Source of the DNA: an uncultured bacterium
GTDB lineage: Bacteria; Desulfobacterota; Desulfobaccia; Desulfobaccales; 0-14-0-80-60-11
DNA length: 39,754 bases
NCBI GenBank assembly: GCA_937943575.1
Contig: CALEAV010000057.1
Location: 1-39,754 of the forward strand
Direction of reading: 5' to 3'
In this document: positions 1 to 39,754 of the stretch, in pieces
Numbering within the stretch: position 1 is the stretch's first letter
How the letters are laid out: each line of letters begins with the position of its first letter
Notes under the pieces: model-generated
The model's database searches: none
What the model saw: the letters and a program-made list of their open reading frames with translations, nothing else
What the model was told of the DNA's origin: nothing
Translations under genes and position numbers: made by a program

Positions 1-29
1 GATGATTTTAATCAGTTAGATGCTAATAT

Positions 30-54
30 ATAGCACCCCCAAAGGGGGTGCTAT
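30..54. repeat. Perfect 11-bp hairpin
   Basis: Arms ATAGCACCCCC (30-40) and GGGGGTGCTAT (44-54) are perfectly complementary around an AAA loop. No T tract follows on either strand, only A/T-rich sequence, so it could be a weak two-way terminator or a protein-binding palindrome. Confidence 0.6.
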
Positions 55-435
55 CCCTAATATTAAAAAGCATGCTATAAACATCATCCCAAGTTATATA
101 TATATTACTCACCAAGCCAGGATTCCATCTTTCTAAGCACCCACACCCCACCCCCTCGCCGCCCGGTGCTATCTGACCTGCGAACGCACGCCAGGCACCG
201 CCGGGCGCCGGGTGCCTCCATCCCGTCACCCCAAGCCAGATTTGCCCTCTCGCCTCACCAGACGCCTTACAATGCCTCTCTGCAGGCAAACGAATAAACC
301 CAAGGGTAGACAAAATCGTTCGTCTACGAGGCTCTCACGAGGTCTGAGTGGCATTCTGGAGGATGGGCTATGCTGCCACCTCCACCCATACCGGCTGGGG
401 GCCAACCCCAGACGGGAGGGACAGGCGTCGGCTGA

Positions 436-575
436 AATCGCCCGTCTGAGACGGAAAGCTCCCCCTCAATGACATATTTTCGAGGGGGAAAGCAAAACTA
501 AGGGTACCCTACAGGGGGTGGAGACATGATGCGAAAATATGCTTTTGAGGGGGAGGTTTCTCGGTCAGAGCACGG
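436..575. repeat. Large hairpin repeat, copy 1
   Basis: The inner arms at 458-482 and 532-556 are complementary over about 25 bases with few mismatches (CTCCCCCTCAA...CATATTTTCG against CGAAAATATG...TTGAGGGGGAG). Weaker pairing extends out to about 444 and 573. The centre holds a 10-bp palindrome AGGGTACCCT (501-510) inside the conserved stretch AAGGGTACCCTACAGGGGG. The outer ends (GAAATCGCCCGTCTGA at 435-449; GGTCAGAGCACG at 563-574) recur in copy 2 at 766-909. The inner arm sequences do not recur, although copy 2 also forms a long stem. This suggests a folded RNA or folded single-stranded DNA recognised by its ends, loop and shape. Confidence 0.7.
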
Positions 576-620
576 ATGACCAAATCCACCCCATGGGCAG
601 GGCAATTCCACCGCAGAGGG

Positions 621-649
621 TTGACAAACGAAAATTTTGGGAGTATATT
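621..649 (+). promoter_or_regulatory. Strong sigma-70 promoter of a small RNA unit
   Basis: A perfect -35 TTGACA (621-626), a 17-base spacer and a -10 TATATT (644-649) make a near-consensus sigma-70 promoter. Initiation is expected near 656. A terminator follows at 683-711, so the product should be a very short RNA. Confidence 0.65.
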
Positions 650-655
650 CATAAT

Positions 656-711
656 GCACCTCCATCGATCACCTATCTCAGCGCCCCGGTGGCAGCCGGG
701 GCTTCTTTTTT
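656..711 (+). ncRNA. Candidate small RNA of about 55 nt
   Basis: The unit is bounded by a near-consensus promoter (621-649) and an intrinsic terminator (683-711). The transcript would carry only about 27 unpaired bases ahead of the terminator hairpin. The one ATG inside (654-656) opens a frame that runs through the terminator, so a protein is unlikely. It sits between the two large hairpin repeats in a block without genes, which would fit an element-borne regulator or antisense RNA. I know no RNA family that it matches; the start is inferred from promoter spacing only. Confidence 0.45.
683..711 (+). terminator. Intrinsic terminator
   Basis: A 7-bp perfect stem GCCCCGG (683-689) / CCGGGGC (696-702) with a 6-base loop is followed directly by a T-rich tract (703-711). 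This is the classical form on the plus strand. Confidence 0.75.
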
Positions 712-765
712 CCATGTCCGGTCAAGATTCCAGGCATGCCCCAGATGGCAGGTACAGGGTATGTG

Positions 766-909
766 AAAATCGCCCGTCTGACCCCGAAAACCCCCTACTC
801 ACAGGCCCGATTTCGAAGAAAAAAATCGGACGAAGGGTACCCTACAGGGGGGATGACATTACATCAAAAATCCGTGCGTGAGTAGGGGGGTTTTGAGGTC
901 AGAACACGT
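766..909. repeat. Large hairpin repeat, copy 2
   Basis: Left arm 771-813 and right arm 868-908 pair over most of their length; for example AAAACCCCCTACTCAC pairs with GTGAGTAGGGGGGTTTT. The centre again carries AGGGTACCCT (834-843) followed by ACAGGGGGG. The outer ends GAAAATCGCCCGTCTGA and GAGGTCAGAACACG match copy 1 (436-575) closely. The inner stem sequence is unrelated to copy 1, so each copy has kept its pairing while changing its sequence. Confidence 0.7.
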
Positions 910-1072
910 TTCGCAATTAGAGAGTATGTTTTTTGGGGGGTATTCTGGCAGGATGGGTCATGTGTATGTGATGGCCGAGAGTAAAGGTGGGGGGAGTGGA
1001 ACGGGACTCCCGGCAACCGGAAGGCACCCCCCTCCCCCCACCCCAGGGAAATCAACCAGTTAGCTCCAATTT

Positions 1073-1096
1073 TAGGTGTCCATATAGGTGTCCATG
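1073..1096. repeat. Two tandem 12-bp repeats TAGGTGTCCAT(A/G)
   Basis: TAGGTGTCCATA (1073-1084) is followed immediately by TAGGTGTCCATG (1085-1096). Short direct repeats some 120-140 bp from a tRNA junction are what arm-type binding sites of tyrosine integrases look like. This function is inferred from position and form. Confidence 0.55.
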
Positions 1097-1118
1097 CGTC
1101 CGATAAATAGCCATAAAT

Positions 1119-1127
1119 TGGTATAAT
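1119..1127 (+). promoter_or_regulatory. Extended -10 promoter box
   Basis: TGGTATAAT is a perfect extended -10 element (TG-N-TATAAT). There is no clear -35 box and no gene downstream on this strand. It lies inside the 1059-1153 inverted repeat, so it may be a remnant or drive a short transcript towards the junction. Confidence 0.3.
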
Positions 1128-1213
1128 CTGATATGAAACCCTTTGGAGCTAACCTATTAGAAAATATAACTAAATATATCTTGGCATATATCCTGCTAAG
1201 TGCCCGAAATAGC

Positions 1214-1255
1214 ATTAGGAATCCGTTGCTCTGTCCATTTCTGAGCTACGGGGGC
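1214..1255 (-). pseudogene. 5' half of tRNA-Arg(CCU), cut in the anticodon loop
   Basis: Read on the minus strand from 1255, this is an acceptor strand GCCCCCG, TA at positions 8-9, and D stem GCTC/GAGC around a loop holding GG. Then come anticodon-stem strand ACGGA and loop TTCCTAA with anticodon CCT (1219-1217). The match ends after TTCCTAAT; the next bases do not complete the anticodon stem. No T arm and no CGGGGGC acceptor partner occur in the remaining 1.2 kb. The sequence to the right is chromosomal and the block to the left looks foreign. I therefore read this as an integration junction in the anticodon loop, with the 3' half displaced to the other end. A very long intron is the alternative. 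Confidence 0.7.
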
Positions 1256-1518
1256 AGCGAGGCATTTGGCGGAGGGGTGGGGTCCGGCACGGGGTGAGGT
1301 CTGGTCCCCCGCCCTTCTCTTCCTGCTTCCTTTACTCCGGGGGCCGGGGCGGGATTCCCGGCTTCCGGTTGGGCCCCTCCCTTCTCCCTGAGGCGTCAAG
1401 GAAATTATTCCCCATTGTTCGGCATGGCTGACATTATATGGGGAAGTGGGGAAGGCCGCAACTCCCGGGCCCACTCTCCGGTGGTTGTCTCGACGCCCCA
1501 GCGGGTTGCGGCCCCTTC

Positions 1519-2829
1519 TCAGGCCGGGTGGATGTGCTCCCCGGAAATCCCCCGGAAGGCGTTGCGGGTGTCCACAATCAGGCGGGCATGCCGGGCAATC
1601 CAGGGGTAGTCATAGGCGCTGTGATCGGTGACCAGGACCACGCAGTCATAGCTCGCCAGGGTGTCGGCGGTGAGGGGAACGGAGGCCAGATCCAGGTGGG
1701 GATAGTGGCGCATGCCCCGGCAGTGGGGGATGTGGGGGTCGTGGTAGTCCACCCAGGCCCCCCGCTGCAGGAGGAGGTCCAGGATCTTCACCCCCGGGGA
1801 TTCCCGGTTGTCGTCAATGTCCTTTTTGTAGGCAATCCCCAGGACCAGGATGCGGGCGCCCCTGAGGGCCCGGCCGGCGTTGTTGAGCACCTCCACGATG
1901 CGCTCCACCACGAAATAGGGCATGGAGGTGTTGACCTCGCCGGCCAGCTCGATGAAGCGGGTGGGGCAGTCATACTCCCTGGCCTTCCAGGTGAGGTAGA
2001 AGGGGTCGATGGGGATGCAATGCCCCCCCAGCCCCGGGCCGGGATAGAAGGCCTGGAACCCGAAGGGCTTGGTCCTGGCGGCTTCGATGACCTCAAAGAT
2101 GTCGATCCCCAGGCGCAGGCAGAGGACCTTGAGCTCGTTTACCAGGGCGATGTTCACCGCCCGGTAGATGTTCTCCAGGAGTTTGCTCATCTCCGCCGCC
2201 TTGGGGGAGGAGACGGGCACCACCCGCTCCACGATGCTCTCATACAGGGCCACCCCGTGTTCCAGGCAGGCGGGGGTGACGCCGCCCACCACCTTGGGGA
2301 TGTTCCTGACCCCGAAGGTGGGGTTGCCGGGGTCCTCCCGCTCCGGCGAGAAGATCAGGAAGAAGTCCCGGCCCACCGTGCCCCGGGCGGAGAGCAAAGG
2401 CAGCAGCACCTCCTCGGTGGTGCCGGGCCAGGTGGTGGACTCCAGGGAGACGAGCTGCCCCGGCCGCAACACCCGGGCGATGGCCTGGGTGGTGGCCTCC
2501 ACATAGCGCAGGTCCGGCTCCCGGTGCGGGGTGAGGGGGGTGGGCACGCAGATAAGGAGGGCGTCGGGCTCGTCAAGGCGGCTCAAATCATTGGTGGCGG
2601 CAAAGCGGGGGGTGGGGCCGGTGAGCCAGTCGGTGAGCCGATGGGCGGCAATGTGCCTGATGTAGGATTCCCCCCGGTTGAGCTTCTCCACCTTGGCGGG
2701 GTCGGTGTCAAAGCCGAGGACGCGAAACCCTTCCTCCAGAAAGCGCAGCACCAGGGGCAGGCCCACATAGCCCAGGCCGATGACCCCCACCAGGGCCTGG
2801 CGCTGGCGGAGTTTGTCCAGCAGAGTCAT
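1519..2829 (-). CDS. UDP-N-acetylglucosamine 6-dehydrogenase-type nucleotide-sugar dehydrogenase
   Basis: A cytosolic enzyme expected to oxidise C6 of a UDP-N-acetylhexosamine to the uronate with two NAD+, feeding O-antigen or capsule synthesis. The 436-residue protein opens with the NAD-binding motif [12 protein letters not shown]. It has the SPER motif of this group ([10 protein letters not shown]) and the catalytic cysteine in GGHCIPIDP (Cys271), followed by the C-terminal UDP-binding domain ([12 protein letters not shown]). The pattern is that of the WbpA/TviB branch rather than of Ugd, which is present separately at 5460. The start at 2829 is set by AAGGAG 8 bases upstream; an upstream in-frame extension is not supported. 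It is transcribed divergently from lptD. The exact sugar substrate cannot be fixed from sequence. Confidence 0.88.
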
Positions 2830-3087
2830 GCGCCGCTCCTTCAGATGAAATTTCCGGGAAAGGAGCCCGGAACCGAGGGCCCTCTCCTCGTTTCCGGCCT
2901 GTCCTCCCCCATCATTGACTGCGCTGCTGGCCGGCCCCAGGTCGGGGCTTCCCAGTTTGGGGAGGCCACGGCCCCGAAGGCAGAGACTACCACAAAGGGG
3001 CGGGGATTGCAAGGGGCCCGAAACCGGGAAAAAATGACCCCCTTTGGCCTTCCAGCCGGTCTCCGCCTCCGGCCAGGGGGAGACACC

Positions 3088-3116
3088 TTGAAGAGGGCCC
3101 GGGGTCATGCTACGAT
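3088..3116 (+). promoter_or_regulatory. Sigma-70 promoter of lptD
   Basis: TTGAAG (3088-3093), a 17-base spacer and TACGAT (3111-3116) precede the lptD ATG by about 35 bases, giving a short leader. The rest of the 320-bp divergent gap (2830-3087) shows no other clear signal; a minus-strand promoter for the dehydrogenase was not found. Confidence 0.5.
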
Positions 3117-3149
3117 ACACAAGTTTGCGGCGGAAACGGGTGAAGAAGG

Positions 3150-5390
3150 ATGCGGATCCGGCGAAGCACCTTAACCCTGGCCCTGCTGGTGATGGCGGCG
3201 CTTGTGGCTGTGCCGGCGGCCGCCCAGGAGCTGGAGCTCTTCGGCGGCCAGCGCTTCCAGGGCCTGCCGTGGCGCCTCCGGGCCGAAAAGGTGAGCTACG
3301 ACGCCGCCCGGCGGCTCTATGTGGCGGAGGGCCGGGTGGAGCTCTCCCAGGGGGACCGGCGCCTCACCGCCCAGCGCCTGGAGCTGGAGGAGCAGACCAA
3401 GGTGGCCCGCCTCTTCGGGGAGGTGGTGCTGGTGTCGGGGGAGGATGTCCTGAGCGGCAAAGAGGGCGTGGTCAATCTGGCCACCCAGGCCGGGGAGCTG
3501 AAAGAGGCCCGCCTCTTCCTCAAGCGCAATCATTTCCACCTGGCCGCCGGCGTCATCCGCAAGACCGGCGAGAAGACCTACTATGCCGAGGAGGCCCGGG
3601 TCACCACCTGTGACGCCGACCGGCCGGCCTGGAGCTTCGAGGTCCGGCGGGTGACGGTGCAGCTGGAGGGCTACGCCGCCACCCGGGGCAACGTCCTGCG
3701 CCTGGCCGGGGTGCCGGTGTTGTATTCCCCCGTGGCGGTCTTACCGGTCCTGACGGAGCGCCAGTCCGGCCTGCTGCAGCCCTTCCTCGGCCGCCAGAGG
3801 CGGGCCGGCTGGGTGGTGGAGGTGCCCTTCTACTGGGCCATGAGCCAGAACGCCGATGCCACCTTCTACCAGAACTACCTCTCGGAGCGGGGCTACCAGC
3901 AGGGGCTGGAGGTGCGCTGGCGGGGGTATGGGGGGGCCGCCCTGACCCTCCAGGGGGCTTATCTCAGCGACGGCAGGGAGGGGGTGAAGACCCCCCACCG
4001 CTACTGGCTGGCGGGCATGGCCACCTACCCCCTGAGTGAGCGCCTGGAAGCCCGCCTCACCCTGGACCGGGTCAGTGACTTCAATTACCTCAGGGATTTC
4101 AACTACGGCCACCTGGGGCTGTCCGGCTTTTCCCGGGACCTGGGGGCGGACTTCGGCCGCAACCTGGAGGGACAGGAGGTGCAGAACCGGGTCTCCACCG
4201 GGCTTTTGGCCGGCAGCCTGCCCTGGGGCAGCCTCAGCGCCTATGCCCGCTACTACCAGATCCTGGATCAGAATCTGCCCCGGCCGTATCACCGCCTGCC
4301 CGGGCTGGCCCTGGACACCATCCGTTTCCCCGTGGGGCCTTGGCCCCTGTTTTTGGGGCTGCAGGGGTCATACACCCACTTCTATCAGGAGCGCACCCAG
4401 ACGGGCCAGAAGCTGGAGCTCAGGCCCACCCTGTGGTGGCAGGCCCAGCCGCTTCCCGGCGTCTTCTGGAACTCCCAGGTGGGCCTGAGGGAGACCTTCT
4501 TCCGCCTGGACCGGCACGCCCCCGACGGGGTCACCGGCGAGCACCTCTTGCGCACCCTGTATGACGTCAAGCTCTCCCTGGCCGGGCTGGTCTACCGGGA
4601 CTACGGCCGAAGTGAGACGGGCGCCTCCTATTACCGGCATTTCCTCCGGCCGGAGCTCACCTACTGGAACATGCCCCGCTATCAGGCCCGGCGCTACCCG
4701 GACTTCGACCCCTTTGACCAGGGCTGGGTGGTGAACGTCACCCGCAACCTGCCGGTGCGGGAGGGGGACGCCCCCCTGGGCGGGGTCAACGCCCTCACCT
4801 ACGGCTTCTCCAGCACTCTTTTGCGCCGCCACCAAAACCCCCAGGGCCAGGTGCGGGTGGAGGACATCCTCTGGTTCCGCCTGACCCACGGTGTCTTTTT
4901 CACCTCCAGCAGCATGGGGATGGACGGCACCGACTTCAAACACCACCGCTTTGCGGATTTCCTGGCCGAGTCCGAAGTCTATCCCCTGCGGCACCTGGCT
5001 CTGGGCTTCACCGTGGGGTTCTCCCCCTATTCCGAGGGCTTCAACCGGGCCAACGTCAAGCTGGTGTTCTTCGATCAGAACCGTCAGAATTATCTCAATG
5101 TGGGCTATCTCTATCTCAAGGAGTTTGCCAATCAGATCAACGTGGCCACGCACCTCAGCCTCCTGCCCTCGGTCCAGGTCTCCCTCAAGGCCAGCCACAC
5201 CTTCCTCACCGGGAAAAAACTGGAGAAGTCTTACGGTGTGGTGCTGCGGCGCCAGTGCTGGGGGCTGGCCTTCTCCTACGCCACCCTGCCCGGCGACCAG
5301 CGCGTCGGGTTTTCGATTATTCTTCCGGGACTGTTGGAGAAATTTCAAAAAGCGCCGATACAGGTTCCCGAGGAGCTCAAACCTCATTAA
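3150..5390 (+). CDS. lptD: LPS assembly outer-membrane protein LptD
   Basis: LptD is the outer-membrane barrel that inserts lipopolysaccharide into the outer leaflet, working with the lipoprotein LptE and receiving LPS over the LptC-LptA bridge. The 746 residues comprise a signal peptide (about 1-25, ending AAA-QE), an LptA/OstA-like N-terminal domain to about residue 185, then the barrel with alternating aromatic strands to the C-terminus. The mature protein has just two cysteines, Cys154 (TTCDADR) and Cys703 (RRQCWG). They correspond to one conserved inter-domain disulfide, whereas E. coli uses four cysteines in two pairs. The ATG at 3150 has GAAGAAGG directly upstream, with tight spacing. 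Followed after 69 bp by ugd, probably as one transcript. Confidence 0.93.
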
Positions 5391-5459
5391 CCATGTCTGG
5401 CGGCCGGGGGTCCAAAGGGCTGGCAGGCAGGTACTTCTCTAGGGAGGGACGATCCGTTT

Positions 5460-6791
5460 ATGAAACTGGCCATCATCGGCACCGGCTATGTGGGCTTGGT
5501 CACCGGCACCTGCTTTGCGGAAATGGGCAACGAGGTCATCTGCGTGGATGCCGACGCCGCCAAGATCCAGGCCCTGGAGGCGGGGCGCATGCCCATCTAC
5601 GAGCCGGGGCTGGAGGATTACGTCAAGCGCAACGTGGCCGAAGGGCGCCTCTTTTTCACCACCGACCTGGCCCAGGCGGTGCAAAGGAGCCTCATCATCT
5701 TCATCGCCGTGGGCACCCCCCAGGACACCGACGGCTCCGCCGACCTCTCCGCGGTGGTGGCCGTGGCCCACGAAATCGGCAGGGCCATGAACGGCTACAA
5801 GGTGGTGGTGGAGAAATCCACCGTGCCGGTGGGCACTGCCAACCTGGTGCGGGAGGCCATCCGGGAGGAGCTCCGGGCCCGGGGGGTGGACTATGAGTTC
5901 GACGTGGTCTCCAACCCGGAATTCCTCAAGGAAGGCACCGCCATTGAAGACTTCATGAAGCCGGACCGCATCGTGGTGGGGGCCGACGACGTCCGGGTGG
6001 CGGAGCTCATGAAGGAGCTCTATGCGCCCTTCGTGCGCACCAACCACCCCATCATCGTCATGAACGTGGTCTCCGCCGAGCTCACCAAGTATGCCGCCAA
6101 CGCCTTTCTGGCCTGCAAAATCTCCTTTATCAACGAGATCGCCAACATCTGTGCCCTCACCGGGGCGGACATCGCCATGGTGCGGGCCGGCATCGGCTCC
6201 GACCCCCGCATCGGCAACCTCTTCCTCTTCCCCGGCTTGGGCTATGGCGGCTCCTGCTTCCCCAAGGACATGCAGGCCCTCATCCACACCGCCCGCTCCC
6301 GGGGCTACACCCCCCGGCTCCTGGAGGCGGCGGAGGCCATCAACCGGGACCAGCGCCGCCTCTTTGTGGAGCGGGTGCTGAGCCATTTCCACAACGATGT
6401 GAGCGGCCGCACCCTGGCGGTCTGGGGCCTGTCCTTCAAGCCCGGCACCGACGACATGCGGGAGGCCCCCAGCCTGACGGTGATCTCCGAGCTGGGGAAG
6501 CGGGGGGCCCGCTTCCAGGTCTACGACCCCAAGGCCATGGAGGAGGCCCGGCACCTGCTGGGCGGCAATCCCCAGGTCACCTTTGCCGCCTCCAGCTACG
6601 AGGCCCTGGAGGGTGCCGACGCCCTCCTCATCCACACCGAGTGGCCCCTGTTCCGGGAGCCGGACTTCGAGCGCATGCAGGCCCTCATGAAGACCCCGGT
6701 CATCTTCGACGGCCGCAACCTCTACAAGCCGGAGAAGCTGGCCCGGCTGGGCTTCCAGTATTTTTACGTCGGCCAGCCCCTGGGGAAATGA
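5460..6791 (+). CDS. ugd: UDP-glucose 6-dehydrogenase
   Basis: Oxidises UDP-glucose to UDP-glucuronate with two NAD+, supplying uronic acid and pentose precursors for surface polysaccharide. The 443-residue protein has the N-terminal Rossmann motif (IIGTGYVGLVTG), the hallmark EFLKEGTAIEDF segment and the active-site cysteine in YGGSCFPKD (Cys266). It ends with the UDP-binding domain (FKPGTDDMREAPS). Length and motifs match the bacterial TuaD/Ugd family. AGGGAGG lies about 12 bases before the ATG. It stands between lptD and hldE, all on the plus strand, so the three likely serve the envelope together. Differs clearly from the dehydrogenase at 1519-2829, which has the GGHC motif. Confidence 0.93.
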   Translation: MKLAIIGTGYVGLVTGTCFAEMGNEVICVDADAAKIQALEAGRMPIYEPGLEDYVKRNVAEGRLFFTTDLAQAVQRSLIIFIAVGTPQDTDGSADLSAVVAVAHEIGRAMNGYKVVVEKSTVPVGTANLVREAIREELRARGVDYEFDVVSNPEFLKEGTAIEDFMKPDRIVVGADDVRVAELMKELYAPFVRTNHPIIVMNVVSAELTKYAANAFLACKISFINEIANICALTGADIAMVRAGIGSDPRIGNLFLFPGLGYGGSCFPKDMQALIHTARSRGYTPRLLEAAEAINRDQRRLFVERVLSHFHNDVSGRTLAVWGLSFKPGTDDMREAPSLTVISELGKRGARFQVYDPKAMEEARHLLGGNPQVTFAASSYEALEGADALLIHTEWPLFREPDFERMQALMKTPVIFDGRNLYKPEKLARLGFQYFYVGQPLGK

Positions 6792-6929
6792 CCCTCCGAT
6801 GAGGGGCGGGAAGGGAGGAGGCGGGAAGCCCACCCCCTAGTCTCTCCCGCCCCAGGGCAGGCGTCACTTTCTTTGCTTGGGAGGAGAGGGTCCTGCAGCC
6901 GCCCCCTGGGCAGGGCGACCTCCAACACC

Positions 6930-8402
6930 ATGACTCAGAGCGCCTTGACTGACAGCCTGCGCCATCTGGACCTCCGCCGTTTCCGGGAGGTGAGTCTTTT
7001 GGTGGCCGGGGATTTCATGCTGGATGAATACATCTGGGGCCGGGTGGGCCGCATCTCCCCCGAGGCGCCCGTGGTGGTGGTGCGGGTGGAGCGGGAGACC
7101 CGCACCCTGGGCGGCGCCGGCAACGTGGTGCACAATTTGGCCGCCCTGGGGGCCAAGGCGGCGGTCCTGGGGCTCACCGGCCGGGACCGGCCCGCCGAAC
7201 ACCTGCGGGAGAAGCTCACCGCCCTGGGGGTGGACGCCGGGGGACTCTTTGCCGACCCCGACCGCCAGACCACCCGCAAGACCCGGGTGGTGGGGGAGCA
7301 GCAGCAGGTGGTGCGCATCGACCGGGAGACCCCCCTGCCCGGCGGCCCGGAGTACGTCCGCTTCGCCCTGGACTTCGCCCGGGCCCGCCTCCCCGGGGTC
7401 CAGGGCCTCATCCTTTCGGACTATGCCAAGGGGGCTCTCCCCCCGGAGCTGGCCCCGGAGCTCATCCGGCTCGCCCGGGAGCGGCATCTGCCCGTGGTGG
7501 TGGACCCCAAGGGGCGCAACTGGCGCCGCTACGCCGGGGCCACCGTCCTCACCCCCAACCAGAAGGAGCTGGAGGAGGTCCTGGGCCGCCCCTTGGGGGA
7601 GGCGGCGGAGCTGGCGGCCCGGGGCCAGGAGCTCCGGGCCCGCCTGAACGTGGCCTGCCTTCTGGTCACCCAGGGGGCCCGGGGCATGACGCTCCTGGAC
7701 GAAGCGGGCGCCCTGCACCTGCCGGCCCGCACCCCCCGGGAGGTCTTCGACGTCTCCGGCGCCGGGGACACGGTGGCGGCGGTCCTGAGCCTGGGGCTGG
7801 CCCTGGGGCTGCCTCTCCCCCAGGCCGCGGCCCTGGCCAACACCGCCGCCGGGGTGGTGGTCACCAAGCGGGGCACCGCCCCCATCCTCCCGGGCGAACT
7901 GGAGCGGGAGCTCACCGGCTACGTGCACCGGGAGGAGAAGGTGGTGAGCCTGCGGGACCTGCGCTTCATCCTGGCCCACCTCAAGGCCCAGGGGAAGAGG
8001 GTGGTGTTCACCAACGGCTGCTTCGACCTTTTGCACGTGGGCCACGTGAAATTCCTGGAGGACGCCCGGCGCCTGGGGGACGTCCTGGTGGTGGCCCTGG
8101 ACTCCGACGCCTCCGTGCGCCAGGTGAAGGGGGAGGGACGGCCCATTTTGGATCAGGAGCAGCGCCAGCGCCTGCTGGCCGCCCTGGCTGCGGTGGACTA
8201 CGTCACCCTCTTCGATTCCGCCGAGCTTCCCCGGATTTTGGCGGAGCTCAAACCCGATGTGCTGGCCAAGGGGAGCAACTACCCCGAGGAGCAGGTGGCC
8301 GGCCGGGAGGTGGTGGAGGCCTACGGCGGCGAGGTGCGCCTGGTGCCCATCCGGGAGGACATCTCCGTCTCCGGGATCCTCCATCAGATCCGCAACGGCT
8401 GA
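6930..8402 (+). CDS. hldE: Bifunctional heptose-7-phosphate kinase / heptose-1-phosphate adenylyltransferase HldE
   Basis: Makes ADP-heptose for the LPS inner core: the N-terminal domain phosphorylates D-glycero-beta-D-manno-heptose 7-phosphate, and the C-terminal domain adenylylates heptose 1-phosphate. The 490-residue form has a PfkB/ribokinase domain (VAGDFMLDEYIWG near the start; the anion-hole motif GAGDTVAA near residue 280). A nucleotidyltransferase domain follows from about residue 345 (FTNGCFDLLHVGHVKF, containing HxGH). The usual family length is about 475. The ATG at 6930 suits the family N-terminus but its ribosome site is poor. An in-frame TTG at 6873 would add 19 residues that look untypical. 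Confidence 0.92.
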   Translation: MTQSALTDSLRHLDLRRFREVSLLVAGDFMLDEYIWGRVGRISPEAPVVVVRVERETRTLGGAGNVVHNLAALGAKAAVLGLTGRDRPAEHLREKLTALGVDAGGLFADPDRQTTRKTRVVGEQQQVVRIDRETPLPGGPEYVRFALDFARARLPGVQGLILSDYAKGALPPELAPELIRLARERHLPVVVDPKGRNWRRYAGATVLTPNQKELEEVLGRPLGEAAELAARGQELRARLNVACLLVTQGARGMTLLDEAGALHLPARTPREVFDVSGAGDTVAAVLSLGLALGLPLPQAAALANTAAGVVVTKRGTAPILPGELERELTGYVHREEKVVSLRDLRFILAHLKAQGKRVVFTNGCFDLLHVGHVKFLEDARRLGDVLVVALDSDASVRQVKGEGRPILDQEQRQRLLAALAAVDYVTLFDSAELPRILAELKPDVLAKGSNYPEEQVAGREVVEAYGGEVRLVPIREDISVSGILHQIRNG

Positions 8403-8419
8403 GGCATTATGTGATTTGT

Positions 8420-8543
8420 GGGAGAAGGGGCCAGGGGGCGCAGACCCCTGCCCCCTCTCCCACGCCCTCTCCCCCAACCCCATGAAGGGGGTGGGGAGGG
8501 CTAGGAGGGGAGGGTGGGGGAGCCACCTCCCCCAGCCCTCCCC
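8420..8543. repeat. Dispersed intergenic double-hairpin repeat, copy A
   Basis: Fills the convergent gap between hldE and the DHH gene. Hairpin 1 pairs 8420-8438 with 8445-8461; hairpin 2 pairs 8507-8522 (GGGGAGGGTGGGGGAG) with 8527-8543. Almost the same sequence and layout returns at 21117-21245, including the linker CCCTCTCCCCCAACCCC. Likely a two-way terminator that has spread as a repeat. Confidence 0.75.
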
Positions 8544-8563
8544 TCCATCTGAGGTCATGGACC

Positions 8564-9583
8564 TCAGGCGGAGGGAAGTGCCTCCTCCTTCTTTTTTCGG
8601 GCCAGCCGGCCCGCCTTTTCCACCCGCTCCATCAGGAATTCCAGCCACGCCTGCCACTGGCCGGACCAGGGCGGCAGGTACTTCTCCAGCCTGGGGAGGG
8701 GCACCTCCGCCCGGGCGCTGGTGGCGTGCCCCCCCGCCTTGCCCAGCCGGCCGAAGGCGGCCTGGGCCAGCCGCCCGGCATTCTTGCGCAGGCCGTCATT
8801 GCGGAAGATGACGATCAGGTGATCCTGATAGATGCCCCCCACGATGGTCCAGGAGATCTCCTCCACCCTGAGGAAGGAATCGGCGATGATCACCAGGATG
8901 TCCGGGGTGGAGACCGGGCCCAGGAAGGTGTACAGGCGGTTGCCCTTCACCCGGTAGCGGCGCAGGGCCTGCTGGTAGTACTGCAGCATGGCCAGGGTGA
9001 GTTCGGCGAACTCCAGACGGCGCACCAGGGCCAGGCGGGTGTAGCGGAAGAGGTAGTGGAAGGCCCGGATATCGGCCTCGCAGGCCGGGCGCTCGAAATT
9101 GGAGGTGTCCGTCTTGATGCCGTAGTAGAGGGCGGTGGCCAGCTGCAGGGAGGGTTTGATGCGGGCGGCCCGCAGGTATTCCGTCAGGATGGTGGAGGTG
9201 GCGCCATAGGTGGGCCGGATGTCCAGGAGCCGGGCGGTGCTGTCCGGATGCCGGGGGTGGTGGTCGATGATGAGGTCGTAGCGGTGCCGGGCGAAGAGCT
9301 CATGGTGGGGGGGCTGGGAGTCCACCAGGGCGAAACGGGTGAAATGGGCCGGGTCCACCTCGGGATAAGGCAGCAGGGGGATGTTGAGCAGGCGCACCAT
9401 CCTTTGGTTCTGGGGGCGGGTGATGGGCCGGATGGGGGAGATGAGACAGCCGGAGATGCGATGCCACAAGAGCCTTTTGAGGGCCAGGGCGCTGGCGATG
9501 GAGTCCGGGTCGGCGTCAATGAGGATGAGGAGATGGTCCTCGTGGTGAAAGAGTTGATACAGACGGGCAAGCTGGGATTTCAT
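8564..9583 (-). CDS. DHH-family phosphoesterase (NrnA-like)
   Basis: Family members hydrolyse short oligonucleotides (nanoRNA), pAp or cyclic-dinucleotide products with Mn2+ in the cytosol. The 339-residue protein begins MKSQLARLYQLFHHED and carries DPDSIASALAL (about residues 25-35). The signature DHH is in LIIDHHP, and GIKTDTSNF is a further metal/substrate motif. A DHHA1 domain with GGHATSARAEV lies near the C-terminus. The first motif is IDADPDS, so the histidine usual ahead of it is missing. The ATG at 9583 lacks a good ribosome site; in-frame codons upstream give only an untypical extension. It converges on hldE and is back to back with flagellin. Exact substrate not inferable. Confidence 0.82.
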   Translation of the reverse strand: MKSQLARLYQLFHHEDHLLILIDADPDSIASALALKRLLWHRISGCLISPIRPITRPQNQRMVRLLNIPLLPYPEVDPAHFTRFALVDSQPPHHELFARHRYDLIIDHHPRHPDSTARLLDIRPTYGATSTILTEYLRAARIKPSLQLATALYYGIKTDTSNFERPACEADIRAFHYLFRYTRLALVRRLEFAELTLAMLQYYQQALRRYRVKGNRLYTFLGPVSTPDILVIIADSFLRVEEISWTIVGGIYQDHLIVIFRNDGLRKNAGRLAQAAFGRLGKAGGHATSARAEVPLPRLEKYLPPWSGQWQAWLEFLMERVEKAGRLARKKKEEALPSA

Positions 9584-9725
9584 CGCGGTCACGTTGCTTA
9601 GGGATTTTATCTGAATTTGGCACCGGGGAAGGGGGAAAAATGCCCGGGTGAGCAAGAAAATGGCAGACCCCCTCAAAGAGATGCGTCAGGCGGGCGGCAA
9701 AAATCTCCGCCACATGCGGAAAGTT

Positions 9726-9752
9726 AAAGTTTTGCGGGCCGGAGCCGATGAA
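9726..9752 (+). promoter_or_regulatory. Sigma-28 (FliA) flagellin promoter
   Basis: TAAA (9726-9729), a 15-base spacer and GCCGATGA (9745-9752) match the sigma-28 consensus TAAA-N15-GCCGATAA with one change. It lies about 110 bp before the flagellin ATG, as expected for a late flagellar gene. Confidence 0.75.
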
Positions 9753-9863
9753 GTGAGCGACACCGGGATGTCCCTCAAACCAGGCAGAAAGGGGGGCGCA
9801 GCAGGAACAGGGGGGGGTCCCGGAGCATGGATGCCATAGGCCTTTTCAAGGAGGAAAGCCCAC

Positions 9864-10748
9864 ATGAGTCTGGTCATCAACCACAACCTCATGGCGATGA
9901 CCGCGTCACGCTACCTCACCGCCACCTACAGCCGCCTGTCCCAGTCGGTGGCCCGCCTGGCCTCGGGACTGCGCATCAATTCCGCCGCCGATGACGCCGC
10001 CGGTCTGGCCATCCGGGAGATCATGCGCACCGACATCCGGGTGCTCAACCAGGGGGTGCGCAACGCCAATGACGCCCTCTCCCTCATCCAGACGGCGGAC
10101 GGGGCCCTGTCGGTCATTGACGAGAAGCTCACCCGCATGAAGGAGCTGGCGGAGCAGGCGGCCACCGGCACCTATACCGACGTCCAGCGCCTCATCATGG
10201 ACAGCGAGTATCAGGCCATGGCCTCGGAGATCACCCGGATCGCCAACGCCACGGACTTCAACGGGGTCAAGCTCCTGGACGGCAGCCTCTCCGGCACCGG
10301 CCTGGACGGCTCCCTGGGCAACCAGATGAAGATCCACTTCGGCACCGGCAACAGCTCCGCCGAGGACTACTACTACATCCGCATCAGCGCCGCCACCGCC
10401 TCGGCTTTGGGGGTGGGCAATGCCATCGACGCCGGCCGGGCGGGCTACACTATCAGCACCCAGGCTGCGGCCCAGCAGGCCCTGGAGGCCATCGACGCGG
10501 CCATCACCTCCAAGGACAACATCCGGGCCAACCTGGGGGCCCTGGCCAACCGCCTGGCCAACACCATCACCAACCTCACCATCCAGGCGGAGAACCTGCA
10601 GGCGGCGGAATCCCGCATCTCGGATGTCAACGTGGCCACCGAGATGACGGAGTTTGTGCGCAACCAGATCCTCACCCAGGCGGCGGTGGCCATGCTGGCC
10701 CAGGCCAACGCCCTGCCGCAGCTGGCCCTGCAGCTCATCCGCGGCTAA
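9864..10748 (+). CDS. fliC: Flagellin
   Basis: The filament subunit, exported unfolded by the flagellar type III system. The 294 residues have the conserved N-terminal helix (SLVINHNLMAMTASR, then LSQSVARLASGLRINSAADDAAGLAI). The C-terminal helix (NLQAAESRISDVNVATEM to LPQLALQLIRG) is also typical. The central domain is short (about residues 140-190), so this is a small flagellin of D0/D1 type with a minimal surface-exposed part. AAGGAGG stands 9 bases before the ATG. Controlled by the sigma-28 promoter at 9726, followed by a hairpin at 10764-10793, then fliD and fliS. FliS later in the cluster is its export chaperone. Confidence 0.95.
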   Translation: MSLVINHNLMAMTASRYLTATYSRLSQSVARLASGLRINSAADDAAGLAIREIMRTDIRVLNQGVRNANDALSLIQTADGALSVIDEKLTRMKELAEQAATGTYTDVQRLIMDSEYQAMASEITRIANATDFNGVKLLDGSLSGTGLDGSLGNQMKIHFGTGNSSAEDYYYIRISAATASALGVGNAIDAGRAGYTISTQAAAQQALEAIDAAITSKDNIRANLGALANRLANTITNLTIQAENLQAAESRISDVNVATEMTEFVRNQILTQAAVAMLAQANALPQLALQLIRG

Positions 10749-10763
10749 CCGGACCTTCTTGCC

Positions 10764-10793
10764 GGGGCAGGGGGGTAAAATCTTCCCTGCCCC
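10764..10793 (+). terminator. Hairpin after flagellin
   Basis: A perfect 9-bp stem GGGGCAGGG (10764-10772) / CCCTGCCCC (10785-10793) follows the flagellin stop by 15 bases. There is no T tract, so it may act as a 3' stabiliser or a weak terminator. Confidence 0.5.
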
Positions 10794-10838
10794 CAAGCCG
10801 CCCCCCATTTTCCCGGCCCGCTTCCAAGGCGTGGCCCC

Positions 10839-10853
10839 TGGCACAGGCTTTGC
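10839..10853 (+). promoter_or_regulatory. Sigma-54 (-24/-12) promoter of fliD
   Basis: TGGCACAGGCTTTGC has GG at -24 and GC at -12 with the exact 12-base register of the sigma-54 consensus TGGCAC-N5-TTGC. It lies about 40 bp before the fliD ATG. A sigma-54 activator is encoded at 18512, but whether it acts here is unknown. Confidence 0.75.
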
Positions 10854-10891
10854 TTTGTCGGGGAGAAAACTGAGTCGCTGCTTCCGGCGCC

Positions 10892-12622
10892 ATGGCAGAC
10901 ACCACCGTCACCGGCCTCACCTCCCGCCTCTACTATCAGCCGGCCATCACCTTCACCGGCCTGGGCTCCGGCATTGACAGCCAGACCATGATCAACCGGC
11001 TGGTGGAGGTGGAGGCCCGCCAGCTCAAGCGCTTCAGCGCCTGGAAGGAGGAGTGGCTGGCCAAGATCGAGGCCTTAAGCGCCCTGCAGGAGAAACTCCG
11101 GGCCTTCCGCACCACGGCCGCCGGCATGGACAGCCCCGGGGAGTTCCAGGTCCGCCGGGCGAGCGTCAGCGACCCCGCGGTCCTCACGGCCGCGGCCAGT
11201 CCCGGGGCCGCTTTGGGCAGCCACCGGCTCCTCATCCAGCAGCTGGCCCGAAATGAGGTGGAAGTGCACCAGGGCCTGCCCAGCCCCGACACGGTGGTGA
11301 ATGGCAGCGGCACCGCCAAGACCCTGGCCCTCACCTACGCCGGCACCCCCTTCACGGTCAATGTCCCCTCCGGTGCCACCCTCACGGACCTGGCCGCGGC
11401 CATCAACGCCAGCGGCGCCAACCCGGGGGTGCAGGCGCTGGTGGTGGATCTGGGCCCGGCTGCCGGCGACGGCCGCTTTCGCCTCATGCTCCAGGGCCGG
11501 GACACCGGCGCCGCCAATACCATCACGGTGAACGACGCCCTCACCACCCTGGACGGCACGGACAACACCCTCAACTTCACCGCCGCCACCTTCACGGAGA
11601 CCCAAAGCGCCGCCAACGCCCGGCTGCGCCTCAACGGCTACCCCCCCGACGGCTGGATCGAGCGCCCCGGCAACCTGATCACCGACCTCCTGCCGGGGGT
11701 GACCCTCACCCTCACCGCGGCCTCCACTGCCGAGGTCAGCCTCTCCGTGTCCCCGGACACCACGGCCATGCAGGAGAAGATCACCGCCCTGGTGCAGGGC
11801 TACAACGAGGTGGCCGCCTACATCCGGGAGCTCACCAAATTCGACCCGGTGACGAAGAAGGCCGGGCTGTTGCTGGGCAACTATGTGGTGCAGCTGGTGA
11901 AAAGCGGCCTCACCCAGGCGGCCACCGGCAACGCCCCGGGGTTCGCCTCGCCCCCCGATCCCTACCTCAGCCTGGCCCAGGTGGGGATCACCACCGATGC
12001 CGACCCTGCCTCCCCCACCTTCGGGCAGCTCAAGGTGGACGAGGCCGCCCTCAGCGCCGCCCTCCGGGAGCGGCCCGAGGCGGTGGGGGAGCTCTTCGCC
12101 GCCGCCTTTGCGGGGGTGAGTGACGACGCCACGGGAACCATCAGTTATGTCAGCGCCCTGCCCGGGATTACGAAGCCGGGCATTTACCCGGTCACCGCCA
12201 CCGTCCAGGGCGGGGTCCTCCTCGGGGGCACCATCAACGGCCACCCGGCCATCGTCTCCGGCGACACCCTGACCGGCGCCGCCGGCTACCCGGAATACGG
12301 CCTGGCCGTCAAGGTGGCCCTCACCGACGGCGACCATGCGGGCGTGGTGCGGCTGAAAAACGGGCTTTGCGGCACCCTGACCGACAGGCTGGACGACCTG
12401 CTGAGCCTGGCCACCGGGCCGGTACACGTGCTCATCAGAAACTACCAGGACATCATCAGCGGCATTGACGACAAGATCGAGCTGGAGACCCGGCGGCTGG
12501 AGGCCTACCGCCAGCGCCTCACCGAGCAGTTCGCCCGCCTGGAGGCGGTGCTGGGCCAGCTGAACGATCAGGCCAATTACCTGGCCGGCCAGATCCAGAA
12601 ACTGAACAACTCCAAGTCCTGA
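10892..12622 (+). CDS. fliD: Flagellar hook-associated protein 2 (filament cap FliD)
   Basis: Caps the growing filament and helps flagellin to fold at the tip. The 576-residue protein has the FliD N-terminal domain (FTGLGSGIDSQTMINRLVEV, about residues 20-40). Hook-associated repeats of beta type follow in the middle (TLALTYAGTPFTVNVPSGAT). The C-terminal domain has KFDPVTKKAGLLLGN and a closing coiled coil (LETRRLEAYRQRLTEQFARL). The family usually spans 450-670 residues. The N-terminal 15 residues before the conserved part are longer than in E. coli. A sigma-54 promoter precedes it, so it is timed separately from flagellin. Confidence 0.93.
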   Translation: MADTTVTGLTSRLYYQPAITFTGLGSGIDSQTMINRLVEVEARQLKRFSAWKEEWLAKIEALSALQEKLRAFRTTAAGMDSPGEFQVRRASVSDPAVLTAAASPGAALGSHRLLIQQLARNEVEVHQGLPSPDTVVNGSGTAKTLALTYAGTPFTVNVPSGATLTDLAAAINASGANPGVQALVVDLGPAAGDGRFRLMLQGRDTGAANTITVNDALTTLDGTDNTLNFTAATFTETQSAANARLRLNGYPPDGWIERPGNLITDLLPGVTLTLTAASTAEVSLSVSPDTTAMQEKITALVQGYNEVAAYIRELTKFDPVTKKAGLLLGNYVVQLVKSGLTQAATGNAPGFASPPDPYLSLAQVGITTDADPASPTFGQLKVDEAALSAALRERPEAVGELFAAAFAGVSDDATGTISYVSALPGITKPGIYPVTATVQGGVLLGGTINGHPAIVSGDTLTGAAGYPEYGLAVKVALTDGDHAGVVRLKNGLCGTLTDRLDDLLSLATGPVHVLIRNYQDIISGIDDKIELETRRLEAYRQRLTEQFARLEAVLGQLNDQANYLAGQIQKLNNSKS

Positions 12623-12986
12623 TGGGCATGAGCAGGCGGCGGCCGGGGGGAGGGCAGGGCGGCACCGGATGTCGGGGGGGGGACAGACAGAGCTCTGCAA
12701 ACAAGATAACCCCTGACAGCCTGCGCACTATCGGCGGCACGGGTATCGGGGGCTGCAGACGGAGCTCAACCGCACACGGCAGAGGCGGCCGGAAGAAGGG
12801 CAGGGCGGGGCTTCCCCCGGGAGGCCTCAAGCAGACCTCTGGGAAGTTGGAGGGGCCGGGGAGGAAACCCTGGGAGAGCGGCCCGGGAGTCGGCCTGCCT
12901 CTCCCGGGGTCGGTCCGGGGGGGGCGGCGGCCTTAGGGCTCCGCCCCCGACAGGTCCGCCGGTTATCATGAGCACGGGGAGGACAC
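12623..12986. other. fliD-fliS intergenic region with an inverted repeat
   Basis: 364 bp without a convincing gene. GAGCTCTGCA (12690-12699) can pair with TGCAGACGGAGCTC (12754-12767), with a four-base bulge, closing a 54-base loop. A second G/C-rich stretch (12880-12915) is self-complementary (GGGAGAGGC... / GCCTCTCCC type). No sigma-28 or sigma-54 box and no known riboswitch pattern was seen. GGGGAGGA stands before the fliS ATG. Confidence 0.45.
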
Positions 12987-13433
12987 ATGAAAACCCAGGT
13001 TGTCCATCAGCAGTATCTGACCACCCAGGTGACCACCGCCGACCGCCTGCAGCTGGTGGTGATGCTCTATGAGGGGGCCCTGAACTTCCTCGGTCAGGCC
13101 AAGGCCCGCATGGCCGCCAAAGACGCCCCGGGGAAGGGCCTCTACCTCGGCAAGGCCCTGGACATCATCGCCGAGCTGAACGCCTCCCTCAACTTCCAGG
13201 ACGGTGGGGAACTGGCCGCCAACCTCTCCCGCCTCTACCACTTCATGACCCAGCACCTCACCCGGGCCAACCTCACCTGGAGCGAACAGGCCGTGGAGGA
13301 GGTCATGGCCATGCTGACGGAGCTCAAGCAGGCCTGGGAGCAGATCTGCCGCCAGACCGGGGCGGCCCAGGCAGAGGACCCGACCCCCCCGCAGGCCTGC
13401 CTCACCCCGTCCCTCAGATCCCTGGTGGTGTGA
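12987..13433 (+). CDS. fliS: Flagellar export chaperone FliS
   Basis: Binds the C-terminal helix of flagellin in the cytosol and keeps it from assembling before export. The 148-residue, all-helical protein starts MKTQVVHQQYLTTQVTTADR and has the family core LVVMLYEGALNFLGQAKARM. It continues through KALDIIAELNASLNF and LSRLYHFMTQHLTRAN. It is somewhat longer than the usual 125-135 residues because of a Pro/Ala-rich tail after residue 130. Strong ribosome site GGGGAGGA before the ATG. Its place after fliC and fliD is the usual order. Confidence 0.92.
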   Translation: MKTQVVHQQYLTTQVTTADRLQLVVMLYEGALNFLGQAKARMAAKDAPGKGLYLGKALDIIAELNASLNFQDGGELAANLSRLYHFMTQHLTRANLTWSEQAVEEVMAMLTELKQAWEQICRQTGAAQAEDPTPPQACLTPSLRSLVV

Positions 13434-14098
13434 TGATGGCCGGGGAGCGGGGTGGAGGCGGAGACCACGGGCAAGCCGGGCCCCCCGTGTATGCAGGGGG
13501 TCGCCGTTTTCAGCCGGGCAGGGGGGCCGGACCCACTTCCCGCACCGCCGGGTGGGAAGGGGGAAGGCCGGCCCCGGTTTCCGGATTGTGAGCGAAGGCA
13601 AAACCACCCGCGCAGGTGGCACCCAGGGGCCGTCAAGGGGGCGCCGGCCCCGTATGTCAGGGCAAAGCGGGACGGGCAGGGTGCCCGGACCCGCCTGGGG
13701 AGGGGGACAAGGGTCAGGAGTCGACGTTGAAGAACTCACTGTGCCTGACCTCGCCTGGCGAGGAGGGCTGATCCCCCCATGAAGAGCAGCCCCACAGGAT
13801 GTCGCCGGCGCATGGCCGCAGTCGGTTGGGTGTCAGCGCCGCGACCTGGCCAGGGTGCCCCACGCCCTTCCGGGTGGCGCCGGCACCTGGCCGAGGTCGG
13901 CGCTGGTCCCCCGCCTGCAGGGCAGCCCCGGTTATCAGACAGGTGAATAAAGCCATGTTTGAGCTGTCCCCCGCTCAAGGGCGCCCCTGTCTTGGTGCCC
14001 GGACCCGCAGGGGGACGGGGGTGCCGCAATGACCGCCGCGGAGATTTACCTCTGTGACGCCCGGGACCCGCAGGGGGAAGGGGTGCCGGCACCGGACG
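13434..14098. other. Gene-free convergent region with repeats
   Basis: 665 bp between fliS and the SDR gene, G/C-rich and without a supported reading frame. A 30-bp direct repeat (GCCCGG-ACCCGCAGGGGG...GGTGCCG) occurs at 13997-14026 and 14059-14088, with a partial copy at 13683-13694. An imperfect long hairpin pairs 13835-13859 with 13882-13904 (AGCGCCG...GGTGCC / GGCACC...CGGCGCT). Short frames here show none of the family motifs or ribosome sites of the neighbours. Probably decayed or repeat-derived sequence. Confidence 0.55.
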
Positions 14099-15661
14099 TC
14101 AGTCGGCCCGCCTCTGCCGCCTCTTTTCCGGCAAGCGCTCGGGGCCGGACAGCACGGGCTTTCCCGTGGCACGGGCAATGGCTGTGAGCATCCCGCCATA
14201 GACCACCCGGTGCAAGGGATCCAGGGCGTGCCAGTAGATCAGCCCGCCCAGGCCCTTGGGGAGGAAGCGGGCCCGCTGCACCAGGCGGCAGCGCCCCTGA
14301 CCCCGGGGCTCCACCTCAAACTCGAGGATGGCCTCCCCGGGGAGTTTCATCTCCGCCAGCAGCACCAGCCGGGTGGGCGGGTGCACCTCCAGGACCCGCC
14401 AGAAATCCAGGGCGTCCCCCACCCGGATCTCCGTGGGGTGGCGCCGGCCGCCCCGGAACCCCACCCCGCCCAGCAGCCGGTCGGCCAGGCCCCGCAGCTT
14501 CCAGAGCCCGGTGCCGAAATACCAGCCGGTGCGGCCGCCGATGCGGGCCAACGGCTCCCAGACCTCCTCCGGGGTGGCCTGAAGGGTGATGCCGTAGGCC
14601 AGCTCCCGCACCGTCCCCCCGGCATACTCCGGGTCGCCGCAGTACAGCCACTCCGGGGGCACCGTGCGGCCGGCGTCCATCCAGCAGGTGTCCACCTGCT
14701 CCTGACGGATGCGCTGCAGAGCCAGGCGGATGGTGGTGCGGCAGTCCAGAAGCTCCTGGGGGATGATCTCCCGGATGCGGTTCTCCCGGCAGATCACCGG
14801 GTTGCGCAGCCCCTCCGCCAGGGGCCGGGCGATGGCCGCCGGCACCGGGGTCACCAGGTGGATCCAATAGGAGCTCAGCCGGGGGGTGAGCACCGGCACC
14901 GGGATGATGAGGCGCCGCCTCAGCCCCGCCTCCTCGGCATAAATGTCGAAGAGCTTCCGGTAGGTGGTGATCTCCGGCCCGCCGATATCGAAGGTCTGCC
15001 CCCTGGTCTCGTCATGCTCCAGACAGCCCGCCAGGTACCCCAGGACATTGCGGATGGCGATGGGCTGCACCGGGTTGTGCACCCACTTGGGGGTGATCAT
15101 CACCGGCAGGCGCTCCACCAGATAGCGCATGATCTCAAAGGAGGCGCTCCCCGAGCCCAAAATCATGGCGGCCCTGAGAAACGTGGTGGGCACCGGGCCG
15201 GACTGCAGGATCCGGGCCACCTCGTGGCGGGAGCGCAGATGCTGGCTTAAGTGCGGGTCCTCCGCGCCGCCTAAGCCCCCCAGGTAGATGATCCGGTCCA
15301 GCCCCGCCTCAGCCGCGGCCTGCACCATGTTGCGGGCTGCCTGGCGGTCGGCCTCCTGGTAGTGCTCCGGGGCGGCCAGCATGGAGTGCACCAGATAAAA
15401 AGCGGCCCAGCAGCCCTGGGCGGCCCGGCGGAGGGACTCCAGGTCCAGGACGTCCCCCTGGACCAGTTCCACCTGGGGATGCCCCGCCCAGGGCCGGGCC
15501 TTGAGTTTGGGCACCGAGCGCCCCAAAGCCCGGACCCGCCAGCCCTCCTCCAGGAGCCTGGGGATGAGCCGCCCGCCCACATAGCCGGTGGAGCCGGTGA
15601 CCAGGACCGGCCGGGCCCGCCGGTCCGCTGCCGGGGTGCCGAAATGCTCTGCCAGGACCAT
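14099..15661 (-). CDS. NAD(P)-binding SDR/NmrA-type protein with C-terminal DUF2867 domain
   Basis: The 520-residue protein joins an extended SDR fold (LVTGSTGYVGGRLIPRLLEE near residue 22; QGDVLDLESL; LVHSM) to a C-terminal START-like DUF2867 region from about residue 330. That region includes GIRLAL-type helices and RGQGRCRLVQRARFLPKGLG. The combination is known from conserved proteins of unclear function related to YbjT. A redox or lipid/quinone-related membrane role is possible but unproven. The catalytic YxxxK of classical SDRs is not evident, as in other atypical members. The start is ATG 15661 with GGGGG upstream; a GTG one codon earlier is possible. Transcribed divergently from the TPR gene. 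Confidence 0.8.
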   Translation of the reverse strand: MVLAEHFGTPAADRRARPVLVTGSTGYVGGRLIPRLLEEGWRVRALGRSVPKLKARPWAGHPQVELVQGDVLDLESLRRAAQGCWAAFYLVHSMLAAPEHYQEADRQAARNMVQAAAEAGLDRIIYLGGLGGAEDPHLSQHLRSRHEVARILQSGPVPTTFLRAAMILGSGSASFEIMRYLVERLPVMITPKWVHNPVQPIAIRNVLGYLAGCLEHDETRGQTFDIGGPEITTYRKLFDIYAEEAGLRRRLIIPVPVLTPRLSSYWIHLVTPVPAAIARPLAEGLRNPVICRENRIREIIPQELLDCRTTIRLALQRIRQEQVDTCWMDAGRTVPPEWLYCGDPEYAGGTVRELAYGITLQATPEEVWEPLARIGGRTGWYFGTGLWKLRGLADRLLGGVGFRGGRRHPTEIRVGDALDFWRVLEVHPPTRLVLLAEMKLPGEAILEFEVEPRGQGRCRLVQRARFLPKGLGGLIYWHALDPLHRVVYGGMLTAIARATGKPVLSGPERLPEKRRQRRAD

Positions 15662-15765
15662 CACATCCCCCTGCCCTTCTGCTTTTTACTTCATTCTACC
15701 GCCAAATGGCCCCGAGGGACAGGAGGGGAAATTCTTTTCCGGGAACCTCCGGCACCCCCCGGTCC

Positions 15766-15794
15766 TTGCCAAGTCCGCCAGGCGGCGCTATGAT
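15766..15794 (+). promoter_or_regulatory. Sigma-70 promoter of the TPR gene
   Basis: TTGCCA (15766-15771), a 17-base spacer and TATGAT (15789-15794) lie about 45 bp before the leader ORF at 15843. Confidence 0.6.
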
Positions 15795-15842
15795 GTTACC
15801 CGAAGGGCACGCAGGTTTCTCCCGCATCGGAGGAAAACGGAC

Positions 15843-15872
15843 ATGCCTCCTCGGACTCGGAGGCAGAGGTGA
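15843..15872 (+). CDS. Nine-codon leader peptide before the TPR gene
   Basis: GGAGGAAA (15829-15836) stands at ideal distance before an ATG that reads MPPRTRRQR and stops at TGA 15870-15872. The stop overlaps a GTG that could start the TPR gene, and ends 5 bases before its ATG at 15878. Its own sequence forms a hairpin GCCTCC/GGAGGC (15845-15850 / 15859-15864) that hides the GGAGG ahead of the TPR gene. Translating the leader would open that hairpin, so a coupling or attenuation role is plausible. The peptide is rich in arginine (four of nine). Too short for family evidence. Confidence 0.4.
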   Translation: MPPRTRRQR

Positions 15873-15877
15873 CCGTC

Positions 15878-16750
15878 ATGAGACCTAATCGGCGGGCCAT
15901 AGTCTTTCTGGCTGCGGTCATGATGTGCTGGTCAGCTCCGGCCCTCCCGGCCAAAGGCGGGCCCACCTTGCGGGAGTTGCAGCAGGCGGTGGCGGCGGAG
16001 CCCAAAAACCCCCAGGCCCGCTATATGTTGGGGCTGAAATACGAAATCGAGGGCCGGCCCCAATTGGCCCTCAAGGAATACGCCGAGGCCCTGAAGCTCA
16101 AGCCCGACTATCCGGAGGTGCTGCTGCGCTCCGGGGAGGTGAAGTTCATGCAAGGGGATGCCGCCGCCGGTATCCGGGAGGTGGAGCGGGCCCTCAGGCT
16201 CAACCCCCGCGCCCCCCAGGCCCGGGAGGCCCTGGCCTTCATGCACGGCCGCCAGGGGCTGACCCACATCGAACAGGGCCGCCCGCAGGAGGCCCTGGCC
16301 TCCCTTGAGACCGCCCTAAAATACAATCCCCGGGACGACGGCCTCCTCAACAACCTGGGGGTGGTCCTGAGCCAGCTGGGCCGCCCGGCCGAAGCCCGGG
16401 AGGCCTTTGAGGCCGCGGCCCGGGCCAATCCCAACAACCCCCAGGCCCAGTTCAACCTGGGGGTGGCCTACCTCCTGGAGGGCAACAAGGAGGGGGCCCT
16501 GCAGCAGTATGCCATCCTGGGCCTCACCCGGCCCCAGGAGGCGGCGGAGCTCTTTGCCCTCATCTCCTTTCCGGACCGCTCCGGCATGGATCCCTCCTAT
16601 GGGAAATTCCGCAGCGTCGCCCCCGGCCGCTATCCGGAGAGCTTCCGCACCCCTCCCACCCCCGATTATCCCTCGCCCCTGCAGAGCGCGCCGGGTCTGG
16701 ACACGGGCGGCCGCCACCCCAGCTCCCTTCCCGGCAGCCGGCTCAGGTGA
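15878..16750 (+). CDS. Secreted tetratricopeptide-repeat protein
   Basis: 290 residues with a signal peptide (RRAIVFLAAVMMCWSAPALPA-KGG) and at least five TPR units between about residues 30 and 215. Examples are PQARYMLGLKYEIEGRPQLA, GLLNNLGVVLSQLGRPAEAR and PQAQFNLGVAYLLEGNKEGA. A Pro/Ser/Gly-rich tail follows from residue 230. TPR repeats bind other proteins, and the signal peptide places it in the periplasm; the partner is unknown. I chose ATG 15878, with AGAGG upstream; GTG 15869 is possible. A small leader ORF ends just before it. Confidence 0.82.
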   Translation: MRPNRRAIVFLAAVMMCWSAPALPAKGGPTLRELQQAVAAEPKNPQARYMLGLKYEIEGRPQLALKEYAEALKLKPDYPEVLLRSGEVKFMQGDAAAGIREVERALRLNPRAPQAREALAFMHGRQGLTHIEQGRPQEALASLETALKYNPRDDGLLNNLGVVLSQLGRPAEAREAFEAAARANPNNPQAQFNLGVAYLLEGNKEGALQQYAILGLTRPQEAAELFALISFPDRSGMDPSYGKFRSVAPGRYPESFRTPPTPDYPSPLQSAPGLDTGGRHPSSLPGSRLR

Positions 16751-16838
16751 GAGGCCCCCACGGCCCGCCTCCCTTTTGGCCCGGCGTGCCGGCTTCCCGG
16801 AGACCCCGGGTCCCTTTTTGTCTGTGGGACAAATATCT

Positions 16839-16844
16839 TATAAT
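16839..16844 (+). promoter_or_regulatory. Candidate -10 box before the sensor kinase
   Basis: A consensus TATAAT lies in an A/T-rich patch. A possible -35 TTGTCT (16818-16823) has only a 15-base spacer. It would start a leader of about 150 bases for the kinase at 17001. Confidence 0.35.
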
Positions 16845-17000
16845 ATCTTCAGGGGAACGGGGCCCGGCTCCTTGTCCGTATCCCCCAAACCACCCCTTCT
16901 CCGGGCGTGGCGCACACGGGCGGCGGGCTGGTGATCCCTCCGGTTCGCCGGAAGAAAGTATCCGAGGCCGATTCTGAAATCCCCTTTTACTCGTCTCAGC

Positions 17001-18473
17001 ATGTGGCAGCGCCTCAGCCTGCGCACCCGGATTCTGCTGCTTTTGGCCGCCCTGGTGCTCACCACCCTGGCCGGCGGTCTGGTGAGCTTCTGGCACAACG
17101 AGGCCACGGAGCAGGTCTTCACCAGCCTGGCGGATCGTCACCTGGCGGCCTTCCAGGCCGCTGAGGAGCTGGAAAACGCCCTCCTGCGCCAGAAGGGCTA
17201 TCTCACCTACTTTTTCATTGACGGGCAGCCCCGCTGGCTGGAGGAACTGGAGCGGCATCACCAGGCCTTTCTCCGGGCCCTGGACAAGGCTCGGGCCACC
17301 GCCCTGACGTCCCCCATGACCGACGTCATCGCCCAGATCGGGGAGCGGTATCAGGTTTATCACCAGACCCGGGGAGGGGTGATCGACCTCTACCGCCAGG
17401 GGCGGAAGGAGGAGGGCTGGCGGCACCACCAGGAGGCCCGGGGGCACTACGGCGCCATCATGGATCTGTGCGGCCGCCTGAAACTGGCCCACGATTACGC
17501 CATCAGCCGCACCCTCAGCGAAAACCGGCAGCGGGTGCGGCTCATCAACACCCTGACCACCGGGGCCCTCATCACCGTGGTGGGCCTGGGGGCCCTGCTG
17601 CTCTACGTTCTCTTCCGGCAGATTCTGGAGCCGCTGCGCCGGCTGGCCCAGGATGACACCCCCGCCACTCCCGGCGACGAGGTCACCGCTGTCAGCCGGC
17701 GGATGAAGACCCTGAAGGAGGACATCGACCAGGCCCAGAGCCAACTGGAGAAGAGCCAGGAAAGCCTCCTGCAGGCGGAAAAGCTGGCCCTGGTGGGCAA
17801 ACTGGCCGCCGGGGTGGCCCACAGCATCCGCAACCCCCTCACCTCGGTGAAGATGCGCCTCTTTTCCCTGGGACGGCACCTCAACCTCACCCCCACCCAG
17901 AAGGAGGACCTGGAGGTCATCTCCCAGGAGATCCGGCATATCGACACCATTGTGCGCTCCTTCCTCGAATTCTCCCGGCCGCCGAAACTGAAGATGCAGC
18001 CGGTGAGCCTCTCGGAGGTGGTGGACAGCACCCTCACCCTGTTGCGGCAGCGCCTGGACTCCTACGGGGTGGCGGTGGAGGTGCAGCGCTCCGGCCGCCT
18101 CCCCGAAACCCAGGGCGACCCGGAACAGCTCAAGGAGATGCTGGTGAACCTGCTCCTCAATGCCTGCGAGGCCATGCCCCGGGGAGGGCGGATCATGATC
18201 CGCGAAGGCCGGGGGCAGATGGCCGGCCTGGGGCCGGTGGTCCGGCTCACCGTGCAGGACAGCGGCCCGGGCATCCCCGCCTCCATCCGGGACAAGATCT
18301 TCCAGCCCTTCTTCAGCACCAAGGAGGAGGGCACCGGCCTGGGGCTTCCCATCGTGAAGCGCATTGTCACCGAGCACGGCGGCCTCATCCAGGTCGATTC
18401 GGCGGAGGGCCGGGGGGCCGCCTTCACCATCACGCTGCCGCTGAGGGAGGAGGCGGAGGCGGTGTCGGCGTGA
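17001..18473 (+). CDS. Membrane sensor histidine kinase of an NtrB/AtoS-like two-component system
   Basis: 490 residues. A first membrane helix (about 10-30) and a second (about 187-207) enclose a helical periplasmic sensor of about 155 residues, without a PAS or Cache motif I recognise. A short HAMP-like linker follows. The dimerisation domain has GVAHSIRNPL with phospho-acceptor His274, where the residue after His is Ser rather than the usual Glu. The ATPase domain has the N box (LLNACEAM), G1 (DSGPGIP), F box (FQPFFSTK) and G2 (GTGLGLPIVKRI). It autophosphorylates and passes phosphate to the regulator 38 bp downstream. The signal is unknown. Confidence 0.9.
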   Translation: MWQRLSLRTRILLLLAALVLTTLAGGLVSFWHNEATEQVFTSLADRHLAAFQAAEELENALLRQKGYLTYFFIDGQPRWLEELERHHQAFLRALDKARATALTSPMTDVIAQIGERYQVYHQTRGGVIDLYRQGRKEEGWRHHQEARGHYGAIMDLCGRLKLAHDYAISRTLSENRQRVRLINTLTTGALITVVGLGALLLYVLFRQILEPLRRLAQDDTPATPGDEVTAVSRRMKTLKEDIDQAQSQLEKSQESLLQAEKLALVGKLAAGVAHSIRNPLTSVKMRLFSLGRHLNLTPTQKEDLEVISQEIRHIDTIVRSFLEFSRPPKLKMQPVSLSEVVDSTLTLLRQRLDSYGVAVEVQRSGRLPETQGDPEQLKEMLVNLLLNACEAMPRGGRIMIREGRGQMAGLGPVVRLTVQDSGPGIPASIRDKIFQPFFSTKEEGTGLGLPIVKRIVTEHGGLIQVDSAEGRGAAFTITLPLREEAEAVSA

Positions 18474-18511
18474 GGCACGGCAAGGCAGGGGCACCCTGAG
18501 ACGGGAGCGGC

Positions 18512-19990
18512 ATGGGCGTCATTCTGGTGGTGGACGATGATCCGCAGCTGCGGCTGAGCTTTGAGAAGCTGCTCACCGAGGAGGGCCATACCGTCCTCAC
18601 CGCCGCCAGCGGCGAGGCGGCCGTGGCCCTGGTGCAGGAGACCGTCCCGGACCTGGTGATCATGGACGTGCGCATGGCCGGGATGAGCGGCCTGGAGGCC
18701 TTTGCCGCCATCCATGCCCGGGAGCCCCACCTGCCGGTCATCATCATGACCGCCTACGGCACCACCGAGACGGCCATCGAGGCCACCCGCCTGGGGGCCT
18801 TCGACTACGTCCTCAAACCCTTCGAGATCCCGGACATCCTGGCCCTCATCGACCAGGCCCTGGAGGCGGGGCACTGCATGCGCTCCCGGGTGGAGGTGGA
18901 CGTGCCCCCCCAGGCCGCCGCCGGCGAGGCCCTCATCGGCAAGAGCCGCCCCATGCAGGAGGTCTACAAGGCCATCGGCCGGGTGGCCCCCACCGACGCC
19001 ACGGTCCTCATCCGGGGGGAGTCGGGCACCGGCAAGGAGCTGGTGGCCCGGGCCATTTATCAGTACAGCCTCCGGGCCCGCAAGGCCTTTTTGGTGATCA
19101 ATTGCGTCGCCATCCCCGAGACGCTTTTGGAAAGCGAGCTCTTCGGCTATGAGAAGGGGGCCTTCACCGGTGCGGTGCACCGCCGGCTGGGCAAATTCGA
19201 GCAGGCGGACGGCGGCACGGTGTTTCTGGATGAGATCGGCGACATGCCCGTGTCCATCCAGGCCAAGATCCTGCGGCTGCTCCAGGAAAAGAAGCTGGAG
19301 CGCCTGGGCGGCCGGGAGACCATCCCGGTGGACGTGCGGATCCTCGCCGCCACCAACCGGGACCTGGAGGCCGCCCTGGCGGACGGGCGCTTCCGGGAGG
19401 ACCTCTACTTCCGCCTCAACGTGGTGACCATCTGGCTGCCGCCGTTGCGGGACCGGGTGGATGACATCCCTCTTCTGGCCGACTACTTTCTGGCCCGCTT
19501 CTCCCGGGAGATGGGCCTCAACAACCCGGGCCTGGCCCCGGAAGCCATGGCCCTGCTCCAGCGCCACCACTGGCCGGGCAATGTCCGGGAGCTGGCCAAC
19601 GTCCTCCAGAAGGCCCTGATCTTCAGCCGGGGCTACCCCATCCGGGCCCCGGACATTGTCCAGGCCTTGGGGGGCGACGCCGAGGCCCGGGGCGAGGAGC
19701 CCCCCGGGGAGGAGGCCCTGCGGCGCTGGGTGCGCCACCTGCTCCTGTCCAGGGGCGACCGCAGCCCCCACCTCTTTGATGGCGCCCTGGAGGTGGTGGG
19801 CCGCCTCCTGGTGAGCGAAGCCCTGGAGCTCACCGGCGGCAACCGCAGCCAGGCGGCCCGCCTCCTGGGGCTCTCCCGGCCGACGCTTCTGGCCAAGATC
19901 GACCGCTATCAGCTGAAGATCGCCACCACGGTGAAAAGCGCAGGGAAAACACCGGCAGAGGGGCCGGAGGGAGGCAATCCATGGGGGTGA
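18512..19990 (+). CDS. Sigma-54-dependent response regulator, NtrC family
   Basis: 492 residues in three domains. The receiver (about 1-120) has acidic pocket DDD and phospho-acceptor Asp52 in VIMDVRM. The AAA+ domain (about 138-375) has Walker A GESGTGKE, the sigma-54 contact loop GAFTGA at 216-221, Walker B GGTVFLDEIGD and the arginine-finger region FREDLYFRLNV. A Fis-type helix-turn-helix at the C-terminus reads NRSQAARLLGLSRPTLLAKI. When phosphorylated it should open sigma-54 promoters. Cotranscribed with the kinase at 17001. It overlaps the next gene by 10 bases, so the two are translationally coupled. Confidence 0.94.
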   Translation: MGVILVVDDDPQLRLSFEKLLTEEGHTVLTAASGEAAVALVQETVPDLVIMDVRMAGMSGLEAFAAIHAREPHLPVIIMTAYGTTETAIEATRLGAFDYVLKPFEIPDILALIDQALEAGHCMRSRVEVDVPPQAAAGEALIGKSRPMQEVYKAIGRVAPTDATVLIRGESGTGKELVARAIYQYSLRARKAFLVINCVAIPETLLESELFGYEKGAFTGAVHRRLGKFEQADGGTVFLDEIGDMPVSIQAKILRLLQEKKLERLGGRETIPVDVRILAATNRDLEAALADGRFREDLYFRLNVVTIWLPPLRDRVDDIPLLADYFLARFSREMGLNNPGLAPEAMALLQRHHWPGNVRELANVLQKALIFSRGYPIRAPDIVQALGGDAEARGEEPPGEEALRRWVRHLLLSRGDRSPHLFDGALEVVGRLLVSEALELTGGNRSQAARLLGLSRPTLLAKIDRYQLKIATTVKSAGKTPAEGPEGGNPWG

Positions 19991-21111
19991 CGGTGAAGCC
20001 GGTGACCGACGGGGCCGGGCTGGAGGAATTTCTGCGACTTCCCTGGGAGATTTACCGGGACGACCCCTGCTGGGTGCCGCCTCTGGTCCCGGAGCAGCGG
20101 CGCTTCCTGGACCCCCGGCGGGGCCCCTTCTTTGAGATCGGGGAGGCCCGGTATTTCCTGGCCTATCGTGACGGCCGCCCGGTGGGCCGCCTCACCGCCC
20201 AGGTCAACCACGCCTACGAGCACCACCACGACCGGGAGACCGGCTTTTTCGGCTTCTTTGAATGCCACCCCGAGGCAGAGGCGGCCGAAGCCCTCTTCCA
20301 GGCCGCCGGGGAGTGGCTGGCCCGGCGGGGCAAGACCCGGATGGTGGGCCCCCTGAACTTCTCAGTCTATGACGAGATGGGCCTGTTGGTGGAGGGCTTC
20401 GACACCCTGCCGGCCATCCTCCAGACGCACAACCCCCCGTACTACGTGGAGCTGCTCACGGCCTTGGGCTTCACCAAGGTGATGGACTGGCTGGCCCTGC
20501 GCATCACCGAGCGCCAAGTGGATCAGGCCGCCATGGAGCGCACTCTCACCAAAATCCTCCAGGGCCAGCCTCTGGTGCTGCGCACCCTGAAGAGAGGGGA
20601 GATGCGGCGCCGGGCCCAGGAGGTGTATGAGCTCTTCAACGAGGCCTGGGAGCCCAACTGGGGGCATGTGCCCCTGTCCCGGCGCCAGTTCGACCACCTC
20701 TTCCGGGAGCTGGCCCCCCTCATCCGCCCCGAACTGGTGAACCTTATCCTCCACGACGACCGGCTGGTGGCCTTCAGCATCACCATCCCGGACCTCAACC
20801 CCCTGGTGAAGGAGCTCAACGGCCGCCTCACCCCCTGGGGACGTCTGCGCCTGTGGTACGCCGCCCGGTATGCCCCCGTGCGCAAGGTCCGGGCCCTGGT
20901 GTTGGGGGTGCATCAGCCCTACCAGGGCAAGCGCCTGCATTACGCCCTGGTCCTGAACACCTACTTGCACCTTTTGCGGCATACCCCCTGTGAGGCCTGC
21001 GACCTGTCCCTGATCCCGGAGAACCTCACCTCCTACCTCAAGGCCCTGAAAAGCCTGGGGGCCAGGCATTACAAGACCTTCCGCGTCGTGGGCCGGGAAA
21101 TCCGGGGTTGA
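19981..21111 (+). CDS. Conserved protein with GNAT acetyltransferase-like fold
   Basis: 376 residues with no signal peptide or membrane segment. The central part (about residues 45-150) has the look of a GNAT fold. A strand pair is in ARYFLAYRDGRPVGRLTAQV; then come GFFGFFECHPEAEAAEALFQ with an alpha helix, and TRMVGPLNFSVYDEMGLLVE. The clear Q/RxxGxG/A acetyl-CoA loop is not obvious, so activity is uncertain. The ATG at 19981 lies inside the 3' end of the response regulator gene (10-base overlap) with GGAGG upstream. This indicates joint expression with the two-component system. Substrate unknown. Confidence 0.65.
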   Translation: MGVTVKPVTDGAGLEEFLRLPWEIYRDDPCWVPPLVPEQRRFLDPRRGPFFEIGEARYFLAYRDGRPVGRLTAQVNHAYEHHHDRETGFFGFFECHPEAEAAEALFQAAGEWLARRGKTRMVGPLNFSVYDEMGLLVEGFDTLPAILQTHNPPYYVELLTALGFTKVMDWLALRITERQVDQAAMERTLTKILQGQPLVLRTLKRGEMRRRAQEVYELFNEAWEPNWGHVPLSRRQFDHLFRELAPLIRPELVNLILHDDRLVAFSITIPDLNPLVKELNGRLTPWGRLRLWYAARYAPVRKVRALVLGVHQPYQGKRLHYALVLNTYLHLLRHTPCEACDLSLIPENLTSYLKALKSLGARHYKTFRVVGREIRG

Positions 21112-21116
21112 GGCTT

Positions 21117-21245
21117 GGGAGAGGGGGCCAGAGGTCGTGGACCCCTGCCCCCTCTCCCACACCCTCTCCCCCAACCCCGTAAAGGGGGCTGGGAGGGGAG
21201 TTAGAGGGGAGGGCGGGGGAGCCACCGCTTCCCCAGCCCTCCCCT
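21117..21245. repeat. Dispersed intergenic double-hairpin repeat, copy B
   Basis: Nearly the same as 8420-8543. Hairpin 1 pairs 21117-21134 with 21142-21158; hairpin 2 pairs 21206-21221 (GGGGAGGGCGGGGGAG) with 21228-21245. Again in a convergent gap, here between the GNAT-like gene and rimO. Confidence 0.75.
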
Positions 21246-21275
21246 CACACGGATGTCTAGCGGCTGCCTGACCCC

Positions 21276-22715
21276 TCAGTCCACAATCTCCCCCAAAAGG
21301 TCCGGGGCCACCACCCGGGTGAGGCGCACCCGCTGCAGGGTGCCCGGGCGGCCTTGGCCGGCGGTGATGAGCACCCGGCCGTCGATCTCCGGCGCCTGGA
21401 GGCTCAGGCGGCCGCTCAGGAGATACTCGCTCTCCTCGCTCACCCCCTCCACCAGGACCTCCTGCACCGTGCCCACCAGGCGGCTGAGCTCCTCTTTGAC
21501 GATGCGGCTCTGCAGGGCCTTGAGGCGGCGGGCCCGGGCCCGGGCAGTGCGCCGGGGCACCGGGGGTCCCAACCGGGGGGCGGCGGTGCCCTCCTCGGGT
21601 TCATAGACAAACACCCCCAGGTGCAGGAAGCGCACCTCCGCGGCCAGATCCAGGAGGGCGGCGAACTCCTCCTCGGTCTCGCCGGGGAACCCCACCATCA
21701 CCGTGGTGCGCAGCGCCGCCTGGGGCAGGGCCGCCCGGAGATCGGCGAACAGCCGCCGCAGGGCGGCGTTGGTGTAGCGTCGCCCCATGCGCCGCAGCAC
21801 CGCATCGTGGGCGTGCTGGATGGGAAGGTCAAAGTACGGGCAGATCTGGGGATGGGCGGCCATGACCTCCATAAGCCGCCGGGTCACCCGGGAGGGGTGG
21901 CCATAGAGGAGGCGGATCCACGCCAAGCCGGGGAGGCGGGCCAGCTCCGTGAGCAGCTCCGGCAGGCCCGGGCGAAACCCCCACTCCCGGCCGTAGGCGG
22001 TGGTGTCCTGGGCCACCAGGATGAGCTCCCGCACCCCCGAGGCCGCCAGCGCCTCGGCTTCGGCCAGCAGCGTGGCCAGGGGCCGGCTGCGGTAGGGGCC
22101 GCGGATGCGGGGGATGGTGCAAAAGGTGCACCCATGGCTGCAGCCCTCGGCGATCTTGAGATAGGCCAGGTGCGGCGGGGCGGCGGGCAGACGGGGCTGG
22201 GGGGCGGCGTAATCGAAGCGGGGAGCGCTGACGTGCAGCCGCCCGGTGGGCTGCGCCTCAAGGAGCCGGGCTAAGTGCGGGAAGTCGTTCACCCCCACGA
22301 AGAGGTCCACCTCCGGCAGCAGCTCCGGCAGCTCGGCCCCATAGCGCTGGGGCAGGCAGCCCGCCACCACCAGCCGGGTTCCCGGAGCCCGGGCCTTGTG
22401 CCGGGCCAGCTCCAGGATGGTGTCCACCGCCTCCTGGGCGGCGGGGGCGATGAAGGCGCAGGTGTTCACCAACAGCAGGGAGGCGGCCTCGGGCGCCGCC
22501 ACCACCTGCCAGCCCTGCCGGGCCAGCTCCCCCAGCATGATCTCGGTGTCCACCAGGTTCTTGGGGCACCCCAGGGAGACGGTGAAGACAGTCTTGGGTG
22601 GGGAATCAGGGGTCAGACGCGCTCGCCTCGCTCCTTGCAGAAATAGAGTGTCCCCGGGCCGGCCCTCCTCAGGGGGAAGCGAAGGACAGCACCGTGCGGG
22701 CGTCGATGGCGGCAA
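21276..22715 (-). CDS. rimO: Ribosomal protein S12 methylthiotransferase RimO
   Basis: A radical-SAM enzyme that adds a methylthio group to a conserved aspartate of ribosomal protein S12. An N-terminal UPF0004 domain carries three cluster cysteines (SLGCPKN, NTCAF, AGCLP). The radical-SAM core has CSHGCTFC, and a C-terminal TRAM domain follows (VLVEGVSEESEYLLSGR). The family normally begins a few residues before SLGC. Here no ATG or GTG lies near that point. The only standard start is a TTG at 22715, which overlaps the upstream gene by 47 bases; a CTG at 22616 behind AAGGAG is the other option. The N-terminus is therefore uncertain; the identity is not. Confidence 0.92.
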   Translation of the reverse strand: MPPSTPARCCPSLPPEEGRPGDTLFLQGARRARLTPDSPPKTVFTVSLGCPKNLVDTEIMLGELARQGWQVVAAPEAASLLLVNTCAFIAPAAQEAVDTILELARHKARAPGTRLVVAGCLPQRYGAELPELLPEVDLFVGVNDFPHLARLLEAQPTGRLHVSAPRFDYAAPQPRLPAAPPHLAYLKIAEGCSHGCTFCTIPRIRGPYRSRPLATLLAEAEALAASGVRELILVAQDTTAYGREWGFRPGLPELLTELARLPGLAWIRLLYGHPSRVTRRLMEVMAAHPQICPYFDLPIQHAHDAVLRRMGRRYTNAALRRLFADLRAALPQAALRTTVMVGFPGETEEEFAALLDLAAEVRFLHLGVFVYEPEEGTAAPRLGPPVPRRTARARARRLKALQSRIVKEELSRLVGTVQEVLVEGVSEESEYLLSGRLSLQAPEIDGRVLITAGQGRPGTLQRVRLTRVVAPDLLGEIVD

Positions 22716-23613
22716 ACATCACCAGCCACCACGCCCCCTGGGCCAGCCAGAAGAGGCGCCGCCCCCGGGGGTGGGCCCCCAGGCGGGCATGCAGCTCCTC
22801 CATGAAAATGTACAGGATGGCGCATTCCAGCGCAAAGGGCGGAAATCCCAGATACCCAAGGACGGGCATCTCAAAGACCTTGCCGAAGCCCAGGATGGGC
22901 AGGGTGTAGATCCAGCGGGCGCTGGCGGGATGGTTCCACAGCTCCCACCACAGGCCCAGCAGCAGCCCGGCGGTGAGGAGGCAAAGGACCTCCCGGCGCT
23001 CTCCGGCAAGCCAGCGGGCGGTGAAAGAGGGCCGACCCACCAGAGGGAGGAGGGGGTCGCCCAGGAGGATCACCCCCAGCCAGATGAGGGGAAAGGCATG
23101 GGTGGGAAAGACCAGGGGCAGGACAAGGCAGGCCGTTCCCAAAATGAGAAATACGGGCGGCCAGTGCTCAAAGGTGAGGGGCCGCCCCCGCCGGCCGGAG
23201 AAAGCCCCGAAGGCCTGCAGCACCCGGGCGGTGAGCAGGATGGCCGGCACCACGGTGGCAAAGGCCAGGGCATAGCCCGGCCAGCGCAGCCACAGGCGGG
23301 GCTCCAGGCCCACGTAGCGCCAGTTGAGGAGGTGGAGATTGACGAGCTCAAAGAGGAGCCAGAGGGTGACGGAGAAGGCGGCGGCCCGGAGAAATTCCCT
23401 GGGCCGCTGCCACAGCCAGGACTCCTGAGCCTTGAGGAGCAGGAGGCCGTCCAGGAACAGGAGCAGGGGCCACCAGGCCAGATGGTAGAGATAGGCGCGC
23501 ACCGGCGGAGAATCCAGCGCCACTCCGGCCAGGGCTCCCAGCCAGACGAGGAGGGCGGCCAGGATCTGGCCCCGGGCCGCCAGGGGAGGATCATGCACTT
23601 TCATGGCATTCAT
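22669..23613 (-). CDS. Unknown polytopic membrane protein
   Basis: 314 residues with about eight hydrophobic segments (for example ILAALLVWLGALAGVAL, WWPLLLFLDGLLLL, YALAFATVVPAILLTA, VFLILGTACLVLPLVF, LCLLTAGLLLGLWWELW). Conserved-looking polar motifs stand out: FELVNLHLLNWRY, ELWNHPASARWIYTLP and ECAILYIFMEELHARLG. I do not recognise the family. The ATG at 23613 (MNAMKVHD) lacks a strong ribosome site, and 23604 is possible. It runs into rimO with an overlap, so the two share a transcript. Confidence 0.7.
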   Translation of the reverse strand: MNAMKVHDPPLAARGQILAALLVWLGALAGVALDSPPVRAYLYHLAWWPLLLFLDGLLLLKAQESWLWQRPREFLRAAAFSVTLWLLFELVNLHLLNWRYVGLEPRLWLRWPGYALAFATVVPAILLTARVLQAFGAFSGRRGRPLTFEHWPPVFLILGTACLVLPLVFPTHAFPLIWLGVILLGDPLLPLVGRPSFTARWLAGERREVLCLLTAGLLLGLWWELWNHPASARWIYTLPILGFGKVFEMPVLGYLGFPPFALECAILYIFMEELHARLGAHPRGRRLFWLAQGAWWLVMFAAIDARTVLSFASP

Positions 23614-23786
23614 CTTGCAAAATTTATGTAAAACCCTGGGCCTCACGGAGGACGCAGGAGGCCGGCACCGGTCTCGCCGGCCTCGAGGGCTCATGCCAGC
23701 CCCCGGTCGCCGCAGCTATTTTATCAGGAAATTCAACGAGCTTGAGGGCGTCTACCCAAAAAGTGCAGAGGCGGTGCGTTTTTTCC

Positions 23787-23816
23787 TTGATTGTGCCTGA
23801 CCAACTCTGCTATGGA
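23787..23816 (+). promoter_or_regulatory. Candidate promoter of the lytic transglycosylase
   Basis: TTGATT (23787-23792), an 18-base spacer and TATGGA (23811-23816) lie about 35 bp before the chosen start. A moderate match in the divergent gap with the membrane-protein gene. Confidence 0.3.
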
Positions 23817-23851
23817 TGGGGTTACCGCACGCAGCAGGGGAAACCCGTCTC

Positions 23852-25390
23852 ATGGGGGAGGCGGGACCAGCGTCCCGGAGATTCCGACCACTCACCCACA
23901 ACATGGGGGTTATCATGCTATCCTGGTGGATGGCCGTCATCCTGGTGTCTTCCCTGGCCATGGGCTGTGGCGGCGGCGCCCGCCAAGCCGCCGTCAAACC
24001 GGAGGCCCCGCCTCCTGAGCTGGCTGCCCAGGAACCGGACCTTGAGCTGGCCGACGGGGAGGAGTCCCTGGGGGGGGAACTGAGCGCCAAACGCATCGAG
24101 GAGCTCCTGGCCAAAAGCGGCCTCACCTCTCTTGACCCGGCCGTCGAAGAGGAGCTCAAAAAATGGGACCAGAAGATCAAGTTTGACATGCCGGTGGACG
24201 TCAACCGGCAGGTCAAGGCCTACCTGGTCTATTTCTCCACCGAGCGCAAGGAGATCATCCGCCGCTATCTGGCCCGCTCCACCCGCTATCTCCCCATGAT
24301 CCACGAGATCTTCCAGGAGCATGGCCTCCCGGAGGATCTGGCCTACCTGGCCATGGTGGAAAGCGGCTTCAACCCCCACGCCTACTCCCACGCCCATGCC
24401 TGCGGCATGTGGCAGTTCATCCGGGGCACCGCGGTGCGCTACGGCCTCACCATCAACAATTACGTGGATGAGCGCCGGGACCCGGAAAAATCCACCGTGG
24501 CGGCGGCCAAATACCTCACCGACCTCTATAAGCGCTTCGGCTCCTGGTACCTGGCGGCGGCCAGCTACAACTGCGGCGAGGGCCGGGTGCAGAAAGAAAT
24601 TGATGCCGGCACCCACAAGAATTTCTGGGAGCTCTCCGGCAATGATCGCCTGCCCACCGAGACCAAGAATTACGTCCCCCAGATGATCGCCGCCATGATC
24701 ATCGCCAAGAATCCGGAAAAATTCGGCTTCCGCAATATCGCCTACCTGCCGCCTTTGAAATACGACACCGTCAAGGTGAACGAGCCCACCTCCCTCAAGG
24801 CGGCGGCGGTGGCCTGCGGCGTGTCGGTGGAAGAGATCCAGATGCTCAATCCGGAGTTGCGCAAGGGGGTGACGCCTCCGGACGCGCCGGTCTATGCCCT
24901 GCGCCTCCCCAAGAACGCCGCGGACAGGTTCCACCGCAACATCATGATGGCCCGGGCCGAGTTTCCGGCCTTTGCCAGTGAGCCGGTGCGGGCCGACAGC
25001 GGCAGCCGCAGTGTGCGGCGCACCGGCGGCACTTCCCGGAAGACCGCCGCGGCCACCAAATCCCGGGCCAAGACCGCCACCGTCGCCAAGAAAGGAAGCA
25101 AGCCGGCCCCCGTGCAGGTGGCCGCAGCCAGCAGGGGCAAACCCGGCAAGGGGACCCAGGCCAAGTCCGCCCCGCCGGTGCACACCGCCTCCATCCTGGG
25201 GGGTGGCGCCAAGGCCCCGGCCAGCGCCAAACCGGCCCCCAAACCGGCGGTGAAGGGCACCGCTGCGGTGGCCAAGAAAACCAGCTCCTCCGGCAGCGCC
25301 GCCAAGAAGAACGGCACCACGTCTGCCAGCAAGAAGAAGTCGAACCAGGCGGCCGGCGCCTCGGTGCGCCTGGCCAAGCGGGGCGGCTGA
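23852..25390 (+). CDS. Membrane-bound lytic transglycosylase (MltD-like) with basic low-complexity tail
   Basis: Cleaves peptidoglycan glycan strands, forming 1,6-anhydro ends. 512 residues: N-terminal hydrophobic signal ending SSLAMGCGGG, a probable but non-canonical lipobox. The SLT domain spans about residues 125-300, with catalytic Glu in MVESGFNPHAYSHAHACGMW and the motifs SWYLAAASYNCGEGRV and NYVPQMIAA. A LysM-like segment follows (SLKAAAVACGVSVEEIQMLN). The last ~120 residues are a Lys/Ala/Ser/Pro-rich tail like a histone H1 tail, unusual for MltD. ATG 23852 is preceded by AGGGGA and gives a basic n-region (SRRFR); starts at 23903 or 23915 would lack it. Confidence 0.85.
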   Translation: MGEAGPASRRFRPLTHNMGVIMLSWWMAVILVSSLAMGCGGGARQAAVKPEAPPPELAAQEPDLELADGEESLGGELSAKRIEELLAKSGLTSLDPAVEEELKKWDQKIKFDMPVDVNRQVKAYLVYFSTERKEIIRRYLARSTRYLPMIHEIFQEHGLPEDLAYLAMVESGFNPHAYSHAHACGMWQFIRGTAVRYGLTINNYVDERRDPEKSTVAAAKYLTDLYKRFGSWYLAAASYNCGEGRVQKEIDAGTHKNFWELSGNDRLPTETKNYVPQMIAAMIIAKNPEKFGFRNIAYLPPLKYDTVKVNEPTSLKAAAVACGVSVEEIQMLNPELRKGVTPPDAPVYALRLPKNAADRFHRNIMMARAEFPAFASEPVRADSGSRSVRRTGGTSRKTAAATKSRAKTATVAKKGSKPAPVQVAAASRGKPGKGTQAKSAPPVHTASILGGGAKAPASAKPAPKPAVKGTAAVAKKTSSSGSAAKKNGTTSASKKKSNQAAGASVRLAKRGG

Positions 25391-25524
25391 AGGGCATTGT
25401 GACGGCGGCCCACAGGGGCGGGAGATCGGGACGGCCCCTGAATCTGATGGAGAATCCCCTCGGGTGAGGGGGTGGCCGCCACCGGCGGCGGCATCCCCCC
25501 AACCTGACCGAATCAAGACGTAAG

Positions 25525-25559
25525 AAGGGGCAGGGGGGACGGAGTTTCCTCTGCCCCTT
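25525..25559. terminator. Hairpin downstream of mltD-like gene
   Basis: AAGGGGCAG (25525-25533) pairs perfectly with CTGCCCCTT (25551-25559). The T run is very short. It may end the transglycosylase transcript. Confidence 0.45.
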
Positions 25560-25647
25560 TAGGCTTGTGAGGGCGGGCGCACCCAGCCCCGGAGGCGTCC
25601 GCCTCCCCCTCAAGGGCGCCTAGGGGTGCTCCTCGCCGTCCGCCTGT

Positions 25648-25680
25648 CCGCCGGAAACCGGCGGGGCCGGTCATTTTTTT
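25648..25680 (+). terminator. Probable terminator before groESL
   Basis: A perfect CCGCCGG-AAA-CCGGCGG hairpin (25648-25664) is followed after nine bases by seven T. The spacing is longer than ideal, but it insulates the heat-shock operon from upstream reading. Confidence 0.5.
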
Positions 25681-25703
25681 CTGCAAAAAATTCCCCTGCC
25701 CCC

Positions 25704-25731
25704 TTGATTTTCGCGGCAACCTGATTAATCA
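25704..25731 (+). promoter_or_regulatory. Candidate groESL promoter
   Basis: TTGATT (25704-25709) and TAATCA (25726-25731) with a 16-base spacer sit just before the CIRCE operator. The -10 match is poor, so the position is tentative. Confidence 0.4.
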
Positions 25732-25735
25732 TTTG

Positions 25736-25762
25736 TTAGCACTCAATGGCGGTGAGTGCTAA
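25736..25762 (+). promoter_or_regulatory. CIRCE operator (HrcA binding site)
   Basis: TTAGCACTC - nine bases - GAGTGCTAA is a perfect CIRCE palindrome. In bacteria with this element, the repressor HrcA binds it and releases groESL on heat shock, with GroEL aiding HrcA folding. No hrcA gene lies in the window. Confidence 0.95.
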
Positions 25763-25844
25763 CAGCGGCTCGCCGCCGTCAGCCGCTCCAAGCCTCAAAC
25801 TGCAGCAAAATTCCCAGTTTTTCATTTCCAAAGGAGGAGGGTTC

Positions 25845-26135
25845 ATGAAGGTCAAACCCCTGAACGATCGCGTCCTGGTCAAGCGCACCGAGGAGATGCA
25901 GATGACCAAGGGGGGCATCTACATCCCCGACACCGCCAAGGAAAAGCCCATTGAGGGCAGGATCATCGCGGTGGGACCCGGCAAGATGAGCGACCAGGGT
26001 CAGCGCATGACCCTGCAGGTCAAGGAGGGCGATCGGGTGCTGTTCAGCAAATATGCCGGCACGGAGATCAAGATCGAAGGCGAAGAATATCTCATGATGC
26101 GGGAAGACGATATCCTGGCCATCATCGAAGAGTAA
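25845..26135 (+). CDS. groES: Co-chaperonin GroES
   Basis: Forms the heptameric lid of the GroEL chamber in the cytosol. The 96-residue protein is of normal length. It starts [14 protein letters not shown] and has the mobile loop near [20 protein letters not shown] and the core strand [15 protein letters not shown]. The ATG at 25845 has AAGGAGG eight bases upstream. It is the first gene of the CIRCE-controlled operon, 60 bp ahead of groEL. Confidence 0.98.
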
Positions 26136-27827
<1,692 letters not shown>

Positions 27828-27835
27828 TGGGAAGT

Positions 27836-28013
27836 GGGGAAGGGGGCTAAGGGCCAATGGCCCTTACCCTTCCCCACACATCATCCCCCAATCCCATGTA
27901 GGGAGGAGAAATTTGGGGAAGCGAGCTTTTCTCCCGCTTCCCCCGGCTTACTTGCGGGTTGGGAGGGGGCGTGGGGGAGGGCAGGGACATCAGGTTCCTG
28001 ACCCTCCCCCACA
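27836..28013. repeat. Hairpin-rich intergenic repeat, copy C (two-way terminator region)
   Basis: Three strong hairpins fill the convergent gap between groEL and the MEMO gene. They pair 27836-27855 with 27859-27875 (a 3-base bulge), 27915-27923 (GGGGAAGCG) with 27935-27943, and 27971-27981 (GTGGGGGAGGG) with 28003-28013. The segment TCCCCCAATCCCATGTAGGG and the first hairpin resemble the end of the window (39672-39754), and more loosely copies A and B. Confidence 0.65.
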
Positions 28014-28018
28014 AATTT

Positions 28019-28858
28019 TCAGGCCGTCCAGATGACCCCGGCGTAGCCCACGAAGGAATCCCCGGGGAGCACGTCGTAGCTGGTGTAGTAGTCCACCAGC
28101 AGCGCCCGGGTGGCGCCCAGCTTTTTGGCCCCGGCCAGCGCGGCGGCGGGCGCGCCGGCGGAGCAGGAGCTCAGATCCCGGTCCGCCAAGGCAATGGCCG
28201 AGAGAGGGTCCATCTGCAAAAGGGCCTCCACGAAGCGCCGGTCATTGACCTCCTTCACCCACTGCACCGCCTGCGGCCCATAACCCTGGGGGGCAAAGCC
28301 GTAGTTCAGCCCGTAATGCGTCAGGTCGGCGGAGCCGATGAGGAGCACGCTCTGCTTCAGCTCCCGGGCCACCTCCACCACCGCCTCCCCCAGGCGTACC
28401 GCCTCCGGGGTCTGGGGGGCCCTGAGCGCCAAAAGCCGGGCCTGGGGGAAAAAGTACTTCACGAAGGGCAGATTCACCTCGATGGTGTTGTCCCCGGGAT
28501 ACTCGGGTTTCAGGGCCAGGCGCTGCCTTAAGGGGGCGTAGAACTCCGTGGCCAGGGGGATCTCCCCCAGGGGCGTCTCCCAGGCCTCGTCGGTGACCAG
28601 CAGGGGCGGCCCCCCCGGGAGATGGCCTCCGAAGAGCACCACCACCTCGGGCTTGACCGCCCGGGAGCAGAAGAAAAAGACCTTTGCCGCCAGCCTGCCG
28701 GAGAAGTACCAGCCGGCGTGGGGCACCAGGCCCCCCAGGGGCTGAATCTCGGGCTCAAGGGGCTGAACCCCGGCGATGAATTTCTCGATTTCCGCCCGGC
28801 AGGCGCCGCCGCTGCCGGGATACCAGCCGGAGGACAACATCCGGGGCCGCACCGCCAT
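28019..28858 (-). CDS. amrB: AmmeMemoRadiSam system protein B (MEMO1/DUF52 family)
   Basis: A cytosolic protein of the MEMO family, which is related to metal dioxygenases and in bacteria is often encoded with an AMMECR1 protein (AmrA) and a radical-SAM protein (AmrS). 279 residues: SSGWYPG at the start, the first ligand region LVPHAGWYFSGRLAA, FGGHLPGG, TIEVNLPFVKYFFP, GSADLTHYG, and the C-terminal SCSAGAP and VDYYTSYDVLPGDSFVGYAGVIW. The ATG at 28858 is set by AAGGAGGAAACC upstream. No AMMECR1 or radical-SAM partner lies nearby, so its pathway here is open. The gap 28859-29129 shows no clear promoter. Confidence 0.87.
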   Translation of the reverse strand: MAVRPRMLSSGWYPGSGGACRAEIEKFIAGVQPLEPEIQPLGGLVPHAGWYFSGRLAAKVFFFCSRAVKPEVVVLFGGHLPGGPPLLVTDEAWETPLGEIPLATEFYAPLRQRLALKPEYPGDNTIEVNLPFVKYFFPQARLLALRAPQTPEAVRLGEAVVEVARELKQSVLLIGSADLTHYGLNYGFAPQGYGPQAVQWVKEVNDRRFVEALLQMDPLSAIALADRDLSSCSAGAPAAALAGAKKLGATRALLVDYYTSYDVLPGDSFVGYAGVIWTA

Positions 28859-29129
28859 GGTTTCCTCCTTCACCTTAGGGGCGGAGCCGGGAGACCCGCT
28901 CGCCCGGGAGGGGGCTTTTGGGCCCACCGGGAGCGATGGGGCTAAGGTGTCATGACCCCCTCGCCCTTCATGCGGCGTTCTTAGTGAGATTCCGGAGACA
29001 TCAAGGCCAAGGCCCCGATATCCTTAAATAAAGTTAAAGGAGCGGGAGAGGGCAGACGGCAGAGGAGGCACCGGGGCCGCCGCCCCCATCCCCTTTTCCC
29101 AAAAGTTTTCCATCCCTGCTCCGGACGCC

Positions 29130-30797
29130 TCAGCCTTTGCCGGTCTTGAGGAGAAACTCCTCCACCTGGCCGTTGATGGTGAGGAAGACGGGGGTGAATT
29201 CCTCATCCCGGGGGAAGGTCTTGCCCACCCGGATGCGATAGGTGTCGCCGTGCAGGGTGATGAGATACTCCGGCGCCTCACCGGAGCCGGAGGCCAGCTG
29301 CACCAGGATCTCCTCGGTATTGTCGTGGATGTTGATGAAGAGCACCTGCCGGCCGTGGCGCTCGCCCCCCACCCCCTCCAGCCGGGCGGCCACTTCATCC
29401 CCCCGATGCACCAGCACCAGGGAGGAGGTGCTGATGGAGATGGGATACGGCTGGGGGGGACGGGGGGGCCGAGCCGGGGCGGCGCCGGCGCTGCGGGCGT
29501 AAAAGAATTCCTCGGCCTCCGTGGGGAACAGGGAGTAAGTGAGGAGGTCCTCCTCCGTCTCCACATCCGGCCGGTAGAGCAAGGGTGCTTCCTCCTCCAG
29601 TTCCTCCTCCACGCCCTCCACCCAGCCCAGGACCCGCTGCTGCAGCTCCAGGCTCACCGGGGTGTAGAGCCGCCCGAAGCGGCCCTTGAGGAGGTCCACC
29701 AGGCTGGGGATCAGGGTGTCATAGCGCCGGGGGGCGAGGATGTTCTCCACCGCCTGCAGGCCCACGATCTCCAGGATGCGGCCCTTGAGGGCGGGGTACC
29801 CCAGATCGGCCCACACCTGGTGGGCCTCTTTGAAGGCCTGGCTCTGCCGGTCCCGGGCGTCCCGGCGGACGAGCTCCTCCCGGACGAAGTCCTTGAGGAG
29901 ACTGGGGATGGAGGCGGGTCCCGGCAGATCATCGGGCCGCCGCAGCGCCGGCTCCTGGTAGTGGTATTTTTCCTTCAGGTCGTCCAGGAATTCCGTCACC
30001 TCTCCCAGGGCGTCCATGTCCAGCTGCGGGTCATGGCGGGTGCCCCCCAGGGAGAGCATGAGGGACTGCACCGGCGGCGGCCCGTAGGGCCAGGAGAGGG
30101 CCGCCAGGGTGGTGTCCACCAGCTCCGCCCCCCGGCGCACCCCTTCCTGATAGCAGGCCACCGCGGTCTGGAGGTTGTCGTGCAGGTGCAGCCTGACCGG
30201 CTGGGCATAGTAGCGCTTGAAGGCGGCCACCAGGGTGCCCACCTGGAGCGGCGCCAGCATGCCGAAGGAGTCGTTGAAGCAGATGACATCGGCGCCCAGA
30301 TTCACCAGCCGGCCGGCCAGATTGAGGTAGTCCTCCAGGGTGATGTGGGGGTTCTGGCTGATGAGGATGGTGGCCTCCACCTGTTTGCGCAGCTCCTTGC
30401 CCGTGGCCACCGCCACCGCCAGGTTGTCGGGATCGTTGAGGTTGTCATAGACCCGGATGATGTCCACCCCCAGATGGGCCGCCCGGGTGATGAACCGGCG
30501 GATGAGCTCGGGCTCATAGGGCTTGAAGCCCACGAGCATCCGCCCCCGGATGATCATCTGCACGGGGGTGTTGGGGAGGGCCCGGCGCAGGCGCCTGAGC
30601 CGCTGCCAGGGGTCCTCCTTCATCTCCGTCAGGGTGGCATAGAAGGAGGTGCCGCCCCAGCAGTCCAGGGAATAGAAACCCACCCGGTCCAGGAGGGCGG
30701 CCAGGCGGATCAGGTCCTCCTGCACCAGATAGCGGTGGACAAAATCCTCCTGGCCGTCCCGGAGGGTGACGTCGCTCACTTTGACCGGGTTAAACAT
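29130..30797 (-). CDS. Carboxyltransferase of the oxaloacetate decarboxylase alpha / PycB family, atypical active site and no biotinyl domain
   Basis: Family members move CO2 between carboxybiotin and pyruvate. The 555-residue protein has the HMGL-like TIM barrel (VSDVTLRDGQED at residues 7-18; SLDCWGGTSFYA; NTPVQMIIRGRMLVGF). The metal ligands of LHLHDN are present, then the conserved carboxylase domain and the PT-like region ending FLTINGQVEEFLLKTGKG. Two things are odd. The barrel lysine that is carbamylated in this family (motif IKDMAG) is Asn175 here, in ICFNDSFGML. The protein also stops where the biotinyl (AMKM) domain would begin. Its ATG overlaps the biotin carboxylase gene by 8 bases, so the two are made together. 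Carboxylation of pyruvate cannot be assumed. Confidence 0.85.
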   Translation of the reverse strand: MFNPVKVSDVTLRDGQEDFVHRYLVQEDLIRLAALLDRVGFYSLDCWGGTSFYATLTEMKEDPWQRLRRLRRALPNTPVQMIIRGRMLVGFKPYEPELIRRFITRAAHLGVDIIRVYDNLNDPDNLAVAVATGKELRKQVEATILISQNPHITLEDYLNLAGRLVNLGADVICFNDSFGMLAPLQVGTLVAAFKRYYAQPVRLHLHDNLQTAVACYQEGVRRGAELVDTTLAALSWPYGPPPVQSLMLSLGGTRHDPQLDMDALGEVTEFLDDLKEKYHYQEPALRRPDDLPGPASIPSLLKDFVREELVRRDARDRQSQAFKEAHQVWADLGYPALKGRILEIVGLQAVENILAPRRYDTLIPSLVDLLKGRFGRLYTPVSLELQQRVLGWVEGVEEELEEEAPLLYRPDVETEEDLLTYSLFPTEAEEFFYARSAGAAPARPPRPPQPYPISISTSSLVLVHRGDEVAARLEGVGGERHGRQVLFINIHDNTEEILVQLASGSGEAPEYLITLHGDTYRIRVGKTFPRDEEFTPVFLTINGQVEEFLLKTGKG

Positions 30798-32238
30798 GGC
30801 TGCCGCCCTTTTTGGCGATCTGGTTCAGGTGGCAGAACAACGCCGCGCTGGCCACATAGAAGCGGTCCCAGGGTTCCACCACGTCCTCGTAGGTGAGCTC
30901 CGGCAGCTTGCGCTCCAGGAAATCGGTGGTGAAGGTCCCGGCCCGGAACTCGGGGTCTTGAAGCAGGCGGCGGTAAAAGGGGATGGTGGTCTTGATCCCC
31001 CGGATGACATATTCCCCCAGCGCCCGGTCCATGCGGGCCAACGCCTCCTCCCAGGTGCGGCCCCAGACGCAGAGCTTGGAGAGCAACGGATCGAAGTAGG
31101 GGGGCACCTCGTAGCCGCCGAAGACGCAGCCATCCAGGCGCACCCCCACCCCGCCGGGGGAATAGTAGCGGGTGATGCGCCCCGGCGAGGGGAAGAAGTT
31201 GTTCCGGGGGTCTTCGGCGTTGATGCGGCATTCGATGGCATAGCCCCTCAGGCTCACCTCCTCCTGGGAGAAGGACAACGGCTCCCCGGCCGCCACCCGG
31301 ATCTGCTCCTTCACCAGGTCGATGCCGGTGATGAGCTCGGTGATGGGGTGCTCCACCTGCACCCGGGTGTTCATCTCCAGGAAGTAGAAGTTGAGATACT
31401 TGTCCACCAGAAATTCCATGGTGCCCAGGGAGTGGTAGCCCAGGGAGGCCGCCGCCTTTTTGGCCACCTCGCCCATCTCCCGGCGCTTCTCCGGGGTGAG
31501 AACGAGAGAGGGGGCAATCTCGATGAGCTTCTGGTGGCGCCGCTGGATGGAGCAGTCCCGCTCCCCCAGGTGGACCAGGTGCCCCTGGGTGTCCCCCACG
31601 ATCTGGATTTCGATGTGCTTGGGTTCCTCGATGAACTTCTCCAGATAGATGCCTTCGTCGCCGAAGGCCCGGCCGGCCTCCCGGCGGGCCCCCTCCAGGC
31701 TGTCCAGCATCTCCTCTTCCGTCCACACCAGGCGCATGCCCCGGCCGCCGCCGCCGCCCTTGGCCTTGACCAGGAGCGGGAAGCCGATGCGGGCGGCGTG
31801 CTCCCGGGCCTCCTCCGGCGCCGTGATCACGGGGGAGCCGGGAATGATGGGCACCCCCGCCTGGGCCATCAGCTCCCGAGCCAGGACCTTGTCCCCCATC
31901 TGCCGGATGGCCTCGGGAGGGGGACCGATGAAGATGATGCCGGCCTCGGCGCAGGCCTGGGCGAACTGCCAGTTCTCCGCCCCGAAGCCGTAGCCCGGGT
32001 GGATGGCATCAGCCCCGGCCCATTTGGCCACCTCGATGATCTGGGCAAAATCCAGATACCCGGCCAAGGGCCCCGGACTGACGGAAATGGCCTGGTCCGC
32101 CTTGACGATGTGCAGGGCGTTGGCATCGTGCTCGGTGTAGATGGCCACCGTGGGGATGCCCAGCTCCTTGCAGGCCCGGATGATGCGGATGGCGATCTCG
32201 CCGCGGTTGGCGATGAGGACTTTGCGGAACAGGGGCAT
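30790..32238 (-). CDS. Biotin carboxylase subunit (AccC/PycA-like)
   Basis: ATP-dependently carboxylates biotin on a carrier protein in the cytosol. 482 residues: N-terminal domain MPLFRKVLIANRGEIAIRII, and an ATP-grasp domain with the glycine loop KAKGGGGGRGM. Catalytic and bicarbonate residues are in FLEMNTRVQVEHPITE and RDCSIQRRHQKLIE; the C-terminal domain includes GYAIECRINAEDP. The usual GFLSEN motif reads GFGAEN. The last ~25 residues (VASAALFCHLNQIAKKGG) are longer than AccC of E. coli (449). It lies upstream of and overlaps the carboxyltransferase, pointing to a two-subunit carboxylase that needs a biotin carrier from elsewhere in the genome. Confidence 0.92.
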   Translation of the reverse strand: MPLFRKVLIANRGEIAIRIIRACKELGIPTVAIYTEHDANALHIVKADQAISVSPGPLAGYLDFAQIIEVAKWAGADAIHPGYGFGAENWQFAQACAEAGIIFIGPPPEAIRQMGDKVLARELMAQAGVPIIPGSPVITAPEEAREHAARIGFPLLVKAKGGGGGRGMRLVWTEEEMLDSLEGARREAGRAFGDEGIYLEKFIEEPKHIEIQIVGDTQGHLVHLGERDCSIQRRHQKLIEIAPSLVLTPEKRREMGEVAKKAAASLGYHSLGTMEFLVDKYLNFYFLEMNTRVQVEHPITELITGIDLVKEQIRVAAGEPLSFSQEEVSLRGYAIECRINAEDPRNNFFPSPGRITRYYSPGGVGVRLDGCVFGGYEVPPYFDPLLSKLCVWGRTWEEALARMDRALGEYVIRGIKTTIPFYRRLLQDPEFRAGTFTTDFLERKLPELTYEDVVEPWDRFYVASAALFCHLNQIAKKGGSHV

Positions 32239-32278
32239 AAAGGAAACCTGTGAATATGATTATTTTTTCCCTGGATTA

Positions 32279-32307
32279 ATTAAATGTCAGGGGCCGGTCT
32301 TTGTCAA
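32279..32307 (-). promoter_or_regulatory. Sigma-70 promoter of the biotin carboxylase operon
   Basis: On the minus strand, a perfect -35 TTGACA (32307-32302), a 17-base spacer and -10 TTTAAT (32284-32279). The -35 overlaps the stop end of the MFS gene. The leader to the ATG at 32238 is about 35 bases. Confidence 0.7.
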
Positions 32308-33488
32308 GCACGGCGGCAGCCCCGGGGCATATGCCCGTGGAGGCGGAAAAGGAGTGGCAGGGAAGCCAGATGCAGAAGGACGGAGAAGCCCACCAACAGC
32401 CCCAGGCTCAGATCATAGAGAAGCCCCATGAGGGCGCTCCCCAGGAACCAGCAAAGCCCGAAGCCGGTATGGAAGATCCCGAAGGCGGTGGCCCGGCGCC
32501 TGGGGGGCACCAGCTCCGCCAGCACCGCCTTGACCACGGACTCCTGCACTCCCATGCCGATGCCCCAGAGCACCACCCCGGCCAGGGCCAGGGAAAAGCC
32601 GCCGAAAAAGACCAGGGGCGCAAACCCGGCAGTCACCGCCACGGCTCCCCCGAGGACCGGCAGGCCCCGGCGGTCATAGAGGCGTCCCAGGGCCAAGGCG
32701 GCCACGGCGTCCACCCCCATGGCCACGGCGTAAAACAGCGGGATCCACACCGGCGGCAGCACCCCGGTCCTGCCGAAATGATAGGCGATGAGGGGGAAAT
32801 CGGCGCAGCCCGCCGCCAGGAGTCCCAGCGCCCCCACATAGAGCCAGAAAGGGCGGCTCAGGCCCTGGGTCTCCAGCTCCGGCACCTTCACTTCCAGGTC
32901 CTGGGGCTGGGGATAGAGACGGGCGGCGGCGGTGATCACTCCCAGGGCCAGCAACGCCGGAAGCAGAAGCCAGGCGAAGGCGGCCCGATACCCCCCCAGC
33001 CAGGCCAGCACTCCGGCCACGAACAGGGGCCCGGCCACGGCGCCCAACTGGTCCATGGCCTCATGGAAGCCGAAGCCCCAGCCCCGGCCCACCCGGCTGA
33101 CGGCATGGGAGAGCATGGCGTCCCGGGCGGGGGTGCGCAGGGCCTTGCCCACCCGCTCCAGGAGGATAAGCCCGGCCGCCACCGGCCAGGACCCGGCCAG
33201 GGCCAGGAGGGGCACCGCCAGGAGATTCAGGGCATAGCCCGCCCAGGTGATGCCCCAGTAGCGGCCCAGGCGGTCGGCGAGATAGCCCGAGGCCAGCCGC
33301 AGGGCATAGCCGAGAAACTCCCCCAGCCCGGCCACCACCGCCACCACCACGGCGCTGGCCCCCAGGAGGCCGAGATAGGGCCCGGTGACGCTGCGGGCGC
33401 CCTCATAGGTGAGGTCGCTGAAGAGGCTCACCACCCCGATGAGGAAGATGAACTTCCAGGCGGCCCGCTGGGGGGAGGGAGGGCTCAT
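32304..33488 (-). CDS. MFS transporter
   Basis: 394 residues with about 11-12 membrane segments. The first MFS half carries the loop signature SGYLADRLGRYWGITWAG between segments 2 and 3 and RVGKALRTPARDAML. A second half from about residue 215 has LGRLYDRRGLPVLGG. The RVGKALRTPARDAML pattern is common in MFS proteins annotated as uncharacterised permeases, so the substrate is unknown. The ATG at 33488 overlaps the stop of the upstream M23-like gene (ATGA), giving translational coupling. A Ser/Pro/Gly extension upstream in frame is not needed. Confidence 0.85.
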   Translation of the reverse strand: MSPPSPQRAAWKFIFLIGVVSLFSDLTYEGARSVTGPYLGLLGASAVVVAVVAGLGEFLGYALRLASGYLADRLGRYWGITWAGYALNLLAVPLLALAGSWPVAAGLILLERVGKALRTPARDAMLSHAVSRVGRGWGFGFHEAMDQLGAVAGPLFVAGVLAWLGGYRAAFAWLLLPALLALGVITAAARLYPQPQDLEVKVPELETQGLSRPFWLYVGALGLLAAGCADFPLIAYHFGRTGVLPPVWIPLFYAVAMGVDAVAALALGRLYDRRGLPVLGGAVAVTAGFAPLVFFGGFSLALAGVVLWGIGMGVQESVVKAVLAELVPPRRRATAFGIFHTGFGLCWFLGSALMGLLYDLSLGLLVGFSVLLHLASLPLLFRLHGHMPRGCRRA

Positions 33489-34153
33489 GGCCGCCCCCGG
33501 CGGCCCATGGTCAGGGGAAGCTCCCATGTGAGGCGGTGGGGCAGGCGGAGCCAGGGCAGGGGGTCCACCAGGTGCACCGCCGGGTGGCGGCCCAGCACCC
33601 CCCAGTCCAGAAGCTCGGCTTCCCGGGCCGGCGGCAGCCAGGCCAGGGTGAGGTGCAGGTGCGCCGGCACCCGGGTGGGCCGGGACGGCGCGGCCAGGGT
33701 GCCCAGGACCTCCCCGGCGGCCACCCGGGTGCCGGCCTTCAGCCCGGTGCGGGGCCGAAGATGGCCCAGGAGGCTGTAAAGCCGGGTGTCGCCCCGGCGG
33801 AGCTCATGGCGCAGGCACACGGTCTGGCCCAGAAAATCCGGCAGCAGCCGGGCCACCCCCCCGGAAAGGGGCGCCGGCACCCGGAAGTCGGCGGGGAGGG
33901 GGTGGGCTCGCCCGGCCACGTCCTCCCACAGCCACAGATCCAGGCCTTCGTGGAGGGTGGGCCGGGGTGCGGGATTGCCCCACCAGCGTTCCCGGGACCC
34001 GAAGAGCATGCCGGGATGGAACAGGAAGGTCATCGGGGAGGGCTGGAGTTCCGGGTTGGCGGCCTGCAGCAGGGGGAGATAGCCGCCCTGTGTCCCGGCC
34101 GGGGGCTCCTCCCCCGAGGCCGGGGGGGAGGGCGACGCACAGTGTCCACTCAT
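33485..34153 (-). CDS. M23/LytM-like metallopeptidase-domain protein without export signal
   Basis: 222 residues. HEGLDLWL (HxxxD zinc motif of M23 peptidases) and AHLHLTLAW (HxH) lie about 100 residues apart. The beta-rich core between them includes VPAPLSGGVARLLPDFLGQTVCLRHE and GLKAGTRVAAGEVLGTL, all as in the LytM fold. Such enzymes cut peptidoglycan peptide bridges outside the cytoplasm. Here the first 40 residues are Pro/Gly-rich and hold no hydrophobic signal, so location and activity are uncertain. Coupled by ATGA to the MFS gene; divergent from the HU gene. The ribosome site is weak. Confidence 0.75.
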   Translation of the reverse strand: MSGHCASPSPPASGEEPPAGTQGGYLPLLQAANPELQPSPMTFLFHPGMLFGSRERWWGNPAPRPTLHEGLDLWLWEDVAGRAHPLPADFRVPAPLSGGVARLLPDFLGQTVCLRHELRRGDTRLYSLLGHLRPRTGLKAGTRVAAGEVLGTLAAPSRPTRVPAHLHLTLAWLPPAREAELLDWGVLGRHPAVHLVDPLPWLRLPHRLTWELPLTMGRRGRP

Positions 34154-34229
34154 GGGGACAGCCTATCACCCGGCCGGGGGGCTGTAAAGGCCTGTTGCCG
34201 GGGGGGGCGGGAGGGGGGACGTTTTTTTC

Positions 34230-34258
34230 TTTACGGCCCAACTTATTTTTTTTATTAT
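34230..34258 (+). promoter_or_regulatory. Sigma-70 promoter of the HU/IHF gene
   Basis: TTTACG (34230-34235), a 17-base spacer and TATTAT (34253-34258) in an A/T-rich tract. It lies about 75 bp before the start. Confidence 0.5.
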
Positions 34259-34331
34259 GTAATTCAATTAGCCCCCGGCCTGCCGGGCGCGGTGCGGGCC
34301 TCCCGACATCCCTCCTAAGGAGTGGTGGTGC

Positions 34332-34610
34332 ATGAATAAGTCGCAGCTCATCGAGGCCCTGGCCAAGGCTGAGAACCTCACCCTGAAAAAGGCGGAACTG
34401 GTGGTCAACGCCATCTTTGAAAATATGGCGGAAGCCCTGGTGCGCAACGAGCGCATCGAGATCCGGGGCTTCGGCAGCTTCAAGGTGAAGTATTACAACG
34501 GCTACAAGGGCCGGAACCCCAAGACCGGCGATGTCATCGAGGTGAGGGGGAAAAAGCTCCCCTTCTTCAAGGTGGGCAAGGAACTGAGCGAACTGGTGGA
34601 TCGGTCATAA
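34332..34610 (+). CDS. HU/IHF-family DNA-binding protein
   Basis: A small nucleoid protein that bends DNA as a dimer. 92 residues, normal for the family. The N-terminal helices are MNKSQLIEALAKAENLTLKK. The strand IEIRGFGSFKVKYYNGYKG leads into the DNA-binding arm with GRNPKTGDVIEV (the RNP motif), closing with KLPFFKVGKELSELV. AAGGAG stands upstream of the ATG. The SRP RNA begins a few bases after its stop. Confidence 0.95.
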   Translation: MNKSQLIEALAKAENLTLKKAELVVNAIFENMAEALVRNERIEIRGFGSFKVKYYNGYKGRNPKTGDVIEVRGKKLPFFKVGKELSELVDRS

Positions 34611-34616
34611 GATTCC

Positions 34617-34883
34617 TGGCCGTGCTAGACGGGGAGCTAGCGGTGCCCTGTAACCCGAAAGCCGCTTGATGCGGGGTTGAACTCCCTCCCAGAGCCTCGC
34701 AGCGCCGCCTCGGGGGGCGGCCCGACGGGCGGATTGGACCCCACGCAACAGACGCCGGTGAACCCCGTCAGGTCCGGAAGGAAGCAGCGGTAAGCCGGGC
34801 CGGCTGTGTCGTGGCGGCGGCTAATCCTTCACCCCCGGGCCAAGTCCCGGGCGGTGGCGGAGGCGAAGGAGGGTGCACGGCCA
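34617..34883 (+). ncRNA. ffs: Long-form bacterial SRP RNA with Alu domain
   Basis: RNA scaffold of the signal recognition particle, binding Ffh through its S domain. The S-domain core GTCAGGTCCGGAAGGAAGCA (34769-34788) is unmistakable. The 5' part (CGTGCTAGACGGGGAGCTAG, then CGGTGCCCTGTAAC) follows the Alu-domain start of the Bacillus scRNA. The termini pair perfectly: TGGCCGTGC (34617-34625) with GCACGGCCA (34875-34883). At about 267 nt it is the long type (B. subtilis about 270 nt), not the 4.5S form. The ends are set by the terminal stem. Confidence 0.92.
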
Positions 34884-34969
34884 GGTCGATTTTCCCGGCG
34901 GGGGCGGGGGAGATTCCCGTCCGAAACTCCGGCCGCCCTCCTCCTGCCCCTCCCCGTGATGGGGGGCCT

Positions 34970-35003
34970 CGGGGGCCTGGGGCCGGCCCCTGGCGGTTTT
35001 TTT
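34970..35003 (+). terminator. Intrinsic terminator before fdhA
   Basis: GGGGCC (34972-34977) pairs with GGCCCC (34985-34990), and a run of seven T follows (34997-35003); a second T-rich run lies at 35015-35026. Probably ends the SRP RNA transcript. Confidence 0.55.
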
Positions 35004-35042
35004 CTCCGGGGCGGTTTTTTCTTTTTCCCTCTCCCCGGCTTG

Positions 35043-35051
35043 TGCTAAGAT
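35043..35051 (+). promoter_or_regulatory. Extended -10 promoter candidate for fdhA
   Basis: TGCTAAGAT fits an extended -10 (TG-N-TAAGAT) just after the terminator. No good -35 was seen. The leader to the ATG at 35114 is about 55 bases. Confidence 0.4.
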
Positions 35052-35113
35052 GTGCATGCTGTGGCGCGGCCCAGCCACGGCGAGCGCTTACCCATGAGGG
35101 AGGAAGCACGCGC

Positions 35114-37804
35114 ATGGCCGAAACCACTCTGACCCTCAATGGGCAGACTGTGGCCTTTCAGCCCGGTCAGACCATCCTTGAGGTGGCCCGAGGGGCCGGG
35201 GTCGAGATCCCCACTCTCTGTTGGATGAAAGACACCTTGCCCACCGGTTCCTGCCGGGTCTGCGTGGTGGAGGTGGAGGGGGCCCGCACCCTGCTTCCTG
35301 CCTGCGCCACCCAGGCCGCGGCCAATCAGGTGATCATGACAGAATCTCCCCGGGTGGCCGCCGCCCGGCGCATGGTCCTGGAGCTGGCCCTGGCCAGCGG
35401 CAACCACAACTGCCTCATCTGCGAGGCCAACGGCGAATGTGAGCTCCAGGCCCTGGCCTACCGCTACCAGGTGCCCTTCCCCGCCTTTGCCACCCCCCCG
35501 GACCAGCCCTACTACTTCGAAGACAACAACAGCATGATCGTCCGGGACTTCTCCAAGTGCATCATGTGCGGCCGCTGTGTGCGGGGCTGCTGTGAGCGCC
35601 AGGTGAACGACGCCATCGCCATCGGCTACCGGGGCTCCCACAACAAGATCGTCGCCAAGGCCGACAAGACCTACATCGAGTCCGACTGCGTCTTCTGCGG
35701 CGAGTGCGTCCAGTCCTGCCCGGTGGGGGCGCTCCTGGACAAAAACGCCCTGGGCCGGGGCCGGGCCTGGGAACGCACCCCCGTGCGCACCACCTGCCCC
35801 TACTGCGGCGTGGGCTGCCAGCTGGAGGTGCAGGTCAAGGACGACCGCATCGTCAAGATCAGCGGCGCCGATCTGGAGCCCAACCACGGCCGCCTGTGCG
35901 TCAAGGGCCGCTTCGGCTGGCACTATGTGCACCACCCGGAGCGCCTCACCACCCCCTTGCTGCGCAAAAACGGGGAGCTGACCCCGGTGAGCTGGGAGGA
36001 GGCCCTGGACTTCGTGGCCGGCAGGCTCAAGGACCTCAAGGAGAAATACGGTCCCGAGCAGATCGGCGGCTGGTGCTCCGCCCGCATCACCAATGAAGAG
36101 AACTACCTGATGCAGAAGTTCATGCGGGCGGTCATCGGCACCAACCACGTGGACCACTGCGCCCGTCTCTGACACAGCGCCACGGTGGCCGGTCTGGCCG
36201 CCTCCTTCGGTTCCGGCGCCATGACCAACTCCATCGGCGAGTTGGAGGACGCGGAGTGCATCCTGGTCATCGGCTCCAACACCAACGAAAACCACCCGGT
36301 CGTCGCCGCCCGCATCAAACGGGCGGTGCGCTTCCGGGGCGCCAATCTCATCGTGGCGGACCCCCGGCGCCAGGACCTGGTGAAGTTTGCCAAGCTCTAT
36401 CTGCGCCAATACCCCGGGACGGACATCGCCCTCATCAACGGCATGATGCACGTCATCATCCGGGACAATCTTTACGACGCCGCCTATGTGGCGGAGCGCA
36501 CGGAGAATTTCGAGGCCTTAAAGCAGACCGTGGCGGCCTACACCCCGGAGCGGGCCTCTCAGATCAGCGGCGTCCCGGCGGCGGACATCGAGGCCGCGGC
36601 CCGCCTCTACGCCCAGGCCAGGGTGGCCTCCATCGTCTATTGCATGGGCATCACCCAGCACACCGTGGGCACCGACAACGTCAAGACCCTGGCCAACCTG
36701 GCCATGCTCTGCGGCAATGTGGGGGTCTGGGGCGGCGGCGTCAACCCCCTCCGGGGCCAGAACAACGTCCAGGGCGCCTGCGACATGGGGGGCCTGCCCA
36801 ACGTCTTTTCCGGCTACCAGCCGGTGACCGACGAGGCCGCCCGCAAAAAGATGGAGGCCGCCTGGGGCGTGAGCAGCCTCCCGGCCTGGGTGGGCAAGAC
36901 CATGACCGATATGGTCCCCGCCATTGGGGCCGGCGAGATGAAGGCCCTCTATATCATCGGCGAAAATCCGGCCCTCTCCGACCCGGATGCGGACCACGCC
37001 ATCAAGGCCATGCAGAAGCTGGAGCTTCTGGTGGTGCAGGACATCTTCCTCACCGAGACCGGCAAACTGGCCCATGTGGTCCTGCCGGCGGCCACCTCTT
37101 ACGAAAAGGACGGCACCTTCACCAACACCGAGCGCCGGGTGGCAAGGGTGCGCCGCTGCGTCCCGCCGCTCCCGGGCTGCAAGCCCGACTGGCAGATCAT
37201 CTCGGAGCTCAGCACCCGCATGGGCTATCCCATGACCTACGCCTCCCCGGAGGAGATCTTCGAGGAGATCCGCAAGGTGACCCCCTCTTACGCCGGGATC
37301 ACCTACCAACGGCTGGAGGCGGGGGGCATCCAGTGGCCCTGCCCCACCGAGGAGCACCCCGGCACCGTGTTTTTGCACAAGGACCGCTTCGCCCGGGGGC
37401 TGGGCATGTTCTTCCCGGTGGAGCACAAAGACCCGGCGGAGATGCCGGACGCCGACTATCCCCTCTATCTCACCACCGGCCGCCTCCTCTATCAGTATCA
37501 CACCGGGACCATGAGCCGCCGGGCCCCGGGGCTGGTGGAGAAGGCGCCGGAGTGCCGGGTGGAGATGGCCGCGGCCGACGCCCAGCGCCTGGGCATCGCC
37601 GACGGCGACCGGGTGCGGGTGCGCTCCCGCCGGGGGGAAATCATCGCCCGGGCCCAGATCTCCCCCAAGGCGGTGGCCGGCACGGTCTTCATCCCCTTCC
37701 ACTTCGCCGAGGCGGCGGCCAACAAGCTCACCAACGCCGCCCTGGACCCGGTCTGCCGCATCCCGGAATACAAGGTCTGCGCCGTGCAGGTCCAGAAAGC
37801 GTAA
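35114..37804 (+). CDS. fdhA: Selenocysteine-containing NAD-linked formate dehydrogenase alpha subunit
   Basis: Oxidises formate to CO2, or the reverse, at a Mo/W-bis-pterin site in the cytosol. The frame is continuous through an in-frame TGA at 36170-36172 (codon 353), in DHCARL-U-HSATVAG, the exact context of Sec in formate dehydrogenases. The 896 residues run: NuoG-like [2Fe-2S] domain (Cys36, 47, 50, 64), a Cys cluster NHNCLICEANGEC, and two [4Fe-4S] sites (CIMCGRCVRGCC, CVFCGECVQSCP). The catalytic domain has CPYCGVGC, and a pterin-binding C-terminal domain follows. A SECIS element follows the TGA. Without recoding, the gene would be split in two. Good ribosome site GGGAGGA. The NuoE-NuoF partner starts 15 bp downstream. 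Confidence 0.95.
36170..36203 (+). promoter_or_regulatory. Bacterial SECIS element
   Basis: Directly after the TGA, GGTGGCC (36184-36190) and GGCCGCC (36196-36202) form a 7-bp stem with one G-U pair, closed by loop GGTCT (36191-36195). The loop sequence and its 18-base distance from the TGA are the same as in the E. coli fdhF SECIS, which SelB recognises. Confidence 0.9.
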
Positions 37805-37819
37805 AGGGAGGCCACCACC

Positions 37820-39667
37820 ATGACCACAATCAGCTGCGCGGCATCCATCCCGACCCAGCTCAGCCCGGCCCAGTGGGAGAAGATCGACGCCATCATCGCC
37901 AAATACCGGGACGTGCCCGGTAATCTCATGCCCGTCCTCCAGGAGGTGCAGGAGGCCATCGGCTATCTCCCCCCGGAGGTGCAGGACCGCCTGGCCCAGG
38001 GGCTCAATATCCCCGGCGCCCACCTCTTCGGGGTGATGAGCTTCTATTCCATGTACACCTGGCGGCCCAAGGGGAAGTATGTCATCCGCTTCTGTGAATC
38101 CCCCCCCTGCCACGTGCTGGGGGCCGAAAACCTCCTCGAGATGGCGAAGGCGGAGCTGGGCATCGGCCTGAACCAGACCACCCCCGACGGCCTCTTCACC
38201 CTGGAGACCAGCGCCTGCCTGGGGGTGTGCGAGGTGGCCCCGGCCATACAGATCAACGAGGTGGTGCACGGCCGCCTCACCCGGGAGCGCTTCCGGCAGA
38301 TCATCGCCGACTACCGGGCCGGCAAGGCGCCGGACTACACCACCCTCAAGTGCACCACCCATGAGGTCACCAGCTACAAGCAGCCCCCCACCGACCTCAT
38401 CCTCCTCAAGAACGTGGGGAGGATCGACCCGGAAAACATCGACGACTACCTGGCCGCCGGTGGCTGGCAGGCCCTGAAGAAGGCGGTGACCACCATGACC
38501 CCGGAGCAGGTGGTGGAGGAGGTGAAGACCGCCGGCATCCGGGGCCGGGGCGGCGCCGGCTTCCCCGCCGGGCTGAAATGGTCCTTCACCCGGCCCCTCG
38601 CCGTCACCCCCAAATACATCATCTGCAACGCCGACGAAGGGGAGCCGGGCACCATCAAGGACCGCTACATCATGGAGGGCGACCCCCAGAAGGTCCTGGA
38701 GGGCATGGCCATCGCCGGCTACGCCGTGGGCGCCTCCCAGGGCTACATCTACGTGCGGGGCGAATACTACCTCTCCAAACACCGCCTCACCAAGGCCATC
38801 GAACAGGCCCGGGCCAGGGGCTTTTTGGGCAAAAACCTCTTCGGCACCGACTTCTCCTTCGACATCGAGGTACGCTCCGGCTTCGGCTGCTACATCTGCG
38901 GCGAGGAGACCGCCCTCATCGAGTCCATCGAGGGCAAACGGGGCTACCCCCGCATGAAGCCGCCCTTCCCGGGGGTGGCGGGCCTGTGGGGCAAACCCAC
39001 CATCGTCAACAACGTGGAGACCCTGGCCAGCGTGCCGGCCATCATCGAGAAGGGCGGCGCCTGGTACAAGGCCCTGGGCACGCCGGACACCACCGGCACC
39101 AAGATCTACCAGATCATCGGCCACGTTCAGACGCCGCAGATCGTGGAGGTGCCGGCGGGCATCACCTTAAGGGAGCTCATCGACACCTACGGCGGCGGCA
39201 TGCGCCCGGGGAGCACCTTCAAGTTCTGCCAGACCGGGGGCGCCTCCGCCGGCATCGTCACCGCCGCCGCCCTGGACACGCCCCTGGATTTCGGCTCCCT
39301 GGCCAAAGTGGGGGGCGCCTTGGGCTCTGGCACCATGCTGGTCATGGACCAGAGCGTCTGCGTGGTGGACTTCGTGCGCGCCGTGGCCAAATTCTTCGCC
39401 CACGAGTCCTGCGGCCAGTGCACCCCCTGCCGGGAGGGCACGCCCCTGATCCTGAAGACCATCAACCGCATCTGCCAGGGGCAGGGCACCCTGGACGATC
39501 TGGCCCTCCTGGAACGCCTGGGCGCCGCCATGATCGACGCCTCCTTCTGCCCCCTGGGCCAGACCGCCCCGGCCCCCTTCCTGAGCGTCTACAAAAACTT
39601 CCGCCAGGAGGTCGAGGACCACGTCACCAAGAAGGTATGTGCTGCCGGGGTGTGCAAGATGAAGTAA
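37820..39667 (+). CDS. NuoE-NuoF fusion, NAD-reducing subunit of the formate dehydrogenase
   Basis: Carries electrons from FdhA to NAD+. The single 615-residue chain joins two subunits that are usually separate. A NuoE thioredoxin-like [2Fe-2S] domain spans about 1-165 (CESPPCHVLG and CLGVCEVAP supply four cysteines). A NuoF domain runs from about 185: FMN loop RGRGGAGFPAGLKW, NADH site GCYICGEETALIESIEG, and [4Fe-4S] ligands SCGQCTPCREGT with a later Cys in FCPLGQ. It ends KVCAAGVCKMK without the extra ferredoxin domain found in HndC/HydB-type subunits. AGGGAGG stands upstream of the ATG. Follows fdhA by 15 bp in one operon. A ferredoxin or other partner cannot be excluded outside the window. 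Confidence 0.92.
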   Translation: MTTISCAASIPTQLSPAQWEKIDAIIAKYRDVPGNLMPVLQEVQEAIGYLPPEVQDRLAQGLNIPGAHLFGVMSFYSMYTWRPKGKYVIRFCESPPCHVLGAENLLEMAKAELGIGLNQTTPDGLFTLETSACLGVCEVAPAIQINEVVHGRLTRERFRQIIADYRAGKAPDYTTLKCTTHEVTSYKQPPTDLILLKNVGRIDPENIDDYLAAGGWQALKKAVTTMTPEQVVEEVKTAGIRGRGGAGFPAGLKWSFTRPLAVTPKYIICNADEGEPGTIKDRYIMEGDPQKVLEGMAIAGYAVGASQGYIYVRGEYYLSKHRLTKAIEQARARGFLGKNLFGTDFSFDIEVRSGFGCYICGEETALIESIEGKRGYPRMKPPFPGVAGLWGKPTIVNNVETLASVPAIIEKGGAWYKALGTPDTTGTKIYQIIGHVQTPQIVEVPAGITLRELIDTYGGGMRPGSTFKFCQTGGASAGIVTAAALDTPLDFGSLAKVGGALGSGTMLVMDQSVCVVDFVRAVAKFFAHESCGQCTPCREGTPLILKTINRICQGQGTLDDLALLERLGAAMIDASFCPLGQTAPAPFLSVYKNFRQEVEDHVTKKVCAAGVCKMK

Positions 39668-39671
39668 GGTG

Positions 39672-39754
39672 ACCGGGGGAGGTGGCAAAGGGCGGCGGCC
39701 CTTTCCCCCTCCCCCAATCCCTTGTGGGAACAACGACGGGGCGGGCCACAGGCC
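39672..39754. repeat. Intergenic hairpin repeat, copy D, cut by the window end
   Basis: GGGGGAGG...AAAGGGC (39676-39695) pairs with GCCCTTTCCCCCTCCCCC (39699-39716), and CCCCCAATCCCTTGTGGG follows. Layout and sequence recall copy C after groEL. It lies just behind the NuoE-NuoF gene and may end the operon. Confidence 0.6.

Follow-up and report, generated by a model that had tools for sequence, protein, structure and literature searches.

The window, by which we mean the whole 39,754-nucleotide stretch of Desulfobaccales DNA analysed, starts at a contig end. Its bases 1 to 1213 belong to a small integrative element of the tyrosine-recombinase type, lodged in the anticodon loop of a tRNA-Arg(CCT) gene, and form the end distal to the integrase; this is the most secure result of the analysis. 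The assignment follows from: (i) the split tRNA gene; (ii) a drop in GC content, and (iii) an arm-type motif and an attachment core that are common to the window and a complete element of a related genome. The 5′ half of the tRNA gene, broken in the anticodon loop, is located on the reverse strand at 1214-1256, where it forms the junction with the host chromosome; the 3′ half was not found in this assembly. When the first 3.3 kb were searched in two congeners, convincing matches were obtained only from position 1214 rightwards, and the tRNA gene that is cut in the window is intact in both. At the junction the GC content falls from about 65% on the host side to about 50% on the element side. 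The integrase-proximal end lies outside the assembly, and bases 1-1213 contain no convincing protein gene and no open reading frame worth naming.

A double direct repeat, GGTGTCCATATAGGTGTCCA, located at 1075-1094 of the forward strand, is a candidate arm-type site for the integrase. Bases 1070-1106 match elements across the phylum, and the motif is present at both ends of the related integrative elements. At one end it adjoins intact tRNA genes, where the integrase genes have their 3′ end; at the other it precedes the tRNA fragments. An inverted repeat, GTTAGCTCCAA / TTGGAGCTAAC, flanks the double arm site at 1058-1156 and could serve as an accessory site of the excisionase or integrase. A perfect palindrome, AGCACCCCCAAAGGGGGTGCT, with flanking T/A, lies near the contig end at 32-53 and resembles a terminator that lacks its T-run.

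The complete element just mentioned, of 6.3 kb, occupies the same tRNA-Arg(CCT) gene in genome G008 (tRNA sites at about 387-430 and 6884-6962 of L226, contig C35). There the intact tRNA adjoins the integrase, and the displaced 5′ half stands at the distal end together with GGATTCCTAATGCTAT, the core found at the junction of the window; its genes code for integrase, an excisionase-like protein, primase, RNase H and a virion protein. A second element, of 7.1 kb, is inserted in a tRNA-Cys gene of genome G021 (tRNA sites at 155-229 and about 7482-7527 of L225, contig C17), again with the intact tRNA beside the integrase; its far end carries a 45-base fragment from the 3′ part of the tRNA without a mismatch. 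As a group, the related elements encode integrase, excisionase-like proteins, Prim-Pol or primase, RNase H and a phage internal virion protein. A satellite-like, phage-derived nature is the best explanation for the element in the window.

The integrases are about 70% identical to each other and insert in different tRNA anticodon loops, in opposite senses. At tRNA-Cys and tRNA-Arg(ACG) the integrase adjoins the 3′ end of the intact tRNA, the displaced 3′ half being seen for tRNA-Cys, whereas at tRNA-Arg(CCT) it adjoins the 5′ end and the 5′ half is displaced. Because of its dyad symmetry, the anticodon stem may permit insertion in either orientation. Elsewhere in the genome of the window, what remains of an integrase gene, interrupted by an in-frame stop (about 221-670 of L300, contig C1), lies next to a tRNA-Arg(TCT) gene (48-124); a member of this element family probably inserted there long ago.

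Other accounts of the junction were rejected. A chimeric assembly is contradicted by the recurrence of the attachment core GGATTCCTAATGCTAT in G008. A group I intron in tRNA-Arg(CCT) is a known bacterial situation; here no Rfam match was obtained, and the arm site and the integrase of the relatives indicate an integrative element. Contig C30 of the same genome is not the missing remainder: its integrase, although the closest homologue, is part of a separate insertion, at tRNA-Arg(ACG) (1312-2565 of L299). The genomic islands, prophages and satellites that target tRNA genes with tyrosine integrases, as catalogued in Islander (PMC4383910), are alike in having a split tRNA gene with a tRNA fragment at one end. 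The intact tRNA beside the integrase at their other end and the arm-type repeats at both ends are matched in G008 and G021, while the window shows the distal end only. The element differs from them in that the 5′ half is the one displaced in tRNA-Arg(CCT), so the gene is regenerated from its 5′ side.

Within this element end, as its cargo or as cis-acting DNA, there are two repeat units of about 170 bases in the same orientation, at 406-575 and 739-909 of the forward strand, with a spacing of 333 bases. Each consists of a 5′ conserved box (CCCCAGACGGGAGGGACAGG at 406-425 and CCCCAGATGGCAGGTACAGG at 739-758) followed by a large hairpin, the outer arms of which were placed by an inverted-repeat search at 445-482 and 532-569 in the first unit and at 777-802 and 878-903 in the second. 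A sequence-only reading had set the limits of the copies at 436-575 and 766-909. The hairpins do lie there, but the homology begins about 30 bases to the left of each hairpin; the repeat units are therefore drawn to include the shared box, CCCCAGAYGGSAGGKACAGG, which is identical at 17 of 20 positions between the copies (P about 1e-7 for one placement).

Both hairpins are real, as that reading had held. Their inverted repeats give the top two scores of the whole 39.7-kb window (21 and 20), and both exceed every value obtained from 40 block shuffles of positions 1-3000 (mean maximum score 12, highest 16.5). In RNA folding both hairpins, on both strands, reach z values of −3.8 to −6.6 against dinucleotide shuffles, and in DNA folding −4.1 to −5.6; none of 200 dinucleotide shuffles folded as well. 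Folding strength is comparable on either strand, with no clear strand preference. The left arm of each copy can also form an alternative local hairpin, at 455-496 (−16.3 kcal/mol) and 800-830 (−6.3 kcal/mol), and a conserved hairpin further upstream, CAGAYGG...CCCGTCTG, is formed by copy 1 but is not the best fold in copy 2.

The conservation of centre and outer ends described from the sequence alone was likewise borne out. The 18-base centre, AGGGTACCCTACAGGGGG, located at 501-518 and 834-851 of the forward strand, is identical in both copies; it contains a 10-bp palindrome, AGGGTACCCT, near the symmetry axis of the large inverted repeat, and its position relative to that axis is the same in copy 2 as in copy 1. 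The outer 14 bases of the hairpins are invariant between copies, and the outer ends as a whole are nearly identical. The hairpin ends read CGTCTGA and TCAGARCACG, which confirms that the canonical integron attC core is absent. The inner arms had been said to differ completely. In fact the arms are homologous, 91 of 140 aligned bases being identical (65%), and strong divergence is confined to the inner arms beside the centre. Of the 24 pairs of the basal stem, 17 are unchanged between copies, four are altered on both sides, two are broken in copy 1, and one A-T pair has been inserted as a pair.

Despite this divergence the left and right arms still pair in each copy. The predicted duplex energies of the inner arms are −41.2 and −34.0 kcal/mol within copies versus −22.7 and −25.1 kcal/mol across copies; since the arms pair much better within than across copies, pairing was kept during divergence. 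Covariation exceeds what independent change would give by a modest margin (hypergeometric P 0.014), and the same level is reached by 30 of 500 shuffles. Coming from two sequences only, the paired changes are suggestive and not conclusive. In copy 1 the left inner arm contains the right-arm block GAGGGGGA once more, and copy 2 has AAAAATCGG as a mirror of AAAAATCCG in the right arm. Such partial extra copies of the right arm inside both left arms would fit templated copying.

Between the two hairpins, a sequence and pattern scan located a promoter and terminator unit at 621-711 of the forward strand. The promoter-like site, at 621-649, resembles the sigma-70 consensus (TTGACA, spacer of 17, TATATT; 11 of 12 positions), and within about 60 bases of it there is an intrinsic-terminator-like hairpin with a T-run, at 683-711. 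The unit would give a short RNA of about 55 bases (657-711). Shuffles contain at least as many promoter and terminator matches as the region does, and no promoter-like site in the region reads into either hairpin without an intervening terminator.

The search for further copies gave no third one. Exact and mismatched core patterns detected two copies only in the genome itself and none elsewhere in the genus or family. A covariance model built from both copies, the search that the sequence-only reading had recommended, yielded no additional copy in 22 family, 29 class and 395 phylum genomes; weak matches in four family genomes were rejected because they lacked the centre, had broken stems or were unrelated G/C-rich repeats. 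In viral contigs the candidates among the matches listed by pattern scans were rescored with the covariance model and all were rejected. Genome contigs of GTDB returned zero matches to the gapped pattern and to the 17-mer, and blastn against phage and plasmid collections found no hairpin homologue. A possible diverged third copy at 314-366 of the window was discarded, scoring only 5 bits. At the gathering score, Rfam matched neither hairpin, its only match in the window being the bacterial large SRP RNA (RF01854) at 34620-34880; at relaxed E-values the hairpins gave only chance miRNA-type matches, which are noise. The absence of further copies, named by the sequence-only reading as an outcome that would speak against it, is thus essentially what the genome, viral, phage and plasmid collections searched returned. 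It follows that the hairpins belong to one element, as a part of it that is rare or changes fast. A hairpin homologue is also absent from the related integrative elements, including the one of G008 in the same tRNA-Arg(CCT), so the hairpins are not a conserved part of the element family.

Taking these data together, we tentatively favour, as a possible rather than a probable explanation, that the hairpins are a cis-acting DNA site of the satellite-like element, in the form of paired hairpins that would be extruded or single-stranded. In this model the two 170-base repeats would constitute a duplicated quasi-palindromic non-coding module, serving for example in replication initiation, priming or packaging, and recognised by the primase or replication protein of the element itself. 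The ends and the centre would be contacted sequence-specifically, and the arms would matter mainly as a helix. A DNA site is preferred because both strands fold comparably, the centre palindrome lies at the dyad, no promoter-like site reads directly in and there is no open reading frame worth naming; a cis-acting role is preferred because ends and centre are conserved with the helix retained, and because the related elements encode primases. The lack of hairpin homologues in the related elements counts against it. The element is cut by the contig end, and its own replication genes lie outside the assembly.

The main rival, likewise possible and ranked behind the cis-acting site, is a tandemly duplicated quasi-palindrome, non-functional or selfish, the arms of which have been homogenised by template switching, giving paired changes without selection. 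Template switching between the arms of quasi-palindromes is reported to create and mend hairpin arms in this way (PMC8794818). The right-arm blocks copied into the left arms (GAGGGGGA, and AAAAATCGG with AAAAATCCG) would be footprints of such templated copying, and the modest covariation excess, together with the absence of a third copy and of conservation in the collections searched, points in the same direction. Constraint is nevertheless suggested by the invariance of the 18-base centre and the outer 14 bases at 65% overall identity, and a long stem has been kept in both copies despite the heavy inner divergence. With two copies only, selection and template switching are inseparable. The selection for shape asserted from the sequence alone is thus correct as regards the shape, which is retained; selection does not follow from two copies, since template switching yields the same changes (PMC8794818).

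Ranked third, and rather unlikely in our judgement, is a pair of structured non-coding RNAs or leaders with mutually exclusive hairpins that would regulate the integrated element. It would account for the strong RNA folds and for the alternative local hairpins of the left arms (455-496 and 800-830), and the promoter-terminator unit could supply a small RNA of the same circuit. It is opposed by the lack of an Rfam family even at permissive E-values, by folding without clear strand preference, by the lack of a promoter-like site directly into either hairpin and by the lack of a downstream gene in the window to regulate. Least likely by far are attC-like folded single-stranded recombination sites bounding a 333-base cassette with a small-RNA gene, akin to what had been suggested from the sequence. 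The same orientation of the copies, their conserved ends and variable paired arms, and the promoter-terminator unit between them are as expected for such sites, and integron attC sites are moreover foldable on one strand. The hairpins differ from these in having no RYYYAAC/GTTRRRY core, no array (two copies only) and a conserved centre in place of conserved extrahelical bases, and their homology runs 30 bases beyond the hairpin on one side, where a site-specific boundary predicts otherwise. The recombinase that had been sought fits the tRNA-targeting phage-type integrase of the related elements, acting at about 1213, 300 bases away; no integron integrase was identified in the part of the element present, which is cut by the contig end at position 1. 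Nor do the hairpins fit a palindromic miniature transposon (MITE): on the left the homology continues for about 30 bases beyond the hairpin, no target duplication is apparent by eye and there are no other copies. A palindrome of transposon type, ending in its terminal inverted repeats, would leave out the box CCCCAGAYGGSAGGKACAGG. There is no evidence for a new class of recombination site or of RNA.

For the cis-acting DNA site, the closest parallel is satellite phage P4, which has a duplicated cis replication region (crr). The two are alike in having two similar direct repeats, each longer than 100 bp, placed in non-coding DNA of a satellite-like element, with primases encoded by relatives of the element described here. 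The likeness is one of outline: a relation in sequence is not expected, in the window the repeats are large quasi-palindromes, and a replication role here is putative. That the hairpins represent an undescribed class, namely paired quasi-palindromic DNA sites of satellite-like integrative elements, in which a protein would read the invariant centre and ends while the arms change freely and keep pairing, seems to us improbable.

What is new is the corrected description of the hairpins and the identification of their genomic setting: a satellite-like element has entered a tRNA gene, and the hairpins mark its end. The lineage is sparsely sampled, and 29 genomes of its class were examined. Should the hairpins have a function, they would represent a new signal for origin, priming or packaging with freely evolving arms; if not, they illustrate cleanly how paired changes can arise with no selection for shape. 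In both cases they caution against treating a hairpin as a proven structured RNA on the strength of two copies.
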